Positions 1 through 64,000 of a stretch of DNA of 64,000 nt are shown here, in pieces. The number at the start of each line of letters is the position of its first letter. Position 1 is the stretch's first letter. The stretch lies in assembly GCF_019890615.1 (NCBI RefSeq), contig NZ_JAINVZ010000010.1, positions 62,001 through 126,000 on the forward strand, in the 5' to 3' direction. This DNA comes from Streptantibioticus parmotrematis. Its GTDB lineage: Bacteria > Actinomycetota > Actinomycetes > Streptomycetales > Streptomycetaceae. The notes beneath the pieces were generated by a model that saw only the letters and a list, made by a program, of their open reading frames with translations, did not search any database and had not been told where the DNA came from. Made by a program: the position numbers and the translations under genes.

Positions 1-53
1 AGGACAACCCCGGCTGGTGGAAGCCGATCAAGAACGAAGGGGAGCAGGGATGA
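1..53 (+). CDS. C-terminal end of an upstream gene (truncated by the window)
   Basis: An open frame runs from base 3 to a TGA at 51-53 and encodes a tail reading DNPGWWKPIKNEGEQG. Its stop overlaps the ATG of the following monooxygenase as ATGA, the usual sign of translational coupling in one operon. The tail is too short to identify the protein. It is most likely another gene of the same biosynthetic cluster. Confidence 0.6.
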   Translation, partial: DNPGWWKPIKNEGEQG

Positions 54-1723
54 CCGCCGCGCACGAGGAGCGGCCGCAGGTGCTGGTGGTCGGCGCGGGA
101 CCGGTCGGGCTGACCGCCGCCCACGAACTGACCCGGCACGGTGTGCGGGTCAGGCTGGTCGACGCCGCCGACGGCCCCGCGGTCACCAGCCGGGCGCTGG
201 CCACCCACGCCCGCACCCTGGAGACCTACGACCAGATGGGCGTCGTCGACGAGCTGCTGCCGCGCGGGCAGCGCGTCGAGCACTTCACGCTGCACCAGAA
301 CGGCCGCCGCCTGATCCGCTTCGACACCGACTACAGCAGGCTTCCCACCCGCTTCCCCTACACCCTCATGGTCGACCAGGTCGTCACCGAGGAGGTGCTG
401 CGCACCGCGACCGCGCGGCGCGGCGTGGAGGTCGAGTGGAAGACGAAGCTGACCTCCTTCCGCGACACCGGTGACGGTGTGACCGCCGAACTCACCCACG
501 CCGACGGCACGGTGGAGACCGTCACCGCCGACTGGCTGGTCGGCACCGACGGCGGCCACTCCACCGTCCGCAAGACCCTCGGGCTGCCGCTGCACGGCGA
601 CAGCAGCGAGACCTGGCTGATCGCCGACGCGGTCGTGGAGTGCGAACTGCCGCGCGACTCCATCCACTGGATGCGCACCCCCGAGGGCACCGTGATGCTG
701 GTGCCGTTCCCCGACCCGGGCAAGTGGCGGCTGCTGGACACCCGCGACGCGAGCTACGACGGCGACGACGAGGCGATCGCGGCGCGCTTCGCCCGCAAGA
801 TCAAGGCGGGTACCGGCGCGGAGGTCACGGTCGAGGCGCCCACCTGGGTGTCGGTCTTCACCATTCAGCAGCGCATGATCCCGACCATGCGCTCCGGCCG
901 CTGTTTCGTCGCGGGCGACGCCGCCCACGTGCACAGCCCCGCCTCCGGGCAGGGCATGAACACCGGTGTGCAGGACGCGTACAACCTCTCCTGGAAGCTG
1001 GCCTCGGTCATCCACGGGCAGGCCGACGGCACGATCCTGGACACCTACAGCGCGGAGCGCGTGCCCGTCGGCGCGAGCCTGCTGGCGTCCACCCGGTTCG
1101 CCACGATCCTGGTGCAGTTGAAGAACCGCTGGGCGGCCGCCGCGCTGCGGGCGCTGTTCACCTTCGTGCGCTCGGTGCCGCCGCTGAAGTCGAAGATCGA
1201 GCGCAAGATCATGGGCGGCATGTCGGCGCTCGACCTGCGCTACGACGCGAGCCCGCTGTCGCTGGGCGACGGCGTGCCCGAGGACGCGGTGCTGCCGCCG
1301 GGCTCGCGCGCCAGCCGGGTCACCACCGCCGGGGCCGTGCGCTCCAGCGGCTGGCGGGAGTTGCTCGCCGAGCTGCGCGAGAGCGGCTGGACGCTGCTGG
1401 CCTGCGGCCGCGAGCGGGACCGGGTGGCGCTGCGCGAGATCGCCGAGGGGTACGAGGGCGTGGTGCGGGTGCGCGTGGTGGGCGACGAGCAGGTGCCCGG
1501 CGCGCTCGCCGACCCGGAAGGGCGACTGCGCGAGGAACTGGGGCTCGTACCGGGCAACTGGCTGCTGATCCGGCCCGACGGCTACGTCGCGGCGTCCGGC
1601 GCGGACCTGGCGACCGGCGGACCGCGACCCGCGCTGGAGAAGCTGGGGCTGCGCCGCCCTTCCGCCGCGCGGCCCGAGGCGGCGGACCGCGGTGACCGGC
1701 CGGTGGCCGCCGCCGCCCGCTGA
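50..1723 (+). CDS. FAD-dependent aromatic polyketide monooxygenase
   Basis: This 557-aa flavoprotein belongs to the PgaE/RdmE-type group A hydroxylases that use NAD(P)H and O2 to hydroxylate polycyclic polyketides. The FAD-binding VGAGPVG loop lies near residues 14-20. The second FAD motif, GDAAHVHSPASGQG, starts near residue 287, and a C-terminal thioredoxin-like domain occupies roughly the last 150 residues, as in angucycline and anthracycline hydroxylases. I chose the ATG at 50 because it follows a GGGGAG ribosome site and forms an ATGA overlap with the upstream stop. An upstream in-frame start at 17 would add 11 residues without a ribosome site. The next gene starts 83 bp downstream. The position hydroxylated cannot be read from sequence. 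Confidence 0.88.
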   Translation: MTAAHEERPQVLVVGAGPVGLTAAHELTRHGVRVRLVDAADGPAVTSRALATHARTLETYDQMGVVDELLPRGQRVEHFTLHQNGRRLIRFDTDYSRLPTRFPYTLMVDQVVTEEVLRTATARRGVEVEWKTKLTSFRDTGDGVTAELTHADGTVETVTADWLVGTDGGHSTVRKTLGLPLHGDSSETWLIADAVVECELPRDSIHWMRTPEGTVMLVPFPDPGKWRLLDTRDASYDGDDEAIAARFARKIKAGTGAEVTVEAPTWVSVFTIQQRMIPTMRSGRCFVAGDAAHVHSPASGQGMNTGVQDAYNLSWKLASVIHGQADGTILDTYSAERVPVGASLLASTRFATILVQLKNRWAAAALRALFTFVRSVPPLKSKIERKIMGGMSALDLRYDASPLSLGDGVPEDAVLPPGSRASRVTTAGAVRSSGWRELLAELRESGWTLLACGRERDRVALREIAEGYEGVVRVRVVGDEQVPGALADPEGRLREELGLVPGNWLLIRPDGYVAASGADLATGGPRPALEKLGLRRPSAARPEAADRGDRPVAAAAR

Positions 1724-1806
1724 CCGTCTCCCGCCCTCCGGGAACGGTCCCCGAGACAAGTCCCGAGATCAGTTCCGAGATCAGTCCCCCGAGATCAGGA
1801 CACCGC

Positions 1807-2589
1807 ATGGACATCGTGGGAAACGGCTTCCTCGCCCGGAGTCTCGCGCCCCTATCCGACCGGCACCACGACACCGTCGTCCTCGCGGCGGGAGTGTCCT
1901 GGGCGAGCGGCACCTCGGCCGCCGACTTCCGGCGGGAGTCGGACCTGCTGGCCGAGGTGGCCGCCCGCTGCAAGGCGGGCGGCCGCCGCCTGCTGTTCTT
2001 CTCCACCTCCTCCAGTGGCATGTACGGCCGGGTGACCGGCCCCGCCGAGGAGGACACCCCGGTCGTGCCCTGCACCCCGTACGGGCACCACAAGCTGGCG
2101 ATGGAGCGGCAGTTGGCCGCCTCCGGAGCCGATCACCTGGTGCTGCGGCTCGGCCACCTGGTCGGCCCCGGCCAGCCGCCGCACCAGCTGCTGCCGATGC
2201 TGGTCAGCCAGATCCGGGCCGGCCGGGTGGAGATCCACCGCGGCGCCGCCCGCGACCTGATCGCGGTCGACGACACCGTGACCGTCATCGACCACCTGCT
2301 CGCCCGGGCTCCGAACGGCGAGGTCGTCAACGTCGCCTCCGGCAACGCGGTCCCGGTCGAACGCGTCGTGGACCGGCTGGAGCGCCGCCTCGGCACGCGG
2401 GCGCGGCGCGAGTACCGGGACGCGGGCGCCCGGCACACCATCTCCATCCACAAGCTGCGCACCCTCGTGCCGGAAGTGGCCGGCCTGGGCTTCGGCCCCG
2501 ACTACCACCTGCGGGCCATCGACGCCTTCCCGCTGGACGCGGACCCGAGCACGGCTCAGGCGCCGCTCGAGTCCCGGCTGTCAGCCTGA
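1807..2589 (+). CDS. NAD-dependent epimerase/dehydratase-type SDR (deoxysugar cluster)
   Basis: This 260-aa protein is a short extended-SDR enzyme. It has a compact N-terminal nucleotide loop (VGNGFLA, residues 4-10), a serine/threonine-rich active strand (FFSTSSS, residues 65-70) and the catalytic YGHHK at residues 92-96. The family includes NDP-sugar epimerases, dehydratases and ketoreductases. It is shorter than a typical 4,6-dehydratase (about 320 aa), so a reductase or epimerase role on an NDP-ketosugar is more likely. It sits just upstream of a membrane protein gene and clear deoxysugar genes. The start follows an AGGA site 6 nt upstream. The exact reaction is inference. Confidence 0.75.
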   Translation: MDIVGNGFLARSLAPLSDRHHDTVVLAAGVSWASGTSAADFRRESDLLAEVAARCKAGGRRLLFFSTSSSGMYGRVTGPAEEDTPVVPCTPYGHHKLAMERQLAASGADHLVLRLGHLVGPGQPPHQLLPMLVSQIRAGRVEIHRGAARDLIAVDDTVTVIDHLLARAPNGEVVNVASGNAVPVERVVDRLERRLGTRARREYRDAGARHTISIHKLRTLVPEVAGLGFGPDYHLRAIDAFPLDADPSTAQAPLESRLSA

Positions 2590-2635
2590 GGCGCGCGAGG
2601 CTCGTGCCGCGCGCCCGAGACAAGGAGATTCCCCC

Positions 2636-3421
2636 ATGACGAACCCCGCGACGGCAGGCGGTCCGGCGCGCCCGGATCCGTCGTCGTCGAGTCAACTGGT
2701 CACCGCACTGCGCCCGTTGGTCATCGACGTGGCCGTCCCCACCGCCCTCTACTACGTCCTGCACGACGCCGCGAAGCTCAGCTCGGTCGACTCCCTGATC
2801 CTCAGCGGCGTCGTCCCCATGATCCGCACCGTCTTCGGCCTGACCAGGGAGCGCAAGGTCAACGGCCTGGCGCTGCTGATGCTCGTGGTGACCGTCGCGG
2901 GCGCAGGCATCAGCGCGATGACGGGCAGCGCGCGGCTGATGCTGGCCAAGGAGTCGCTGGGCACCGGCGTGATCGGCCTGTCCATCGCCTGGTCGGCGTT
3001 CACCCGCCAGCCGCTGATGACCAACGCGATGCGGCCGATGATGACCAAGGGGGAGGCCGAGAAGGAAGCCGCCTGGGAGCATCTGCGCGCCACCTCCCCG
3101 GCGTTCCGCCGCGGCATCTCCAACGTCAGCCTGCTGTGGGGGCTCGGGCTGCTCGGCGACTGCGTGCTGCGGGTGATCGGCGCCTACACCCTGCCGGTGG
3201 ACACCATGGTGTGGATGTCCACGGTGATCCTGGTCGGCGCGGTGCTGGTGCTGATGGTCGGCACCGGCAAGGTCTCCGACCGTGCCGAACGCCTGCTGCT
3301 CGCCCACGTCGAGGAGAACGCGCGCCGCGACGCCGGGCCGGGACGGGACGGCGGCCCCGGCGTCCACGCCCACCCGGTGCTGCCCCGGCCGTCCCGCCAC
3401 CAGGACGGCGCGGCGGCCTGA
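2636..3421 (+). CDS. VC0807-family integral membrane protein
   Basis: This 261-aa protein has about five hydrophobic segments (around residues 22-45, 55-70, 80-98, 108-125 and 165-205) and a hydrophilic proline/glycine-rich C-terminus. The pattern and the internal RTVFGLTRERKVNG stretch match the VC0807-type membrane proteins common in streptomycetes, whose function is unknown. An AAGGAG ribosome site precedes the ATG by 7 nt. It is embedded between sugar-biosynthesis genes, so a role in export or self-protection is possible, but nothing in the sequence shows it. Confidence 0.7.
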   Translation: MTNPATAGGPARPDPSSSSQLVTALRPLVIDVAVPTALYYVLHDAAKLSSVDSLILSGVVPMIRTVFGLTRERKVNGLALLMLVVTVAGAGISAMTGSARLMLAKESLGTGVIGLSIAWSAFTRQPLMTNAMRPMMTKGEAEKEAAWEHLRATSPAFRRGISNVSLLWGLGLLGDCVLRVIGAYTLPVDTMVWMSTVILVGAVLVLMVGTGKVSDRAERLLLAHVEENARRDAGPGRDGGPGVHAHPVLPRPSRHQDGAAA

Positions 3422-3509
3422 TCACGAGGACGGATCGCCGGCCGGTGCCGCACCCCCACTGCGGTCCCGGCCGGCGCTCACGTCTGCGGACGAGACGAGA
3501 GAGGTACGT

Positions 3510-4466
3510 GTGGCCGTGACTGAAACGACAGCGAGAACGGTGGTGGTGTTCGGGAGTACCGGCTTCGCCGGGCGCCACCTGTGTGCGGCCTTCGAGGCCA
3601 CCGGCCACCGGGTCGTGCGGGTCGCCCGCCGCGAGTCCGGCCCCGACGGGATCGCGCTGGACCTCGCGGCCGCCTCGCCCGGCGAGATCGCCGGGCTGCT
3701 GGCCGCCGCGGAGCCGGACGCCCTGGTCAACTCGGCGGGCGCCGTCTGGGGGGTGACGGAAGATCAGATGGCGCTGCTGAACGCCGAGTTGCCCGCCAAG
3801 CTGGCCGAGGCGGCGGCCTCGCTGCCGCGCCCGCCCCGGGTGGTGCACCTCGGCTCGGTGCACGAGTACGGGCCGGTGTCGCCCGGCGTGACCGCCTCCG
3901 AGCAGCTCGCGCCGCGACCCGACAGCGGCTACGGCCGCGCCAAACTCGCCGGCACCCAGGCCCTGTTGGCCGTCGCCGGTGCCGGCCTGCTGGAGGTGGT
4001 CGTGCTGCGGGTCTCCAACATCCTGGGCCGCGGCGCCCCGCCGGACAGCCTGCCCGGCATGGTCGCCCACCACCTGGCCGCCGCCCAGGCCGAGGTCGCC
4101 GCGGGCCGTCCCGCGCCCGCCCTGCGGCTGTCGCCGCTGATGTCGTTCCGCGACTTCGTGGACGTGCGCGACGTGTGCGACGCGGTACTGGAGTCGGCCA
4201 GGGGCGTGCCGGACGGCGGCCCCGGCACCGTGCTCAACGTGGCGCGGGGCGAGGCGGTCGCCGTGCGGATGCTGGTGCACCGGATGGTGGAGCTGTCCGG
4301 CATCCCGGTCGAGGTCGTCGAGGAACGCGCCTGCGACAGCGTGCGCGGCACCATCAGCGGCCAGCGCTACGACATCACCGCGGCGCACCGCGCGCTCGGC
4401 TGGCGTCCACGCCGCCCGCTGGACGTCACCCTGCGCGACATGCTGCGCCAGCCGGTGGCCCGGTGA
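3510..4466 (+). CDS. NDP-4-keto-deoxyhexose 4-ketoreductase (SDR)
   Basis: This 318-aa extended SDR has the Rossmann loop GSTGFAG near residues 14-20, the catalytic YGRAK near residue 142 and a C-terminal substrate region with SFRDFVDVRDV. Proteins of this kind reduce the C-4 ketone of NDP-4-keto-6-deoxysugars as the last step before glycosyl transfer. I chose the GTG at 3510 because GAGAGAGG precedes it by 5 nt. The open frame continues upstream to 3282 but only as an overlap with the previous gene. It lies 97 bp upstream of the 3-dehydratase gene. C-4 stereochemistry cannot be predicted, and an epimerase role is the main alternative. Confidence 0.8.
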   Translation: MAVTETTARTVVVFGSTGFAGRHLCAAFEATGHRVVRVARRESGPDGIALDLAAASPGEIAGLLAAAEPDALVNSAGAVWGVTEDQMALLNAELPAKLAEAAASLPRPPRVVHLGSVHEYGPVSPGVTASEQLAPRPDSGYGRAKLAGTQALLAVAGAGLLEVVVLRVSNILGRGAPPDSLPGMVAHHLAAAQAEVAAGRPAPALRLSPLMSFRDFVDVRDVCDAVLESARGVPDGGPGTVLNVARGEAVAVRMLVHRMVELSGIPVEVVEERACDSVRGTISGQRYDITAAHRALGWRPRRPLDVTLRDMLRQPVAR

Positions 4467-4563
4467 GCGCGATCGGGTATCGAGGGCCGTTCGAGCCCCG
4501 GGGTGCAGGGTCTGGCGTGACGGGCGCGGGCACCGTGCCGAACCGATCACGGAGGTAGTTCAG

Positions 4564-5883
4564 ATGAGCGACCAAAGGGCGCTTGTGCTCGACGAGGTGC
4601 GCAAGTACCACCAGGAGCAGCGCGACACCCGGCCGTTCGAGCCCGGTGTCACGGAGATCTGGCCGTCCGGCGCGGTGCTCGAGGAGGAGGACCGGGTCGC
4701 GCTCGTGGAGGCCGCGCTCGACATGCGGATCGCGGCGGGCAAGAGCTCCCGTCGGTTCGAGTCGCAGTTCGCCCGCCGCCTCAAGCGCCGCAAGGCCCAT
4801 CTGACCAACTCCGGCTCGTCCGCCAACCTGCTGGCGATGTCCGCGCTCACCTCGCACCAGCTGGAGGACCGCCGGCTGCGCCCCGGCGACGAGGTGATCA
4901 CCGTCGCGGCGGGCTTCCCCACCACCGTCAACCCGATCCTGCAGAACGGCCTGGTCCCGGTCTTCGTCGACGTCGAGCTGGGCACGTACAACACCACCGT
5001 CGAGCGGGTGCAGGCGGCGATCGGGCCGAAGACCCGGGCCATCATGATCGCCCACGCGCTCGGCAACCCGTTCCCGGTCGCGGAGATCGCCGAACTCGCC
5101 GTCGAGCACGAGCTGTTCCTCATCGAGGACAACTGCGACGCGGTCGGCTCGCTCTACGACGGGCAGCTCACCGGCACCTTCGGCGACATGACCACGGTCA
5201 GCTTCTACCCCGCGCACCACCTGACGATGGGCGAGGGCGGCTGCGTGCTCACCTCGAACCTGGCGCTGGCCCGCATCGTGGAGAGCCTGCGCGACTGGGG
5301 CCGGGACTGCTGGTGCGAGCCGGGCGAGAGCAACAAGTGCCTCAAGCGCTTCAACTACCAGATGGGCACGCTCCCGCAGGGCTACGACCACAAGTACATC
5401 TTCAGCCACGTCGGCTACAACCTGAAGGCCACCGACCTTCAGGCCGCCCTGGGCCTGACCCAGCTGGCCAAGCTCGACTCGTTCATCGACGCCCGCAAGG
5501 CCAACTTCAAGCGCCTGCGCGACGGCCTGGAGGGCACCCCGTACCTGCTGCTGCCCGAGGCGACGCCCAAGAGCGACCCGAGCTGGTTCGGTTTCGTGCT
5601 CACCGTCGACCCGAACGCGCCGTTCTCCCGCGCCGAGCTGGTCGACTTCCTGGAGGACCGCAAGATCGGCACCCGCCGCCTGTTCGCCGGCAACCTCACC
5701 CGCCACCCCGCCTACGTCGACCAGCCGCACCGCATCGTCGGCGACCTGACCAACAGCGACATCATCACCGACCAGACCTTCTGGGTGGGCATCTACCCCG
5801 GCCTGACCGAGGAGATGATCGACTACATCGCCTCCTCCGTCCGGGAGTTCGTCGCCTCCGCGGGTCTGGCCCGCACCGCGTGA
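4564..5883 (+). CDS. NDP-4-keto-6-deoxyhexose 3-dehydratase (PLP/[2Fe-2S], E1-type)
   Basis: This 439-aa member of the DegT aminotransferase fold removes the C-3 hydroxyl of an NDP-4-keto-6-deoxysugar. Two diagnostic features are intact. The PLP lysine of aminotransferases is replaced by histidine in FYPAHHLTMGEGG (His219-His220). The [2Fe-2S] ligands occur as C191-X57-C249-X1-C251-X7-C259, exactly the E1/SpnQ/UrdQ spacing. The enzyme therefore makes a PMP-bound glucoseen intermediate and needs an external reductase. A dedicated E3-type reductase is not visible here, as in many antibiotic clusters that borrow cellular reductases. A GGAGG site lies 8 nt before the ATG. This gene is the strongest evidence for a 3-deoxysugar. 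Confidence 0.95.
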   Translation: MSDQRALVLDEVRKYHQEQRDTRPFEPGVTEIWPSGAVLEEEDRVALVEAALDMRIAAGKSSRRFESQFARRLKRRKAHLTNSGSSANLLAMSALTSHQLEDRRLRPGDEVITVAAGFPTTVNPILQNGLVPVFVDVELGTYNTTVERVQAAIGPKTRAIMIAHALGNPFPVAEIAELAVEHELFLIEDNCDAVGSLYDGQLTGTFGDMTTVSFYPAHHLTMGEGGCVLTSNLALARIVESLRDWGRDCWCEPGESNKCLKRFNYQMGTLPQGYDHKYIFSHVGYNLKATDLQAALGLTQLAKLDSFIDARKANFKRLRDGLEGTPYLLLPEATPKSDPSWFGFVLTVDPNAPFSRAELVDFLEDRKIGTRRLFAGNLTRHPAYVDQPHRIVGDLTNSDIITDQTFWVGIYPGLTEEMIDYIASSVREFVASAGLARTA

Positions 5884-5959
5884 CCGGGCCGCGCGTGAGC
5901 GCCCGCCGCACGCCCTCGCACCGCACGCCCGACCACCCCCGCACGGAAGGACGCCGTCC

Positions 5960-6721
5960 ATGGATCTCGGCCTGACCGGACGCGTCGTCCTGGTCACCGG
6001 CGCCACCGGAGGCATCGGCCGCGAGATCGCCCGCGCCTTCTGGGCCGAGGGCGCGAAGGTCGCCGTCGCCTACCGCAGCGACACCGAGGCCGCCGAGAAA
6101 CTCGCGACCGAACTCGGTGCGGCCGACGACCGCGCCTTCCCGGTGCCGTACGCACTGGACGAGGCCGGCTCGCCGGAACGGGCGGTCGCGGCGGTCGAGG
6201 AACGCTGGGGCGGCCTGGACGTCCTCGTCGTGGGCGCCGTGCGCTACGGCAAAAGGCGCGAGCGCGGCACCCGCTTCGAGGACGTGCCGGAGTCCGAGTG
6301 GCGCCCGGTGCTGGACGACAACCTCGCCCCGGCGATCCGCACCGTGCAGTGCGCGGTGCCGGGGATGCGGCGGCGCGGCTGGGGACGGATCGTGCTGATG
6401 TCCTCGCACAACGCGCTCGACGGCAACCTCGGGCAGGAGTTCTACGGCGCCGCGAAGGCCGGACTGCACGGGCTGGCCCGCAGCCTGATGTGGGACCTGG
6501 GCGACAGCGGCGTCCTGGTCAACGTGGTCTGCCCCGGGCTGACCGCGACACCGGCGGTGCTGACCCGGCTGCCCGCGGCCGTGCGCGACCGCGAGTCCGG
6601 GGCGACCCCCACGACCCGGCTGAGCACCCCCGACGAAGTCGCCCGCTCGGTGGTGTTCCTGGGCTCGGCGGCCAACGGCAACATCACCGGCGAAGCGCTG
6701 ACGGTTGCGGGCGGCAGATGA
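5960..6721 (+). CDS. SDR-family ketoreductase
   Basis: This 253-aa classical SDR starts MDLGL. It has the cofactor motif TGATGGIG (residues 13-20), a catalytic serine region (MSSHNA, around residue 150) and Y162-GAA-K166. The length and C-terminal NITGEALTVAGG match FabG-like reductases. In aromatic polyketide clusters such a 253-aa SDR can act on the polyketide (as the C-6 ketoreductase of landomycin-type pathways does) or on a sugar, and the sequence alone does not decide. It lies between the 3-dehydratase and the 2,3-dehydratase with a GGAAGGA site ahead of the ATG. Confidence 0.78.
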   Translation: MDLGLTGRVVLVTGATGGIGREIARAFWAEGAKVAVAYRSDTEAAEKLATELGAADDRAFPVPYALDEAGSPERAVAAVEERWGGLDVLVVGAVRYGKRRERGTRFEDVPESEWRPVLDDNLAPAIRTVQCAVPGMRRRGWGRIVLMSSHNALDGNLGQEFYGAAKAGLHGLARSLMWDLGDSGVLVNVVCPGLTATPAVLTRLPAAVRDRESGATPTTRLSTPDEVARSVVFLGSAANGNITGEALTVAGGR

Positions 6722-6803
6722 CATCGCGGCGGACCGCGCCGCGCGTCACCGGGGCACCGGCCCGGCGCGCGGCGGGCCGCCGACCCACCAGGGAGGGACG
6801 ACC

Positions 6804-8303
6804 ATGACCACTTTCGCCGCACCGCCGGCTTCCCCGCTGCTGACCGCCCGCGACGACGCCGGGCTGCCCGCCCGCTTCGCCCGCTCGGCGCAGACCACCC
6901 GCGGGGTGCACCTGAAGACCGAGGACTTCCCCGCGTGGCTCGCCGCCCGCGGCCGGGCCAACGTCTTCAAGGTGGAGAAGATCCCGTTCGACGAGCTGGA
7001 CGGCTGGTCCTTCGAGGACGGCACCGGCAACCTGGTGCACCGCAGCGGACGGTTCTTCACCGTCGAGGGCATGCGCGTCACCAGCGACACCGGGCCGTAC
7101 CGCGAGTGGCACCAGCCGATCATCAAGCAGCCCGAGGTCGGCATCCTGGGCATCCTGGTCAAGGAGTTCGACGGGGTGCTGCACTGCCTGATGCAGGCCA
7201 AGATGGAGCCGGGCAACCGCAACCTGCTCCAGCTGTCGCCCACCGTGCAGGCCACCCGCTCCAACTACACCAAGGTCCACCAGGGCGCCGACGTGAAGTA
7301 CATCGAGTACTTCCTGCGTCCCGAACTCGGCCGGGTCCTGACCGACGTGCTCCAGTCCGAGCACGGCTCGTGGTTCTTCCACAAGTCCAACCGCAACATG
7401 ATCGTCGAGGCGCACGGCGACGTGCCGCTGCACGACGACTTCTGCTGGCTCACCTTCGGCCAGATCAGCGAACTGCTGCACCAGGACAACGTGGTGAACA
7501 TGGACTCGCGCACCGTGCTGTCCACCGTTCCCATGGGACCCGAGGGCCCGCGGCACTTCGCCGCCGACGGCACCTTCGACTGGGCGGTCGACGGCTCGTT
7601 CGCCGCCGCGCTGGACCGGGCCCGCACCCCGGACGCGGGCGCGCTGCACTCCGACACCGAACTGCTGTCGTGGTTCACCGCCCAGCGCTCCGCCCCGGAC
7701 GTGCACGCCGAACGCGTACCGCTGACCGGCCTGCCGGACTGGACCCGCGACGAGACCCGGATCAGCCACGACCAGGGCCGCTTCTTCGACGTGGTCGCCG
7801 TCAAGGTCGAGGCGGGCAGCCGCGAAGTCGCGCGCTGGACCCAGCCGTTGATCGAGCCGGTCGGCCCCGGGGTGTGCGCGTTCCTCGCCCGCTCCATCGA
7901 GGGCGTGCTGCACGTGCTGGTCAACGCCCGCGTCGAGGGCGGCTTCCTGGACACCATCGAGCTGAGCCCCACCGTGCAGTGCACCCCGGGCAACCACGAG
8001 GACCTGCCGGACGAGGACCGCCCGCCCTTCCTGGACCTGGTGCTGAACGCCGAGCCCGCCCGGGTGCGTTACGAGGCGGTGCACTCCGAGGAGGGCGGCC
8101 GCTTCCTCAACGCCGAGGCCCGCTACCTGGTCGTGGAGGTCCTCGACGGCGAGCCCGGCGCCGAACTCGACCCGCCGGAGGGCTTCCGCTGGGTCACCCC
8201 CGGCCAACTGGCGTCTTTGGTGCGTCACGGCCACTACGTCAACGTCCAAGCCCGTACGCTGCTTGCCTGCCTCAACGCGATGGGAGGGGGCAGGAATGCC
8301 TGA
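6804..8303 (+). CDS. NDP-4-keto-6-deoxyhexose 2,3-dehydratase
   Basis: This 499-aa protein is made of two homologous halves of about 240 residues, the hallmark of the TylX3/EvaA/SpnO/UrdS family that eliminates the C-2 hydroxyl to give a 3,4-diketo-2,6-dideoxysugar. Each half has a matching core: QPIIKQPEVG followed by ELSPTVQ-like sequence (LQLSPTVQ) in the first, QPLIEPVGPG and IELSPTVQ in the second. I chose the ATG at 6804 because GGGAGGGA precedes it by 6 nt. Its last 8 bp overlap the following 3-ketoreductase, which uses its unstable product, so co-translation makes biochemical sense. Confidence 0.93.
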   Translation: MTTFAAPPASPLLTARDDAGLPARFARSAQTTRGVHLKTEDFPAWLAARGRANVFKVEKIPFDELDGWSFEDGTGNLVHRSGRFFTVEGMRVTSDTGPYREWHQPIIKQPEVGILGILVKEFDGVLHCLMQAKMEPGNRNLLQLSPTVQATRSNYTKVHQGADVKYIEYFLRPELGRVLTDVLQSEHGSWFFHKSNRNMIVEAHGDVPLHDDFCWLTFGQISELLHQDNVVNMDSRTVLSTVPMGPEGPRHFAADGTFDWAVDGSFAAALDRARTPDAGALHSDTELLSWFTAQRSAPDVHAERVPLTGLPDWTRDETRISHDQGRFFDVVAVKVEAGSREVARWTQPLIEPVGPGVCAFLARSIEGVLHVLVNARVEGGFLDTIELSPTVQCTPGNHEDLPDEDRPPFLDLVLNAEPARVRYEAVHSEEGGRFLNAEARYLVVEVLDGEPGAELDPPEGFRWVTPGQLASLVRHGHYVNVQARTLLACLNAMGGGRNA

Positions 8304-9333
8304 GCTGATCGACGACGGACCGGGGAACGGGACTCCCCGGCCCGTCCGGATCGGCGTGCTGGGGTGTGCGGACATCGCCCGGCGCCGGATGCTGCCCGCC
8401 TTCGCGGCGGCGTCCGGCGCCGAGCTGGCGGCGGTCGCCAGCCGCGACGGCGCCAAGTCGCGGGAGACGGCGTCCCGCTACGGCTGCGCGGCGGTCACCG
8501 GCTATCCGGCGCTGCTGGAACGCGACGACGTCGAGGCGGTCTACGTGCCGCTGCCCGTCGCCCTGCACGCCGAGTGGGTCGAGGCGGCGCTGCGCGCGGG
8601 CAAGCACGTGCTGGCCGAGAAGCCGCTCACCGGTGACCCCGCGGTCACCCGCAAGCTGCTGCGACTCGCCGCGGAACGCGGACTGGTGCTGGCGGAGAAC
8701 GTGATGTTCGTCCACCACGCCCAGCACGCGGCGGTGCGCAAGATGGTGGCCGACGGCGAGATCGGCGCGCTGCGCTCGTTCTCGGCCTCCTTCGCCATCC
8801 CCGAACTGCCGCCCGGCGACATCCGCTACCGGCGCGACCTGGGCGGCGGCGCGCTGCTCGACGTCGGTCTGTACCCGGTGCGCGCCGCGCTGCACCTGCT
8901 CGGTCCCGGCCTGCGGCTGCTGGGCGCCGGACTGTACGCGGAACCCGGCCGCGAGGTGGAGACCTCCGGCGCCGCGCTGCTGACGACGCCGGGCGGCGAC
9001 GTGATGGCCCAGCTCTCCTTCGGGATCGGCTACGCGTACCGGTCGGCGTACGAACTGTGGGGCAGCGAGGGCCGCATCCGTGTCGAGCGCGCCTTCACCC
9101 CGCCCGCCGACCACCACCCCGTGCTGCTGGTCGAGCGGCCCAGCGGCACCACCCCGGTCGTGCTCGAACCTGACGACCAGGCGGTCGCCACGGTCACCGC
9201 GTTCACCCGGGCCGTGCGCGACCCGGAGCACGGCTCGCCGGACGCGGCCGCCTGCGCCGAACAGGCCGAACTGCTCGCCGCGATCCAGGCGTACGCGGCG
9301 CGGACCCCGCACGAGGCAGCGGCGCGCCGCTGA
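8296..9333 (+). CDS. NDP-3,4-diketo-deoxyhexose 3-ketoreductase (Gfo/Idh/MocA family)
   Basis: This 345-aa oxidoreductase has the Rossmann motif GVLGCADIA near residues 17-25 and the family signature AEKPLTG near residue 110. GFO_IDH_MocA proteins that follow a 2,3-dehydratase reduce the C-3 ketone and complete 2-deoxygenation. I chose the ATG at 8296 because GGAGGGGGCAGG lies just upstream and the 8-bp overlap with the dehydratase is typical of paired genes. Reduction at C-3 followed by the separate 3-dehydratase in this cluster predicts a 2,3,6-trideoxyhexose such as rhodinose or amicetose. Confidence 0.9.
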   Translation: MPELIDDGPGNGTPRPVRIGVLGCADIARRRMLPAFAAASGAELAAVASRDGAKSRETASRYGCAAVTGYPALLERDDVEAVYVPLPVALHAEWVEAALRAGKHVLAEKPLTGDPAVTRKLLRLAAERGLVLAENVMFVHHAQHAAVRKMVADGEIGALRSFSASFAIPELPPGDIRYRRDLGGGALLDVGLYPVRAALHLLGPGLRLLGAGLYAEPGREVETSGAALLTTPGGDVMAQLSFGIGYAYRSAYELWGSEGRIRVERAFTPPADHHPVLLVERPSGTTPVVLEPDDQAVATVTAFTRAVRDPEHGSPDAAACAEQAELLAAIQAYAARTPHEAAARR

Positions 9334-9339
9334 CGATCC

Positions 9340-9380
9340 GAGGGCGCCACCCGGAGGTCCACCACCGGGCGGGCGCCCTC
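9340..9380 (+). terminator. Stem-loop terminator after the deoxysugar operon
   Basis: GAGGGCGCC-ACCCGG pairs with CCGGG-CGGGCGCCCTC across a short A/C-rich loop, seven bases after the 3-ketoreductase stop. No T-run follows, which is normal in streptomycetes. It probably ends the run that starts upstream of base 1 and separates it from the carboxylase genes. Confidence 0.6.
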
Positions 9381-9511
9381 ACGCGTGTGCCCCGTCGCCC
9401 CCGTCCGCCCGCGTTGACGCGCCCACCCCCGCTCAAGCGGTCCGCGAGGGGCCGCGCCCAACCTGGCCCGGCCGCGCGGCAACCCACGACCGCCCGGAGG
9501 GAAGGAAGCAC

Positions 9512-11134
9512 ATGAGCATCACCGACGACCGCCCCCGTACGAGCGGTCAGACCGCAGCCCCGGCACCCGCCCCGGCCGCCCCCGCCGACGCCCGCTCCCG
9601 GGCCGCCGAGCTGGAGCTGATCCGGCGCGACGTCGAGCGCGGCCCCAGCGACCGCGCGACCGAGGCCCAGCACGCCAAGGGCAAGCTCACCGCCCGCGAA
9701 CGCCTCGCCCTGCTGTTCGACGAGGGCACCTTCACCGAGGTCGAACCGCTGCGCAGGCACCGGGCCACCGGTTTCGGCCTGGAGGCGAAGAAGCCGTACA
9801 CCGACGGCGTCGTCATCGGCTGGGGCCAGGTCGACGGCCGCCCGGTCTTCGCCTACGCGCACGACTTCCGCATCTTCGGCGGCGCGCTCGGCGAGGCGCA
9901 CGCCCAGAAGATCCACAAGATCATGGACATGGCCGAGGCGGCCGGCGCGCCCGTGGTGGGCCTGTGCGACGGCGCGGGCGCCCGTATCCAGGAAGGCGTC
10001 ACCGCGCTCGCCGGCTACGGCGGCATCTTCCAGCGCAACGTGCGCAACTCCGGCGTCATCCCGCAGATCAGCGTGATGCTCGGGCCCTGCGCGGGCGGCG
10101 CGGCCTACTCCCCGGCGCTGACCGACTTCGTCTTCATGGTCCGCGGCACCTCGCAGATGTTCATCACCGGCCCCGACGTGGTGCAGGCGGTCACCGGCGA
10201 GCAGATCAGCCAGGACGCGCTGGGCGGCGCCGACGTGCACGCCGAGACCACGGGCGTGGCCACGTTCGCGTACGACGACGAGGAGACCTGCTTCGCCGAG
10301 GTGCGCTTCCTGCTGTCGCTGCTGCCGTCCAACAACCGCGAACTCGCCCCGGCCGTCGCCACCGACGACCCGGCCGACCGCCGCAACGACGCGCTGCTCG
10401 ACCTCGTCCCGGCGGACGGCAACCGCTCCTACGACGTCAAGAAGGTCATCGAGGAGGTCGTCGACAACGGCGACTTCTTCGAGATCCACGAGCGCTGGGC
10501 GCCCAACCTGGTCTGCGCGCTCGCCCGGCTCGACGGCAAGGTCGTCGGCATCGTCGCCAACCAGCCCAGCTCGCTCGCCGGCGTGCTGGACATCGAGTCG
10601 TCCGAGAAGGGCGCCCGCTTCGTCCAGATGTGCGACGCGTTCAACATCCCGCTGGTGACCCTGGTCGACGTGCCCGGCTTCCTGCCCGGCGTCTCCCAGG
10701 AGCACGGCGGCGTGATCCGGCACGGCGCCAAGCTGCTGTACGCGTACTGCAACGCCACCGTCCCGCGCATCCAGCTCATCCTGCGCAAGGCCTACGGCGG
10801 CGCGTACATCGTCATGGACTCGCGCTCCATCGGCACCGACCTGTCGCTGGCCTGGCCGACCAACGAGATCGCGGTGATGGGCGCGGAGGGCGCGGCCAAC
10901 GTGGTCTTCCGCCGCGAGATCGCCGCCTCCGACGACCCCGAGGCGACCCGGGCGGCCCGCATCGAGGAGTACCGACGCGAGCTGATGCACCCCTACTACG
11001 CGGCGGAACGCGGCCTGGTGGACGACGTCATCGACCCGGCCGAGACCCGCTCCCGTCTGATCGGCGCGCTCGCGGTGCTGCGCGCCAAGCACGCCCCCCT
11101 GCCCAGCCGCAAGCACGGCAACCAGCCGCAGTGA
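9512..11134 (+). CDS. Acyl-CoA (acetyl/propionyl-CoA) carboxylase beta subunit, carboxyltransferase
   Basis: This 540-aa protein is a complete AccB/PccB-type carboxyltransferase with the two crotonase-like halves of the family. The N-half contains the acyl-CoA oxyanion region (GDGAGARIQEG) and the C-half the carboxybiotin region (KAYGGAYIVMDS). It transfers CO2 from carboxybiotin to acetyl- or propionyl-CoA to make malonyl- or methylmalonyl-CoA extender units. I chose the ATG at 9512 because GGAGGGAAGGA precedes it. The epsilon subunit gene follows at once, but no alpha subunit is present in this part of the cluster, so the biotin-carrying subunit must come from elsewhere. A dedicated copy inside a polyketide cluster suggests local malonyl-CoA supply. 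Confidence 0.93.
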   Translation: MSITDDRPRTSGQTAAPAPAPAAPADARSRAAELELIRRDVERGPSDRATEAQHAKGKLTARERLALLFDEGTFTEVEPLRRHRATGFGLEAKKPYTDGVVIGWGQVDGRPVFAYAHDFRIFGGALGEAHAQKIHKIMDMAEAAGAPVVGLCDGAGARIQEGVTALAGYGGIFQRNVRNSGVIPQISVMLGPCAGGAAYSPALTDFVFMVRGTSQMFITGPDVVQAVTGEQISQDALGGADVHAETTGVATFAYDDEETCFAEVRFLLSLLPSNNRELAPAVATDDPADRRNDALLDLVPADGNRSYDVKKVIEEVVDNGDFFEIHERWAPNLVCALARLDGKVVGIVANQPSSLAGVLDIESSEKGARFVQMCDAFNIPLVTLVDVPGFLPGVSQEHGGVIRHGAKLLYAYCNATVPRIQLILRKAYGGAYIVMDSRSIGTDLSLAWPTNEIAVMGAEGAANVVFRREIAASDDPEATRAARIEEYRRELMHPYYAAERGLVDDVIDPAETRSRLIGALAVLRAKHAPLPSRKHGNQPQ

Positions 11135-11149
11135 GTGAGGAATTCATCG

Positions 11150-11371
11150 ATGGACGCTGACATCCGCATCGTTCGAGGCAACGCGAGCGCGGAGGAACTG
11201 GCCGTGGTGACCGCGGTCCTGCTCGCCGCGGCCAGGACCCGTGCCGCCGCCCCCGCGCCCGAGGAGGCCGCGGGCGCCACCATCCTGCGCTGGCCCGGCG
11301 CCGACCGCGCCCACCGGCCCGCGGGCACCTGGCTCACCACCCCGGCCCCGCACTGGCGCCACGCCGCCTGA
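11150..11371 (+). CDS. Acyl-CoA carboxylase epsilon subunit
   Basis: This 73-aa protein directly follows the beta subunit, as AccE/PccE genes do in actinomycetes. These small proteins bind and stabilise the alpha-beta complex. The visible signature is the N-terminal IRIVRGNASAEELAVVTAVL segment, typical of the family, followed by a variable Ala/Pro linker and a short Trp-containing tail. I chose the ATG at 11150 with GTGAGGAA as ribosome site. A GTG at 11135, immediately after the beta stop, would add five residues. Confidence 0.88.
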   Translation: MDADIRIVRGNASAEELAVVTAVLLAAARTRAAAPAPEEAAGATILRWPGADRAHRPAGTWLTTPAPHWRHAA

Positions 11372-11462
11372 CGCCCGACCGCCGTGCCCCGCCCCCGCCG
11401 CGAACTCCACTCCTTGCGGCGGGGGTTGGCCGGAAACCGTCGATTTGACAGGCTCGCCCTCG

Positions 11463-11468
11463 TACAGT
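11463..11468 (+). promoter_or_regulatory. -10 hexamer for a probable leaderless transcript
   Basis: TACAGT lies exactly 7 nt before the ATG at 11476, and there is no purine-rich ribosome site between them. A TAnnnT hexamer 6-8 nt from a start codon is the usual layout of leaderless mRNAs in actinomycetes. An upstream TTGACA (11445-11450) is only 12 bp away, too close to pair with it as a standard -35 box. Confidence 0.5.
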
Positions 11469-11475
11469 CGGCCTC

Positions 11476-13098
11476 ATGGATGCCGATGTGATCGTGGCCG
11501 GGGGCGGGCCGGTGGGGCTGATGCTCGCGTGCGAGCTGACGCTGGCCGGGGTGGACGTCATCGTCGTCGAGCGCCTCACCGAGCCCGATACGACCATCAA
11601 GGCGGGCGCCATCAACGCCCCGACCATCGAGGCGTTCTACCGCCGCGGCCTGCTGCCCGCGCTGCGCGCGGCGCAGGCGACGCAGCGCGAGCGGTTCGAA
11701 CGGTTCATGCGGCAGCGGCCGGCCGGTGCGCCGGGCGGGCTGCCGGCCCGGCCGCTCGGCCACTACGCGGGCATCATGCTCGACGGCTCGCTGGTCGACG
11801 ACGCCGACCCCGACTTCACCGACCGCGGCCCCATCGAGGGCATCGGCATGGTCCCGCAGCAGGACGTGGAACGGATCCTGGGGGAGTGGGCCGGGCGCCT
11901 CGGCGTGGACGTGCGGCGCGGCGTCGCGGTCGCCAACCTCGACTACGACGAGGAGGGCGTCACCGTCGCGGTGGAGGGCCCGGACGGGGCCGCCTCGCTG
12001 CGCGCCGGATGGCTGGTCGGCTGCGACGGCGGACGCAGCACCGTGCGCAAGCTCGCCGCGTTCCCGTTCCCCGGCACCGAGGGGCAGATCACCGGCCACC
12101 AGGCGCTGGTCGAGATGACCGGCGACGAGGAACTGCGCCCCGGCTGGAACCGCACCGACACCGGCGTCTACGTCAACGGCCCGCTGCCCGGACGCATCCT
12201 CACCGTCGAGTTCGACGGGCCGCCCGCCGACCGCGAGGCGCCGGTCACCGCGCAGGAGTTGCAGACCAGCCTGCGCAGGGTGTCCGGCGTGCCGGTGAAG
12301 GTCACCGCGGTGCGCAGCGCCACCCGCTTCACCGACAACGCCCGCCAGGCGTCCACCTACCGGCTCGGCCGGGTCCTGCTCGCGGGCGACGCGGCCCACG
12401 TCCACTCGCCGTTCGGCGCCCAGGGCCTCAACCTCGGCATCGGCGACGCGGTCAACCTGGGCTGGAAGCTCGCCGCGACGGTACGCGGCCGGGCGCCCAA
12501 GGGACTGCTCGACACCTACACCGCCGAACGGCACCCCATCGGCGCCTGGGTGCTGGACTGGACCCGCTCCCAGGTGCTGCTGATGCGGCCGGACGCGCAC
12601 TCCCGGGCCCTGCGCTCGGTGGTCGCCGACCTAATGGCGACGCCGTCGGGGACCACGTACTTCGTCAAGCGGATCTCCGGCGTCTGGCAGCACTACGACG
12701 TCGCCCCGCGCGAGCGGGAGGAGGCCGCCCCGGACGCCTCGGGCCCGGACGTGCTCGCGGGCCCCGACGCGCTCACCGCGCCGGGCGGTCCCGCCGTCCC
12801 CGCCGAGCCCGGCACGTTGCTCGGCCGCAGCGCGCCCGACCTCGTGCTCGCGGACGGCACCCGGCTCGCCGACCACTGCCACGACGGCCGGGCCCTGCTG
12901 TTCGACCTCGCCGACGACGCCGCGCTGCGCGAGGCCGCCGCTCCCTACGCGGACCGTGTGAGCCTGGTCACGACGACCTGCGAGGCGCGGCCCGGGCTGA
13001 AGGGTCTGCTGGTCAGGCCGGACGGCGTGGTCGCCTGGGCGGGCGGGCCCGCGCTGGCCGACGCGCTGGAGAGGTGGTTCGGCCCCGCGCTCGTGTGA
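11476..13098 (+). CDS. FAD-dependent monooxygenase
   Basis: This 540-aa protein is a second group A flavin monooxygenase. The FAD loop AGGGPVG is at residues 8-14, and GDAAHVHSPFGAQGLNLGIGD, the second FAD motif, starts near residue 304. A divergent C-terminal thioredoxin-like domain with an Ala/Pro-rich insert near residues 415-450 follows. Relatives include polyketide hydroxylases and rifampicin-type monooxygenases. It lies at the edge of the biosynthetic cluster, has its own leaderless start and is followed by a tRNA gene, so it could be the last cluster gene or an independent detoxifying enzyme. Its substrate is unknown. Confidence 0.82.
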   Translation: MDADVIVAGGGPVGLMLACELTLAGVDVIVVERLTEPDTTIKAGAINAPTIEAFYRRGLLPALRAAQATQRERFERFMRQRPAGAPGGLPARPLGHYAGIMLDGSLVDDADPDFTDRGPIEGIGMVPQQDVERILGEWAGRLGVDVRRGVAVANLDYDEEGVTVAVEGPDGAASLRAGWLVGCDGGRSTVRKLAAFPFPGTEGQITGHQALVEMTGDEELRPGWNRTDTGVYVNGPLPGRILTVEFDGPPADREAPVTAQELQTSLRRVSGVPVKVTAVRSATRFTDNARQASTYRLGRVLLAGDAAHVHSPFGAQGLNLGIGDAVNLGWKLAATVRGRAPKGLLDTYTAERHPIGAWVLDWTRSQVLLMRPDAHSRALRSVVADLMATPSGTTYFVKRISGVWQHYDVAPREREEAAPDASGPDVLAGPDALTAPGGPAVPAEPGTLLGRSAPDLVLADGTRLADHCHDGRALLFDLADDAALREAAAPYADRVSLVTTTCEARPGLKGLLVRPDGVVAWAGGPALADALERWFGPALV

Positions 13099-13124
13099 CC
13101 CGCCGCCGCCAGGCTTGCGTGGTC

Positions 13125-13152
13125 CTGACCACCCGCTCTCATCAGGTAGAGT
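13125..13152 (+). promoter_or_regulatory. Candidate sigma-70-type promoter of the tRNA-Lys gene
   Basis: CTGACC (13125-13130) and TAGAGT (13147-13152) are separated by 16 bp and end 34 bp before the mature tRNA start. This fits a housekeeping promoter with a short 5' leader. Confidence 0.4.
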
Positions 13153-13186
13153 CTTCCTCACAAGCAGGCGCCCGAGGCGCCGGCTC

Positions 13187-13259
<73 letters not shown>

Positions 13260-13267
13260 CATCGTGG

Positions 13268-13300
13268 GAAAGGGCGTCCTCCTCAGGAGGGCGCCCTTTC
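13268..13300 (+). terminator. tRNA-Lys terminator hairpin
   Basis: GAAAGGGCG-TCCTCC pairs with GGAGGG-CGCCCTTTC (one G-U pair) around a very short loop. T-rich TCGTTGTTCC follows. It starts nine bases after the tRNA. Confidence 0.75.
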
Positions 13301-13364
13301 TCGTTGTTCCGGGCGCCGTTCCCGTGCCGTTCCCGTGCCGTTCCGGCGTCGTTTCCTCGCCAAC

Positions 13365-13432
13365 TGGTCCAGACCAAAGTATTGACGTGCACCCATCAGC
13401 GCCCCCACGCTGTCCGGTATTGGTCTGTACCA
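13365..13432 (+). promoter_or_regulatory. Two DasR/chitinase-type operator boxes upstream of the GH18 gene
   Basis: TGGTCCAGACCA (13365-13376) and TGGTCTGTACCA (13421-13432) match the 12-bp core of DasR responsive elements and of the direct repeats found in streptomycete chitinase promoters. A TTGACG (13382-13387) just after the first box is a plausible -35. In the family, DasR represses such genes and glucosamine-6-phosphate or chitin oligomers relieve repression. No good -10 partner is visible between the two boxes. Confidence 0.75.
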
Positions 13433-13465
13433 ACCTCCGCCCCCACCCCTGGAGGAACGGAACCC

Positions 13466-14713
13466 GTGTCACGTACGCGCAGAGGCCGCAGCCTCAGAAC
13501 CCTGCTGGGCGCCGCCACCGCCGGTGCCCTCGCCGTAGCCGGACTCACCACGATGGCCGCCACCAGCCACGCGGCCACCACCGACGCCACCACGTCCACC
13601 GCCACCGCGCTGGGCAGCAACTGGTACGCGGCGGCACCGTACTTGATGCCGCTGGACAACGACCCGCCGGACCCCGGCGCGGTGATGGACGCCACCGGAC
13701 TGAAGGCCTTCCAGCTCGCGTTCATCCTCGCGCCCAGCGGCGGCGGCTGTACGCCCACCTGGGACGGCACCGACCCGGTCTCCTCCGACACCTCGGTCGC
13801 GAGCGTGATCTCCGAGATCCGCGCCAAGGGCGGCGACGTGTCCGCCTCGGTCGGCGGCTACGCGGGCACCAAGCTCGGCCAGGCCTGCGGCACACCCGCC
13901 GCGACCGCCGCCGCCTACCAGCAGGTGATCGACAAGTACCAGCTCAAGGCGATGGACTTCGACCTCGAAGAGCCGGAGTACGAGAACACCGCGGCCGTCG
14001 CCAACGAGATCGGCGCCGCCAAGATCCTCCAGCAGGACAACCCCGGCATCTACCTCTCGGTCACCACCCCCGGCACCTCGGCCGGCACCGGATGGTTCGG
14101 CCAGCAGATGCTGGACCAGGCGAAGTCGGACGGCTTCACGCCCAACGCGTTCTCCATCATGCCGTTCGACGGCGGCTTCAACGGCGCCGCCTCGCAGACC
14201 GCCGCGCTGACCGCGTTCAACCAGATGCTCCAGTCCACGTTCGGCTGGGACCAGGCGACCGCGTACGCGCACGAGGGCTACTCCGGCATGAACGGCCGCA
14301 GCGACAGCGGCGAGTACTTCTACCAGTCGGACTTCCAGACGGTGCTGAACTACGCCGAGAGCAACCACATGGCGCGGTTCACCTTCTGGTCGGTCAACCG
14401 CGACCGGCAGTGCAGCCCGCCGGACAACAACGGCCAGACCTCCGGCTCGTGCAGCAGCGTGCCGCAGGGCGCGTACGACTTCACCAAGTACTCGGTGGAG
14501 TTCGCCGGCGCGACCCCGCCCACCACGCCGCCCACCAGCCCCCCGCCCACCTCCGGCACCTGCACCGCCGCGGCCTACAGCGCCACCGCGGTCTACACCG
14601 GCGGCGACGAGGTCTCCTACCAGGGCCACACCTGGAAGGCCAAGTGGTGGACCCAGGGCGAGGCCCCCTCGACGGGCGGCTCGGGCGTCTGGCAGGACGA
14701 GGGACCCTGCTGA
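13466..14713 (+). CDS. Secreted GH18 chitinase with C-terminal chitin-binding domain
   Basis: This 415-aa protein has a signal peptide (RTRRGRSLRTLLG then a hydrophobic Ala-rich core, cleavage after SHA near residue 36). A GH18 catalytic domain covers about residues 45-350, followed by a Pro/Thr linker and a C-terminal CBM5/12-like module with YSATAVYTGGDEVSYQGHTW. The catalytic core reads AMDFDLEE, keeping the DxDxE part and its general-acid Glu. The first Asp of the usual DxxDxDxE is Lys. The GTG at 13466 follows GGAGGA by 9 nt. Two DasR-type boxes upstream place it in the chitin/GlcNAc regulon. A strong hairpin follows the stop. Confidence 0.9.
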   Translation: MSRTRRGRSLRTLLGAATAGALAVAGLTTMAATSHAATTDATTSTATALGSNWYAAAPYLMPLDNDPPDPGAVMDATGLKAFQLAFILAPSGGGCTPTWDGTDPVSSDTSVASVISEIRAKGGDVSASVGGYAGTKLGQACGTPAATAAAYQQVIDKYQLKAMDFDLEEPEYENTAAVANEIGAAKILQQDNPGIYLSVTTPGTSAGTGWFGQQMLDQAKSDGFTPNAFSIMPFDGGFNGAASQTAALTAFNQMLQSTFGWDQATAYAHEGYSGMNGRSDSGEYFYQSDFQTVLNYAESNHMARFTFWSVNRDRQCSPPDNNGQTSGSCSSVPQGAYDFTKYSVEFAGATPPTTPPTSPPPTSGTCTAAAYSATAVYTGGDEVSYQGHTWKAKWWTQGEAPSTGGSGVWQDEGPC

Positions 14714-14719
14714 GGCACC

Positions 14720-14781
14720 CCGGACTGCAGAAGTGAAGGGCCGGTCCCGTCCGGGACCGGCCCTTCACTTCTGCAGTCCGG
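14720..14781. terminator. 30-bp perfect inverted repeat, bidirectional terminator
   Basis: The arms at 14720-14749 and 14752-14781 are perfect reverse complements over 30 bp with only two bases between them. The element sits between the convergent chitinase and IclR genes and extends to 19 bases from the IclR stop. A stem this long without mismatches is extreme even for streptomycete terminators. Confidence 0.85.
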
Positions 14782-14799
14782 ACTTCCGCGTGCGCGTGG

Positions 14800-15555
14800 T
14801 CAGATCGCCAGTGACAGCAGCACCGGGGCCGAGCGTTTGTTGAGGGTGTCGGCTGCCTTCTTCAGGCGGTGGGCTCTGTCCAGGGGCATGGAGACCGCGA
14901 GGCAGCCGACCGTGCTGCCCACCGTCACCGGGACCGCTGCGCACACCGTGCCCACCGCGTACTCCTGGAGGTCCAGCGTGGGGACCGTGGGCGGCTGGCT
15001 GTCGAGGGTGTTGAGCAGGACGTCCTCGTTGGTGATCGTCTTCGACGTCAGCCGGGCCACCTTGTGACGCGAGACGTGCTCGCGCCGTCCGTCCGCGTCG
15101 AGCTGGGTCAGCAGGCACTTGCCGACCGCGCTGGCGTGCGCCGCGTAACGGAAGTCGACCCACTCGTTGACCTTGGGAGCGGCCGGGCCGTCCGCGTAGT
15201 CGACGATGCGGACCTCGCCCTCGTCGTAGCGGCTGAAGTAGACGGCGGCGCCCACCTCGTCGCGCAGCCGGGTGAGGACCGTCCTGATCTTGTCGGTCAG
15301 CGCCTGCTGCCGGGTGCCGCTGCCGAGGAGTATGGCGGAGTCGCCCAGCACGTAGGCGCCGTCGGCGGAGGCGTGCAGATAGCCCTCGTGCTGGAGCATG
15401 GCGAGCAGCTGGGACAACTGGCCCGCGGGCACGTCGATCTCCCGGGCCAGCTGCGCGGCCGTCACGTCGCGGCCGTGGCGGTCCACGGTCTCCAGCACCC
15501 GGATCGCGTACTGGATGGCGTAGACAGGCGTCATCTGCCGGTGCTCCAGTGCCAC
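14800..15555 (-). CDS. IclR-family transcriptional regulator
   Basis: This 251-aa protein has an N-terminal winged helix (about residues 8-70, with the recognition-helix region AAQLAREIDVPAGQLSQLL) and a C-terminal effector-binding domain (about residues 80-250, ending in VGCLAVSMPL). The GTG start at 15555 follows GAGGGGGA. It lies downstream of ehuA on the same strand, with a 304-bp gap containing tandem 17-bp repeats. The likely target is the ehu import operon and/or itself. IclR proteins commonly bind small organic acids, and the effector here is unknown. Confidence 0.88.
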   Translation of the reverse strand: MALEHRQMTPVYAIQYAIRVLETVDRHGRDVTAAQLAREIDVPAGQLSQLLAMLQHEGYLHASADGAYVLGDSAILLGSGTRQQALTDKIRTVLTRLRDEVGAAVYFSRYDEGEVRIVDYADGPAAPKVNEWVDFRYAAHASAVGKCLLTQLDADGRREHVSRHKVARLTSKTITNEDVLLNTLDSQPPTVPTLDLQEYAVGTVCAAVPVTVGSTVGCLAVSMPLDRAHRLKKAADTLNKRSAPVLLSLAI

Positions 15556-15576
15556 GGGGTCCCCCTCGCAGGTGTG

Positions 15577-15610
15577 ACCGTTCGCCTCGTCAAACCGTTC
15601 GCCTCGTCAA
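15577..15610 (-). repeat. Tandem 17-bp direct repeats upstream of the IclR gene (operator candidate)
   Basis: ACCGTTCGCCTCGTCAA occurs twice in perfect head-to-tail tandem (15577-15593 and 15594-15610). On the coding strand of the regulator each repeat begins with TTGACG, a -35-like sequence. Tandem identical sites 22 bp ahead of a regulator start are typical of autoregulatory binding. Confidence 0.6.
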
Positions 15611-15859
15611 GGTGACCTCCGGCCACGACCCGTCGGCTCGACGAAGCCGCGACCGACACCTGAACCGGAATCCACGATAGCCCCAACGGGCCGGTTATGG
15701 ACCCCGATTGACCACTTCACGGCTCCCCGCCCCGGGCGCGAGCAGGGGCGGGCCACTTCGGCATATGCCATGGTCATGGACCACGGGAAAAGGGAACCGC
15801 CGTGCGCCGCACGGATACTCGACGCGGCACACGGCCCCTTCCGGGCGAGCACCGGCGAT
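15611..15859. other. Intergenic region between ehuA and the IclR gene
   Basis: I find no convincing gene. The region contains a short perfect inverted repeat TGGTC-ATG-GACCA (15771-15783), whose half-sites resemble a DasR box but with a three-base spacer instead of two. With the tandem repeats it probably carries the IclR promoter. Confidence 0.4.
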
Positions 15860-16687
15860 TCAGCGCACCGCGCTCAGGAATTCCCGGGTCCGTTCATGGC
15901 GGGGTGAATGGAACAATGCCTCCGGCGGCCCGGATTCCACCACCCGTCCGCCGTCGAACATCACCACCAAGTCGGAGATGTCGCGCGCGAAGTTCATCTC
16001 GTGGGTCACGCACACCATCGTGATGTCGGTGCCGCGCGCGATGTCGCGCAGCACGTCCAGCACTCCGGCGACCAGTTCCGGGTCGAGCGCGGAGGTCACC
16101 TCGTCCAGCAGCAGCACCCGCGGCCGCATCGCCAGCGCCCGGGCGATCGCCACCCGCTGCTGCTGGCCGCCGGACAACTGCGAGGGCCGCGCGTCCAGTT
16201 TGTCGCCCAGACCCACCATCTCCAGCAGGCCCTTGGCGCGTTCGGCCGCCTCGTCCTTGTCCATGCCCAGGACGTGCACCGGCGCCTCGGTGACGTTGCG
16301 CAGGACCCGCATGTGGGGGAAGAGGTTGAACTGCTGGAAGACCATGCCGATCGTCTTGCGGGCGCGGGCGTCCAGCGGGGCGCCGTCGATGAGGATGCGG
16401 CCCTCGTCCGGCTGCGTCAGCGTCATCAGCAGGCGCAGGATGGTGGTCTTGCCGGAGCCGGACGGCCCGATCAGGGTGACGTGCCGGCCGGCCTCGACGT
16501 CCAGGTCCAGCCGGTCCAGCACGACGGTGTCGCCGAACCGCTTGCAGACCTTCTCGAAGCGGACCAGCGGTGTGCCGACGGAATCACCTGACGGCTCGGG
16601 GGAGTCGGGGCGTTCGGGCGCCGGGTCGGCCTTCGGCGACGCGTCGTCGGGGCGCTCGGCTGCGGGGTCGGGGGTCTCAGGTACCAA
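15860..16687 (-). CDS. ehuA: Ectoine/hydroxyectoine-type ABC transporter ATP-binding protein
   Basis: This 275-aa ATPase of the polar amino-acid ABC family has Walker A GPSGSGKTT, the Q-loop FQQFNLFP, the signature LSGGQQQR and Walker B VLLLDEVTSALD followed by a switch His in VCVTHEM. An unusual acidic Pro-rich leader of about 40 residues precedes the domain. The TTG at 16687 is the best start I can see (GGAG 8 nt upstream), but a later start cannot be excluded. It overlaps ehuD by 11 bp and closes the order ehuB-ehuC-ehuD-ehuA. It energises uptake through the EhuC/EhuD pore. Confidence 0.85.
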   Translation of the reverse strand: MVPETPDPAAERPDDASPKADPAPERPDSPEPSGDSVGTPLVRFEKVCKRFGDTVVLDRLDLDVEAGRHVTLIGPSGSGKTTILRLLMTLTQPDEGRILIDGAPLDARARKTIGMVFQQFNLFPHMRVLRNVTEAPVHVLGMDKDEAAERAKGLLEMVGLGDKLDARPSQLSGGQQQRVAIARALAMRPRVLLLDEVTSALDPELVAGVLDVLRDIARGTDITMVCVTHEMNFARDISDLVVMFDGGRVVESGPPEALFHSPRHERTREFLSAVR

Positions 16688-17330
16688 GGCGGCGCTCCAG
16701 GGCTCGCATCAGCAGGGACGTCGGATACGCGATGAGCACGAAGAGCAGGCCGACCACGGTGATCGGTTCGGTGTAGCGGAACGATTCCGCGCCCGCCTCC
16801 TCGGCCTGCTTGAGCATGTCCAGCACGGTGATCGCGGCCAGCATCGGGGTGTCCTTGAACATCGCGATCACGTAGTTGCCGAGTGCCGGGACGACCCGGC
16901 GGATCGCCTGCGGCAGGATCACCGCGATCCACACCCGCCGCCGCGGCAGGCTCAGCGCGGTCGCCGCCTCCCACTGCCCGGGCGGCACGCCGTCGATGCC
17001 GGCGCGGTAGACCTCGGCGGTGTACGTCGAGTAGTGCAGCCCCAGCCCGAACACGCCGGTGGCCAGCGGCGAGAACGTCAGGCCCGCCGAGGGCAGCACG
17101 TAGAAGAGGAAGAACAACTGCACCAGCAACGGGGTGTTGCGCACGAACTCCACCACCGCCCGCACCGGCCAGCGCACCCACCGGGTGGGCGCGCGGAACG
17201 CCAGCGCCCACACCAGCCCCAGCGCGAACGCCAGCAGCGAACCGAGCGCGGTCGCCTCGACGGTGACCAGCAGCCCGCGCAGCAGGTCGGGCATGACGTG
17301 CCCGGTGTACGACCAGTCCCACGTCCTCAC
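16677..17330 (-). CDS. ehuD: Ectoine/hydroxyectoine-type ABC transporter permease EhuD
   Basis: This 217-aa HisM-type permease has about five membrane segments and the EAA-loop sequence GQWEAATALSLPRRRVWIAVILPQ, which contacts the ATPase. It starts at GTG 17330 in a GTGA overlap with the ehuC stop, so the subunits are translationally coupled. The protein ends in MRALERRLGT, as in the polar amino-acid permease family. Confidence 0.85.
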   Translation of the reverse strand: MRTWDWSYTGHVMPDLLRGLLVTVEATALGSLLAFALGLVWALAFRAPTRWVRWPVRAVVEFVRNTPLLVQLFFLFYVLPSAGLTFSPLATGVFGLGLHYSTYTAEVYRAGIDGVPPGQWEAATALSLPRRRVWIAVILPQAIRRVVPALGNYVIAMFKDTPMLAAITVLDMLKQAEEAGAESFRYTEPITVVGLLFVLIAYPTSLLMRALERRLGT

Positions 17331-18142
17331 GCGACATCACCTCCGGTCGCCGTGCCTCCGGCCGCCGCCGTCCCCGGGGAAGCGCCGCCCGCCGTGCCGC
17401 CGCCCGCCGTGCCGCCGCCCACCGTCGCGGTGGCGCCCACGGCCGGGTCGATCGCGCCCGGCGGCACCCGCGTCGGCCTGCCGCGCGAGCGTCCCGGCGC
17501 CCTGCCCACCGACGCCTTCGCCCGCCGCTCCAGCAGCCGCATCGCCCGGGTGATCACGAAGGCGACGACGAAGTACATCACCAGGATGATCGCGTAGACC
17601 TGGGCGCTGTCGCCGGTCGCCAGCCGTACCAGCTGGGCGCTGAAGGCGAGTTCGCCGATGCCCAGGACCGAGGCGAGCGCGGTGCCCTTGAGCAGTTCGA
17701 CCAGCAGGTTGGCGAACGGCGGGACCATCTCCGGCAGCGCCTGCGGCAGCAGTACCCGCAGCATCCGCTGCGCGGGCGTGAAGCTCAGCGCGATCGCCGC
17801 CTCACGCTGCGCCGGGGGCACCGCGCGCAGCGCGCCGCGCACGATCTCCGACCCGTACGCGCCGTAGGACAGGCCCAGCGCCAGCGTGCCCGCCCACAGC
17901 GCGGCGAGCTGCCAGCCCAGCAGCGGCAGCGCGAAGAACAGCCAGAACATCAGCACCAGCGCGGACGTGCCACGGAAGAACTCCACGTAGACGCCCGCGA
18001 CGAAGCGCACGATCCACCGGCGCGAGAGCCTCGCGAGCCCGGCGAGGAAGGCGACGGCGGCGGCGAGGACGGCGCTGAAGACGGTGAGCTGGACGGTGAG
18101 CCACAGCCCGCGCAGCAGCAGTTCGTACAGTCCGGTCGTCAT
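17327..18142 (-). CDS. ehuC: Ectoine/hydroxyectoine-type ABC transporter permease EhuC
   Basis: This 271-aa permease has the five-segment core and the coupling-loop pattern AQREAAIALSFTPAQRMLRVLLPQ. It differs from ehuD by a C-terminal tail of about 55 residues very rich in Gly, Ala and Thr (repeats of GGGTAGG type), likely a disordered cytoplasmic extension. The ATG at 18142 overlaps the ehuB stop as ATGA. An in-frame start three codons earlier lies too close to GAAGGAG to be preferred. Confidence 0.85.
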   Translation of the reverse strand: MTTGLYELLLRGLWLTVQLTVFSAVLAAAVAFLAGLARLSRRWIVRFVAGVYVEFFRGTSALVLMFWLFFALPLLGWQLAALWAGTLALGLSYGAYGSEIVRGALRAVPPAQREAAIALSFTPAQRMLRVLLPQALPEMVPPFANLLVELLKGTALASVLGIGELAFSAQLVRLATGDSAQVYAIILVMYFVVAFVITRAMRLLERRAKASVGRAPGRSRGRPTRVPPGAIDPAVGATATVGGGTAGGGTAGGASPGTAAAGGTATGGDVA

Positions 18143-19104
18143 CCGCGGCACAACTCCTTCGCGGTGAGCGTCGTCGTCTCCGTCGTGGTGAAGCCGAACG
18201 GCCGTATCAGTCGCAGCAGTTCACCGCTGGAGCGCAACGCGTGCAGCTGCCCGTCGAACGCGTCGCGCAGCCTCGTCTCGCCGGGCCGGAAGCCGTAACC
18301 GCCCGCGCCGTACTGCTTCTTGCCGCCGACGACGGGCACGAAGGGCTCGGTCAGCTCGATGCCGTGATGGTGGCCGGTGGCGAGGAGTTGACGCAGCGTC
18401 AGGCTGGTGCCGGTGAAGCAGTCCATGCGGCCCGCCTGGAGGCCTTCCAGGCCGCTGAGCGGGTCGTTGAAGATGTCGATGCGGGCGGTGGGAACGCCCG
18501 ACGCCTTCGCGTAACCGATCTCGACGCCGCCGGTGGCCACGCCCATCGTGGCCTTCGTCCGCGCGATGTCGTCGAAGGTGCGCAGCTTCTTCGGATTGCC
18601 CTGCGGGACCAGCAGCGCTTCCTGCACCTGGTAGTCGGGGTCGGAGAAGAGCACCTGCTGACAGCGCGTGGGGTTGATGAACATCCCCGCCGCGATCACG
18701 TCGAACTGGTCGGAGCGCAGACCGGGGATGAGCGACCCGAAGTCGATCGGCACCGGCTGCACGCGCGGCACGCCGAGCCGCTTGAAGATCTCGCCGGCGA
18801 CCGTGGGGGCCTCGCCGGTGAGATGGCCGTTCCTGTCGATGTACGCGTACGGGATCTCCCCGGCGATGCCGAGCCGTACGGTGCCCTGCTTGCGCAGCCG
18901 TTGCAGCAGATTGCCGCCGTCGGTGGCCTGCGCGGTGTCCACCCTGGCGCAGGCGCCGAGCCCCAGCATCCCCGCACCGGCCCCGGCCGCCGCGGCCAGC
19001 ACTCGCCGTCTCCCCGGCCCCGCCCGCCCGCCTCCCGCGGGGCCCGCCGTTCTCGCGGAGCGTCTGTCCGTCGTCGTCCCTGTGCCTCGTACCGGGTGAC
19101 TCAT
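18139..19104 (-). CDS. ehuB: Ectoine/hydroxyectoine-binding lipoprotein EhuB
   Basis: This 321-aa solute-binding protein has a lipoprotein signal with a twin-arginine-like n-region (GRRRVLAAAAG) and the lipobox LGAC, so it is likely exported folded and lipid-anchored outside the membrane. The mature part begins LRKQGTVRLGIAGEIPYAYI and contains FGSLIPGLRSDQFDVIAAGM, closely resembling EhuB-type ectoine binders. Ligand assignment rests on that family resemblance and the gene order. The ATG at 19104 follows GGAGGG. A 207-bp gap separates it from the hydroxyacid dehydrogenase on the same strand. Confidence 0.83.
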   Translation of the reverse strand: MSHPVRGTGTTTDRRSARTAGPAGGGRAGPGRRRVLAAAAGAGAGMLGLGACARVDTAQATDGGNLLQRLRKQGTVRLGIAGEIPYAYIDRNGHLTGEAPTVAGEIFKRLGVPRVQPVPIDFGSLIPGLRSDQFDVIAAGMFINPTRCQQVLFSDPDYQVQEALLVPQGNPKKLRTFDDIARTKATMGVATGGVEIGYAKASGVPTARIDIFNDPLSGLEGLQAGRMDCFTGTSLTLRQLLATGHHHGIELTEPFVPVVGGKKQYGAGGYGFRPGETRLRDAFDGQLHALRSSGELLRLIRPFGFTTTETTTLTAKELCRG

Positions 19105-19311
19105 GACCCTCCAGGCGCCGTTGATCCGATCCGCCTGTCCGGAACACGACAGGCAGTGCGGTGCTGGCGCGCCGCTACCCGGAACCGGCGATCCCATGGG
19201 CAACCGATACCGATCCGTTATGCGGCGTCCAGCGTGTCAACGAGCCTTCTTCGTAGGGGACTTGACCGCCATCGGCCCGCTCGGCAGGGGTGACCTGGGC
19301 CTTCGGGAGGG

Positions 19312-20337
19312 CTACGGCGCGGGGCGGGGGTCGACCGGCACGTAACCCAGGCGTTTGTCGACGATGTTGAAGAGAGGGGCCCCGGTGGTCCAGCGGGTGT
19401 AGTTGGCGAGGAACTGTTCGGCCAGCTCGTCCTGCCAGCCGAAGGTGTCGGCGCTCATGTGCGGGGAGACGAACAGGCCGGGGATGTCCCACAACTGGTG
19501 GTCCTGGTCGAGGGGTTCGTCTTCGAAGACGTCCAGCGCCGCGCCCGCGATGCGCCCGGTCAGCAGTGCCTCGGCCAGGTCGTCGGCGACCACCAGCGGG
19601 CCGCGGCCGACGTTGACGAAGCGTGCCGAGGGCCGCATCCGGGCGAACGCCGCCGCGTCGAACATGCCCCGGGACGCGGGGGTCAGCGGCGCCGCGCACA
19701 CCACCCAGTCCGCGGCGGGCAGCAGCCGCGCCAGCGCCCCCGCCTGGTGGACCGTCCCGAACTCCGGGTCGGCGTCGCGCCGGGTGCGGCCGACGAGTTC
19801 GATCCGTACCCCCAGCGCGGCCAGCGTCCTCGCGATCGCCCGGCCGATCGGGCCCGCCCCGACCACCACCGCACGCGTTCCGGCCACCCGCATCGTCTCA
19901 CGGTGCCGCCAGCGGCGCTGCCGTTGCAGCTCCCAGGTCCCCCGGAAGTCTTTGGCCATCGCCACCACCAGCCCGGCGACGTACTCCGCCACCGGCTGCT
20001 CGAAGATCCCGCGGGCGTTGGTGAGCACGGTCGGCGCGGCCACCAGCTCGGGGAAGACCAGCCGGTCGACGCCCGCGCTCGCGGTGTGCACCCAGGCCGG
20101 CACCCGCGCCCCCGCCGCGGGCCACGCGTCGCGCACCGCGTCGGAGGCGAAGTCCCACACCAGCAGCGCGTCGGCGAGCGGCAGCCGCGCGCACAGCGCG
20201 CGATGGTCCGCGGACCCGGCCCGCAGCACCCGGGCCCTGCGGTTCAGCCGGGCCAGCTGGCGCGGCGGGTCGTCGCCGACGACGAGCACGGTGGGGAAGT
20301 CGGGAGCGGCCCGGGGAGCCGTCTCGGGACCAGTCAT
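19312..20337 (-). CDS. D-2-hydroxyacid dehydrogenase
   Basis: This 341-aa NAD(P)-dependent enzyme has the Rossmann loop VGAGPIG near residue 165 and the catalytic Arg in NVGRGPLV, Glu in DVFEDEPL and His in VSPHMSAD. The family interconverts 2-keto and D-2-hydroxy acids. It lies directly upstream of ehuBCDA on the same strand, so it may act on a catabolic intermediate of the imported solute. This is inference. The ATG at 20337 lacks a strong ribosome site, and a good promoter lies about 130 bp upstream. Confidence 0.85.
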   Translation of the reverse strand: MTGPETAPRAAPDFPTVLVVGDDPPRQLARLNRRARVLRAGSADHRALCARLPLADALLVWDFASDAVRDAWPAAGARVPAWVHTASAGVDRLVFPELVAAPTVLTNARGIFEQPVAEYVAGLVVAMAKDFRGTWELQRQRRWRHRETMRVAGTRAVVVGAGPIGRAIARTLAALGVRIELVGRTRRDADPEFGTVHQAGALARLLPAADWVVCAAPLTPASRGMFDAAAFARMRPSARFVNVGRGPLVVADDLAEALLTGRIAGAALDVFEDEPLDQDHQLWDIPGLFVSPHMSADTFGWQDELAEQFLANYTRWTTGAPLFNIVDKRLGYVPVDPRPAP

Positions 20338-20470
20338 GACGTGAAACCGCTTCCGGAACGTGAGCCTGGTGACGCTGGACGATGCGCTCGCGGACGGGCT
20401 CCGGCTGGGCGGACGGGGGTGAGAGCTGCGCGGACGGGCGTGGGAGCTGTGGTTCGGCTGTGGACTGGCC

Positions 20471-20500
20471 ACGCTAGGGACGCCCGGCGAACGTTGTCAA
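20471..20500 (-). promoter_or_regulatory. Sigma-70-type promoter for the hydroxyacid dehydrogenase (ehu) run
   Basis: Read on the minus strand, TTGACA (20500-20495) and TAGCGT (20476-20471) are spaced by 18 bp. The -35 overlaps the short inverted sequence GTTGTCAAC (20494-20502 on the plus strand), a possible operator. The leader to the ATG at 20337 is about 125 nt. Confidence 0.55.
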
Positions 20501-20597
20501 CAATCGGTGGAAGCACCCGGCGGCGGTGGGAATAAGCCGGGGCCGGGACCGGCTGGCTGTGGGTGACACGTTCCCGTACCGCAGGAGGCGAGAGCAG

Positions 20598-21701
20598 GTG
20601 GCCGACGAGACCATCGCCGCCGACGAGATCAGGGGCCCCGCGCGGGGCACCGCTCCCGTGCCGTTGTCCGTGCTCGACCTGGCCACCGTGGGCAGCGGCC
20701 GGACGGCGACCGAGGCGCTGCGCACCTCCGCCGAGCTGGCCCGGCGTGCCGAGGCCCGCGGCTTCCACCGCTTCTGGGTGGCCGAACACCACTCCATGCC
20801 CGGCGTCGCCAGCTCCTCGCCCGCGGTCATCCTCGCCCACCTCGCCGCCCACACCGGCACCATCCGGCTGGGCTCCGGCGGCGTGATGCTGCCCAACCAC
20901 GCGCCGCTGGTGATAGCCGAGCAGTTCGGCACGCTCGAAGCGCTCGCCCCCGGCCGGGTCGACCTGGGTCTGGGCCGCGCGCCGGGGACGGACGGCGCCA
21001 CCGCCGCCGCGCTGCGCCGCGGCGACCAGGCGCACGAGGGCGCCGACGAGTTCCCCCGGCAGCTCGCCGAACTGATCCGGTTCCTCGACGACGACTTCCC
21101 GCAGGGCCACCCGTACGCCCGCATCCACGCGGTGCCCGGGCCCGTGCAGAGCAGCGTGCCCGGCGGCGTCCAGTCGCCCGGCCGTCCGCCGGTGTGGCTG
21201 CTGGGGTCCAGCGGGTTCAGCGCCCGGCTCGCCGGTGAGCTGGGGCTGCCGTTCGCCTTCGCCCACCACTTCTCCGCGCACAACACCGTCCCGGCGCTGG
21301 AGCTGTACCGCGAGGCGTTCCGGCCGTCCGCCGTGCTGGACCGCCCGTACGCCCTGATCGGCGTGCAGGCCTTCGCCGCCGACGACGACCGCGCGGCACG
21401 CCGCCAGGTGCTCACCGGCGCCCTCGCCATGCTGCGGCTGCGGACCGGGCGCCCGGGTCTGGTGCCGACGCCCGAGGAGGCCGAGGCGCACCCGTTCGGC
21501 GAGATCGAGCGGGACTTCGTGGACTCCTGGCTGGCCAACGTCGAGTACGGCACCCCCGACGCGGTCCGCGAGGGCCTGAACGCGCTCGCCAAGCGCACCG
21601 GGGCCGACGAGCTGATGATCACCTCCAACGCCCACGGCACGGAGGAACGCCTGCGCTCGTACGAACTGATCGCCGACGCCTACGAGTTGCCGAAGGGCTG
21701 A
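20598..21701 (+). CDS. Luciferase-like (LLM class, MsnO8-type) flavin-dependent oxidoreductase
   Basis: This 367-aa TIM-barrel enzyme contains the family pattern [18 protein letters not shown] near residue 60, [10 protein letters not shown] near residue 95 and [14 protein letters not shown] near residue 120. Proteins of this group use reduced FMN and O2 on unknown substrates. The GTG at 20598 follows AGGAGG by 9 nt. It is divergent from the hydroxyacid dehydrogenase and followed by a hypothetical gene 91 bp away. Specificity is unknown. Confidence 0.85.
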
Positions 21702-21792
21702 CGGCCTCCCGGCCGGATGACGTCGGCCCCGACCCCGAGGACCGCCCCCGGAACCGGCGGCGCCGCGCGGTCGTTGGAGAGGGCAGGGCGCT

Positions 21793-22752
21793 ATGAAGGG
21801 GGCCGGCGTGGTGGTGCCGTCCTGGGAGGCGTGGTGGCGGACGGCGGCCACCCGGCCGCTTCCCGCGATGACCGGGACGTACCGGGTGCGCAGGCAGCGC
21901 CGCGACCCCGGCAACGGGATGACGCCCGGCCGGGTCGGCGTCGTCGAGACCTTCGCGTACCGCCCGCCCGGCTGGTGGCGCGGCGTCCGCCGGGACGCGC
22001 TGGGCGCGGCGGGGGAGGCGCTGTGGGTCGCCGCCCCGGCCGAGGGCGGCTCTCCCGCACGCGGGTTCTCCTGGGACTTCGCCGGGTCGCCGCGGCGGCT
22101 GGTGGCGGCCGGGGGCGCCGGGCCGTTCGCCGGAGCCGTGCCCCGAAGCGGGCCGCGCCCGCACGCGCGGGCCGGACGGGAGGCCGCGGAGTGGCTGTTG
22201 GAGGTGCCGCACGCCGGGCGGCTGCGCGTCGTGCTGGACGCCGAGCATCCGCTCGTCCTGCTGGCCGAGACGCCGGACGGTGAGTACCGCGAGGAGCTGA
22301 CGGACCTGGCGTTCCCCGGATCACTGCCGGACGAGCTGTTCGACCCCGGTCACGCGCAGGCGGCGCGGGCCGCCTGGGCGGAACGGCTGGCCGCCGCCAG
22401 GTCCGCCTGGCGGCAGCGGCCGTTGCCGTTGCCGGGCCACTGGCCCGGCCCGCGCCCCGCCCCCCGGGTGATCGACGGAGACCTGGCGAGCGGGCTGCTC
22501 GTGCTGGACCTCGGCCTCGACGCGGTCACCCTCGGCCCCGGCCGCGCGCGGGGCCCGGTCGCCGCCCGTCTGGCCCGCCGTCGCCGTGGTGAACCCCCGT
22601 ACCTGGGCGGCATCTTCGCCGACCCGAAGGTCTTCGTGCACACCTGGTCCGACGGCGTGTGGCAGTGGTCGCTGGCCACCGAGGGCCCGGCCCTGTCGCC
22701 CGAGGACCTGAGCGCGGTCATCGCGTCGATGCCCGCACCGGGGACGGCCTGA
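21793..22752 (+). CDS. Hypothetical protein, 319 aa
   Basis: I do not recognise this gene. The product is Arg/Pro/Trp-rich, without signal peptide or membrane segment. It has a central region (about residues 125-175) reading like beta-strands (RLRVVLDAEHPLVLLAE) and a C-terminal GGIFADPKVFVHTWSDGVWQ. The coding frame has strong third-position GC and the ATG follows GGCAGGG, so it is likely real. It could be co-transcribed with the flavin enzyme. No function is proposed. Confidence 0.65.
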   Translation: MKGAGVVVPSWEAWWRTAATRPLPAMTGTYRVRRQRRDPGNGMTPGRVGVVETFAYRPPGWWRGVRRDALGAAGEALWVAAPAEGGSPARGFSWDFAGSPRRLVAAGGAGPFAGAVPRSGPRPHARAGREAAEWLLEVPHAGRLRVVLDAEHPLVLLAETPDGEYREELTDLAFPGSLPDELFDPGHAQAARAAWAERLAAARSAWRQRPLPLPGHWPGPRPAPRVIDGDLASGLLVLDLGLDAVTLGPGRARGPVAARLARRRRGEPPYLGGIFADPKVFVHTWSDGVWQWSLATEGPALSPEDLSAVIASMPAPGTA

Positions 22753-22792
22753 CCGGGAGCCGGAGGCCGGGAGCGGAAGAGCCGGGAGCGGA

Positions 22793-23854
22793 TCAGTTCC
22801 AGCGGGCGCTGACCGCGTACTTCTCCAGCGTGGTGATCGAGTCCCAGCGCGGCGAGGCGACCATCGTCTGCAGGAGCGCGGAGTGTTCGCTGGGCGCCGC
22901 GGCGGGCGGCACCGCGAGCCTCCAGTCCGGCTGGCCCTGGAGCGCCTCGTCGAACCAGATGACCGCGTACAGGCCGTCGGCCTTGGACGCGGAGAGCGCG
23001 TTGGACAGCCAGGCGCCCTTGCCCGCGGTGTTCAGGCCCGTCGCCGTCTCCGCCAGCATCGTGGGGCGGCCCGCGTCGAAGGACCGCAGCAGGGCGAGCA
23101 TGCTCTTGTAGCGGTACTGGTCACCCGGGCACCACGACGCCGAGGTGCACCAGTCGTACGCGTCGATGCCCACGTAGTTGACGTAGCCGCTGCCGGGCCA
23201 GGACGGCTTGACGGTGTTCGTGGTGCCCGAGTAGCCGACCGTCCACACGAACAGCGCGTTGGAGCCGTCGTACTTGCGGAAGATGCCGAACATCCGCTTC
23301 CACGCCGCGCTCATCGCCTGCGGGGTGTTGCCCGACTTGCCGAGGCTGTAGGTCTCCCACGGCGTGTTGAACTCGGCGAACGGCCGGATGTAGAAGGGGT
23401 GCCCGTAGGCGGCCAGCGACTGCGCCATCGACGTCAGCTGCGCGTCCTGCGCGCCCGAGGCGATCTGGCTCAGCGTGCCCTGCGGGGACCACGCGATCAT
23501 CGGCACGGCGCCGGCCGCCCGGGAGACGTTCATCTGGTTGACGTTGGCGGCCGTGGCGGCCTGCGAGACGAACCAGGAGTCGATGCCGGGGGCGAGGCCG
23601 GACGCCTTGCCGCTCATGGTGTCGGCGGTGGCACTGCCGCCGACGATCCCGTTGCCGCCGACGTCGGCGCTGATCGAGCCCGACTCCAGGCCCCAGATCA
23701 CCGGGTGCGTGACGGCCGCGGCCTGGGCGCCGGGCGTGGTGAGGAAGGTGCTGGCGGCGAAGGCGGCGGCGCCCAGCAGGGCCGCCAGCCCGGCTATGGT
23801 GCCGGTTCTCTTCGCTCTTCTCCTGCTGCCCTTGCCTCGCGAAGTGCGTCTCAC
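22793..23854 (-). CDS. Secreted GH26-like glycoside hydrolase (beta-mannanase type)
   Basis: This 353-aa protein has an Arg-rich n-region, a hydrophobic core and a cleavage site near AQAAA (residue 47). The catalytic domain shows the GH26 pair: Glu161 in YIRPFAEFN (acid/base) and Glu269 in MLAETATG (nucleophile). A conserved NYVGIDAYDW strand lies between them. There is no carbohydrate-binding module. The GTG at 23854 follows AGGAA. GH26 enzymes hydrolyse mannans or related beta-glycans. No DasR-type box is visible in its upstream region, unlike the chitinase transcribed away from it. Confidence 0.78.
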   Translation of the reverse strand: MRRTSRGKGSRRRAKRTGTIAGLAALLGAAAFAASTFLTTPGAQAAAVTHPVIWGLESGSISADVGGNGIVGGSATADTMSGKASGLAPGIDSWFVSQAATAANVNQMNVSRAAGAVPMIAWSPQGTLSQIASGAQDAQLTSMAQSLAAYGHPFYIRPFAEFNTPWETYSLGKSGNTPQAMSAAWKRMFGIFRKYDGSNALFVWTVGYSGTTNTVKPSWPGSGYVNYVGIDAYDWCTSASWCPGDQYRYKSMLALLRSFDAGRPTMLAETATGLNTAGKGAWLSNALSASKADGLYAVIWFDEALQGQPDWRLAVPPAAAPSEHSALLQTMVASPRWDSITTLEKYAVSARWN

Positions 23855-24305
23855 AGCTCATTCCTGTTCAGGTCATCGGCTTCTCGTCGATCCGTCGCGG
23901 GCCGCGGAGCCGGACGTGGGCCGGCGCGTTCCGGGCATGCCGAACTGCCCGGAGGATCCGCGGAGACGGAAGGCGTGGGAGGAGGGCGGGAGTTCCGCCC
24001 GGTGTCGCCCACGGGGGCGAGCGACGGTGCTCGCCGGTGGTGACGTGCGGGAGATCCCGTACGCGGTGTCAGGCCTGCGTGGGGCCGGCCGCCGGGCGTC
24101 CGCCGACGGTCCCGCGACGCGGCGACGGGCGGACGAGGACGTCGTTGGTGTGCACAAGAACCCCCCATGAAAGTACGGGCCTCAACATACCGGGTCGGCG
24201 CGGCCGGGCGGAACGGGGTTCGGGATTCCGCCGGTTCCGGCCGTCGAGGCGGTTCCCGCGGGCACTCCCGGCCCCATCAGCCGCGTCGCGCTCCAGTGGG
24301 CATAT
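23855..24305. other. Divergent intergenic region, no gene recognised
   Basis: About 450 bp separates the GH26-like gene from the chitinase operator boxes. Open frames here are short and show no family pattern. The region should hold the GH26 promoter, but I cannot place it with confidence. Confidence 0.4.
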
Positions 24306-24359
24306 TGGTCTAGTCCACGATTAGTCCAGACCATTGACGTGTACTTGACGTGTCGGTAT
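24306..24359 (+). promoter_or_regulatory. Tandem DasR/chitinase-type boxes and promoter of the GH18 chitinase
   Basis: TGGTCTAGTCCA (24306-24317) and TAGTCCAGACCA (24322-24333) are two 12-bp direct repeats 16 bp apart, abutting a TTGACG -35 (24334-24339). This is the classical layout of inducible streptomycete chitinase promoters. A second TTGACG lies at 24345-24350, and GGTATC around 24355-24360 is the best -10-like sequence. Both boxes also match the DasR core. Confidence 0.8.
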
Positions 24360-24395
24360 CCCAGAGACAATCACCCCCACCAGGAGGTCGTCCCT

Positions 24396-26561
24396 GTGCG
24401 CACACCTCGCAAAGGCCGGAAGGCCGTCAGACCCTGGACCGCGGCCCTGGCCGCCGCGGCACTCGGCATCGGCGCGTTCGGCGCGCTGCTCGCCGCGGGA
24501 ACCGCCGACGCCTCGTCAGCCCCGAGGACCTCGGCCGTCTCCGCGGACAACACCACGGGCGCGTCCACGACCAGCGGCGGCCTGAAAGTCGCCTACTACG
24601 ACCAGTGGTCGGTCTACCAGAACGCCTTCTACCTCAAGAACGTCCAGGACGAAGGCATGGCCGGCAAGCTCAACTACCTCATCTACGACTTCGAGAACAT
24701 CGACCCGACCAACCTGACCTGCTTCGAGGGCACCAAGGCGTCGGACCCCGACCCGGGCGGCGAGTCCGACCCCAACGCCGGTGACGGCGCCGAGGACGCG
24801 TTCGCCGACTACCAGAAGTCGTTCGGCAGCGACATCAGCGTCGACGGCACCGCCGACGTCTACAACCAGCCGATCGCGGGCAACTTCCACCAGCTCCAGG
24901 AGCTGAAGGCGAAGAACCCCAACCTCAAGGTGCTGCTGTCGATCGGCGGCTGGACGTACTCCAAGTACTTCTCGGACGTGGCGGCCACCGACGCCTCGCG
25001 CAAGAAGTTCGTCTCGTCCTGCATCGACATGTTCATCAAGGGCAACCTGCCCTCGCAGGGCGGCTACGGCGGCGCCGGCAGCGCCGCGGGCATCTTCGAC
25101 GGCTTCGACATCGACTGGGAGTACCCGGGCGGCGGCGGCCACCTCGGCAACCACTCCAGCCCCAGCGACAAGCAGAACTTCACCGCGCTGCTGGCCGAGT
25201 TCCGCTCCGAACTCGACGCCCAGGGCAAGGCGGACGGCAAGACCTACGCCCTGTCCGCGGCCCTGCCGGCCGGCCAGGACAAGATCGCCGACATCGAGAC
25301 CGACAAGATCGGCCAGTACCTCACCTTCGGTGACCCGATGACGTACGACATGCACGGCGGGTTCGAGCCGACCGGCCCGACCAACCACGCCTCGCCGATC
25401 TACGACAACCCCAACGACCCCAGCTCGCCCATCGCGCCCGGAAACGAGAAGTACTCGGACGACGAGGCGATCAAGGCGTACACGGTCGGCGACTCGCAGT
25501 ACGGCATCCCGGGCGGCTTCCCCGCGAGCAAACTCAACTTCGGGGTGCCGTTCTACTACCGGGGCTGGACGGGCGTGCCGGCGGGCAGCGACCACGGCCT
25601 GTTCCAGACCGCGACAGGACCGGCCGCGGGCTCGGCCGACTCCGGCAACGTGCCGGGCGTGCGGATGTACAAGGAACTGACGGGCGTCGTGGACAACCCC
25701 AGCGACACCTTCTGGGATCCCTCGGCGCAGGCCGCCTACTTCTACGATGGCACCAACTTCTGGACCGGTGAGGACGCGCAGTCGTTGCAGGCCAAGGCGG
25801 ACTACCTGCACTGCAACGGCCTCGGCGGCGAGTTCATGTTCTCGCTGTACGACCTCGACCAGGCGGCGACGCTCTTCAACGACACCGTGAACGACGTCAA
25901 CGGCAGCGCGGGGACGTGCACGCCGGGCGGCGGCACCACCGGGGGCTCGACCACCGGCGGTTCCACGACGGGCGGTTCGACCACGGGCGGTTCCACGACG
26001 GGCGGTTCCACGACCGGGGGTTCGACCACGGGTGGCTCGACGACCGGGGGCTCCACCACCGGCGGTACGACCACCGGCGGCAGCACGACCGGCGGCTCGA
26101 CCACCGGCGGGTCCACCACCGGCGGTACGACCACCGGCGGTTCGACCGGCGGGAACCCCGGCTCCGGCGGTGTCGTCAACGGGAACTTCGAGAGCGGCGC
26201 GCTGTCCCCGTGGACCTGCTCCGGCAGTACGGGCAGCGTGCAGAAGACCACCGTGCACGGCGGCACGTACGCCCTCGCCGGCGCCGCGTCCAGCAGTGAC
26301 GACGCGCAGTGCCAGCAGACCATCAGCGTGAAGCCCGACACCCAGTACACGCTGAGCGGTTACGTGGACGGCTCCTACGTCTACCTCGGTGACTCCGGGA
26401 CCGGCACCACGGACACCTCCACCTGGACCAGCACCAGCGGGAGTTGGCAGAAGCTGTCGACCTCCTTCACCACCGGTGCGAACACCACCAGCGTGACGAT
26501 CTACGTCCACGGGTGGTACGGCCAGGGCACGTACTACGCGGACGACATCGGCGTCGCCTGA
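24396..26561 (+). CDS. Secreted multi-domain GH18 chitinase with Gly-Ser-Thr linker and C-terminal carbohydrate-binding module
   Basis: This 721-aa protein has a signal peptide (RKGRKAVRPW then an Ala/Leu core, cleavage near residue 35). A GH18 domain covers about residues 60-500, with the catalytic motif DGFDIDWE complete and general acid Glu242. A linker of roughly 15 GGSTT-type repeats (residues about 512-585) precedes a C-terminal beta-sandwich module (from about residue 590, NGNFESG...) of the CBM4/9/16 kind. It should attack chitin processively or endolytically outside the cell. The GTG at 24396 follows CAGGAGG by 8 nt. Tandem chitinase operator boxes sit at the promoter. Confidence 0.94.
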   Translation: MRTPRKGRKAVRPWTAALAAAALGIGAFGALLAAGTADASSAPRTSAVSADNTTGASTTSGGLKVAYYDQWSVYQNAFYLKNVQDEGMAGKLNYLIYDFENIDPTNLTCFEGTKASDPDPGGESDPNAGDGAEDAFADYQKSFGSDISVDGTADVYNQPIAGNFHQLQELKAKNPNLKVLLSIGGWTYSKYFSDVAATDASRKKFVSSCIDMFIKGNLPSQGGYGGAGSAAGIFDGFDIDWEYPGGGGHLGNHSSPSDKQNFTALLAEFRSELDAQGKADGKTYALSAALPAGQDKIADIETDKIGQYLTFGDPMTYDMHGGFEPTGPTNHASPIYDNPNDPSSPIAPGNEKYSDDEAIKAYTVGDSQYGIPGGFPASKLNFGVPFYYRGWTGVPAGSDHGLFQTATGPAAGSADSGNVPGVRMYKELTGVVDNPSDTFWDPSAQAAYFYDGTNFWTGEDAQSLQAKADYLHCNGLGGEFMFSLYDLDQAATLFNDTVNDVNGSAGTCTPGGGTTGGSTTGGSTTGGSTTGGSTTGGSTTGGSTTGGSTTGGSTTGGTTTGGSTTGGSTTGGSTTGGTTTGGSTGGNPGSGGVVNGNFESGALSPWTCSGSTGSVQKTTVHGGTYALAGAASSSDDAQCQQTISVKPDTQYTLSGYVDGSYVYLGDSGTGTTDTSTWTSTSGSWQKLSTSFTTGANTTSVTIYVHGWYGQGTYYADDIGVA
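25930..26150 (+). repeat. In-frame 15-bp tandem repeats encoding a (GGSTT)n linker
   Basis: About 15 near-identical 15-bp units vary mainly at wobble positions (GGC/GGG/GGT, TCG/TCC, ACC/ACG). They encode GGSTT with occasional GGTTT. Such arrays change length by slippage or recombination and serve as flexible spacers between catalytic and binding domains. Confidence 0.9.
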
Positions 26562-26586
26562 CGCGCCCGGCGGAGTCCGCCTTCCC

Positions 26587-26637
26587 GCGATGCCCGGCGA
26601 GTGAGAAAGCCGCCCCTCACCGCTCGCCGGGCATCGC
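26587..26637. terminator. Bidirectional terminator between chitinase and GGDEF-EAL genes
   Basis: GCGATGCCCGGCGAG (26587-26601) and CTCGCCGGGCATCGC (26623-26637) are perfect 15-bp complements. The hairpin stands between two convergent genes. Confidence 0.8.
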
Positions 26638-26648
26638 CCCGCGCCACG

Positions 26649-28472
26649 TCAGCCGCTGTGGGCCGGGGTGCCCAGCATCTCCGCGATGCGCTCCGGCGCC
26701 ACCGGCCGCGAGTAGAACCAGCCCTGACCCGTGTCGCACCCGATGCGCCGCAGCCGTTCCGCCTGCTCCGCGCTCTCCACGCACTCCGCGGTCACCGTCA
26801 GGCCCAGCCGGTGGGCGAGTTCGACCAGCGCGACCACGATCGTCTCGTCGGCGGGGTTGGGGTGCTCGGGGTCGCGGAAGCCGCGCACGAACGATCCGTC
26901 CAGCTTCAGCGCGGCCACCGGAAGACGGCTGAGGTAGGCGAGATTGGAGTAGCCGGTGCCGAAGTCGTCGATGGCGATGCGCACGCCCATCTCGTGCAGC
27001 GCGTGCAGGGCCTGCAACGGACGGCCCGCCGATCCCATCACCGCCGACTCCGTCAGCTCCAACTGGAGGAGTTCCGGGGGCAGTCCGGTGTCGTCCAGGA
27101 TTCCGGCCACGTCCGCGACCAGGTCGGAGTCCCACACCTGACGCACCGCCACGTTCACGCTGACCGAGATCGGCTCGTCCGGGTGGTCCTTCTGCCAGAC
27201 CCGGGCCCGGCGGCACGACTCCGCCAGCACCCAGCGGCCCAGCTGCACGATGGCACCGTTCTCCTCGGCCAGCCCGATGAACCGGTTCGGCGCCAGCATC
27301 CCGAACTGCGGGTGGTCCCAGCGCACCAGCGCCTCGACCCCCCGCAGCGCCCCGCCGTCCAGCGCCACCAGCGGCTGGTACTCCAACCTGAACTCCCCGC
27401 GTTCCACGGCCTGTCGCAGGGTGCTGGACAGCGCCTGACGGGTCATCCGGTGCGCGTTGCGCTCGGGGTCGAACAGCGCCCAGCGGGCCTTGCCGTCCGC
27501 CTTCGCCCAGTACAGCGTGGTGTCCGCGGCCTGCATCAGGCCGGTCGGCGAGGTGCCCGCGGCCGGGCGCTCGACCACGCCGATGCTGGCGGAGACCGCG
27601 AGCCGGTGGCCTTCGAGGTCGAACGGCCGTTGCAGCGCGGCCAGTACGGCGTCGGCCAGCGCGGTCGTCTGCTCGGTGCCGTCCGACTCCTCGACCAGCA
27701 GCGCGAACTCGTCGCCGCCCAGCCGGGCCACCAGATGACCGCCCTCCGCCACGCAGGCCAGCAGCCGTCCGGCCACCGCGAACAGCAGGCGGTCGCCGAT
27801 CGCGTGGCCCAGGGTGTCGTTGACCGCCTTGAAGCCGTCCAAGTCCAGGTAGCAGATGCCCACCCGGGCGTGGCCGGGGGGACGCAGGGCGGCGCCGAGC
27901 CGTTCGAAGAACAGGGCGCGGTTGGGCAGCCGGGTCACCGGGTCGTGCATCTGCAAGTGCCGCAGCCGGGCGGCGAGTTCGCGCTGCTCGCTGACGTCCT
28001 CGACGGACAGCAGCGCGGCCCCGGCGGCCGCCGCCGCCTCGCCGGTGCCCTCCTGCCGCAGCGCGTCGAGCGTCACCTCGGCCCACAGGGCCTGACCACC
28101 GGGGTGCTTCAGTCGGCAGGTGCAGCGCAGCCGGTCCCGGCCGCCGCGCAACACGTCGTGGTAGGCGTCCCGGACGCGTTCGTCCCCGCCGAGCCCCACC
28201 AGGTCGGCGGCGCGGCGGTCGGCCAGCCGGTCGGGGTCGGCGCCGAGCAGCGAGCCCAGCGCGGGGTTGGCGGCCAGCAGCCGCCCGTCCCGGTCGACCA
28301 GGGCCATCGCGGTGCGCGCGGCGTTGAACGCGGCGTGGTAGTCGCGCAGTCGCGGGCCGGGTGGACCGCCGCGACCGGGAGACCTGTCGTCACCGTCGGT
28401 CACCGGCGGGGGAGGTGCGGCGGGCTCGCCGGATCGGCCGACCAAGGGTCCGCCGTCAGCTTGCTCCCGCAT
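26649..28472 (-). CDS. PAS-GGDEF-EAL cyclic-di-GMP turnover protein
   Basis: This 607-aa cytoplasmic protein has a PAS-like sensor (about residues 45-160, ending SVEDVSEQREL), a GGDEF domain (about 165-330, motif RLGGDEF intact) and an EAL domain (about 345-600). The EAL domain keeps EALVRW, the metal-binding Glu in LELTES and DDFGTGYSNL. Both domains look catalytically complete, so it could make or break c-di-GMP. Many such hybrids, including the streptomycete RmdA/RmdB group, act as phosphodiesterases. No membrane segment is seen. A BldD-type box lies in the upstream gap. The orn gene in this window supplies the enzyme that clears pGpG. Confidence 0.92.
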   Translation of the reverse strand: MREQADGGPLVGRSGEPAAPPPPVTDGDDRSPGRGGPPGPRLRDYHAAFNAARTAMALVDRDGRLLAANPALGSLLGADPDRLADRRAADLVGLGGDERVRDAYHDVLRGGRDRLRCTCRLKHPGGQALWAEVTLDALRQEGTGEAAAAAGAALLSVEDVSEQRELAARLRHLQMHDPVTRLPNRALFFERLGAALRPPGHARVGICYLDLDGFKAVNDTLGHAIGDRLLFAVAGRLLACVAEGGHLVARLGGDEFALLVEESDGTEQTTALADAVLAALQRPFDLEGHRLAVSASIGVVERPAAGTSPTGLMQAADTTLYWAKADGKARWALFDPERNAHRMTRQALSSTLRQAVERGEFRLEYQPLVALDGGALRGVEALVRWDHPQFGMLAPNRFIGLAEENGAIVQLGRWVLAESCRRARVWQKDHPDEPISVSVNVAVRQVWDSDLVADVAGILDDTGLPPELLQLELTESAVMGSAGRPLQALHALHEMGVRIAIDDFGTGYSNLAYLSRLPVAALKLDGSFVRGFRDPEHPNPADETIVVALVELAHRLGLTVTAECVESAEQAERLRRIGCDTGQGWFYSRPVAPERIAEMLGTPAHSG

Positions 28473-28725
28473 AGCAGTCGTCTCACACAGTCGGTCGTAC
28501 GGAGGTCCCGGGAAACCATGAGAGCGGTTTCCCGCGCGGAAATGTGGCGATCATAGTGGTTCGCGACGGCTCTGAGCCACCGTCATCGTGGTGATTCTCG
28601 GCACGCGGGAGCGCCCACGGGGCGCGTTGACCGATCTTGCGCCGATCGCGCACGCCTTGGCGCCCCGTTGATCCGATGTGATCGTTCCCGATCGGTGATC
28701 ACCGTACGTGATGCCTGGGCCGGTG
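28473..28725. other. Divergent regulatory gap between GGDEF-EAL and metalloprotease genes
   Basis: I recognise no gene. The stretch is unusually AT-rich for this chromosome in places (GATCGTTCCCGATCGGTGAT) and carries short palindromes plus the BldD-type box listed separately. Confidence 0.4.
28699..28711. promoter_or_regulatory. BldD-type operator
   Basis: TCAC-CGTAC-GTGA fits the BldD consensus TNAC-N5-GTNA with perfectly inverted half-sites. BldD bound to c-di-GMP represses developmental genes, including several c-di-GMP enzymes. The site is 15 bp upstream of the -35 of the protease promoter and 227 bp from the GGDEF-EAL start, so either gene could be the target. Confidence 0.45.
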
Positions 28726-28754
28726 TTGTGTCGATGACACGAGCGGACTATCAG
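28726..28754 (+). promoter_or_regulatory. Promoter upstream of the M6-type metalloprotease genes
   Basis: TTGTGT (28726-28731) and TATCAG (28749-28754) are spaced by 17 bp. Transcription would begin about ten bases before AAGAGG and the ATG at 28771. Confidence 0.5.
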
Positions 28755-28770
28755 AAAAGGACATAAGAGG

Positions 28771-28860
28771 ATGAACAGCCCCAGGGTGGATCAGGTCAGC
28801 GGAGTGGCCCGATCCCGTCCGGGGAGGTCGTGTGCGAGGCGGCGCGTGCGAAGGCGATGA
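28771..28860 (+). CDS. Arg-rich 29-codon leader ORF overlapping the metalloprotease start
   Basis: An ATG preceded by AAGAGG with almost no gap opens a 29-codon frame that contains ten Arg codons, six of them in the last seven codons. It ends with TGA at 28858-28860, inside the next gene (+1 frame relative). The good promoter and ribosome site suggest it is translated. It could couple translation to the protease or act as an attenuator sensitive to arginyl-tRNA. It could also be the remnant of the original N-terminus after a frameshift. Confidence 0.4.
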   Translation: MNSPRVDQVSGVARSRPGRSCARRRVRRR

Positions 28861-30199
28861 CGCCTGCGATGGCGACGACTTCGGGGCCGGAGACGGCGCC
28901 TTCGAAGGCGGTGGCGACGACTTCGGGGGCATGGACGGCGATGCCTTCGAGGGGCCCGAGCCGTACCCCCTGCGCAGGGCGGCGGCGCTGGCCGTGGGGT
29001 TCCTCGCGCTGGTCGCCTGGGCGCTGGCCGCCGGGCCCGCGCAGGCCGCCTCCGCCAACGGCCCGTGCGCCCTGGCGACGACCGGGGCCCGGCACTCCGA
29101 GGGCCTGTCCGCCTGGGACGCCGCCTACCCGCGCCCGCTGGGCGAGGTGAACGCGGCGATGTTCTTCCTGTCCTTCCCCGACCACACCCCCGACGTCGGC
29201 ACCGGCGTCCTCGCCGCCGACCACTTCCCCGCCACCACCGAGTTCTTCGACCGCGCCTCGTACGGCCGCTTCCGGCTGCGCCCGCGGATCACACGCCGCT
29301 GGTACCGCATGCCGCGCCCCTCCACCGCGTACGGCATCGCCCGCGCCTGGAGCCCGGCCGACCGCACCCGCTACATCCGCGACGCGCTGGCGCTGGTGGG
29401 CCGGGGTGACGACCTGCGCGGCGTGCCGGTGGTCTACCTGGTCGCCGACCCCGACGCGCCGGGCGTGGACTCGGACGCGACCAAGGTCGTCAGCTTCGAC
29501 CAGCCGCTGCGGGCCGGCGGCACGTCGCTCAAGAGCGTCGTCACCGTCTTCGAGCACCACCCGCCCGACCCCAACGTCCTCGCCCACGAGACCAACCACG
29601 TCTTCGACCTGCCCGACCTCTACCGCCAGCCGCCCACCGCACCCGGCGGCGGCAGCGCGGGCGACGCGGCGGCCGACTCCTGGGACGCGCAGGTCGGCGA
29701 CTGGGACCTCATGGGCAGCCAGTTCGGCCTGGCACCCGACCTGTTCGCCTGGCACCGCTGGAAGTACGGCTGGATCGACCGCTCCCAGGTCGCCTGCGTG
29801 GACCACCCCGGCACCAGGACCACCCGCACGCTCACCCCGGTCGAGACGGCGGGCGGCACGAAGCTGGTCGTGGTGCGCACCAGCGCCACCTCCGCGCTCG
29901 CCGTCGAGGCCAGGGCGCAGCGCGGCAACGACGTCACCGCCTGCCGCGAGGGCGTCCTGCTGTACGAGGTGCGCAGCGACGTCGACACCGGCGAGGGCCC
30001 GATCCGCGTCCTGGACGGCCATCCGCGCACCGGCGCGTGCTACGGCGCCTCGGTGCGCCCCCAACTGGCGGACGCGCCGCTGGGCGCGGGGGAGTCGTAC
30101 GCGTACCGCTTCGGCCCGTCGGCGCACGAGACGGTGGACGTGCGGGTGGACGCGCGCACCGCGGCCGGTGACTGGCGGGTCACGGTGGTGGAGCCGTGA
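28832..30199 (+). CDS. M6-type secreted metalloprotease-like protein (first of a tandem pair)
   Basis: This 455-aa protein carries the zinc-binding motif HETNH followed by VFDLPDLY (first His at residue 252), the pattern of M6/immune-inhibitor-A-like proteases. The N-terminus is odd: an acidic Gly/Asp-rich stretch with a 14-residue imperfect duplication (GDDFGAGD... and GDDFGGMD...) precedes the hydrophobic signal segment at residues 49-70. The GTG at 28832 has GGGGAGG 4 nt upstream. A start at ATG 28931 would remove most of the acidic part and leave a conventional signal peptide. It ends in a GTGA overlap with its paralog. Confidence 0.72.
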   Translation: MRGGACEGDDACDGDDFGAGDGAFEGGGDDFGGMDGDAFEGPEPYPLRRAAALAVGFLALVAWALAAGPAQAASANGPCALATTGARHSEGLSAWDAAYPRPLGEVNAAMFFLSFPDHTPDVGTGVLAADHFPATTEFFDRASYGRFRLRPRITRRWYRMPRPSTAYGIARAWSPADRTRYIRDALALVGRGDDLRGVPVVYLVADPDAPGVDSDATKVVSFDQPLRAGGTSLKSVVTVFEHHPPDPNVLAHETNHVFDLPDLYRQPPTAPGGGSAGDAAADSWDAQVGDWDLMGSQFGLAPDLFAWHRWKYGWIDRSQVACVDHPGTRTTRTLTPVETAGGTKLVVVRTSATSALAVEARAQRGNDVTACREGVLLYEVRSDVDTGEGPIRVLDGHPRTGACYGASVRPQLADAPLGAGESYAYRFGPSAHETVDVRVDARTAAGDWRVTVVEP

Positions 30200-31437
30200 T
30201 ATCCGGTGGCGGGAGCGGCGTTTGGCGCCGCATACGCACGAGGGTGGCGCTGCTGGTCGGCGTGCTCGGGGTGGTGGCGGCCTGCGCGGTGGGGGTGGAG
30301 ACGGTCGCGTCCGGAGCCCCGGCGGCCGCGCCGCCCGGCCGCCCCTGCGCGTTGCGGGCGGCGCCGGGCGTGGAGATGTCCGAGGGCTTCCCGGCCACCC
30401 GCAGCGGTGAGTACGCGCGCTCGACGGGCGTGCTGCGGGCGCTGACGCTGTTCATCGACTTCCCCGACGCGCCCGCGAAGGAGTCGGCGAAGGCGCGCTA
30501 CGACGAGTTCTTCCCGTTCGTGCAGCAGTGGTACGACCGCGCCTCGTACGGCAGGCTGCGCTACGAACCGGTGCCGGTGCTGCGGTGGTTCAGGATGCCG
30601 CACCCGTTCTCCGCGTACGGGATAACGCGCGGCTACGGCTGGCCGGTCCACCGCGCGATGATGCGGGACCTGGCGGCGGTCGTGGGGCGGACGGTGGACT
30701 TCCGGGGCTACGACCTGGTCAACGTCATAGCGGCCCCCAACGCGGGCCCGCCCGCCGACCGCACGGTCCTGTCGGTCACCTGGACCGGCGGCAACGCGGC
30801 CACCACGGAGAGCGGCACCCACCTGGACCGCGTCTCGGTGATCTACGGTCACGACCAGGCGGGCCCCCGGGTCCTGGCCCACGAGAACGGCCACATCCTG
30901 GGCCTGCCCGACCTCTACGCGGTCGACGACTTCGCCCGCACGGACACGCTGGCCGGCCAGTGGGACACGATGTCGCTCGACTGGGGCCTCCAAGGCGAGC
31001 CGCTGGCCTGGCACAAATGGCGCCTGGGCTGGCTGACCGACGCGCAGGTGGCCTGCGTCAGCCGTCCCGGCACCCGGGAGGTGGCCCTGTCCCCGCTGGA
31101 AGTGCCCGGCGGACGCAAGGCGGTGATCGTGCCGTTCGGCAGGACGACGGCGTACGTGGTGGAGGCCCGCAGGGCGCTCGGCAACGACGGCCAGGCCTGC
31201 ACGGAGGGCGTCCTGATCTACCGGGTCCGCACGGATGTCCCGTCGGGCCAGGGCCCCGTCCAGATCATGGACGCCCACCCGAGGACGGCGGCGTGCACGT
31301 ACAGCAGCAGTGCGTTCAATTCGTTGAACGACGCGCCGTACGGGGTGGGTTCGACGTTCAGGACGAGGGGTTTGACGGTGAGGGTGCTGGGGCGGAACGC
31401 GGAGGGGGGTTGGACGGTGAGGGTGGGGAGGGGGTGA
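30196..31437 (+). CDS. M6-type secreted metalloprotease-like protein (second of a tandem pair)
   Basis: This 413-aa protein is clearly paralogous to the preceding one. It shares the YDRASYGRLR segment, the zinc motif HENGH-ILGLPDLY (first His at residue 229), QVACVSRPGTR and a closing VRVG strand. It has a conventional signal anchor (WRRIRTRVALLVGVLGVVAAC). The Cys at the end of that segment follows VAA, a weak lipobox. The GTG start overlaps the upstream TGA, so the two are translationally coupled. They probably arose by tandem duplication and then diverged strongly. Substrate is unknown. Confidence 0.78.
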   Translation: MISGGGSGVWRRIRTRVALLVGVLGVVAACAVGVETVASGAPAAAPPGRPCALRAAPGVEMSEGFPATRSGEYARSTGVLRALTLFIDFPDAPAKESAKARYDEFFPFVQQWYDRASYGRLRYEPVPVLRWFRMPHPFSAYGITRGYGWPVHRAMMRDLAAVVGRTVDFRGYDLVNVIAAPNAGPPADRTVLSVTWTGGNAATTESGTHLDRVSVIYGHDQAGPRVLAHENGHILGLPDLYAVDDFARTDTLAGQWDTMSLDWGLQGEPLAWHKWRLGWLTDAQVACVSRPGTREVALSPLEVPGGRKAVIVPFGRTTAYVVEARRALGNDGQACTEGVLIYRVRTDVPSGQGPVQIMDAHPRTAACTYSSSAFNSLNDAPYGVGSTFRTRGLTVRVLGRNAEGGWTVRVGRG

Positions 31438-31685
31438 GGGTGGTTTTTGCGGGGGTGGGGCTCGGGGGAGCGGGACGTGCAGGGGAAGGGGTGCAGGGGG
31501 CGGAGCCCCCGGCGAGCGAGCGTGCCGGAAAGGGGCGACGGCGGAGGTGTCGCAGGCCCGGGGGTGCAGGGGGGCGGAGCCCCCGCGTCCGGGGGGAGGG
31601 GCGGAGCCCCGCGAGGCCACCGGCAGGACCTGTGGGCGGGTGGGTGGGCGGCGAAACCCCAGCCACATCGATCGGAACGCAAGAA
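31438..31685. other. G-rich intergenic region with scattered GGGGCGGAGCCCC elements
   Basis: After the protease stop the plus strand is an asymmetric G-rich tract. GGGGCGGAGCCCC-like palindromes recur three times (near 31497, 31572 and 31602). Such sequences are common intergenic filler in streptomycetes and can form hairpins. No gene is recognised. Confidence 0.5.
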
Positions 31686-31710
31686 GGCCACCCCCGCGCA
31701 GGGGGTGGCC
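31686..31710. terminator. Terminator between protease and tRNA-Lys genes
   Basis: GGCCACCCCC and GGGGGTGGCC form a perfect 10-bp stem around GCGCA. It sits six bases beyond the 3' end of the minus-strand tRNA-Lys and can also stop transcription from the protease side. Confidence 0.75.
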
Positions 31711-31716
31711 GAACCG

Positions 31717-31789
<73 letters not shown>

Positions 31790-31807
31790 TCACCGACGTC
31801 GTAGATC

Positions 31808-32404
31808 CTACCCGATCCGCCCCCGCAGTCCGTCCACGATCAGCCCGACCCCGGAGGCGAACGCCGCGTCCCGGTCCGGCGGCGTCCCCTCCCGCGCCCA
31901 GCGGCTGAGCAGCGGGTACGCCGCCAGGTCGGCCCCGGCGTCCCCGACCCCGCCGACCGCCTGCTCCTGCATCACGAAGCCCGTGACGTAACCGGTGAGC
32001 GTGTCCCCGAAGTGCGCCGCGAGCGCCAGCGGCACGCCCGCCGCCGTGAGCAGCGCCAGTCCGTCCTCCGCCGCCCGCAGCGCGGACCGCCCGAGAGGGG
32101 TGTACGTGGCGACCAGCCGCGCGCCGTCCCGGTGCGCGAGCAGCGCCCGCCGCATCCCGTGCGCGAACGCGGTCACGTCCTCGGCCCAGTCGCCGGATGC
32201 CGGGGAGGGCGCGGCGAACGCCTCGTCCATCACGCGTTCGGCCATCGCGCCCAGCAGTTCCCGCTTGTCCTTGACGTGCCAGTAGAGCGCGCCGGGCTGG
32301 ACGCCGAGCCGGGTGGTCAGCGCCCGGGTGGTGAGCTTGTCGAGCCCGACCTCGTCGAGCAGGCCGAGCCCCGCCTCGATCACCGTCTCGCGCCGCAGTG
32401 GCAT
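31808..32404 (-). CDS. TetR-family regulator with TetR_C-type ligand domain
   Basis: This 198-aa protein has an N-terminal HTH (about residues 5-50, TTRALTTRLGVQPGALYWHVKDK) of the tetracycline-repressor class and a C-terminal ligand domain with SALRAAEDGLALL. It is divergent from an alpha/beta hydrolase gene, and two perfect tandem operator-like repeats lie between the starts. By family precedent it would repress both itself and the hydrolase until a small lipophilic ligand binds. The pair lies between two identical tRNA-Lys genes. Confidence 0.9.
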   Translation of the reverse strand: MPLRRETVIEAGLGLLDEVGLDKLTTRALTTRLGVQPGALYWHVKDKRELLGAMAERVMDEAFAAPSPASGDWAEDVTAFAHGMRRALLAHRDGARLVATYTPLGRSALRAAEDGLALLTAAGVPLALAAHFGDTLTGYVTGFVMQEQAVGGVGDAGADLAAYPLLSRWAREGTPPDRDAAFASGVGLIVDGLRGRIG

Positions 32405-32462
32405 GGCCGCGCGCTCCCTTCCCGCCTGACCGCCTTGACGGGACTCAGCGTACCGACCTAGC

Positions 32463-32492
32463 TTGAGCAGTGTTCAATTGAGCAGTGTTCAA
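32463..32492. promoter_or_regulatory. Two tandem TetR operators
   Basis: TTGAGCAGTGTTCAA occurs twice without a gap (32463-32477 and 32478-32492). Each copy is a near-palindrome (TTGA...TCAA, TTGAgCA/TGtTCAA). The block lies 59 bp from the TetR start and 48 bp from the hydrolase start, an ideal place to repress both directions. Confidence 0.75.
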
Positions 32493-32539
32493 GTCGGTTC
32501 CGCGCGGCAAGCCGGACCGGCCGGAAACGGGGAGACCAC

Positions 32540-33469
32540 ATGCGAGCGACAGCACCGACCCAGGAATCCGCAGGCCAAGAGGACAGCCGCAAGAGCGGAT
32601 CCGCCTTCCCGCCGCTGCCCGACGCCGCCGCCTGGCAGCCCCCGCCGCCCGGCACCGCCCACCGGCTGCTCGCCGGCGCGCTCCCCACGTACTACGAACG
32701 CTGGGGCAGCGGCGGCGACGGCGAGCGGCCTCCCGTGCTGCTCCTGCACGGCGGCGGGACCGGCGCGTTCAGCTGGTGGGGCCAGGCGCCCGCGCTCGCC
32801 GAGCGGTACGACGTCCACGTGCCGGAGCGGCGGGGCCACGCCCGCACGCCGGACGTCGACGGGCCGATGTCGTACGAGGCGATGGCCGACGACACCGCCG
32901 CGTTCATGGCGGCCGCGGGCCTGCGGGCCGCCCGCGTCGTCGGCTGGAGCGACGGCGCGACCGTGGCGCTCCACCTCGCGCTGCGCCACCCGGAGCTGGT
33001 CGAACGCCTGGTGGTGATCGGCGGCGGAGTGACCCGGGAGGGCGCCACGCCCGCGGCTGACGCGCTGATCCACGACGACGCCTCGCGTGAGCTGCTGGCC
33101 GGGATGTTCGCCCCGCAGTACGAACCGCTGTCGCCGGACGGCCCCGGCCACTTCCCGGTGGTCTTCGCCAAGCTGCTGCGGATGTGGCGGGCGGGCACCG
33201 GCATCGAGCTCGCCGACCTCGCCCGGATCACCGTTCCGGTGCTGGTCATGCAGGGGGACGACGACGGGGTGCGGGTCGAGCACAGCGCCGAGATGGTGGC
33301 CGCGCTGCCGGACGCGCAGCTCGCGGTGGTCCCCGGCACGTCGCACGCGTTGCCGCTGGAGAAGCCCGCCCTGGTCACCCGGCTGCTGCTGGACTTCCTG
33401 GGCGAGGACCGCGAGGCGCGCCCGGTGAAGATGATGCCGCTCGGCGCGAAGGCGCCAGGACGCGGCTGA
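32540..33469 (+). CDS. Alpha/beta-hydrolase
   Basis: This 309-aa enzyme has the oxyanion region LLLHGGGTG near residue 70, the nucleophile elbow GWSDG near residue 136, an Asp in QGDDDGVR near residue 238 and His in GTSHALPLEKP near residue 270, which completes the Ser-Asp-His triad. No signal peptide is seen, but the first 45 residues are polar and probably disordered. The ATG follows GGGGAGA. It is under the tandem TetR operators. The family covers esterases, lactonases and epoxide hydrolases, and the substrate is probably related to the TetR ligand. Confidence 0.87.
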   Translation: MRATAPTQESAGQEDSRKSGSAFPPLPDAAAWQPPPPGTAHRLLAGALPTYYERWGSGGDGERPPVLLLHGGGTGAFSWWGQAPALAERYDVHVPERRGHARTPDVDGPMSYEAMADDTAAFMAAAGLRAARVVGWSDGATVALHLALRHPELVERLVVIGGGVTREGATPAADALIHDDASRELLAGMFAPQYEPLSPDGPGHFPVVFAKLLRMWRAGTGIELADLARITVPVLVMQGDDDGVRVEHSAEMVAALPDAQLAVVPGTSHALPLEKPALVTRLLLDFLGEDREARPVKMMPLGAKAPGRG

Positions 33470-33503
33470 GGCCCGGAAACGGCTGGAGCCCGGAAATGAC
33501 GGA

Positions 33504-33531
33504 GGCGCCTCACCCGAAAAGGTGAGACGCC
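33504..33531. terminator. Terminator after the alpha/beta-hydrolase
   Basis: GGCG-C-CTCACC pairs with GGTGAG-A-CGCC (ten pairs, one mismatch) around CGAAAA. It separates the hydrolase from the convergent tRNA-Lys. Confidence 0.65.
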
Positions 33532-33556
33532 CAGGTCAACGGACTTGCCGTGATGG

Positions 33557-33629
<73 letters not shown>

Positions 33630-33645
33630 CCGGCCAACGTCGAAG

Positions 33646-33675
33646 ACCTTAGCATCCCGTTCCGGCCCAGGAAAA
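33646..33675 (-). promoter_or_regulatory. Candidate promoter of the third tRNA-Lys
   Basis: On the minus strand TTTTCC (33675-33670) and TAAGGT (33651-33646) are 18 bp apart and end 16 bp before the tRNA 5' end. Confidence 0.4.
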
Positions 33676-33708
33676 ATCGGTAAGTGCGCAGGCCCGGGCG
33701 GGCGTGGC

Positions 33709-34386
33709 TCAGGCCGGAGCGGTCCCTTCCGCTCTGGCGGCGCGCAGGCAGGCCCACAGCAGGACCGCGGCCCCCGGCAGCCACGGATCGCGTACGCCGG
33801 GCGCCACCAGCCAGCGCGACGTACATCGCGCCGCGCCGCCCTCACCGCCACCCTCGGCCGGGTCGAAAGTGTCGCCGGTGCCGGTGCCGGAGGCGTCGCC
33901 GGAGACCTGCGGCGGATCGGGCACCAGCGGCGGCACCGTCACCGCGTCGCCCGCGCCGTGGCACAGCGGCCGGGGCACCCGCTCGCCCCACTCCTCCCAC
34001 GACAGCAGCGACGGCAGCCGGTCGGCGGTGCCGGGCTCGGCGAAGACCAGGACGCGGTTGTTCTGGAGGGCGACCGGACCGCACCCGGGCCCCGCCGTCC
34101 ACAGTCGCTCCAGCATCCGGCGGCCGAACAGCGCGGGCAGGTTGACCACGTCGAACACCGTGCCGCACGGCAGCACGCTCGGCGCCGAGGGCCGGGCCGA
34201 CCACAGCGCCTTGACGCTGCGCGGGAAGGCGCTGGCGGAGGCGAGCCACTCGGCGCCGTCGACCGTGACGTACTCGGAGTGCAGTGCTGTGTCGGCCTGC
34301 CACAGGTCGAGCCCCGGTACGCCGGTGCGGCGGGGGTCGGTGGGCCGTACGTCACCGTTCCGGATGTCCCAGGTCATGTCGGTCAT
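33709..34386 (-). CDS. Conserved actinobacterial protein of unknown function, 225 aa
   Basis: This protein starts MTDMTWDIRNGDV. It has a conserved-looking core with WLASASAFPRSVKALW, VLPCGTVFDVVNLPALFGRRML, GPVALQNNRVLVFAEPGTADRLP and a closing WLPGAAVLLWACLRAAR. A Gly/Thr-rich insert lies near residues 155-180. Proteins like this occur across streptomycetes, sometimes labelled as primase/polymerase-like. I see no catalytic acidic triad, so I leave it unassigned. The ATG at 34386 lacks a clear ribosome site. The gene opens a minus-strand stretch next to tRNA-Lys. Confidence 0.6.
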   Translation of the reverse strand: MTDMTWDIRNGDVRPTDPRRTGVPGLDLWQADTALHSEYVTVDGAEWLASASAFPRSVKALWSARPSAPSVLPCGTVFDVVNLPALFGRRMLERLWTAGPGCGPVALQNNRVLVFAEPGTADRLPSLLSWEEWGERVPRPLCHGAGDAVTVPPLVPDPPQVSGDASGTGTGDTFDPAEGGGEGGAARCTSRWLVAPGVRDPWLPGAAVLLWACLRAARAEGTAPA

Positions 34387-34604
34387 GGCAGATACATCTA
34401 CCGGCGGACGCGGTTCCGGTTGCCCGGATCGCCGGAATTCGGGACAGCCCGGGACCCTCGGCGGTACCCTGCCCGCATATGCCACCGGCCCATGATGCCC
34501 GTGCATTCACGCGTGCATCCGCCGGTGCGGCGGCTTGTGCCGCTGCACGTGCATCAGGCGTGAAACGGGCGGTGGACGGCGGATCCGCACGGCCGCCTCG
34601 GTGG

Positions 34605-34976
34605 TCAGTCGACCGTCGGCCGCTGCCGGAGGAGATCCGTGCCGAACTCGATCATCCGCTGGGCGTAGTCCTCCGACCAGTCGGCCCGCCGGGCGATCGA
34701 CTCCACCGTCGCGCGGTCGAAGCGCTTGGGGTCGGCGAGCTGCGCGGCAGCCATCGCCTGGAACTCGGTGGCCCGGTCGGCCGCCGCCCGGAAGGCCAGC
34801 GCCAGTTCGGTGGAACGCTCCAGCAGCTCGCCCGGGTCGTCCATCGACTCCAGGTCGAAGAAGTGCTCCGGATCGTCCGCGGCGGCCTCGGGCTCGAAGA
34901 GCAGCGGCGCGGGCCGCATCCTGGGCCGGCCCGCGGCGGCGTCCGGCGTCTGCTGAGCCGAGTTCGGCTCGGACAT
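34605..34976 (-). CDS. Small acidic protein of unknown function, 123 aa, end of the nuclease-helicase run
   Basis: This protein starts MSEPNSAQQT and has an acidic, Pro/Ala-rich first third. It is then predicted all-helical (LLERSTELALAFRAAADRATEFQAMAAAQLADP, then SEDYAQRMIEFGTDLLRQ), which suggests an adaptor or HTH-like fold. GGAGGTAGGGAG precedes the ATG directly. It lies 83 bp downstream of the helicase gene on the same strand and may be part of that operon. No family is recognised. Confidence 0.65.
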   Translation of the reverse strand: MSEPNSAQQTPDAAAGRPRMRPAPLLFEPEAAADDPEHFFDLESMDDPGELLERSTELALAFRAAADRATEFQAMAAAQLADPKRFDRATVESIARRADWSEDYAQRMIEFGTDLLRQRPTVD

Positions 34977-35059
34977 CTCCCTACCTCCAGGTTGTGGACC
35001 GCCATCCATTCTCCCGCACCCGCGCAAGCCCCCGGAGGCTCGCGGCCCCGGGTCCCGAC

Positions 35060-36427
35060 CTACGCCTCCCACCGCACCCGGTGCTCCGCCAGCCGGGCCA
35101 GTACCGCGTGGTTGGCCTCCCAGCCGTCCGGGAACTTCACCGTCACACCGAGCTGCACCGGCTCGGTGGAGGGGTGGTCGTCCAGCAGCCGTTCGACGCC
35201 CGCGCGGCAGACCACCACACAGGCGTGCCGGTGCCGGGAGGCCAGCACGCACAGGCGGCCGGTCTCCAGGTGGAACGCGGTCGCGTCCGGCCGCCCGGAC
35301 AGCGGATGGAGCACGACCGTCACGTCGAACTCCCGCCCCTGCAACCGGTTCGCGGTGTCCACCGCGACGCCGGTCACGCCGAGCCCGGCCAGCGCCGAGC
35401 GGACCGCCGCCGCCTGGTCGCGGTGCGCGGTGCCGACCGCGATCCGGTCGGCGGTCAGCGGCGCGGGCTCGTCGGACCGCTCGCTGACCGTCACCCCGCC
35501 GCGTTCCAGCATCCGGCGCACCACGAGCGCCACCGCCGCGACCGCCTCCGGATCGGTGCGCGGGGTGTGCCGGGCGGGCAGCTCCAGCAGGCCCCAGCCG
35601 CTGACCGCCGCCTCGTCCAGCACCCGGTCGGCCGCCCCGCCGTCCGAGGCCACGCCGAACGCCATCCGCCGGTCCCCGTGGTCCGTCCCGCTGCGGAACG
35701 GCGTGTACGGGTAGAACGCGCCGGAGATCAGCGGCGCCGCCGACGCGGGCAGCCGCCAGGACACCGGCAGCCGGTGCTGCGGCAGATCGGGGTTGTGGGC
35801 GAGCAGCGTGACGACCGCGCTGGCCGACGGGTCGTAGGACAGTCCCGCCCACTGCTCGGCGCCCACCACGCTGAACGGGTCGAGCTGCCCGGGATCGCCC
35901 ACGAACAGCGCCCGTTCGAAGAGCCCGGCCACCCGCAGCAACGCGTCGGAGCGCATCTGGTACGCCTCGTCCACGATCGCGTGCCGCCACGGCTCGACGT
36001 CCTTGACGTAGCCCCACTTGGCCGCGGTCGCGATCACCACCTGCCGCTCCAGCAGGTCCGCGACCTTCGCCGACTTCAGGATCGACGGGTGCCGGTCCAG
36101 CACGGGGTCGGGCGGCGAGTCGGAGCCGTGCAAGCGGCCCACCGCCAGCTCGGGGTCGGCCGTCGCGAGCCGGTCGGCGAGGTCGTCCACCTGGGCGTTG
36201 GTCTGCGCGACGATCATCAACCGCTCGCCGGACGCGGCCAGTTCGCGGGCCGCGCGCACCACGAGCGTCGACTTGCCCGCACCGGGCGGGGAGTCCACCA
36301 CGACACCGCGCCGGGTGCCGTGCCGGGCGTCGCGCAGGATCGCCTCGGTGGCCCGGGCGGCGGCGGACGCCGGGTCGTCGCCCGGACGGTCGTCGCCGGA
36401 CACGGGGGCGGTCACGGTCTCGCTCAC
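35060..36427 (-). CDS. Superfamily 1 (Upf1/Dna2-like) helicase
   Basis: This 455-aa ATPase has motif I SPPGAGKST (residues 46-54), motif Ia AQTNAQVDDLADRL, motif II IVDEAYQM (Walker B, residues 151-158), motif III VGDPGQLDP (176-184), a WRLP-type motif IV, motif V VDTANRLQGREFD and motif VI LASRHRHA. The order and the DEAY and GDPGQL variants fit the SF1B Upf1/Dna2 branch rather than UvrD/RecB. The true start is the GTG at 36427, overlapping the upstream TGA as GTGA with GGGGAGG ahead. At 455 aa it is small and has no fused nuclease. The nuclease is encoded two genes upstream. Confidence 0.85.
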   Translation of the reverse strand: MSETVTAPVSGDDRPGDDPASAAARATEAILRDARHGTRRGVVVDSPPGAGKSTLVVRAARELAASGERLMIVAQTNAQVDDLADRLATADPELAVGRLHGSDSPPDPVLDRHPSILKSAKVADLLERQVVIATAAKWGYVKDVEPWRHAIVDEAYQMRSDALLRVAGLFERALFVGDPGQLDPFSVVGAEQWAGLSYDPSASAVVTLLAHNPDLPQHRLPVSWRLPASAAPLISGAFYPYTPFRSGTDHGDRRMAFGVASDGGAADRVLDEAAVSGWGLLELPARHTPRTDPEAVAAVALVVRRMLERGGVTVSERSDEPAPLTADRIAVGTAHRDQAAAVRSALAGLGVTGVAVDTANRLQGREFDVTVVLHPLSGRPDATAFHLETGRLCVLASRHRHACVVVCRAGVERLLDDHPSTEPVQLGVTVKFPDGWEANHAVLARLAEHRVRWEA

Positions 36428-37980
36428 AACAGGTCCTCCCCGGTCACCGGATCGGGCGGCCCGGCCACCGGCGCGGCGGACGGCGGGCCGCCATGCGTCC
36501 ACGGGGTGGAGTCCGCGTCGGGCAGATCGGGGCCGCCGCGCGCGGTGTGCTCGAACAGCGTCCAGCACACCGCGTCGCCGACCGCGGGAACCGTGCCCGC
36601 GTCCGGCTCCTTGCCGCGCCCCATGCCGTTCAACAGCCTCACGGTGAGCGCCCGTTGGTCCACCCATCCGGTGAACTCCGCCTCCTGCACGCGTCCGTCC
36701 GGCAGCGCGCGGTACAGCCTGCCGCCCTCGTCCAGGTGCGGCAGGTCGTCGGTGGCGAGCGTCACCAGCGGGCGGGGCCTGGGCACCTTCGCCGCCGAGT
36801 AGGCCATCTCCACCGCGGTCACCTCGCCCGCCAGCGCCTCACCGGCCAGCCGCCGCCCCGCCATCACCAGCGGATCGTCCAGCGCCTCGCCCGCGTCCAG
36901 CCGCGCCTGCGCGGTCTCGCGTCCGGCGAGCTTCTGCGCCGCCGCGATCGCGTCGTCCCGCCGGGGCTGCGGCGGCTCCCCGGCGCGCACCCGGTCCCGG
37001 TGGCCGGTGAACGACCAGCGGTCCCGCTTCCAGCGTTCCTCCACGTGGCCGCCCGGCGGCAGTTCGCGCAGCAGGTCGACGCCGCGCCACACGTCGTCCC
37101 AAGCGGGCCGCGCCTGGCTCTCCAGCAGCGCCGCGATCTCCGCCACCGCGGCGGAGGGATCGGCGCCCCGGGTACGGGCCGCGTCGTAGCGCGCCATCGC
37201 GGGCGCCAGCGCCTTGTTGTCGAAGACCGGGTCGGTCGCGGGCCCGGCGGGCGGGCTGACCAGCAGGCCGCGCTCGTCCCGCGCCACCTGCGCGCGCGTA
37301 GCCGCCTCCAGTCCCGTCAGGCCGGGCGGCGGGTCGATCCAGCCCAGCAGCGCGCCCAGGTGCTGGTCCTCAAGACCGCTCTGGCCGGTCGCCCAGTGCC
37401 GGGTCAGCAGATCGGTCATCGCCACCAGCAGCGCGCTGCCCGGCACCCGGGCCCGCTCGCCGAAGTGCGTCAGCCAGCGGCCCAGCAGCGGGACGCGGGA
37501 GGGCGCCGGGTAGGGCTCGTCCGGGTTCTCCTCGGCGGTGCGGCGGAAGCGGGTGGCCCGGCCGAGCAGCCGCACGTAGTCGATCCCGGCGGCGTTCGGA
37601 ACGATCAACTGCGGTGCCTCGGCGCACAGTTCGCGCTCGACGGCCACCTTCTTGCCGGTCTCGGGATCGGTCTCCTTGCCGGGCTCCAGCTCGACGGCGT
37701 CCTCGTACACGGTGACGTACGGCAGGACCGCGTCGGCCAGTTCGGCCAGGAACGCCGACCTCAGGTCGCGGTCGCGCGGCTGCGGTACGACCAGCAGTCC
37801 GGGCTGGTCGCGGTCGGTGCCGACCAGCGCGCCCAGCGGTGCCCCGACCTCGCCCGCGGTGGTCAACGGCACGATGACCAGCGGCCGTTCGGACAGCCAC
37901 CGGTGTCGCACGGTCGCCAGCGGACGGGCCCGCCCGGCGGCCACCGCCTCGGCCCGCGCCAGCGTCGTCATCACCGACAT
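36424..37980 (-). CDS. Uncharacterised 518-aa partner between nuclease and helicase genes
   Basis: I recognise no family and see no Walker, HTH or metal motif. The N-terminal part (residues about 25-110) reads like alternating beta-strands (PLVIVPLTTAGEVGAPLGAL, LLVVPQPRDRDLRSAFLAEL). The middle is helical with LLGRWLTHFGERARVPGSALL and the C-terminus looks like a beta-barrel (GRVQEAEFTGWVDQRALTV). It overlaps the nuclease gene by 10 bp and the helicase gene by 4 bp, so the three are produced as a unit. It may be a scaffold, a DNA-binding subunit or the barrel domain missing from the short helicase. All three are inference. Confidence 0.75.
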   Translation of the reverse strand: MSVMTTLARAEAVAAGRARPLATVRHRWLSERPLVIVPLTTAGEVGAPLGALVGTDRDQPGLLVVPQPRDRDLRSAFLAELADAVLPYVTVYEDAVELEPGKETDPETGKKVAVERELCAEAPQLIVPNAAGIDYVRLLGRATRFRRTAEENPDEPYPAPSRVPLLGRWLTHFGERARVPGSALLVAMTDLLTRHWATGQSGLEDQHLGALLGWIDPPPGLTGLEAATRAQVARDERGLLVSPPAGPATDPVFDNKALAPAMARYDAARTRGADPSAAVAEIAALLESQARPAWDDVWRGVDLLRELPPGGHVEERWKRDRWSFTGHRDRVRAGEPPQPRRDDAIAAAQKLAGRETAQARLDAGEALDDPLVMAGRRLAGEALAGEVTAVEMAYSAAKVPRPRPLVTLATDDLPHLDEGGRLYRALPDGRVQEAEFTGWVDQRALTVRLLNGMGRGKEPDAGTVPAVGDAVCWTLFEHTARGGPDLPDADSTPWTHGGPPSAAPVAGPPDPVTGEDLL

Positions 37981-39125
37981 GACGCCTCCCGCCCCAGCGC
38001 CTCGGCCCGCAGCGCCGCCGCCCGGCGCAGGGCCACCGCCGCCGGATCGACGTCGCGGCCGTCTCCATCCCGCTCGTCTTCGGCCCCGTCCCGGCTGTCC
38101 CGGCCGTCCCGGTCGCCGTACGCCGCCGCCAGCAGCCGTTCCACCGTGGTCAACGTGCCCAGCTCGCCCCGCACGGAGCGGCCCAGCGCCTCGACCGCGC
38201 CGCGTTCCCTCGCCCGGTCCCGGCAGTGGTAGGCGAGTTCGCAGCTGTCCAGGCACTCCGGCGCGTACGCGGCGGGCACCGCCTCGACCGCCTCGGCCAG
38301 TTCGCCCGGCGGACGCTCCCGCGTGACGTCGAACGTCGTGCCCTCCGGCAGGGTCGCCGCGATCCGCTCCACCTTCGTCATCCGCGCCAACTGCCGCCTG
38401 GTGACCGCCAGTTGCCTGCGGACGTCGACCAGCTCGGCAGTCGGCACGTTGGAGAAGTCCTTCGGGCACACCAGCAGCACGTCCGGCCGGGGCGCGCTCG
38501 CGTCGAGCCGCTCCAGGGCCAGCACGTACACCGCGGCCTGCCGCGCCGCCGCGCCGACCTTCACCGGGTCGGCGACGCCGTCCAGAACGGGGAAGGACTT
38601 GACCTCGACCACCGTCCAGCCGCCGTCCGGGCGCACCGCCACCGCGTCCGGCTCCAGGTGGACCGGGGCGCCCGCCACCTCCAGCACCAGCAGCGGATGG
38701 TCCAGCAGCGTCCAGCGCCTGGCCGCCGTCGCCTCCTGAAGCGCCAGCCGGGTGCGGGCCACGCGGCCCTCGGGGCCCGCCGCCGCCAGGTCCGGCAGGT
38801 CGGCGGTCTCGCCCTCCGCCGCGCCCAGCAGCCGCAGCAACTCGGCGCAGCCGTCCGCCTTGACGCGGGCCTCGAACGCGTTGCCCCGGGCGAACGCGAA
38901 CTGCGACTGGCCGAACCGCTCCGGCGAGCCCAGCGCCCGCGCCACCGCGCCCTTGTCGACCCCGGCCGCGTCCAGCACGGCACGCCGCCCGCACCCCGGA
39001 TTGGCCGCGAGCGCCGCCAGCGCCCGGGCGTCCAGCGGGCGCGGCGGCACCCCGGGCCCGCGCAGCCCGGCCCACCGGGCGCGCTGGTCCACGGCCGCGG
39101 ACCGGCTGTCGCTGAAGTCGTTCAC
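37971..39125 (-). CDS. Cas4/AddB/Dna2-like iron-sulfur PD-(D/E)XK nuclease
   Basis: This 384-aa protein shows the full RecB-type nuclease pattern: G81-NAF-E85, D160 in HLEPDAVAV, E174-V-K176 in TVVEVKSF and Q196-AAV-Y200. Four cysteines are placed as in Cas4/AddB/Dna2 iron-sulfur nucleases: C45 before the nuclease core and C291-X3-C295-X5-C301 after it. The C-terminus is a charged Asp/Arg tail. The start is least certain. I chose the GTG at 39125, which has CAGACT 7 nt upstream (leaderless layout) and no ribosome site. The open frame extends further upstream. It heads a tightly overlapping set with an unknown protein and an SF1B helicase. Confidence 0.83.
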   Translation of the reverse strand: MNDFSDSRSAAVDQRARWAGLRGPGVPPRPLDARALAALAANPGCGRRAVLDAAGVDKGAVARALGSPERFGQSQFAFARGNAFEARVKADGCAELLRLLGAAEGETADLPDLAAAGPEGRVARTRLALQEATAARRWTLLDHPLLVLEVAGAPVHLEPDAVAVRPDGGWTVVEVKSFPVLDGVADPVKVGAAARQAAVYVLALERLDASAPRPDVLLVCPKDFSNVPTAELVDVRRQLAVTRRQLARMTKVERIAATLPEGTTFDVTRERPPGELAEAVEAVPAAYAPECLDSCELAYHCRDRARERGAVEALGRSVRGELGTLTTVERLLAAAYGDRDGRDSRDGAEDERDGDGRDVDPAAVALRRAAALRAEALGREASCR

Positions 39126-39225
39126 GCCCGGCAGTCTGGCATCCGCCACTGACAGCGCGCCTCCCGCGACCGGCAACGCGCCGTCCGCGGCGGGCGAACG
39201 GAGCCCGACACGGCGGACGGAGGGC

Positions 39226-40221
39226 CTAGCGGCGTACGGGACGAATCGTTTCGGTGGAGTGCCGTTGCGCGGGCAGCGGAAGCCCGGTCCGCGCGGCGGC
39301 CCCCGACCCGGCCACCTCGACCGCCCGGCGGCCGCCCGCGGTCTCCACCGCGCCGGCACCCGCGGTCTCCGACGCCCCGGCGGCGCCCGCGGTCTCCACC
39401 GCTCCGGCGCCCGTCGCGGCGCTTCCAGCGGCGGTGGCTCCCGTGGCGGCCCCCGCGAGGGCGGCCAGGACCCGGGCCACCAGCCACCGGACGGGCCGTG
39501 TCAGCAGCAGCCCGATCCCCATCACCAGCACCCCGGCGAGCGTGTCGAGCAGATAGTGGTTGGCGGTGCCGAGCACCACCAGCGTGATGACGACCGGATA
39601 CGCCACGCCCAGCGCCCGGACCAGCGGGTTGCGCGCGTAGCGCCACAGCATGATCCCGCACCACAGTGCCCACCCGACGTGCAGACTCGGCATCGCCGCG
39701 TACTGGTTGGTCAGCCCGCCCATGCCCTGCGGCGCGCTGGCGTCGGCGCCCCACCAGCCGAACGACGCGTACTGCGCCAGCGTGTCGTGGAACCCGGACC
39801 CGGCGGGCAGCAGTCGCGGCGGCGCGGTGGGGAAGAGGGTGAAGCCGATCAGCCCGATCAGGGTGGAGATCATCAGCCAGGTGCGCATGAACAGGTAGTG
39901 GCCGCTGTGCCGACGCCACAGCCATATGAGCACACCGGGGGTGATGACGTAGTGCAGCGTCGCGTACGCGAAGCAGGCCGGGACGCCCAGCCACGCGGTG
40001 TGCGTGAAGACCGAGTTGAGCAGGTGCTCGGGGTCGATGTGCAGCAGGCGTTCGGCGTGCAGGATCGCGCGCGCGTGCCGGACGGCGGACGAGGTGTCAC
40101 CGGCGACCAGCAGCCGGCCGGCCGAGTAGGCGGCGTAGACGACGGCGATCAGCGGCAGCTCCGCCCACCAGCGGGGCCTGCTCCTCGACGCGCCCCGGGC
40201 GCGGGCTGCGGTGCTGGACAT
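39226..40221 (-). CDS. PAP2-superfamily membrane phosphatase/transferase
   Basis: This 331-aa protein has about six membrane helices and the active-site motifs PSLHVGWA (around residue 178) and NHYLLDTLAG (around residue 220), which supply the two histidines and Asp of the AUR1/PAP2 type. Members dephosphorylate lipid pyrophosphates or transfer phospho-head groups at the outer membrane face. The last 80 residues are a low-complexity tail of GAVETAG-like repeats. GGGAG precedes the ATG. It is divergent from a TetR gene, and a CGTACG palindrome lies in the gap. Confidence 0.82.
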   Translation of the reverse strand: MSSTAARARGASRSRPRWWAELPLIAVVYAAYSAGRLLVAGDTSSAVRHARAILHAERLLHIDPEHLLNSVFTHTAWLGVPACFAYATLHYVITPGVLIWLWRRHSGHYLFMRTWLMISTLIGLIGFTLFPTAPPRLLPAGSGFHDTLAQYASFGWWGADASAPQGMGGLTNQYAAMPSLHVGWALWCGIMLWRYARNPLVRALGVAYPVVITLVVLGTANHYLLDTLAGVLVMGIGLLLTRPVRWLVARVLAALAGAATGATAAGSAATGAGAVETAGAAGASETAGAGAVETAGGRRAVEVAGSGAAARTGLPLPAQRHSTETIRPVRR

Positions 40222-40291
40222 CCGTCGGCGTCTCCCTCTTCCGTCGGCCCCGCGGGCCGAGCCCTCGCGCGCCGGTTTCGCGCGAGCGCTC

Positions 40292-40310
40292 TACCGTACG
40301 CCGTACGTTA
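40292..40310. promoter_or_regulatory. TetR-type palindromic operator
   Basis: TACCGTACGCCGTACGTTA contains the perfect palindrome CGTACG-C-CGTACG (40295-40307), which is also a direct repeat of CCGTACG. It lies in the divergent gap, 70 bp from the PAP2 start and about 200 bp from the TetR start. Confidence 0.55.
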
Positions 40311-40513
40311 GGGCGACGGGTGGCCGGGTACGCGGTAGGACGCCGGGCGGTGGGCGGTGGTTGCCTCATCAGTGGCATGCTTCACGGCGGCAACGGAAGT
40401 CCACCGCGGCCCCACCCGTCCCGTCCCCCCGGCCGACCCGACCGCGCTTCCGTACCTCCGTCCCACCGTCTCCCCACGTCCTCGTTCACCCGTCTCCCCG
40501 GACCGTGCCGCCC

Positions 40514-41206
40514 ATGACCGACCGCTCGTCACGCCGTCCCCGTGCCCCGCGGGGCACCCTCAACCGCGACCGCGTCCTGGCCGCCGCCGTCGACCTGCTC
40601 GACCACGCCGGCCCGGACGCCTTCACCATGCGCGCGCTCGCCCAGCGGCTCGGGGTCGGCACGATGGCCGTCTACAGCCACTTCCAGGGCAAGGACGAGA
40701 TCATCGACGCGGTGCGCGACCTGCTGTTCGCCGAGGTCGAACTGCCGCCCGCGGACGCCCGTCGCCCCCCGCACGCCGAACTGCGCGAACTGTGCCGGGC
40801 GGTCTACCGGTTGCTGTCCGAGCACCCTTCCGTGCTGCATCTGCTCGCCACTCGCCCCGTCCAGGGCGACGAAGGCACGCTGTTCGCCGAGCGCGCCCTC
40901 GGGCTGCTGCGGCGCGCCGGGCTCGACGGTCCGGCCGCGGCCCGCGCGTACACCGCGGTGATGCAGTACACGGTGGGCGCCGCGCTGTGGACCGCGCGGG
41001 GACGCAAGGTGCGCGCCGCGCAGGGCTGCGACGACCCGGCGGAACGACTGCGTTCGCGCTTCGCGGGCCTGCCGCCCGACCGCTACCCCTGCCTGACCGG
41101 CCTCGCCCCCCAGCTCGCGGCGGCGCAGGACGGCATGCCGCAGTACGAGCACGGACTGGACGCCCTGCTGACGGGGCTGCTCGGCGATCCGGACGGTAGG
41201 GGATGA
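40514..41206 (+). CDS. TetR-family regulator
   Basis: This 230-aa protein has an N-terminal HTH (about residues 15-60, FTMRALAQRLGVGTMAVYSHFQGKDE) and a C-terminal all-helical ligand domain of the TetR_C type (VMQYTVGAALWTARG). I chose the ATG at 40514. No strong ribosome site is visible and the open frame continues upstream, so the start is uncertain. It is divergent from the PAP2 gene with a CGTACG palindrome between them, which suggests that this pair forms a regulatory unit. Confidence 0.85.
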   Translation: MTDRSSRRPRAPRGTLNRDRVLAAAVDLLDHAGPDAFTMRALAQRLGVGTMAVYSHFQGKDEIIDAVRDLLFAEVELPPADARRPPHAELRELCRAVYRLLSEHPSVLHLLATRPVQGDEGTLFAERALGLLRRAGLDGPAAARAYTAVMQYTVGAALWTARGRKVRAAQGCDDPAERLRSRFAGLPPDRYPCLTGLAPQLAAAQDGMPQYEHGLDALLTGLLGDPDGRG

Positions 41207-41240
41207 TGGAACGGAAGTCCCCGGTCCGGATCCGGTGAGG

Positions 41241-41292
41241 ACCGTGTCCCGTCGGACTGTGACGGGACCGTGTCCCGTCAGACAGTGACGCC
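41241..41292 (+). repeat. Tandem 26-bp repeats upstream of the histidine phosphatase
   Basis: Two adjacent 26-bp units (41241-41266 and 41267-41292) both begin ACCGTGTCCCGTC and continue with GACTGTGACGGG or GACAGTGACGCC. Each unit also contains inverted GTCCCGTC/GACGGG halves. The block ends 23 bp before the phosphatase start and may be an operator or a transcribed leader element. Confidence 0.6.
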
Positions 41293-41315
41293 CGTCCGTC
41301 GAAAGGCCCCCGCGC

Positions 41316-41921
41316 ATGTCCCCGGCCCCGCGCCTGTTCCTGGTCCGGCACGGCCAGACCGACTGGTCGCGCACCGGCCGGCACACCGGCCGCACCGACG
41401 TCCCGCTCACCGAGGAGGGCCGCCGCACCGCGCGGCTGCTGGGGGCCAGGCTGCACGGCACGCCGTGGAACGCGCTGCCCGACGCCGAGGTCCGTACCAG
41501 CCCGCTGGCCCGCGCCGCCGAGACCTGCGAGCTGACCGGCTTCGGCGACCGGGCCAAGGAGTGGGACACCCTGATGGAATGGGACTACGGCGCCCACGAG
41601 GGACTCACCCCTGAGCAGATACGCGCCGTCCGGCCCGGCTGGCTGGTGTGGCGGGACGGCGCCCCGCAGGGTGAGTCGGTGGCGCAGATGACCGCCCGCG
41701 CCGACGAGGTGGTCGAGTGGGTGCGCGGCGCCGACCGCGACGCGCTGGTCTTCGCGCACGGCCACTTCCTGCGCGCCCTCGGCGCCCGCTGGCTCGGCCA
41801 CGACCTGTCCTTCGGCGCCGCGCTGCGCCTCGACCCGGTCTCGCTGTCCGTCCTCGGCTGGGCCTACGGCGCCCCGGCGATCGAGCGCTGGAACGACACC
41901 GGTCACCTCGACGGCAGCTGA
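41316..41921 (+). CDS. Histidine phosphatase (phosphoglycerate mutase-like)
   Basis: This 201-aa protein has the phosphohistidine motif LVRHGQT (residues 9-15), an Arg in [10 protein letters not shown] (near residue 66), Glu in WDYGAHEG and the second His in [11 protein letters not shown] (near residue 150). The length and pattern fit general acid phosphatases such as those acting on sugar phosphates or nucleotides rather than glycolytic mutase. GAAAGG precedes the ATG. It is convergent with the regulator gene downstream. Confidence 0.9.
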
Positions 41922-41970
41922 ACTCCCGGGTGCACGCGACGAGATGACGGCCCCGCGCCCGGGCCCGCCG

Positions 41971-43314
41971 CTACGCCGGTGACGCCTCCAGGCCGTCGTG
42001 CCGGGCCAGGAAGTCCGCGACCGCGGTGCGCCGCCGGTACGGCCGCAGGCTCGCGGCCGCGCCGTCCAGCATGCCCTGGATGCGCGAGGAGCGGACCCGC
42101 CCGCCCAGCAGGGTCAGCGCCCGGTGCCCGGCCTGCGCCGCTTCGTCCGGCTCGCCCAGCGCGGCCAGGTCGGACGCCAACTCGGCGCTGTACAGGGCGA
42201 TGTTGCGGGTGAAGTGCGGATCCTGGAGCGCCACCCCGCGCCGCGCGTGGGCGGCGGCGCGGCGGTAGTCGCCCAGCCGGGACCAGCACTGCGCCTGAAG
42301 CCCCTCCAGTTCCGCCTCGCCGTAGAACGTCATCCACTCCGGGTCCGCGTCGCACGGCCCCTTGCCGTACAGCCGTTGGGCCCGCGACAGCGCGCGTTCG
42401 CAGGCCGGCCGGTCGCCGAGCCCGGCCCAGCCGCCCGCCTCGCGCAGCGCGAGCAGCGACAGCAGCCGGGCCGAGCCCAGGCGGCTCGCGGCCTGCTGGG
42501 CGGCCTGCGCGGCGCGCACGGCCTCGCGCGGCCGCTCGTCGTCGCGGGCCAGGAACGAGGTGTTGCAGAAGGCGTGCGCCTCCAGCGCCGGGTCCCCGGC
42601 CATCCGCGCGGTGGCCAGCGCCTCCGCGTAGTACGAGCGGGCGTCGGCGTGCCGTCCTGAGTCGTGCGCCAACCAGCCCACCGAGATGGCCAGTTCGCCG
42701 GAGCCCGCGTGCAGCCGGTCGGCCACCGCCTGGTGGTGGGCGCCCTGGTCGAGGAGGGCGTAGGCGTTGCGCAGCGACTGCCCGGCCCGCTGGTAGAGGG
42801 AGTCGGCGCCGTGCCGGTCGTCCAGCAGCCTGATCCGCCGCACCGCCTCCTCGACGGCCCGCACCTCGCCGTCGCCGACCCTGCGCGGCGTCGGGATGGC
42901 GCCCTGGCTCAGCGGCAGGGTCGCGCCGAGCGCGACGGCGGGGCCGCCGGTGATGAATGCGCGACGCAGCACGTCGCTCTCCTCGTCGTTCCTCGGTGGT
43001 TCCCGGTCGGCGCCGCGCTGCGGCCCGGCCCGGCGTCCGCGGACCGCCTCGCGCGGCGCGAACCCCAGTTCCTCCAGCGTGCGGCCGGGGAACATGTGCT
43101 TGAAGACCCGCTCGTACGCGTAGTTGGGACATCGGATCTCGCCGGACTCCACCCGCCCGACGTACCGCGCGTCGCAGCTGACGCGTTCGCCGATCTCGCG
43201 CGCGGCGCGGCGCACCGCGGCCGAGAACTCGCCCGGCGACAGGTCGCCGCGCAGGCTGCGGAAGGCCGCGTTGGGAACGGGTCCCGGCCTGGGGGATGAC
43301 GGTGAGGGTGCCAC
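41971..43314 (-). CDS. NsdA-like XRE/TPR transcriptional regulator
   Basis: This 447-aa protein has an N-terminal DNA-binding region (about residues 15-85) with EIGERVSCDARYVGRVESGEI and CPNYAYERVFKHMFPGRTLEELGF. A hydrophobic joint (LRRAFITGGPAVALGATLPL) and a long helical tetratricopeptide-like part (about residues 150-430) follow. The layout and conserved phrases resemble NsdA, a negative regulator of sporulation and antibiotic production in streptomycetes. The GTG at 43314 follows GGGGAGG by 8 nt. The identity as the NsdA ortholog is inference. Confidence 0.75.
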   Translation of the reverse strand: MAPSPSSPRPGPVPNAAFRSLRGDLSPGEFSAAVRRAAREIGERVSCDARYVGRVESGEIRCPNYAYERVFKHMFPGRTLEELGFAPREAVRGRRAGPQRGADREPPRNDEESDVLRRAFITGGPAVALGATLPLSQGAIPTPRRVGDGEVRAVEEAVRRIRLLDDRHGADSLYQRAGQSLRNAYALLDQGAHHQAVADRLHAGSGELAISVGWLAHDSGRHADARSYYAEALATARMAGDPALEAHAFCNTSFLARDDERPREAVRAAQAAQQAASRLGSARLLSLLALREAGGWAGLGDRPACERALSRAQRLYGKGPCDADPEWMTFYGEAELEGLQAQCWSRLGDYRRAAAHARRGVALQDPHFTRNIALYSAELASDLAALGEPDEAAQAGHRALTLLGGRVRSSRIQGMLDGAAASLRPYRRRTAVADFLARHDGLEASPA

Positions 43315-43562
43315 GGGAGGCCTCCCCTTGGTCGTGCTGAGGGCTGGATCGGCGGGACGACGGTACCGGCTGTGACCACACCGGTACGGGCTGTTCAGCA
43401 CAAGATTGGCTACAAACGGGATATCTCACCCCGGATTCGCCATGAACTGCCATCCTTTGCGGCGGTCCGCACACGTAGCGTTGACGCCACTCGCGCGTTG
43501 TGCACGGTGTGCGGGCAGTGTCGTGTGCGGCAGCCCCGACAGCGAGGCGAGGAGGGTTTCCC

Positions 43563-43976
43563 TTGTTGGACACCGGTGAGGCGCACGGGCCGGCCGCGAC
43601 GGCCCGGCAGGAACCGCTCGCGCGTCCGATGCCCCCCGCGCCGGACTGGGACCTGGTGACGGTCCCGTCCCGGCAGGGCCTGGAGGCGGTCGACATCCTG
43701 CGGCTGCGCACCGGGGTGGGCCCGGTGCTGCACGACACCAGCGGCGACACCCTCGGGTTCCTGGTGCCGGCCGGCACCGCGGGCGGCTGGGACCTGCCCG
43801 GCAGCGCCTGTACCCGCACCGACGGCCGGGGCACGCGGTTCACCGACGAGCCGCCGGTCGCGGGCGCCGGATGGCTGGTCCCGCCGCGCGGCAGCCACCC
43901 GGTGACCGACCCCGTGCTGCTGCGCATGGCGCTCGGCGAGGCGGCCCGCACCCTCGAAGCGGCGGACGGCCTGTAG
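43563..43976 (+). CDS. Hypothetical protein, about 137 aa
   Basis: I do not recognise a family. The product has a conserved-looking core reading WDLVTVPSRQGLEAVDILRL, DTLGFLVPAGTAGGWDLPGS and GAGWLVPPRGSHPVTDP, probably a small beta-rich fold. No cysteine pairs or membrane segment are seen. The start is a TTG (43563 or 43566) after GGAGGG. It is divergent from the NsdA-like regulator and could be its target. Confidence 0.7.
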   Translation: MLDTGEAHGPAATARQEPLARPMPPAPDWDLVTVPSRQGLEAVDILRLRTGVGPVLHDTSGDTLGFLVPAGTAGGWDLPGSACTRTDGRGTRFTDEPPVAGAGWLVPPRGSHPVTDPVLLRMALGEAARTLEAADGL

Positions 43977-44030
43977 CCCGGCGTCCGGCCCGACCCGCCG
44001 CCTGACGCGCCGGGGGCCGATACTGGGGGA

Positions 44031-44897
44031 GTGGCAGGCACGAAGCGACGCGGCAGAGCACGGGACCCCGAGGTGCTGCGGGAGACGGTGGACGGCGGGA
44101 CCGCCGAGCTGGTCCCGGACCGCGACCGGCCCCGCGCCTTCTCGCTGCTGATCGACGGCGCCCCGCAGTCGCACGTCGACCTCGACGACCCGGCCCGCCT
44201 CGACTTCGCCTACCAGCGCCGCATCGGTCACGTGGCCGACCTGGTCGCCCCGCCGGGCAGGCCGGTGCACGTCGTCCACCTCGGCGGCGGCGCGCTGACC
44301 CTGCCGCGCTACGTCGCCGCCACCCGGCCCCGCTCCACCCAGCAGGTGGTCGAGGTGGACGCCGCCCTGGTCGACCTGGTGCGCCGGGAACTGCCGCTGG
44401 ACCGCTCCTGGCGGATCAGGGTGCGCGGCGGCGACGCCCGCGAGGGACTGGCGAAGCTGCCGGAGGGCTGGGCGGACCTGGTGATCGCCGACGTCTTCCA
44501 CGGCGCCCGCACCCCGGCACACCTCACCACCGTCGAGTTCCTGGACGAGGTCACCCGGGTGCTGCGGCCCGGCGGCTGGTACGCGGCGAACCTCACCGAC
44601 GGCGGTCCGCTCACCTTCCTGCGCGGCCAGGTCGCCACCGCGCACAGCCGCTTCGAGGAGATCGTGCTCGCCGCCGACCCCGCGGTGCTGCGCGGGCGCC
44701 GCTTCGGCAACGCGCTGCTGCTCGCCGCCAACCGGGAACTGCCGGTCGCCGACCTCACCCGCCGCACCGCCACCGACCCGCACCCCGGCCGGGTCGAACA
44801 CGGCCGCCCCCTGCGGGACTTCACCGGCGGCGCGGTCCCGGTCACCGACGCGACCGCGCAGGCGTCACCCGCCCCTCCGGAGTCCGTCTTCCGGTAA
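44031..44897 (+). CDS. Spermidine/polyamine synthase-like methyltransferase-fold protein
   Basis: This 288-aa protein has the SAM/dcSAM-binding core of the PABS family: VVHLGGGALTLPRYV near residue 82, an acidic strand VVEVDAALVDL near residue 105, GDAREGL near residue 135 and LVIADVFHGARTP near residue 148. The usual N-terminal strand domain is short. Streptomycete proteins of this kind are annotated as spermidine synthase-like, but the reaction is often unproven. The GTG start is nearly fused to GGGGGAG and GATACT lies 6 nt upstream, so it may be leaderless. Confidence 0.8.
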   Translation: MAGTKRRGRARDPEVLRETVDGGTAELVPDRDRPRAFSLLIDGAPQSHVDLDDPARLDFAYQRRIGHVADLVAPPGRPVHVVHLGGGALTLPRYVAATRPRSTQQVVEVDAALVDLVRRELPLDRSWRIRVRGGDAREGLAKLPEGWADLVIADVFHGARTPAHLTTVEFLDEVTRVLRPGGWYAANLTDGGPLTFLRGQVATAHSRFEEIVLAADPAVLRGRRFGNALLLAANRELPVADLTRRTATDPHPGRVEHGRPLRDFTGGAVPVTDATAQASPAPPESVFR

Positions 44898-44970
44898 ACG
44901 TGGACGCACGTCACGCCTTCGGGTGATTTCCCGGCGCTTGGGCGGTCGGACGGGTGGTCGGCGGACGCGG

Positions 44971-45504
44971 TCAGCTCGCGTAGGTCTGGACCGTGGGCGG
45001 ATGGCCGTTCCACGTGCAGAAGATCGACGAGGTGTGCACCCCCGAGGTGAAGTCCACCCGGATCCAGCCCGGTTCCTTCCACACCTTCGTCGACCAGCCG
45101 CTGTCCGGCGTCGCCGACACCAGCGTCGCCGAGGACGACCCCAGGACCAGCGCGACCCGGCCGCCGGTCACCTCGTAGCTGTGCACGTCGCCCGTGGTCG
45201 CGCCGCCGGACGCGGTGGAACCGGCCCGGCCGGGCGGGCGCTCGGGCGTGATGGACGCCGAAGGCGAAGGGGGTGCGGAAGACGACGGGCCGGCCGACGC
45301 CGACCCCCGCGGCCCGGTCGTGGGCGGCGCCGGCGCGAGAGACCCGTACACACCGACCGAGGGCAGGCCGCCGGAGATCGGCAGCGCGCGCGGCGGATCG
45401 TAGACGGTGCCGGCCAGCACCGTGTGGACGCCGAACCACGACAGCGCGATCGCCGCCCCGGTCGCCAGCGTCCACGCCCCGGCGTGCACCAATCCTCGTC
45501 GCAT
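44971..45504 (-). CDS. Membrane-anchored extracytoplasmic protein of unknown function
   Basis: This 177-aa protein has one N-terminal membrane segment (about residues 10-32), a Ser/Pro/Ala-rich extracellular linker (about 55-95) and a C-terminal small domain. That domain contains SYEVTGGRVALVLGSSSATLVSATP and IRVDFTSGVHTSSIFCTWNGHPP, with a single Cys. I chose the ATG at 45504; an upstream extension is less likely because the membrane segment would be internal. It is divergent from a two-component system, a position often occupied by accessory sensor proteins, but its function is unknown. Confidence 0.65.
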   Translation of the reverse strand: MRRGLVHAGAWTLATGAAIALSWFGVHTVLAGTVYDPPRALPISGGLPSVGVYGSLAPAPPTTGPRGSASAGPSSSAPPSPSASITPERPPGRAGSTASGGATTGDVHSYEVTGGRVALVLGSSSATLVSATPDSGWSTKVWKEPGWIRVDFTSGVHTSSIFCTWNGHPPTVQTYAS

Positions 45505-45671
45505 GGCGGCCCATCCTGCCGCACCGCGCCCGTCCGTCAAGCGCCGCCCGCCCCACCCGGCGTACGCCGGTCCGATTCCGCCCGCGACATGCGCGTTCGC
45601 GGTACAGTGCGCCGCCCGCACGGGCGCTCACCGCCGGTTCGGCGCCGGGGACCGAGGGCCACCGCATGGCG

Positions 45672-45677
45672 TACGGT
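45672..45677 (+). promoter_or_regulatory. -10 hexamer for a probable leaderless response-regulator mRNA
   Basis: TACGGT lies 7 nt before the ATG at 45685, with no ribosome site between them. This is the same layout as at 11463 and 62419. Confidence 0.45.
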
Positions 45678-45684
45678 GCCGGGC

Positions 45685-46386
45685 ATGGCAAGTGTGCTCG
45701 TCGTCGAGGACGACCAGTTCGTGCGCTCCGCGCTGATCCGGCATCTCACCGAGGCGGGCCACACGGTGCGCAGCGTCGGCACCGCGCTGGAGGCCCTGCG
45801 CGAGGTCGCCCAGGTCGGGTTCGACGTCGTCGTGCTCGACCTCGGTCTGCCCGACCTCGACGGCGCCGAGGCGCTGAAGATGCTGCGCGGCATCACCGAC
45901 GTGCCCGTGATCATCGCCACCGCGCGCGACGACGAGACCGAGATCGTCAGGCTGCTGAACGACGGCGCCGACGACTACCTGGTCAAGCCGTTCTCCGTGG
46001 AGCACCTGTCGGCGCGGATGGCCGCCGTGCTGCGCCGCACCCGCGGCACGCAGGCGTCGCAGGTGCTGCGGGTCGGGCAGTTGAGCATCGACACCCAGCG
46101 CCGTGAGGCCGAGCTGGACGGCGTACGGCTCGACCTGACCCGGCGGGAGTTCGACCTGCTGGCGTTCCTCGCCGCCCGCCCCGGCGTCGTCGTGCCGCGC
46201 CGCGAACTGCTGACCGAGGTGTGGCGGCAGTCCTACGGCGACGACCAGACCATCGACGTCCACCTGTCCTGGCTGCGCCGCAAGCTCGGCGAGACCGCGG
46301 CCAGCCCGCGCTACCTGCACACGCTGCGCGGCGTCGGCGTCAAGATCGAGGCGCCGTCGCCGCGTGCCCCGGAGCCGTCGCGATGA
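45685..46386 (+). CDS. OmpR/PhoB-type response regulator
   Basis: This 233-aa protein has a receiver domain with acidic pocket VVEDD (residues 6-10), phospho-acceptor Asp52 in VVLDLGLP and Lys101 in YLVKPF. A winged-helix effector (about residues 128-225, LTRREFDLLAFLAARPGVVV and QTIDVHLSWLRRKLG) follows. The stop overlaps the kinase start as ATGA. The signal sensed by the pair is unknown. Confidence 0.94.
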   Translation: MASVLVVEDDQFVRSALIRHLTEAGHTVRSVGTALEALREVAQVGFDVVVLDLGLPDLDGAEALKMLRGITDVPVIIATARDDETEIVRLLNDGADDYLVKPFSVEHLSARMAAVLRRTRGTQASQVLRVGQLSIDTQRREAELDGVRLDLTRREFDLLAFLAARPGVVVPRRELLTEVWRQSYGDDQTIDVHLSWLRRKLGETAASPRYLHTLRGVGVKIEAPSPRAPEPSR

Positions 46387-47852
46387 GATGGGCGCTGGTC
46401 AAGGTGGTGGTCGCGGTCACCGTCATGGTCGTGCTGGCCTTCGCGGTGCCGCTGGGCCTGGTGGTCCGGGAGATGGCCCGCGACCGCGCCCTGACCAACG
46501 CCGAACGCCAAGCCGCCGCCATCGACCCGGCGCTCGCCATCACCACCGACCGTACCCAGCTGGAACGCGCGGTCGCCTCCACCCAGGCGGGCGCGGACGG
46601 CCGCATCGCGGTGCACGTGCCCGGCGACGGCGGCACCGCGGCCGGTGCGGGAACGGGCGCGAGCGCGGGCGTCGAGATCGGCCGCGGCCACGCCACCGGC
46701 GCCGACGTGGCCGCCGCCGCCCGCCTCGGCAAGGCCTTCACCCTCACCGTCCCCGGCGGCTACGCGCTGCTGCAACCGACCGCCGTGGACTCGGGGTTCG
46801 CCGTCGTCGAGGTCTACGTGCCGGAGACGGACGTCACCCGGGGCGTGACCACCGCATGGCTGGTGCTCGCGCTGGTCGGCGCCGGGCTGGTGGTCGGCTC
46901 GGTGGCGGTCGCCGACCGGCTCGGCACCCGGCTGGTGCGCCCGGCCCGCAGGCTCGCCACCGCCGCCCGCGACCTGGGCCGCGGCGACCTGGGCGTACGG
47001 GTCCAGGAGGGCGGGCCCAGCGAACTGCGCTCGGCCGCCGCCGCGTTCAACTCGATGGCCGACCAGGTCAGCCAACTACTGGCCAACGAACGCGAGTTGG
47101 CGGCCGACCTCTCGCACCGGCTGCGCACCCCGCTCACCGTGCTGCGCCTGAACGCCGCCTCCCTCGGCCAGGGCCCCGCCGCCGAGCAGACCCGGGAGGC
47201 GGTCGCCCAACTGGAGCGCGAGGTCGACCAGATCATCCGCACCGCCCGCGCCCAGCGCACCGCCGCGCCCACCGCCGCCGGGTGCGACGCGGCCGAGGTG
47301 ATACGCGAGCGGATGGCGTTCTGGTCGGCGCTCGCCGAGGACCAGGGGCGCACGTCCCGCACCGCGGGCGTCGACCGCCCGGTGCGGGTGCCGGTACCGC
47401 GTGCCGAACTGGCCGCCGCCCTCGACGCCTTGCTCGGCAACGTCTTCCGCCACACCGCCGAGGGCACCGCCTTCGCGGTGGACGTGCACACCGGCGACGA
47501 CACGGTCATCGTGCTGGTCTCCGACGCGGGCGGTGGCATCGGCGACCCGGCGACCGCGCTGCGCCGGGGCCAGGGCGACGGCGGTCCCGGCTCCACGGGG
47601 CTCGGCCTGGACATCGTGCGCCGGGTCGCCGAATCCACCGGGGGCGACGTCGCGTTGGGCCGCTCGGTGCTGGGCGGCACCGAGGTGCGGCTGCGGCTCG
47701 GACTGCGTCCGCGCGACGGCCGCGGCGGACGCGGTCACCGGGTGAGCCGACGCGGCGCGGGATGGACGACGAGGTGGCGCGGCGCCGCACGCACGGCGTC
47801 CCCGGGAAGGCGTTCCGCACGGGCGAACGGCCGTCGAAGGTCTGAACCATAA
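46383..47852 (+). CDS. Membrane sensor histidine kinase
   Basis: This 489-aa kinase has a first membrane helix (residues 4-27), an extracellular sensor loop of about 130 residues rich in Gly/Ala, a second helix (about 157-180) and a HAMP segment. The phospho-acceptor His245 lies in SHRLRTPLT. The ATP-binding domain has the N-box-like LLGNVFRHT, G1 DAGGGI and G2 GSTGLGLDI. A C-terminal Arg-rich tail of about 50 residues is unusual. ATGA coupling to the response regulator makes them a cognate pair. Confidence 0.92.
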   Translation: MRWALVKVVVAVTVMVVLAFAVPLGLVVREMARDRALTNAERQAAAIDPALAITTDRTQLERAVASTQAGADGRIAVHVPGDGGTAAGAGTGASAGVEIGRGHATGADVAAAARLGKAFTLTVPGGYALLQPTAVDSGFAVVEVYVPETDVTRGVTTAWLVLALVGAGLVVGSVAVADRLGTRLVRPARRLATAARDLGRGDLGVRVQEGGPSELRSAAAAFNSMADQVSQLLANERELAADLSHRLRTPLTVLRLNAASLGQGPAAEQTREAVAQLEREVDQIIRTARAQRTAAPTAAGCDAAEVIRERMAFWSALAEDQGRTSRTAGVDRPVRVPVPRAELAAALDALLGNVFRHTAEGTAFAVDVHTGDDTVIVLVSDAGGGIGDPATALRRGQGDGGPGSTGLGLDIVRRVAESTGGDVALGRSVLGGTEVRLRLGLRPRDGRGGRGHRVSRRGAGWTTRWRGAARTASPGRRSARANGRRRSEP

Positions 47853-47988
47853 TCGTCGCCGATCACTGCCTTAAGCCCGCCATAAGAACCCCAACCCCCG
47901 CCCTGAACTGGGCTTTTGTCCGATTCCCTGCCGCTAGCGTGCTGCCGCCCCCACATCGACGCACCCCCGTGAGGCAGGTCAACCCCCT

Positions 47989-49461
47989 ATGAGTTCTTCG
48001 CACCGCCGCCGTCCCAGCCGCAAGGTCAAGGCCATCGGCGCCGTCGTCGTGGCAGCGGCGATGGCCGGCACCGCCTTCGCCCTGGCCGGTTCGGCGCAGG
48101 CCGCGACGCTGGGCGCCGCGTACACCGCGACCAGCACCTGGGACGGCGGCTACACCGGCCAGTACGTCGTCACCAACCCCTCGGACCAGGCGCTCGACCA
48201 CTGGACGCTCACCTTCGACCTGCCCTCCGGCACGTCGATCAGCTCGCTGTGGAACGGCAAGTACACCGCGAGCGGCGGCAAGGTCACCGTCACCGGTGAG
48301 GACTGGGACAGCTCCATCCCGGCGGGCAAGTCGGTCACCGTGGGCTTCGTCGCCACCTCCTCCGGCGGCAGCGCGGCGGCCCCCACCGGCTGCCTGATCG
48401 ACGGCGCCAAGTGCTCGGTGGACGACGGCCCGACGCCCACCCCGACCGGGCGGCCGACCTCCACCCCGACGCCGACGCCCACCGCGACGCCGACGCCCAC
48501 CTCCACTCCCACCACGACGCCCACCGGGACGCCCACCGCCACCCCCACCAGCGGCGGCAGCTCCTCCGACGCGGGCTTCGCACCGTACGTCGACACCTCG
48601 CTCTACCCGCCGTTCGACCTGACGGCGGCCGAGAAGGCCACCGGCGTCAAGCAGTACAACCTCGCCTTCATCACCGACGGCGGCTCCTGCACCCCGAAGT
48701 GGGGCGGCGTGACCGCGGTCGGCGACGACAGCACGGCCGGCCAGATCGACGCGCTGCGCGCGGACGGCGGCGACGTGCGGGTCTCCTTCGGCGGCGCCAA
48801 CGGCAACGAGCTGGCCACCACCTGCTCCTCCGCCTCCGCCCTGGCGACCGCGTACGGGCAGGTCGTCGACGCGTACAAGCTCACCAAGGTGGACTTCGAC
48901 GTCGAGGGCGCCGCGCTCGGCAACACCGCCGCCAACACCCGCCGCGACCAGGCGATCGCCCAGCTCCAGAAGAGCCACCCGGGCCTGAAGGTCTCCTTCA
49001 CCCTCCCGGTGCTGCCCTCCGGCCTCACCCAGGACGGCGTCAACCTGCTGACCGACGCCAAGACCAACGGCGTGGACATCGACGCGGTCAACGTCATGGC
49101 GATGGACTACGGCGCCAGCTTCCCCAGCGACATGGGCCAGAACGCCATCGACGCGGCGACCGCCACCGAGGCGCAGGTCAAGAGCGTGCTGGGGATCTCC
49201 GACAGCGCGGCCTGGAACAAGATCGCGGTCACCCCGATGATCGGCGTCAACGACACCAGCTCCGAGATCTTCACCCTCGACGACGCGAGCAAGCTGGTGG
49301 CGTTCGCCAAGTCCAAGGGCCTGGCCTGGCTGTCGATGTGGTCCGCCACCCGCGACAAGCAGTGCGACGGCGGCGCCCAGTCCTACGCGTCCCCGACCTG
49401 CTCGTCGATCACCCAGGCGCCGAACGCGTTCGCCAAGGCGTTCTCCACGTACACGAAGTGA
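47989..49461 (+). CDS. Secreted CBM2-GH18 chitinase-like enzyme
   Basis: This 490-aa protein has a signal peptide (RRRPSRKVKAIG then a hydrophobic core, cleavage near AQA at residue 37). A CBM2-type module (about 38-140, ATSTWDGGYTGQYVVTNPS and one Cys pair) and a Pro/Thr linker (about 143-185) follow. The GH18 domain (about 195-490) has a KVDFDVEG core, which keeps DxDxE but, as in the enzyme at 13466, lacks the first Asp of DxxDxDxE. No DasR-type box is visible upstream, so it seems controlled differently. A 16-bp hairpin terminator follows. Confidence 0.9.
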   Translation: MSSSHRRRPSRKVKAIGAVVVAAAMAGTAFALAGSAQAATLGAAYTATSTWDGGYTGQYVVTNPSDQALDHWTLTFDLPSGTSISSLWNGKYTASGGKVTVTGEDWDSSIPAGKSVTVGFVATSSGGSAAAPTGCLIDGAKCSVDDGPTPTPTGRPTSTPTPTPTATPTPTSTPTTTPTGTPTATPTSGGSSSDAGFAPYVDTSLYPPFDLTAAEKATGVKQYNLAFITDGGSCTPKWGGVTAVGDDSTAGQIDALRADGGDVRVSFGGANGNELATTCSSASALATAYGQVVDAYKLTKVDFDVEGAALGNTAANTRRDQAIAQLQKSHPGLKVSFTLPVLPSGLTQDGVNLLTDAKTNGVDIDAVNVMAMDYGASFPSDMGQNAIDAATATEAQVKSVLGISDSAAWNKIAVTPMIGVNDTSSEIFTLDDASKLVAFAKSKGLAWLSMWSATRDKQCDGGAQSYASPTCSSITQAPNAFAKAFSTYTK

Positions 49462-49493
49462 CGGGGCGTCAGCTCCCGGTTCTTCCCTGAGCC

Positions 49494-49537
49494 CGTACCG
49501 CCCCGGCCGGCACCCCACCGACGGCCGGGGCGGTACG
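49494..49537. terminator. Bidirectional terminator between chitinase and chorismate mutase
   Basis: CGTACCGCCCCGGCCG (49494-49509) and CGGCCGGGGCGGTACG (49522-49537) form a perfect 16-bp stem with a 12-nt loop between convergent genes. Confidence 0.85.
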
Positions 49538-49554
49538 ACCATGTCCTGCGGGGG

Positions 49555-49947
49555 CTACGGGGTGGGGGAGCCGCCGCTGCCGTTGCCGGTCTCGTCGGCG
49601 ATCGCGCGGTGGTGGCGGACGACCTCCTCGATGATGAAGTTCAGGAACTTCTCGGCGAACGCCGGATCGAGGTGCGCCTCCTCCGCCAGCCGCCGCAGCC
49701 GGGCGATCTGGGCGACCTCGCGGGCCGGGTCGGCGGGCGGCAGGTCGTGCGCCGCCTTGAGCCGCCCGACCTGCTGGGTGCACTTGAAGCGCTCCGCGAG
49801 CAGGTGCACCAGGGCCGCGTCGAGGTTGTCGATGCTGGAGCGCAGCCGCAGCAGCTCGGCCCGCGCGGAGTCGTCCACGCTGGCCGCCTGGCCGAGGTCG
49901 CGCAGGTCCGCCTGCTCCCGGCCTCCGCCGCCGTCCCGCTCGCTCAT
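49555..49947 (-). CDS. Chorismate mutase (AroQ type)
   Basis: This 130-aa all-helical protein shows the AroQ pattern: an N-terminal LLRLRSSIDNLDAALVHLLAERF with the catalytic Arg, then CTQQVGRLKAAHDLPPADPAREVAQIARLR and a C-terminal helix ending VVRHHRAIADE. It converts chorismate to prephenate for Phe/Tyr synthesis and is cytoplasmic, since no signal peptide is seen. It is a stand-alone domain without a fused dehydratase. Confidence 0.9.
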   Translation of the reverse strand: MSERDGGGGREQADLRDLGQAASVDDSARAELLRLRSSIDNLDAALVHLLAERFKCTQQVGRLKAAHDLPPADPAREVAQIARLRRLAEEAHLDPAFAEKFLNFIIEEVVRHHRAIADETGNGSGGSPTP

Positions 49948-50160
49948 AGCTCGTACCCCTCCGTACGCACGTGCCCCCGCGTGCGCGGGTCCCCGGTCCG
50001 GACGCGCGTCAGGGACACTCCCACCATTTCGCGCCGACCCTAGCCGATGCGCCCCCCACCCCGCCGGACCGTCTCGCGGCCCGGGACGCGGGCGCCGCGC
50101 GGGCCCTGCGCGGGCGTGGAGGAGTCGCCGGGCGTCGCGACGTGAGCAGAGACACGAAAA

Positions 50161-50201
50161 GACCTGGGGCCCGATCCGCCGTGCGGATCGGGCCCCAGGT
50201 C
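50161..50201. terminator. tRNA-His terminator
   Basis: GACCTGGGGCCCGATCCGC and its perfect 19-bp complement flank a three-base loop, five bases beyond the tRNA-His 3' end. Confidence 0.85.
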
Positions 50202-50206
50202 ATCAG

Positions 50207-50280
50207 GGTGAGTGACGGGACTTGAACCCGCGACATCCTGGACCACAACCAGGTGCTCTACCAGCTGAGCTACACCCACC
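50207..50280 (-). tRNA. tRNA-His (GUG)
   Basis: On the minus strand the acceptor GTGGGTG pairs with CACTCAC. The anticodon stem-loop CTGGTTGTGGTCCAG carries GTG, and the T-arm reads GGGTTCAAGTCCC. Position 50280 gives the encoded G(-1), which pairs with discriminator C73 (50207), the special identity pair of bacterial tRNA-His. TATGCT (50318-50313 on the minus strand) is a likely -10. Confidence 0.97.
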
Positions 50281-50399
50281 ATCACCGGCGCTTCTCGCAC
50301 CGGCCGAGAAGAAGCATACAGGGTCTTCCAGGGTGCTCGCTGCCACCTTTCCGCGCGGCGGGGCGTCGGCCGGGACGGCCCCGCGGCGCGGAAAGGCGG

Positions 50400-51008
50400 C
50401 TAGCCCTCGCGCCCGGGCAGGACGTGCTTCGCGGCGATCGCGCGGGCCGTGTCGGTGTCGGGGCCCGGCTGCGGAACGAAGACCGCCTCGCGGTAGTACC
50501 GCAGCTCGGCGATGCTCTCGCGGATGTCGGCGAGTGCCCGGTGGTTGCCGTTCTTGGGCGGGCTGTTGAAGTACGCCCTCGGGTACCAGCGCCGGGACAG
50601 CTCCTTGACCGAGGAGACGTCCACGATGCGGTAGTGCAGGTGCTGCTCCAGCTCCGGCATGTCCCGGGCGAGGAAGCCGCGGTCGGTGCCGACCGAGTTG
50701 CCGCACAGCGGCGCCTTGCGCGGCTCCTTCACCCAGGACCTGACGTAGTCGAGCACCTGCCGCTCCGCCTCGGCGAGCGTGGTGCCGCCGGACAGCTCCT
50801 CCAGCAGGCCGGAGGCGGTGTGCATGTCACGCACCACCTCCGGCATCGTCTCCAGCGCCTCGGCCGGCGGCTTGATCACGATGTCCACCCCCTCGCCCAG
50901 GACGTTCAGCTCGGAGTCCGTGACGAGGGCGGCGACCTCGATCAGCGCGTCATGGCGCAGCGAGAGCCCGGTCATTTCGCAGTCGATCCACACCATGCGG
51001 TCGTTCAT
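50400..51008 (-). CDS. orn: Oligoribonuclease
   Basis: This 202-aa DEDD-family 3'-5' exonuclease has WIDCEMTGL (residues 6-14, first two acidic ligands), a third Asp in [10 protein letters not shown] and the [11 protein letters not shown] motif with the last His and Asp. It degrades di- to penta-nucleotides, including pGpG from c-di-GMP breakdown. It follows adpA with a gap of five bases. A GTG at 51017 overlapping the adpA stop as GTGA would add three residues. I prefer the ATG because family members start [12 protein letters not shown]. The adpA-orn order is the conserved streptomycete arrangement. Confidence 0.95.
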
Positions 51009-51013
51009 GCGTC

Positions 51014-52450
51014 TCACCCTACGGGGCGATCGCGTTGACCCGGCATCGCCGTGCTGCGAGCGGCCTGCTGGCCCAGGACCTGCCCGGGAGCCGGACGGCC
51101 CCCGGCACGCTCCGGGCGCAGCCTGGTCAGCCCCGCGGCCCTGACCAGCCCGGCCAGCTCCGCGGCGTCCGCCCGCCCGTGCTGCTCGGTCAGGCGTATC
51201 GCGTGCGGGTCGGGCTCCGTACGGCCGGGGTCCACCCCGCCGCTCTCGGCACCGGGTCCCCTGCGCTGGTGCGGCAGCGTCTCACCGCGTGGCCCCTCGC
51301 CGCGCTCCAGGCGTTCCGGGCGGTCGGGGCGCCCGTCGGCACCCCGGTCCGCCCGGTCCGCGGGATCCTGCGGACGGCGCGCGCGGAACGCCGTCCGGTA
51401 CGAGGCCGGGGAGGAGCCGAGCTGCCTGCGGAAGTGCCCGCGCAGCGCCACCGGCGACCGGAAGCCGCAGCGGCCCGCCACCTCGTCCACCGAGTAGTCC
51501 GACGTCTCCAGCAGCCGCTGCGCCTGGAGCACCCGCTGGGTGATCAGCCACTGCAACGGCGCGCTGCCGGTGAGCGAACGGAAACGGCGGTCGAAAGTGC
51601 GACGGCTCATGTACGCGCGGGCGGCCAGCGTCTCCACGTCGAACTGCTCGTGGAGGTGCTCCAGCGCCCACGCGACGACCTCGGCCAGCGGATCCCCGCC
51701 GATCTCCTCGGGTAAGGACCGGTCCAGGTAGCGCTCCTGGCCGCCGCTGCGGCGCGGTGGCACGACCAGCCGCCTGGCCAGCGCGTTGGCCGCGTCGGAG
51801 CCGTGGTCGGTGCGCACCACGTGCAGGCACAGGTCGATCCCGGCGGCGGTGCCCGCGGAGGTGAGGATGTCCCCGTCGTCCACGAACAGCTCGCGCGGGT
51901 CGACGTGGACCGACGGGTAGCGCTTGGCGAGCGTCGGCGCGTACATCCAGTGGGTGGTGGCCGGGCGGCCGTCCAGCAGGCCCGCGGCCGCGAGCACGAA
52001 GGCGCCGGTGCACAGGCCTATGATCCGTGCCCCCTCCTCGTGCGCCCTTCGCAACGCGGCCAGCGCGGAGGCGGGCGGCGGCTGGGAGATGGAACGCCAG
52101 GCGGGCACCACGATGGTGCCGGCCCGGCCGAGCGCGTCGAGCCCGTACGGCGCGGACAGCTCCAGGCCGCCGGTGGTGCGCAGCGGGCCGTCCTCGCCCG
52201 CGCAGACCAGCAGCCGGTAGCGCGGCACCCCGGCGTCCTGCCGGTCCACCCCGAAGACCGACAGCGGGATCGAGCTCTCGAAGATCGGGCCGCCGCTGAA
52301 CATCAGTACGGCGACGACCTCCTTACGGCGCCGTGCGGAGAGTTTGCGTCCCGGCACCGCCGTGGTGGTGCCGCTGCCCGCCTGGGACGCGACACGGACT
52401 GACGGGGTGATGACCTCCGTCGCCGCTCCGGTCCTGGAGTCCTGGGTCAT
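51014..52450 (-). CDS. adpA: AdpA, AraC-family master developmental regulator
   Basis: This 478-aa protein has an N-terminal DJ-1/PfpI-like dimerisation domain (about residues 45-220, [15 protein letters not shown] and [18 protein letters not shown]) and a C-terminal AraC DNA-binding domain (about 255-360, [20 protein letters not shown] and [20 protein letters not shown]). Leu246, in the linker, is encoded by TTA (51715-51713), the rare codon that makes AdpA synthesis depend on the bldA tRNA. AdpA activates morphogenesis and secondary metabolism and binds its own promoter. The start at ATG 52450 gives a protein about 70 residues longer than usual, because of a polar C-terminal extension. Confidence 0.97.
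51713..51715 (-). other. In-frame TTA (bldA-dependent) codon in adpA
   Basis: The plus-strand TAA here is read as TTA in the minus-strand frame (RS-L-PEE, residue 246). TTA needs the late-acting bldA tRNA-Leu, and this position between the two domains is where adpA genes carry it. Confidence 0.93.
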
Positions 52451-53328
52451 GGCGGATGAGCCCCCCTCGGTAGAAGCAACGTCCTTTCGGTACTGCACGT
52501 TTCCCCCGCCGTGTTACCCAAGATCGAATCTACTGCGTTCGCTGCGGATGAGGTGACAAGTTCACCATCCGGTACTAAGTCGACATGACAACTTGGCGCG
52601 AAGCATTCGATCACGAAGCGTTCCACTGACCGGGCCCGGTGGGAAGTGCGCCTCGGGCCCGTCTGCCGGTAACTCCCTGGTGTGGCTGGCTTTGGGCATT
52701 CTGCGCCGTCATGTTCGCGCAGGTCGAGAGGGGGTGGGGAACTCTTGTTCCCGACCCCGCGGTCACCGTGGGAAGTTGGCCGAAAAGAGACGTCGAACAA
52801 GCCCGCACCACCCGCCAACGCGCCGTTGTGCGACTTGCGTTGAGGTGTGCGCCGGAGCGCGCCCCGGAAGCCGGTCGTCCGGTTCGGCCGGGTACCGGCC
52901 GCCCGGTCGTTGAACGGGCAGGTCATCGCCGGGAACACGGGCCGGGCGGCCGGTCCTGACGACCGAGGGCCCAAGCCGGACGGACGGTTCGCGGCCTTCC
53001 CTCGTACGGTGAATCCGGCCTCCGGCGGTTGACGCGGGGAGGGTTACCGAAGGGGTGAAACGGGGTACGCAATACCCGCGTCCGGCGGCCATGGGCGTTG
53101 CGCTTCACGCCCGGCTCCGGCATTCTCTCGGGAACTTCGGGTTACCGACATCGCGGCGGAATGCCTGGCCTGTCTGTGCAGCAGCATGCCGTCGCCGTAC
53201 CCTGGAGGCAGTGGGAGGGCAATGCCCATACCGGCCATTTGTCGGCCGGTCCCGCGGTCACCGGTGTGCACGCCAGACCTGTCCGCTCCAGCGACGCCGC
53301 AGGCGCCGCCTCCCCCGAAAACCCCATC
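52451..53328. other. Long regulatory region upstream of adpA, no gene recognised
   Basis: About 880 bp separates adpA from the divergent stress-protein gene. Several open frames cross it but none shows a family pattern or a ribosome site. Visible elements are an inverted repeat GGTGA-CAAGT-TCACC (52553-52567), a near-consensus AdpA site TGGCGCGAAG (52594-52603, 9 of 10 to TGGCSNGWWY) and a stem-loop GGGGTGGGGAAC/GTTCCCGACCCC (52731-52758, one mismatch). An oversized control region is expected for adpA, which integrates many inputs and represses itself. Confidence 0.6.
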
Positions 53329-53853
53329 ATGGCCGGTTACGAGTTCCCCGACCCCGCCGACGGCAAGCCGATCGCCGACTTCGGCACGGCCCAGCCCGAG
53401 ACGGCCGCCGAGACCCACCACCACTGCGATCCGGCGTTCCAGCACGGGGTGGTGGTCGGCTTCGACGGATCGGTCTCCAGCGAGCGGGCGCTCGCCTACG
53501 CGATCGGCATGGCCCGCAGGGCCGGCTCCGGGCTGATCATCGTCCACGTCGCCAACCGGCTGCCCGCGACGGTCTGGGCCGGCTGCGAGCCGCCCGTCTT
53601 CGTGGACGTCCCCGACCACCGCACGGAGGTCCTCGGCCTGGAGCTGGCCTGCGCGGACCACCTGGGCGACGTCTCCTGGATCCTGGTCGAGCGCGGGGGC
53701 GACATCTGCCACGAACTGGAGGAGGTCGGCCGCGAGTACAGCGCCGACGCGATCGTCGTGGGCGGCACGCACGGGATCATCGGCAAGATCTTCGGCTCGG
53801 TGGCGGGCCGCCTCGCGCGGCGCGCGCAGCGCCCGGTGATTGTGATCCCGTAA
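53329..53853 (+). CDS. Universal stress protein (UspA family), single domain
   Basis: This 174-aa protein has a 40-residue polar leader with HHHCD followed by the Usp fold (VVVGFDGSVSSERALAYAIGMA, GSGLIIVHVAN). It ends with the ATP-binding pattern VGGTHG-X9-GSVAGRLARRAQRPVIVIP, so it probably binds ATP. I chose the ATG at 53329 because the protein then starts like related streptomycete Usps (MAGYEFPDPAD). No ribosome site is clear there and the frame is open upstream. It is divergent from adpA. Confidence 0.82.
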   Translation: MAGYEFPDPADGKPIADFGTAQPETAAETHHHCDPAFQHGVVVGFDGSVSSERALAYAIGMARRAGSGLIIVHVANRLPATVWAGCEPPVFVDVPDHRTEVLGLELACADHLGDVSWILVERGGDICHELEEVGREYSADAIVVGGTHGIIGKIFGSVAGRLARRAQRPVIVIP

Positions 53854-53861
53854 GCCCCGTC

Positions 53862-53984
53862 AGGGGCGCGGGGAACTGCGCGACCAGCCACGACGTATCT
53901 GCGGATGGCCACCCGCCGCGGTGCCTGCGGTAGTTCTTCGACCACCAGTCCGTACTGGCTGAGCGCGCAGTTCCCCGCGCCCCT
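53862..53984. repeat. Palindromic intergenic element with 21-bp perfect terminal repeats
   Basis: AGGGGCGCGGGGAACTGCGCG (53862-53882) recurs as its exact complement at 53964-53984. The 81-bp interior includes ACCAGCCACGACG-type sequence. Such GGGGCGCGGGGAACTGCGCG elements are dispersed in streptomycete genomes. Here it sits between convergent stress-protein and glmS genes and can serve as terminator in both directions. Confidence 0.75.
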
Positions 53985-53996
53985 TCGTGGTGACCG

Positions 53997-55811
53997 CTAT
54001 TCCACCGTCACGGACTTCGCCAGGTTCCGCGGCTTGTCGATGTCCCGGCCGAGCGCCAACGCCGCGTGGTACGCGAGGAGTTGAAGCGGGACGCCGAGCA
54101 GGATCGGGTCCAGCTCGGGCTCGTTGCGGGGGACGACGACCGTGTCGTCGGCGATCTCGTGCACCCGGTGGCCCACCGCAAGGATCCGGCCACTGCGTGC
54201 CTTGATCTCCTCCAGCGTCGCCCGGTTCTTCTCCAGCAGCTCGTCGTCGGGGATGATCGCCACCGACGGCACCTCGGGCTCGATCAGCGCGAGCGGCCCG
54301 TGCTTCAGCTCGGAGGCGGGGTACGCCTCGGCGTGCACGTACGAGACCTCCTTGAGCTTCAGCGACGCCTCGCGGGCCACCGGATAGCCCCGCACCCGGC
54401 CCACGAACATCATGCTCTTCGCGTCCGCGTAGCGCGCCGCGAGCCGCTTGATCTCGTCCTCGCCGTTCAGGATCTCCGCGATCTGCTCCGGGAGCCTGCG
54501 CAGGCCCTCGATGATCCGGCGCCCGTCGGCGACCGACAGGTCCCGCACCCGGCCCAGGTGCAGGGCGAGCAGCGCGAAGGCGACCGCGGTGTTGGTGAAG
54601 CACTTGGTGGAGACCACGCACACCTCGGGACCCGCGTGCACGTACACCCCGCCGTCCGTCTCCCGGGCGATCGCGGAACCCACCACGTTGACCACGCCGA
54701 GCACCCGCGCGCCCTTGCGCTTGAGCTCCTGCACCGCCGCCAGCGTGTCGTAGGTCTCGCCGGACTGGCTGACCGCGATGTAGAGGGTGTCGGGGTCGAC
54801 CACCGGGTTGCGGTAGCGGAACTCGCTGGCGGGCTCGGCGTCGGCCGGGATGCGGGCCAGCTCCTCGATCATCTGGGCGCCGATCTGCCCCGCGTGGTAC
54901 GCCGAACCGCAGCCGAGGATCTTCACCCGGCGCACCCCGCGCGCCTCGCGGGCGTCGATGCCCAGGCCGCCCAGGTGCACGGTGGCGAAGCGGTCGTCGA
55001 TCCGCCCGCGCAGCACCCGGTCGACCGCGTCCGGCTGCTCGCAGATCTCCTTGTGCATGTACGTGTCGTGCCCGGCCATGTCGTACGACTCGGCCGCCCA
55101 CTCGATCGTGGTCGGCGCGGCGGAGGTGCGGCTGCCCTCGGTGGTGTACGTGCGGTACTCGCCCGCCTTCAGGGTCGCCATCTCGCCGTCGTCCAGCGTG
55201 ACGACCTGGTTGGTGTGGCGGACCAGCGCGGCGACGTCGGAGGCGACGAACATCTCGTTCTCCCCGATGCCCAGCACCACCGGCGAGCCGTTGCGCGCGA
55301 CGACGATCCGGTCGGGGAACGCGGCGTGCAGCACGGCGATGCCGTACGTGCCCTCGACCACGGCCAGCGCCTCGCGGACCTTGGCCTCCAGGGTGTCCGC
55401 GGAGGAGCGCCCGATCAGGTGGGCGACCACCTCGGAGTCGGTCTCGGAGGCGAACTCCACGCCGTCCGCCACGAGTTTGGCCCGCAGGTCCGCGGCGTTG
55501 TCGATGATTCCGTTGTGCACCAGGGCGACCTGGCCCTCGGCGTCCAGGTGCGGGTGGGCGTTCTCGTCGCTGGGCGCGCCGTGGGTGGCCCAGCGGGTGT
55601 GGGCGATGCCGGTGGTGCCGGTGAAGCGCTTGGGCAGCCGGTCGTCCAGCTCGCGCACCCGGCCCTTGGCCTTGACCGTCCTGAGCGCGCCGGACTTGCC
55701 GGCCACCGCGACACCGGCGGAGTCGTAGCCGCGGTACTCAAGCCGCTGAAGCCCTTCGAGCAGCAGCGGAGCGGCATCCCGCTTCCCGATGTATCCGACG
55801 ATCCCGCACAT
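53997..55811 (-). CDS. glmS: Glutamine-fructose-6-phosphate aminotransferase
   Basis: This 604-aa enzyme starts MCGIVGYIG with the catalytic Cys2 of the Ntn glutaminase domain (residues 1-240). Two SIS domains follow (AVSQSGETYDTLAA and the C-terminal one) and it closes with the DKPRNLAKSVTVE tail that forms the ammonia channel. It makes glucosamine-6-phosphate, the precursor of UDP-GlcNAc and the effector that releases DasR. No glmS ribozyme-like leader is expected or visible. In S. coelicolor the glmS copy next to adpA is a second paralog; whether another exists here cannot be seen. Confidence 0.95.
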   Translation of the reverse strand: MCGIVGYIGKRDAAPLLLEGLQRLEYRGYDSAGVAVAGKSGALRTVKAKGRVRELDDRLPKRFTGTTGIAHTRWATHGAPSDENAHPHLDAEGQVALVHNGIIDNAADLRAKLVADGVEFASETDSEVVAHLIGRSSADTLEAKVREALAVVEGTYGIAVLHAAFPDRIVVARNGSPVVLGIGENEMFVASDVAALVRHTNQVVTLDDGEMATLKAGEYRTYTTEGSRTSAAPTTIEWAAESYDMAGHDTYMHKEICEQPDAVDRVLRGRIDDRFATVHLGGLGIDAREARGVRRVKILGCGSAYHAGQIGAQMIEELARIPADAEPASEFRYRNPVVDPDTLYIAVSQSGETYDTLAAVQELKRKGARVLGVVNVVGSAIARETDGGVYVHAGPEVCVVSTKCFTNTAVAFALLALHLGRVRDLSVADGRRIIEGLRRLPEQIAEILNGEDEIKRLAARYADAKSMMFVGRVRGYPVAREASLKLKEVSYVHAEAYPASELKHGPLALIEPEVPSVAIIPDDELLEKNRATLEEIKARSGRILAVGHRVHEIADDTVVVPRNEPELDPILLGVPLQLLAYHAALALGRDIDKPRNLAKSVTVE

Positions 55812-55902
55812 GACTGGGCCCTCCCTGGGTCGGTCGTTTGCCGTCGTGCTCGGCCGTGCCCTCCGGCCGCCTTCAGCCGTCTCCGGCTGTCCTCGGCTCT
55901 TC

Positions 55903-56178
55903 TCAGCCGTAGACGATGCGGCGCAGCTGCCGCAGCGAGAACTCCGGCGGGGACACCGCGCGATGCGGCAGCTCCTCGGCGATCCGCTCGAAGATCTCGG
56001 CGTTCGCCAGGCCCCTGGCCTGGAGTTCCCGATGCCGGCGGCGGACGAAGTCCTCCGCCGACTCGTCGAAGTACGCCAGGACGTCCAGCACCACCCGGGC
56101 GGCCTCGCCGCGTCGCAGCGGTGTGGTCCGCACCAGGTGGTCGATGAGGTCGTCGTGGGACACCCGGCGTTCGAGCAC
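55903..56178 (-). CDS. Small conserved protein of unknown function, about 91 aa
   Basis: The product reads HDDLIDHLVRTTPLRRGEAARVVLDVLAYFDESAEDFVRRRHRELQ in overlapping parts and ends PEFSLRQLRRIVYG. It is predicted all-helical and acidic, and proteins with the same pattern occur next to glmS in other streptomycetes. I chose the GTG at 56178 because AGGA lies 8 nt upstream; a GTG at 56163 is the alternative. It is 91 bp upstream of glmS on the same strand. Function is unknown. Confidence 0.7.
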   Translation of the reverse strand: MLERRVSHDDLIDHLVRTTPLRRGEAARVVLDVLAYFDESAEDFVRRRHRELQARGLANAEIFERIAEELPHRAVSPPEFSLRQLRRIVYG

Positions 56179-56344
56179 CGGACGATCCTGCGCGATCCGG
56201 CCCGCGCACCGCAACAATCCTGCCCGATATCGGGCAGGCGTCGTGGGAAACGGCACTCGGATGGCGTGCGTACGGGGTGACGCGTCCCGGGAACGCGCTC
56301 GGGCCGCGGCCCGGAGCGGGGCCACGGCCTGAGTCGGCGGTGCG

Positions 56345-56400
56345 GGGGAGGGCGAACGGTCACGGGGAGGGCGACCGTTACGGGGAGCGCGAACGACTAC
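56345..56400 (-). repeat. Three tandem 18-19-bp repeats at the 3' end of acdH
   Basis: GGGGAGGGCGAACGGTCAC, GGGGAGGGCGACCGTTAC and GGGGAGCGCGAACGACTAC follow one another. The last runs through the acdH stop codon (56397-56399). I see no function; a role in transcript end stability or slippage is possible. Confidence 0.5.
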
Positions 56401-57563
56401 GCCGTCACGCCCAGCTCGCGGGCGATCAGCATGCGCTGCACCTCGCTGGTGCCCTCGCCGATCTCCAGGATCTTCGAGTCCCGCCAGAACCGCGCCACCG
56501 GGTACTCGTTCATGAAGCCGTAGCCGCCGTGGATCTGGGTGGCCTCGCGCGCGTTGGTGACCGCGGACTCCGAGGAGTACAGCTTGGCCAGCGCCGCCTC
56601 CTTCTTGAACGGCTCGCCGCTGATCAGCCGCGCCGCCGCGTCCCGCCACGCCAGCCGCGAGGTGTGGGCGCGCATCTCCATGTCGGCCAGCTTGAACTGG
56701 ATCGCCTGGTTGGCGCCGATCGGCTTGCCGAACGCCTGCCTGGTCTTCGCGTACTCCACCGACTCGTCCACGCAGCCCTGCGCCAGCCCGGTGCCCAGCG
56801 CCGCGATGGCGATCCGGCCCTCGTCCAGGATCCGCAGGAACTGCGCGTACCCCCGGCCGCGCTCGCCGACCAGGTTGGCGGCCGGCACGCGGACGTCGGC
56901 GAAGGACAGCTCGCGGGTGTCCGACGCGTTCCACCCGACCTTGGAGTACGGCGCCGCGACCGTGAAGCCCGGGGTGCCGGACGGCACGATGATCGCGGAG
57001 ATCTCCGGACGGCCGTCCTCCTTGCGGCCGGTGACGGCGGTGACCGTGACCAGGCCCGTGATGTCGGTGCCGGAGTTGGTGATGAAGCACTTGGTGCCGT
57101 TGATCACCCACTCGTTCGTGGCCTCGTCCAGCCGCGCGGTGGTCCGCGTGCCGCCCGCGTCGGAGCCGCACTCCGGCTCGGTCAGCCCGAACGCGCCCAG
57201 GAGCTCGCCCGCGCACAGCCGGGGCAGCCACTCGCGCTTCTGCTCCTCGGTGCCGAAGCGGAAGATCGGCATCGCGCCCAGCGACACCCCGGCCTCCAGG
57301 GTGATGGCGACCGAGGAGTCGACCCGGGCCAGCTCCTCCAGCGCCAGGCAGAGCGCGAAGTAGTCGCCGCCCATGCCGCCGTAGCTCTCCGGGAACGGCA
57401 GGCCGAACAGGCCCATGCGGCCCATCTCGCGCACGATCTCGTACGGGAACTCGTGCCGCTCGTAGAAGTCGCCGATCTTCGGCGCGACGACGTCGTGGGC
57501 GAACTGCTCGACGGTGCGCCGCAGTTCCTCGTATTCGGCGGGGAGCCGGTGGTCGATCGACAT
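56397..57563 (-). CDS. acdH: Branched-chain acyl-CoA dehydrogenase
   Basis: This 388-aa flavoenzyme has the FAD/substrate segments GAFGLTEPECGSDAGG (near residue 128) and FITNSGTD, and an arginine-rich QAFGKPIGANQAIQFKLADM. The C-terminal IHGGYGFMNEYPVARFWRDSKILEIGEGTSEVQR supplies Glu and the adenine contacts. It oxidises isovaleryl-CoA or related short branched acyl-CoAs in leucine/valine breakdown. The gene context (HMG-CoA lyase and biotin carboxylase) favours isovaleryl-CoA. It starts 5 bp after the lyase stop with GAGGAG. Confidence 0.93.
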   Translation of the reverse strand: MSIDHRLPAEYEELRRTVEQFAHDVVAPKIGDFYERHEFPYEIVREMGRMGLFGLPFPESYGGMGGDYFALCLALEELARVDSSVAITLEAGVSLGAMPIFRFGTEEQKREWLPRLCAGELLGAFGLTEPECGSDAGGTRTTARLDEATNEWVINGTKCFITNSGTDITGLVTVTAVTGRKEDGRPEISAIIVPSGTPGFTVAAPYSKVGWNASDTRELSFADVRVPAANLVGERGRGYAQFLRILDEGRIAIAALGTGLAQGCVDESVEYAKTRQAFGKPIGANQAIQFKLADMEMRAHTSRLAWRDAAARLISGEPFKKEAALAKLYSSESAVTNAREATQIHGGYGFMNEYPVARFWRDSKILEIGEGTSEVQRMLIARELGVTA

Positions 57564-57568
57564 GGTGA

Positions 57569-58534
57569 CTACTCCTCGTGGGAGAGGGCGCGGACGGTGC
57601 GGGACGGGCTGGGTCGGCCCAGGTGCCCGGCCATCCACACGCTGGTGGCGGTGAGGCGGGCGAGGTCGACCCCGGTGTCGATGCCGAGACCGGTCAGCAT
57701 CCACACGAGGTCCTCGGTGGCGAGGTTGCCCGTGGCGCTCTTGGCGTAGGGGCAGCCGCCGAGTCCTCCGGCCGAGGCGTCCACGGTGGTGACGCCGAAG
57801 CGGAGGGCGGCCAGGGTGTTGGCGAGTGCCTGGCCGTAGGTGTCGTGGAAGTGCACCGCGAGGCGCGCGGCGGGCAGCCCCGCCTCGCCCAGCGTGGTCA
57901 GCAGGGCGGTGACGTGGCCCGGGGTGGCCACGCCGATGGTGTCGCCGAGGCTCAGCTCGTCGCAGCCGAGGTCCGCCAGCCGCTTCGCCACCCCGGCCAC
58001 CTGGTCCACCGGCACGGCGCCCTCCCAGGGGTCGCCGAAGCACATCGACAGGTAGCCGCGCACGCTCGCCCCGGCGTCCCTGGCCTTGGCCACCACGGGC
58101 TCGAACATGGCCAGCGACTCGTCGACGGTGCGGTTGAGGTTGGCCTTGGCGAACGACTCGGTGGCGCTGCCGAACACCGCGATCTCGCGCACCCCGAGCG
58201 CCAGCGCCCGGTCCAGCCCGCGTTCGTTGGGCACCAGGACCGGCAGCCGTACGCCGTCCAGATCGCCGAGCAGTGGCATCAGGGCCTCCGCGTCGGCGAG
58301 TTGGGGCACCCACTTGGGGTGCACGAAGCTGGTCGCCTCGATCGTGGTCAGCCCCGCGTCGGCGAGGCGGTGCACGAACTCGGCCTTCACCTCGGTCGGC
58401 ACGGTGGCCTTCTCGTTCTGCAACCCGTCGCGCGCGCCGACCTCGTGGATCCGCACCCGGGCGGGGAGGCCCGGCTCCGGCAGGACCATGGGCAGCCCGG
58501 AGGGCTTGGCGCCCGGTTCGTCGATGGCTGTCAC
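57569..58534 (-). CDS. Hydroxymethylglutaryl-CoA lyase
   Basis: This 321-aa TIM-barrel enzyme has the metal/substrate motif VGARDGLQNEK (residues 32-42), HFHDTYGQALAN with the metal-binding histidines, and the mobile catalytic Cys in GLGGCPYAKSATGN. It cleaves HMG-CoA to acetoacetate and acetyl-CoA, the last step of leucine degradation. The GTG start overlaps the carboxylase alpha stop as GTGA. Confidence 0.95.
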   Translation of the reverse strand: MTAIDEPGAKPSGLPMVLPEPGLPARVRIHEVGARDGLQNEKATVPTEVKAEFVHRLADAGLTTIEATSFVHPKWVPQLADAEALMPLLGDLDGVRLPVLVPNERGLDRALALGVREIAVFGSATESFAKANLNRTVDESLAMFEPVVAKARDAGASVRGYLSMCFGDPWEGAVPVDQVAGVAKRLADLGCDELSLGDTIGVATPGHVTALLTTLGEAGLPAARLAVHFHDTYGQALANTLAALRFGVTTVDASAGGLGGCPYAKSATGNLATEDLVWMLTGLGIDTGVDLARLTATSVWMAGHLGRPSPSRTVRALSHEE

Positions 58535-60612
58535 CGGTCCGCCTCGCTCTCGCTGTCGCTGCCGTGCGGGACGACGTCGCTGTCGTGCGGGATCACGACC
58601 GCGAGGACCTGGTCCATCGCGACCGTGCTGCCGGGGGTGACGTTGATCTCGGCGACCGTGCCGTCGTGCGGGGCGGCGATGACGTGCTCCATCTTCATCG
58701 CCTCGACCACCAGCAGGCTCTGGCCCGCGGTCACCTCGTCCCCGGCCGACGCCTTGACCACCGTGACGGTGCCCGGCATCGGCGCGGTCAGCGTGTCGGT
58801 CCCGGCCGCCCCGGCGCCGCCGCGCAGCGCCGCCTCCACCGGGTCGTACCCGGCGACATGCCAGGTGTGGGCGTCGCGGCCGAGCCAGTCACCGGCGCGG
58901 TGAAAGACGTGGGTGACGCCGTCGTGGTGCAGCACGACCCGCGTACCGTCGCCGCGCACCCACGCCGCCACCGGTTCGCCGTCGCCGACCCTGACCTCGC
59001 CCTCGCGCACCAGCACCCGCACCGGCTCGTGGCCCGGCACCCGCAGGTCGACCGGCGTCCACGCCGCATCGCCGCCGAGCCGCCAGCCGCTCACCGAGCC
59101 GAACGGGTCCACCCAGCCGCCCGCGTCCGGCACCGGCACGCGGGCCGCCTGCCGCAACAGCGCCGCCGCCGCGTACACCTCGTCGGGCACGGCGTCGTCG
59201 ACGAGCGTGTCCACGTCCCGCTCCACCAGCCCGGTGTCCAGCGCCCCCGCGACCACATCGGGGTGGCCCAACAGCTCCCGCAGGAAGCCCGCGTTGGTCT
59301 GCACGCCGAGGATCACCGTGTCCGCGAGCGCCGCCCGCAGCTTGCGCAGCGCGGTCGGGCGGTCCGGGCCGTAGGCGATGACCTTCGAGAGCATCGGGTC
59401 GTAGAGGCTGCCGATCTCGGTGCCCTCGCTGAGCCCCGAGTCGGTGCGCACCCCGTCGCCGTTCGGTTCGTCGAGCGCCAGCACCGTGCCGCCGGAGGGC
59501 AGGAAGCCGCGGGCCGGGTCCTCGGCGCAGACGCGGGCCTCGATCGCGTGGCCGGTGAGCGTGACGTCGTCCTGGCCGAAGGCGAGCGGCTCGCCGCAGG
59601 CCACCCGTACCTGCCACTCCACCAGGTCGAGCCCGGTCACCAGCTCGGTCACCGGGTGCTCGACCTGGAGCCGGGTGTTCATCTCCATGAAGCAGTACGC
59701 CGACGGGTCGGCGCCCGGCACGATGAACTCCACGGTGCCCGCGCCCACGTAGCCGCAGGAGCGGGCGGCCTGCACGGCGGCCTCGCCCATCGCGGCCCGG
59801 GTGACCTCGTCCAGCAGGACTGACGGGGCCTCCTCGATGACCTTCTGGTGGCGCCGTTGCAGCGAGCACTCGCGCTCGCCGAGGTGCACGACCGTGCCGT
59901 GGGCGTCCGCCAGCACCTGGATCTCGATGTGCCGGGGGCGGTCGATCCAGCGCTCGACCAGCAGCGTGTCGTCACCGAACGAACCGCGCGCCTCGCGCCG
60001 GGCCGCGGCGATCTCGTCGGCGAGCAGCGCCTCGTCGCGCACCAGCCGCATGCCCTTGCCGCCGCCGCCCGCGGACGGCTTGAGCAGCACCGGGGTGCCG
60101 ATCTCCCGTGCCGCCGCGATCAGTTGCTCGTCGCTCAGGCCGCTGCCGCTGGATCCGGGGACGACCGGGACACCGGCGACCTTCACCGTCTCCTTGGCGC
60201 GGATCTTGTCGCCCATCAGCTCGATGGCGCCGGCGGGCGGGCCGATGAAGACCAGCCCGGCGTCCTCGCAGGCGCGGGCGAACGCCGCGTTCTCGGCGAG
60301 GAAGCCGTAGCCGGGGTGGACCGCCTGCGCGCCGGTGCGGGCGGCGGCCTCCAGCAGCCGGTCGATCCGCAGGTAGCTGTCGGCGGCGGACGGCGGGCCG
60401 ATGCGCACCGCGGTGTCGGCCTCGGCGACGTGGCGGGCGTCGGCGTCGGCGTCGCTGAAGACGGCGACGGATCGCACGCCCAGGCGGCGCAGGGTGCGGA
60501 TCACCCGGACCGCGATCTCGCCGCGGTTGGCGACCAGCACGGTGTCGAACATCGGCCGCGTGCGGTGGGTCCGCCGAGTCGGGTCCAGCGGGGTCTGGTG
60601 TGTCAGGTCCAT
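58531..60612 (-). CDS. Biotin-dependent acyl-CoA carboxylase alpha subunit (methylcrotonyl-CoA carboxylase type)
   Basis: This 693-aa protein has a biotin carboxylase domain (about 22-470, VLVANRGEIAVRV, KPSAGGGGKGM as ATP-grasp loop, and EMNTRLQVEHPVTE), a BT-like linker and a C-terminal biotinyl domain with VVEAMKMEHV, where the lysine carries biotin. With the downstream beta subunit and HMG-CoA lyase it most likely carboxylates 3-methylcrotonyl-CoA. A propionyl- or acetyl-CoA role is the alternative. The ATG at 60612 follows GGGGGGAG by 7 nt. A later ATG at 60549 matches the minimal start of homologs. Confidence 0.92.
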   Translation of the reverse strand: MDLTHQTPLDPTRRTHRTRPMFDTVLVANRGEIAVRVIRTLRRLGVRSVAVFSDADADARHVAEADTAVRIGPPSAADSYLRIDRLLEAAARTGAQAVHPGYGFLAENAAFARACEDAGLVFIGPPAGAIELMGDKIRAKETVKVAGVPVVPGSSGSGLSDEQLIAAAREIGTPVLLKPSAGGGGKGMRLVRDEALLADEIAAARREARGSFGDDTLLVERWIDRPRHIEIQVLADAHGTVVHLGERECSLQRRHQKVIEEAPSVLLDEVTRAAMGEAAVQAARSCGYVGAGTVEFIVPGADPSAYCFMEMNTRLQVEHPVTELVTGLDLVEWQVRVACGEPLAFGQDDVTLTGHAIEARVCAEDPARGFLPSGGTVLALDEPNGDGVRTDSGLSEGTEIGSLYDPMLSKVIAYGPDRPTALRKLRAALADTVILGVQTNAGFLRELLGHPDVVAGALDTGLVERDVDTLVDDAVPDEVYAAAALLRQAARVPVPDAGGWVDPFGSVSGWRLGGDAAWTPVDLRVPGHEPVRVLVREGEVRVGDGEPVAAWVRGDGTRVVLHHDGVTHVFHRAGDWLGRDAHTWHVAGYDPVEAALRGGAGAAGTDTLTAPMPGTVTVVKASAGDEVTAGQSLLVVEAMKMEHVIAAPHDGTVAEINVTPGSTVAMDQVLAVVIPHDSDVVPHGSDSESEADR

Positions 60613-60626
60613 GAGAGTGCTCCCCC

Positions 60627-62264
60627 CTACATCCGGAAGACGCCGTAGCCGGGGGCGAGCGGGCCCCGGTCCGGGATGGGCGCGTTGGCGCAGGCGGTCA
60701 GGGCCAGGCCCAGCACCGTGCGGGTCTGGAGCGGGTCGATCACGCCGTCGTCCCACAGCCGCGCGGTGGCGTAGTACGCGTTGCCCTGCGTCTCGTACTG
60801 GGCGCGGATCGGGTCCTTGAAGCGCTCCTCGTCCTCGGCGGGCCACTGCTCGCCCGCCGCCTCCAGCTGGTCGCGCTTGACGGTGGCGAGCACCGAGGCG
60901 GCCTGCTCACCACCCATCACGGAGATCTTCGCGTTGGGCCACATCCACAAGAATCGCGGAGAGTAGGCGCGACCGCACATCGAGTAGTTTCCCGCGCCGT
61001 AGGAGCCGCCGATGACCACGGTCAGCTTCGGCACCCGGGTGCAGGCGACCGCGGTGACCATCTTGGCGCCGTGCTTGGCGATGCCGCCCGCCTCGTACTG
61101 GCGGCCGACCATGAAACCGGAGATGTTCTGCAGGAAGAGCAGCGGGATGCCGCGCTGGTCGCACAACTCGATGAAGTGCGCGCCCTTGAGGGCGGACTCG
61201 CCGAACAGGATGCCGTTGTTGGCGACGATGCCGACCGGGTGGCCGTGCAGCCGGGCGAAGCCGGTGACCAGCGTCGTGCCGTACTCCGCCTTGAACTCGG
61301 CGAACCTGCTGCCGTCCACCAGTCGCGCGATGACCTCGCGCACGTCGTACGGCGTACGCGAGTCGACCGGGACGGCGCCGTAGAGCCCGGCCGGGTCGAC
61401 CGCGGGCTCCTCGACGGGCTCCACGGACCACGGCAGCGCGCCGCGGACGGGCAGCGTGCCGACGATGTCGCGGACGATGCGCAGCGCGTGGGCGTCGTCC
61501 TGCGCGAGGTGGTCGGTGACGCCGGAGACCTTGGAGTGCACCTCGCCGCCGCCCAGTTCCTCGGCGGTCACCACCTCGCCGGTGGCCGCCTTCACCAGCG
61601 GCGGGCCGCCGAGGAAGATCGTGCCCTGGTCGCGCACGATGACCGCCTCGTCGCTCATCGCGGGCACGTAGGCGCCGCCCGCGGTGCACGAGCCCATGAC
61701 GGCGGCGATCTGCGGGATGCCGCGGGCGGACATGGTGGCCTGGTTGTAGAAGATCCGGCCGAAGTGCTCGCGGTCGGGGAAGACCTCGTCCTGCCGGGGG
61801 AGGAAGGCGCCGCCGGAGTCCACCAGGTAGACGCACGGCAGGCGGTTCTCCAGGGCGACTTCCTGGGCGCGCAGGTGCTTCTTGACGGTCATCGGGTAGT
61901 ACGTGCCGCCCTTGACGGTGGCGTCGTTGGCGACGACCACCACCTCGCGGCCCGAGACCCGCCCGATCCCGGCGATCACACCGGCGGCCGGGGCCTGGCC
62001 CTCGTACATCCCGTCCGCGGCCAGCGGCGCCAGCTCCAGGAAGGGCGAGCCGGGGTCGAGCAGCCCGTCCACCCGGTCGCGGGGGAGCAGCTTGCCGCGC
62101 GCGGTGTGCCGGGCGCGGGACTTCTCCCCGCCGCCCAGCCGCGCGGCGGCGAGCTTCTCGCGCAGCCGGGCCGACAGCTCGGCGTGCGCCGCCGCGTTGG
62201 CCGCGAAGGCGTCGGAGGCCGGATCGGCCGCGCTGCGCAGCGCGGGTGGTGCCGTGTCACGCAT
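60627..62264 (-). CDS. Acyl-CoA carboxylase beta subunit (methylcrotonyl-CoA carboxylase type)
   Basis: This 545-aa carboxyltransferase has [37 protein letters not shown] in its N-half and [34 protein letters not shown] in its C-half, described here as motifs. The DREHFGRIF and [12 protein letters not shown] patterns are typical of the methylcrotonyl branch rather than propionyl-CoA carboxylase. It is the first gene of the operon, with AAGGGAG before the ATG, and lies 14 bp upstream of the alpha subunit. Confidence 0.93.
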
Positions 62265-62362
62265 GTCGTGGGCTCCCTTGCACACGTACGCGATGGGTGG
62301 TCGCCGGAGCGATCCCTGGGTGATGGCTGACGACCGCGCGGGGCCGCCGTCCGCCACCGATG

Positions 62363-62407
62363 TTAGTGACCGTTAACGTCTTTGAGGCCAAGGTTAACGC
62401 TCGCTAA
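62363..62407. promoter_or_regulatory. Two TetR-type operators controlling the leucine operon and the TetR gene
   Basis: TTAGTGACCGTTAA (62363-62376) and TTAACGCTCGCTAA (62394-62407) are each imperfect palindromes with TTA/TAA ends. Their starts are 31 bp apart, about three helical turns, so two dimers would sit on the same face. The second overlaps the -35 region of the TetR promoter and the first lies about 100 bp from the carboxylase start. Confidence 0.65.
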
Positions 62408-62418
62408 CGCGGAATGTC

Positions 62419-62424
62419 TAGAAT
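62419..62424 (+). promoter_or_regulatory. -10 hexamer of a leaderless TetR-gene mRNA
   Basis: TAGAAT lies exactly 7 nt before the ATG at 62432, with no ribosome site. It places transcription start on the A of the start codon. Confidence 0.6.
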
Positions 62425-62431
62425 CTTCTGC

Positions 62432-63034
62432 ATGCAGCCGACGAAGGCCGGGGCGACCCGGCGCGAGCAGATCCTCAAGGAGGCCGCGCAGCTGTTCGCC
62501 GAGCGCGGGTTCCACGGCGTCGGCGTCGACGAGATCGGCGCCGCCGTCGGCATCAGCGGCCCCGGCCTGTACCGCCACTTCGCCGGCAAGGACGCGATGC
62601 TCGCCGAGCTGCTGGTCGGCATCAGCGGCAGGCTGCTGGCCGCGGGCAAGCACCGCATCGCCCGCGCGGACTCGGCAGGCGAGGCGCTGGACGCCCTGGT
62701 GCGCGGCCATGTCGACTTCGCGCTCGACGACCGCCCGCTGATCGTGCTGCACGACCGCGAGCTGGACCGGCTGCGCGAGTCGGACCGCAAGCTGGTGCGG
62801 CAGTTGCAGCGGCAGTACGTCGAGCTGTGGGTGGAGGTCGTACGGGAGGTGCACCCGGACGCCGGCGAGTCGCAGGCGCGAGCCGCCGTGCACGCGGTCT
62901 TCGGCCTGCTCAACTCCACCCCGCACCTGGGCACCCGTGGCGACCTGTCCGGCCGCCAGGCCGCCGCCGCACTGCTGCGCAGGCTCGCGCTGGGCGCGTT
63001 CACGGCGCTGGACGGCAAGGGGGAGCCGGGCTGA
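62432..63034 (+). CDS. TetR-family regulator of the leucine/acyl-CoA operon
   Basis: This 200-aa protein has an N-terminal HTH (about residues 8-55, AAQLFAERGFHGVGVDEIGAAVGISGPGLYRHFAGKD) described in parts, and a C-terminal helical ligand domain with HDRELDRLRESDRKLVRQLQRQYVELW. It is divergent from the carboxylase-lyase-dehydrogenase operon, with paired operators between. The ligand is probably an acyl-CoA of the pathway. An in-frame start at 62414 would add six residues, but the leaderless layout favours 62432. Confidence 0.87.
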   Translation: MQPTKAGATRREQILKEAAQLFAERGFHGVGVDEIGAAVGISGPGLYRHFAGKDAMLAELLVGISGRLLAAGKHRIARADSAGEALDALVRGHVDFALDDRPLIVLHDRELDRLRESDRKLVRQLQRQYVELWVEVVREVHPDAGESQARAAVHAVFGLLNSTPHLGTRGDLSGRQAAAALLRRLALGAFTALDGKGEPG

Positions 63035-63127
63035 GCCCTGGGCGGGCAGGGCGAGCCGCCGCAGGAGCGGGCCGGGGCCCGGTGGAGAGAGGCGCTGGAC
63101 AGATCCGCCAACCGAGAAGTAACTTGC

Positions 63128-63137
63128 CAAGCGCTTG
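63128..63137. promoter_or_regulatory. Palindromic operator upstream of the second acyl-CoA dehydrogenase
   Basis: CAAGCGCTTG is a perfect 10-bp palindrome within TTGCCAAGCGCTTGCTTAGG. TetR-type regulators of fatty-acid genes often bind such AAGCGCTT sites. It lies 74 bp before the start of the dehydrogenase. Confidence 0.45.
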
Positions 63138-63211
63138 CTTAGGCCGGTTTCCATCGGCCGCCGGGCCGGATCCCGCCGGCCGGTCCCGCCCACGCGCTTG
63201 AGGAGGCCAGC

Positions 63212-64000
63212 GTGCGCCGCACGGTGTTCAACGAGGACCACGAGGCGTTCCGGTCCACGATCCGCGACTTCATCGCCACCGAGGTCACCCCCGTCTACCC
63301 CGAGTGGGAGCAGGCCGGACACGCCCCGCGCGACTTCTACTACAAGCTCGGCGAGCTGGGCGTCTTCGGCATCGAGGTGCCGGAGGAGTACGGCGGCGCG
63401 GGTGAGACCAGCTTCAAGTTCAACGCGGTCATCTCCGAGGAGTGCGCCCGCGCGGGCGTCAGCTTCGGCGGCAGCGGCGTGCACACCGCGCTGTGCCTGC
63501 CGTACCTGCTCAAGTACGCCGACGACGAGCAGAAGAAGCGCTGGCTGCCGAAGTTCGTCACCGGCGAGATGATGACCGCGATCGCCATGACCGAGCCCGG
63601 CACCGGCTCGGACCTCGCGGGCATGAAGACCACCGCCCGGCTGTCGCAGGACGGCACGCACTACGTGCTCAACGGCGCCAAGACCTTCATCACCGGCGGC
63701 GTCCTCGCCGACCGCGTCCTGGTCTGCTGCCGCACCTCCGCGCCGACCCCCGAGGACCGGCGTGGCGGGATCTCCATCCTCGTCGTCGACACCAAGAGCG
63801 AGGGCTACGCGGTCGGCCGCAAGCTGGAGAAGCTGGGCCTGAAGTCCTCCGACACCGCCGAGTTGTCGTTCACCGACGTCCACGTCCCCGTCGAGGACCT
63901 GCTCGGCGAGGAGGGCAAGGCGTTCGAGTACCTCACGCACAACCTCCCGCAGGAACGTCTCGGCATCGCGCTGGGCGCCTACTCCCAGGCCGCCGCCGCG
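63212..64000 (+). CDS. Acyl-CoA dehydrogenase, N-terminal 263 residues (runs off the window)
   Basis: The frame from GTG 63212 (AGGAGG 5 nt upstream) stays open to the end of the window. It encodes FRSTIRDFIATEVTPVYPEW, then FGIEVPEEYGGAG and the FAD-binding IAMTEPGTGSDLAG near residue 128, FITGG near 160 and VPVEDLLGEEGKAFEYL. These are the N-terminal and middle domains of a long-chain or general acyl-CoA dehydrogenase. The C-terminal catalytic Glu region is beyond base 64000. It is transcribed away from the leucine operon, after the TetR gene. Confidence 0.92.
   Translation, partial: MRRTVFNEDHEAFRSTIRDFIATEVTPVYPEWEQAGHAPRDFYYKLGELGVFGIEVPEEYGGAGETSFKFNAVISEECARAGVSFGGSGVHTALCLPYLLKYADDEQKKRWLPKFVTGEMMTAIAMTEPGTGSDLAGMKTTARLSQDGTHYVLNGAKTFITGGVLADRVLVCCRTSAPTPEDRRGGISILVVDTKSEGYAVGRKLEKLGLKSSDTAELSFTDVHVPVEDLLGEEGKAFEYLTHNLPQERLGIALGAYSQAAAA

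Follow-up and report, generated by a model that had tools for sequence, protein, structure and literature searches.

The window, the whole stretch of 64,000 nucleotides that was analysed, carries on its minus strand three overlapping genes, here called NUC, MID and HEL, followed by a small gene, P4. The features of the locus are as follows:

37971..39125, minus strand: NUC, 384 aa, PD-(D/E)XK nuclease with four cysteines in the iron-sulfur ("iron staple") arrangement (profiles, alignment, AlphaFold2)
38991-38993, minus strand: C45, fourth cysteine of NUC (invariant in 52/52 rows)
38598..38606, minus strand: E174-x-K176 of the nuclease active site of NUC (invariant in 52/52 rows)
38223..38255, minus strand: C291, C295 and C301, putative C-terminal cluster cysteines of NUC (invariant in 52/52 rows)
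36424..37980, minus strand: MID, middle protein, 518 aa (no recognised family; AlphaFold2 model)
37030..37890, minus strand: MID residues 31-317, predicted alpha/beta domain (one suggestive VIA-align match, TgoT)
36550..36864, minus strand: MID residues 373-477, predicted end of the stalk with a beta-barrel resembling domain 1B in Upf1/Dna2-type helicases (VIA-align)
35060..36427, minus strand: HEL, Upf1/Dna2-type SF1B helicase core, 455 aa (Pfam AAA_11, AAA_12)
36266..36292, minus strand: HEL Walker A motif, SPPGAGKST (unchanged across 28 rows apart from S53, which is almost invariant)
34605..34976, minus strand: P4, small protein, 123 aa (relatives near HEL)
33709..34386, minus strand: gene downstream of P4 with a marginal Prim-Pol match (PF09250, 23.5 bits against a cut-off of 22.8)

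A previous sequence-only reading had described these overlapping genes, and our coordinates confirm their lengths and the overlaps of 10 bp between NUC and MID and 4 bp between MID and HEL. The start of NUC is ambiguous, as the gene caller favours a GTG at 39149 that would lengthen the protein to 392 aa. HEL and P4 are separated by a gap of 83 bp, and a relative of P4 was found near HEL in 13 of the 21 mapped loci, in three of those on the opposite strand, while the Prim-Pol-like downstream gene is a conserved neighbour in 9 of the 21; both are probably outside the predicted complex.

The iron-sulfur pattern pointed out in NUC is indeed present, and C45, C291, C295 and C301 (C291-X3-C295-X5-C301) are invariant in all 52 aligned NUC sequences, as are E158, E174, K176, Q196 and Y200, with E85 and D160 each kept in 51/52 rows. 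Comparison of the NUC profile with solved structures returned designed proteins and ribosomal bL25 alone, and since we took these matches to be spurious, the fold was approached by structure prediction. The AlphaFold2 model was confident (pLDDT 90.8, pTM 0.86) and matched in VIA-align Cas4 (7mi4, Z 10.9), Exo5 (7lwa, Z 9.0), AdnA (7sjr, Z 8.5) and Dna2 (5eaw, Z 7.5), as well as resembling the nuclease domains of AddAB, and the Cas4/Dna2-type nuclease fold proposed for NUC is thus supported by the model. Up to E 1, PADLOC gave no match for NUC, and NCBIfam, TIGR03491 included, gave none for either NUC or MID.

HEL scored above the Pfam cut-offs for AAA_11 (39.9 bits) and AAA_12 (31.1 bits), and the best solved relative of its profile was mouse DNA2 (E 5e-10), supporting from sequence a Dna2/IGHMBP2-type SF1B helicase, much as first read. 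UvrD_C_2 reached only 12.5 bits against a cut-off of 27.4, and a UvrD-like helicase fused to a nuclease was not seen. HEL also lacks domain 1B, as its Walker A motif already lies at residue 46 and leaves no space before it.

The middle protein had been reported to be without a recognised motif, and it remained so when no Pfam family above cut-off and no NCBIfam or PADLOC match up to E 1 was found, and when a sequence search against solved structures returned nothing up to E 1. The AlphaFold2 model of MID was confident (pLDDT 93.2, pTM 0.90), and Foldseek of this model against the PDB gave nothing at E 0.001 or better. VIA-align, on the other hand, matched residues 373-477 best to the barrel of IGHMBP2 (4b3f, Z 10.0 over 84 residues, rmsd 2.3) and further to Setx (8ftm, Z 8.4), Sen1 (8rao, Z 8.1) and Dna2 (5eaw, Z 7.8), with Setx and Sen1 among the six highest rows and Dna2 tenth. 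Unrelated barrels follow closely, for instance dihydroorotate dehydrogenase B (8.3), ferredoxin reductases and F1-ATPase (the latter two at about 7 to 8). These matches, all drawn from one predicted model, support a stalk/beta-barrel (1B) at the C-terminus of MID that resembles those of IGHMBP2, Senataxin, Sen1 and Dna2, and they favour the earlier suggestion that the middle protein could supply the barrel. In the model, the 1B-like barrel is C-terminal in a separate protein, and a second helix of the stalk was not found. Towards the N-terminus, residues 135-341 matched a single entry, the family-B polymerase TgoT (7b0f_A, Z 9.1 over 181 residues, rmsd 3.7), and from this one match residues 31-317 may have an RNase H-like fold. 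We make no claim that this part, which was modelled within whole MID, has a new fold.

The joint occurrence of the three genes is beyond chance. MID was present in 31 of the 41 relatives searched, including 24 of 25 within the same family, and a survey of the neighbourhoods, proposed earlier as a check on co-occurrence, recognised NUC and HEL beside MID in all 30 loci kept from that search. In a sample of the phylum, NUC and a strong HEL match (at least 219 bits) were found in the same 11 of 246 genomes; MID was detected directly in ten of these, and the remaining one (G203) has a divergent MID (75 bits) placed between NUC and HEL at locus L154. A further genome (G273) holds a broken HEL remnant alone, and NUC and MID were searched for there and not found. 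Among 121 loci with MID, a set with at least two duplicates and with gene starts from our own gene caller, NUC was adjacent in 118 and HEL was recognised in 101; NUC and MID overlap in 76/118 and MID and HEL in 79/99 adjacent pairs. Natural fusions of the three were sought as well, and no frame of fused size occurred among the mapped loci; at locus L078, an in-frame deletion joins parts of NUC and MID. The overlaps had been taken to imply stoichiometric synthesis, which they may reflect; in the Micromonospora type, HEL lies away from NUC-MID in 10/10 genomes searched, yet is kept elsewhere in each. Most mapped copies are chromosomal and syntenic within families. None of the 102 pattern matches in viral_contigs was a relative, and a search of phage records with the MID of L065 gave no match.

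The gene order NUC-MID-HEL repeats the domain order of Dna2, because in Dna2 the nuclease and the helicase are separated by a barrel borne on a stalk (PMC4716839). Eukaryotic DNA2 shares with the module the Fe-S nuclease, the stalk/beta-barrel and the SF1B helicase in the same order, and differs in that a single chain holds all the parts and an OB domain precedes the nuclease (PMC4716839). A bacterial DNA2-like helicase-nuclease, not mentioned in the earlier reading, is already published, namely the single-chain Bad of Geobacillus stearothermophilus, which combines an iron-staple nuclease with an SF1B helicase as the module does, and whose central domain is absent from eukaryotic DNA2 and is of unknown structure (PMC7430649). 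Bad is one polypeptide and is described as rare and sporadic (PMC7430649), whereas the module comprises three genes and is near-universal in its own family. In contrast to both Dna2 and Bad, nuclease and helicase are thus in separate polypeptides, encoded with MID by three genes in the window. TM0106-family fusions (L245 and L246; 1168 and 1128 aa) combine a TIGR03491 nuclease, RNase_H_2 and an IGHMBP2-like helicase in the order of the module, but they are fused where the module is split, and they have clustered cysteines of the form CX2CX2C and no CX3CX5C such as that of NUC. We know of no counterpart in eukaryotic DNA2 of the N-terminal domain of MID. AdnAB and AddAB are likewise multi-subunit helicase-nucleases for broken ends, with nuclease domains resembling the NUC fold; their motors, however, are of the UvrD kind and share a chain with the nuclease, whereas HEL is Upf1/Dna2-like and separate.

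From gene order, motifs, predicted folds and co-occurrence we infer that NUC, MID and HEL probably constitute a split, three-polypeptide, Dna2-like end-processing enzyme that has been recruited by defence islands. In such an enzyme, HEL would be a two-domain SF1B motor, and MID would contribute, besides its N-terminal domain, a stalk and a beta-barrel (domain 1B), parts that in Upf1/Dna2 helicases belong to the helicase chain itself, while NUC, as an iron-sulfur nuclease, should thread and cut single-stranded DNA. The complex would load on a free DNA end, unwind it and cut it, comparable to Dna2 acting after Mre11-Rad50 in eukaryotic resection.

The recruitment is suggested by accessory copies of the module, whose genomic links the earlier reading did not cover. 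These copies come with c13, a small protein, and with a divergent pair of SbcCD (Mre11-Rad50) genes; SbcC and SbcD genes were found beside the module in 26 distinct loci other than the window. Genes of the anti-plasmid system Wadjet were present in 20 of 22 divergent-SbcCD loci, in 19 at a uniform flank (the link is 19/22 if for L042 only the 20-kb stretch of that locus itself is counted), with types I (10), II (5) and III (5) represented, compared to 2 of 78 mapped loci without SbcCD, and they were absent from all four co-directional SbcCD loci (L083, L088, L101 and L161). On the MID tree, the type of Wadjet changes at least nine times among the 21 linked rows, which is as frequent as when the labels were shuffled (300 shuffles; 6 to 10 changes, most commonly 9), indicating free exchange of types under a link that persisted. 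For Wadjet being present at all, irrespective of type, four changes are enough, and the link is therefore mostly the trait of one clade, the members of which are not independent. Decay was considered as a reason for the two divergent-SbcCD loci without Wadjet and rejected for L073, since its MID is intact and type I restriction genes are adjacent. Two large Streptomyces plasmids carry c13-NUC-MID-HEL-JetABCD, and one of them also has SbcD and SbcC genes of full size; the records of these plasmids list NUC and MID as hypothetical proteins and call HEL an AAA family ATPase.

The association does not hold in the reverse direction, and that Wadjet usually brings the module was rejected. Wadjet (JetABCD) of types I-III is mostly without it, as one, probably two, of 59 JetC2/JetC3 regions (48 of 74 JetC2 rows and 11 JetC3 places) were linked, as was one of four JetC1 places. 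The linked region is L224, and the second is counted as probable because L236 runs into the end of its contig and probably completes the Wadjet of L250. One more linked JetC2 (G708:C4, locus L251) is among the 26 JetC2 rows outside the 59.

The SbcCD and Wadjet neighbours of its relatives hint at a role of the module in destroying broken foreign DNA. In the lineage with its own SbcCD, c13 and adjoining Wadjet, the module would most likely finish off DNA that Wadjet has cut. We tentatively propose, as an idea with somewhat less than an even chance, that SbcC-SbcD, c13 and NUC-MID-HEL are a mobile plug-in, a bacterial counterpart of Mre11-Rad50 plus Dna2, which has been repeatedly coupled to any Wadjet type or to pPIWI-RE and completes the destruction of plasmids or phages, the window then holding its chromosomal ancestor or a sister form. 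An archaeal operon of Mre11-Rad50 with HerA and NurA exists, and unlike HerA and NurA, the motor and nuclease of the module are Dna2-like.

The copy in the window is the conserved chromosomal form. SbcC or SbcD genes were not recognised beside it, Jet proteins were not recognised in 28-46 kb of the window using type II and III references only, and no defence gene was recognised adjacent to it. Elsewhere, its own genome holds a JetA3-B3-C3 set (G000:C56), a pair of AdnAB-like proteins (1078 and 1203 aa) and a canonical SbcCD. The window copy would probably act on broken or foreign DNA ends together with this ordinary SbcCD.

Alternatively, the module might serve purely in housekeeping DNA repair of actinomycetes, by resection or flap trimming, with the links to Wadjet and pPIWI-RE as later incidental reuse. 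Retention in 24/25 genomes of the family, mostly chromosomal and syntenic copies, no recognised defence gene beside the window copy, and neighbourhoods conserved in Actinomadura, Streptosporangium and Micromonospora agree with such a function, but the genome already has its AdnAB-like pair and SbcCD, and all four second copies in the class sample adjoin defence genes, Wadjet in G220 and G308 and pPIWI-RE in G295 and G303 (the latter two nearly identical), as does a single copy of the SbcCD type in G708, which adjoins Wadjet. The most distant copy, L154, likewise adjoins type III restriction genes, and we regard housekeeping alone as rather unlikely. The same defence islands and the two plasmids could instead indicate that NUC-MID-HEL is itself the defence effector, the window included, and degrades foreign linear or nicked DNA on its own. 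HEL does match helicases of defence systems in PADLOC (for instance MkoA, E 3.5e-8), although the motifs concerned are shared SF1 motifs; since NUC and MID have no PADLOC family and near-universal retention in the family of the window is unusual for a defence system, a stand-alone effector appears unlikely. That there is no single enzyme, with NUC-MID as one unit (a recombination or nuclease complex) and HEL as an independent DNA or RNA helicase, is improbable: Upf1-like helicases often act on RNA, and in Micromonospora HEL lies some 36 kb (G242) or 48 kb (G285) from NUC-MID, but it is retained in 10/10 such genomes, co-occurs with NUC-MID across the phylum sample and lacks a 1B domain, of which MID has a likeness.

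If the split Dna2-like enzyme is real, the architecture of Dna2 would be separable, with the 1B barrel of a helicase coming from another protein, and its parts could be assayed singly. MID, with its predicted stalk, barrel and possible RNase H-like fold, would then offer a structural lead for the unexplained central domain of Bad. The fate of DNA after the Wadjet cut would become a testable question, and a resection-type machine alongside all three Wadjet types would join break resection with anti-plasmid immunity. Among the open-licence PubMed Central titles and abstracts listed, none linked Wadjet with an SbcCD/Dna2-like operon; two of the papers, PMC12624138 and PMC12904381, mention Wadjet together with SbcCD or RecBCD.

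The operon lies on the minus strand, and its order, its overlaps of 10 and 4 bp and the small gene that follows had all been seen correctly in the sequence-only reading. The operon and its surroundings (GC 68-76% in 2-kb steps across the window; genome size 7.4 Mb) comprise the following features, and two Streptomyces loci (L132 and L139) have the same neighbourhood.

Features of the operon and its surroundings
37971-39125, minus strand, nuclease NUC (384 aa), overlapping MID by 10 bp
36424-37980, minus strand, middle protein MID (518 aa), overlapping HEL by 4 bp
35060-36427, minus strand, helicase HEL (455 aa), last of the three overlapping genes
34605-34976, minus strand, small protein P4 (123 aa), 83 bp beyond HEL
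33709-34386, minus strand, 225-aa protein after P4 with a marginal match to Prim-Pol (archaeo-eukaryotic primase), syntenic in 9 of 21 loci
33554-33629, minus strand, tRNA-Lys (CTT), downstream of the operon
31716-31789, minus strand, tRNA-Lys (CTT), downstream of the operon
28832-31437, plus strand, tandem paralogous pair of 455 and about 400 aa, secreted-looking by eye, the cluster being represented in 5 of 21 loci
13187-13260, third tRNA-Lys (CTT) gene

The sequence-only reading had assigned a Cas4/Dna2-like fold with four cysteines to NUC and an Upf1/Dna2-type SF1B class to HEL, and both assignments were borne out. NUC matched PDDEXK_1 of Pfam at 17.2 bits, below the cut-off of 22, and its predicted model (pLDDT 90.8, pTM 0.86) was matched by Foldseek to a Cas4-family protein (9iac, E 1.7e-4) and to MGME1, and by VIA-align to Cas4 (7mi4, Z 10.9), Exo5 (9.0), AddAB (4ceh, 9.0), AdnA (8.5) and Dna2 (5eaw, Z 7.5 over 204 residues). 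In an alignment of 52 NUC sequences, C45, C291, C295, C301, E158, E174, K176, Q196 and Y200 were kept in all 52, and E85 and D160 in 51 each. HEL exceeded the Pfam cut-offs for AAA_11 and AAA_12, and its closest solved structure was mouse DNA2 (profile E 5e-10).

Neither MID nor P4 matched a Pfam family over its cut-off, and up to E 1 both NCBIfam and PADLOC gave no match for either protein. The predicted model of MID (pLDDT 93.2, pTM 0.90; 65 sequences) ends in two helices (344-378) followed by a six-stranded sheet region (382-474), and VIA-align placed residues 373-476 onto residues 37-139 of IGHMBP2 (Z 10.0, 84 residues, rmsd 2.3), with Senataxin (8.4), Sen1 (8.1) and Dna2 464-567 (7.8) matching the same region; we take the matched stretches of all four to be domain 1B. 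Four of the top six rows represent one domain of HEL's own helicase class, with a modest margin, since unrelated barrels score close behind (8.3 for dihydroorotate dehydrogenase B; about 7 to 8 for ferredoxin reductases and F1-ATPase). Residues 31-317 of MID matched residues 135-341 of a family-B polymerase chain (7b0f; Z 9.1, 181 residues; a single entry), presumably its 3'-5' exonuclease (RNase H-like) domain, which is of interest because TM0106-type fused proteins of other actinobacterial genomes (L245, L246) read nuclease, RNase_H_2, helicase. HEL has no space ahead of Walker A for a stalk or barrel (1B) domain, and NUC, MID and HEL therefore appear to represent the Dna2 order distributed over three chains. 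According to published accounts, the barrel sits on a two-helix stalk, beside RecA1 in Upf1-like helicases (PMC5452015) and between nuclease and helicase in Dna2 (PMC4716839). The boldest guess of the sequence-only reading, that the middle protein could supply the barrel, stands in the fold comparison of the predicted model. Since one polypeptide is a defining feature of Dna2, whereas this set consists of three chains, we would class it as a split variant that probably works like Dna2.

The survey of co-occurrence that the earlier reading had suggested found the three genes together. Of 41 relatives, 31 have MID, among them 24 of the 25 from the same family, and NUC and HEL were both recognised next to it in all 30 loci kept from that search. 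Among 246 genomes drawn evenly from the phylum, MID was found in 10 and NUC in 11; HEL reached at least 219 bits in the same 11, which include all 10 with MID. HEL matches in 23 further genomes were short only and reached at most 55 bits. The eleventh genome (G203, same phylum, other class) carries NUC with the CX3CX5C spacing retained, a 75-bit MID and HEL in a same-order operon. This operon (L154, G203:C4) is the most divergent one, and beside it are genes for type III restriction-modification, for a helicase of the UvrD type and for a protein that weakly resembles Cas4.

Two observations count against strict coupling. HEL occurs in G273:C17 (L162) only as a broken remnant with stop codons, and a search of that genome for each of NUC and MID found neither. 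Moreover, Micromonospora-type loci carry NUC-MID without an adjacent HEL. The search for it covered 12 genomes: in two, represented by L081 and L087, HEL belongs to the operon, and in all 10 with a separate NUC-MID it is present elsewhere in the genome, at distances of about 36 kb (G242) and 48 kb (G285) in two of them and as two adjoining pieces in two (G284 and G286). Some Micromonospora (L080, L081, L082) carry a gene of 349-780 aa between MID and HEL, and in Amycolatopsis (L078:9635-11230) most of MID is joined to the beginning of NUC by an in-frame deletion, giving 531 aa, which is either real or an assembly error.

At least 591 relatives of MID were found in genome_contigs (one genome per species, 84,980 species), and the best 80 of these, nearest to an accessory-type query, were mapped with our own gene caller. 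Four settings were seen: NUC-MID-HEL-P4-Prim-Pol-like, as in the window; c13-NUC-MID-HEL in conserved chromosomal neighbourhoods (Actinomadura, Streptosporangium and others), c13 being a small protein without a Pfam family up to E 0.01; NUC-MID with HEL not adjacent (Micromonospora); and c13-NUC-MID-HEL adjoined by SbcC-SbcD. SbcC exceeded the Pfam cut-offs for AAA_23 and SbcC_Walker_B and SbcD that for Metallophos, the SbcD_C match being slightly below its cut-off.

That accessory copies are repeatedly paired with SbcCD (Mre11-Rad50) and the anti-plasmid system Wadjet was unexpected. After duplicate loci were merged (L060 = L062, L042 = L224, L171 = L241, L074 = L251), SbcCD was present in 26 distinct loci, divergent in 22 and co-directional behind HEL in 4. 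Wadjet genes, labelled by PADLOC profiles on representatives and by similarity to these elsewhere, were found in 20 of the 22 divergent loci: type I in L045 (a JetC1 fragment only), L063, L065, L066, L067, L068, L075, L076, L077 and L171; type II in L042, L046, L069, L072 and L074; and type III in L060, L070, L071, L079 and L250. If every locus is judged by the same span of about 20 kb, 19 of 22 remain, since the Wadjet of L042 is visible only in the neighbouring stretch L224. None was seen in L073, which adjoins type I restriction genes, in L078 or in the four co-directional loci. Without SbcCD, Wadjet was found in 2 of 78 loci (L064 and L087; L171 set aside), and none was recognised in 16 further loci. 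These counts are lower bounds, because some loci end at contig ends and Jet references are few. A DEAD-type helicase of 746-769 aa directly follows HEL in three SbcCD-type loci (L042:11909-14149, L171:11793-14042, L250:5671-7980), its best PADLOC match in L042 and L250 being a type IIG restriction enzyme.

In a tree built from 60 MID rows (quick method, SH-aLRT only), Wadjet presence needs only 4 changes, and the link is therefore mostly the trait of one clade. Wadjet type requires at least 9 changes across the 21 linked rows, as in 300 label shuffles (6 to 10, commonest 9), indicating that the type is freely swapped while the link is kept. Two Streptomyces plasmids carry c13-NUC-MID-HEL-JetABCD (186 kb; 300 kb, recorded as linear), with full-size SbcD and SbcC genes on the 300-kb plasmid and only fragments of both on the 186-kb one. 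The converse fails: the module is linked in 1, probably 2, of 59 JetC2/JetC3 regions (the JetC2 part covering 48 of 74 JetC2 rows), and among 215 genomes from the order JetC1 was seen at four places, one linked, two unlinked and one a fragment.

In a class sample, MID was found in 40 of 256 genomes, and all four second copies adjoin defence genes, Wadjet in G220 and G308 and pPIWI-RE in G295 and G303; the single copy of G708 is of the SbcCD type (L074). In L248, and in L249, which appears nearly identical, c13-NUC-MID-HEL is divergent from a pPIWI-RE operon, recognised in L248 by PprPDDEXK, PprRE, PprDinG and pPIWI_RE_X (311 bits) profiles. L248 additionally has an HmaA-like helicase and L249 a type III methyltransferase.

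Coupled helicase-nuclease activity has been reported for DNA2 and for the single-chain bacterial enzyme Bad, whose central domain is described as having no known structure (PMC7430649). The folds suggest that the MID barrel completes HEL, which would draw single-stranded DNA through NUC for cutting. In the accessory setting, Wadjet or some other nuclease might create the end or gap acted on, and in the chromosomal one it might arise from damage or on foreign DNA; where present, SbcCD could trim or open the end, as its Pfam identity and adjacency suggest. The host genome also has canonical SbcCD (L177) and an AdnAB-like pair (L174), named by us from its architecture; the window's enzyme is therefore not the sole end-processing machine. 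The same genome carries JetA3-JetB3-JetC3-like genes (L237, G000:C56:271001-291000), in which no JetD was recognised and which may be a JetABC of condensin-like kind and not a full Wadjet; JetC3 matches occur in 23 of the 23 same-family genomes listed.
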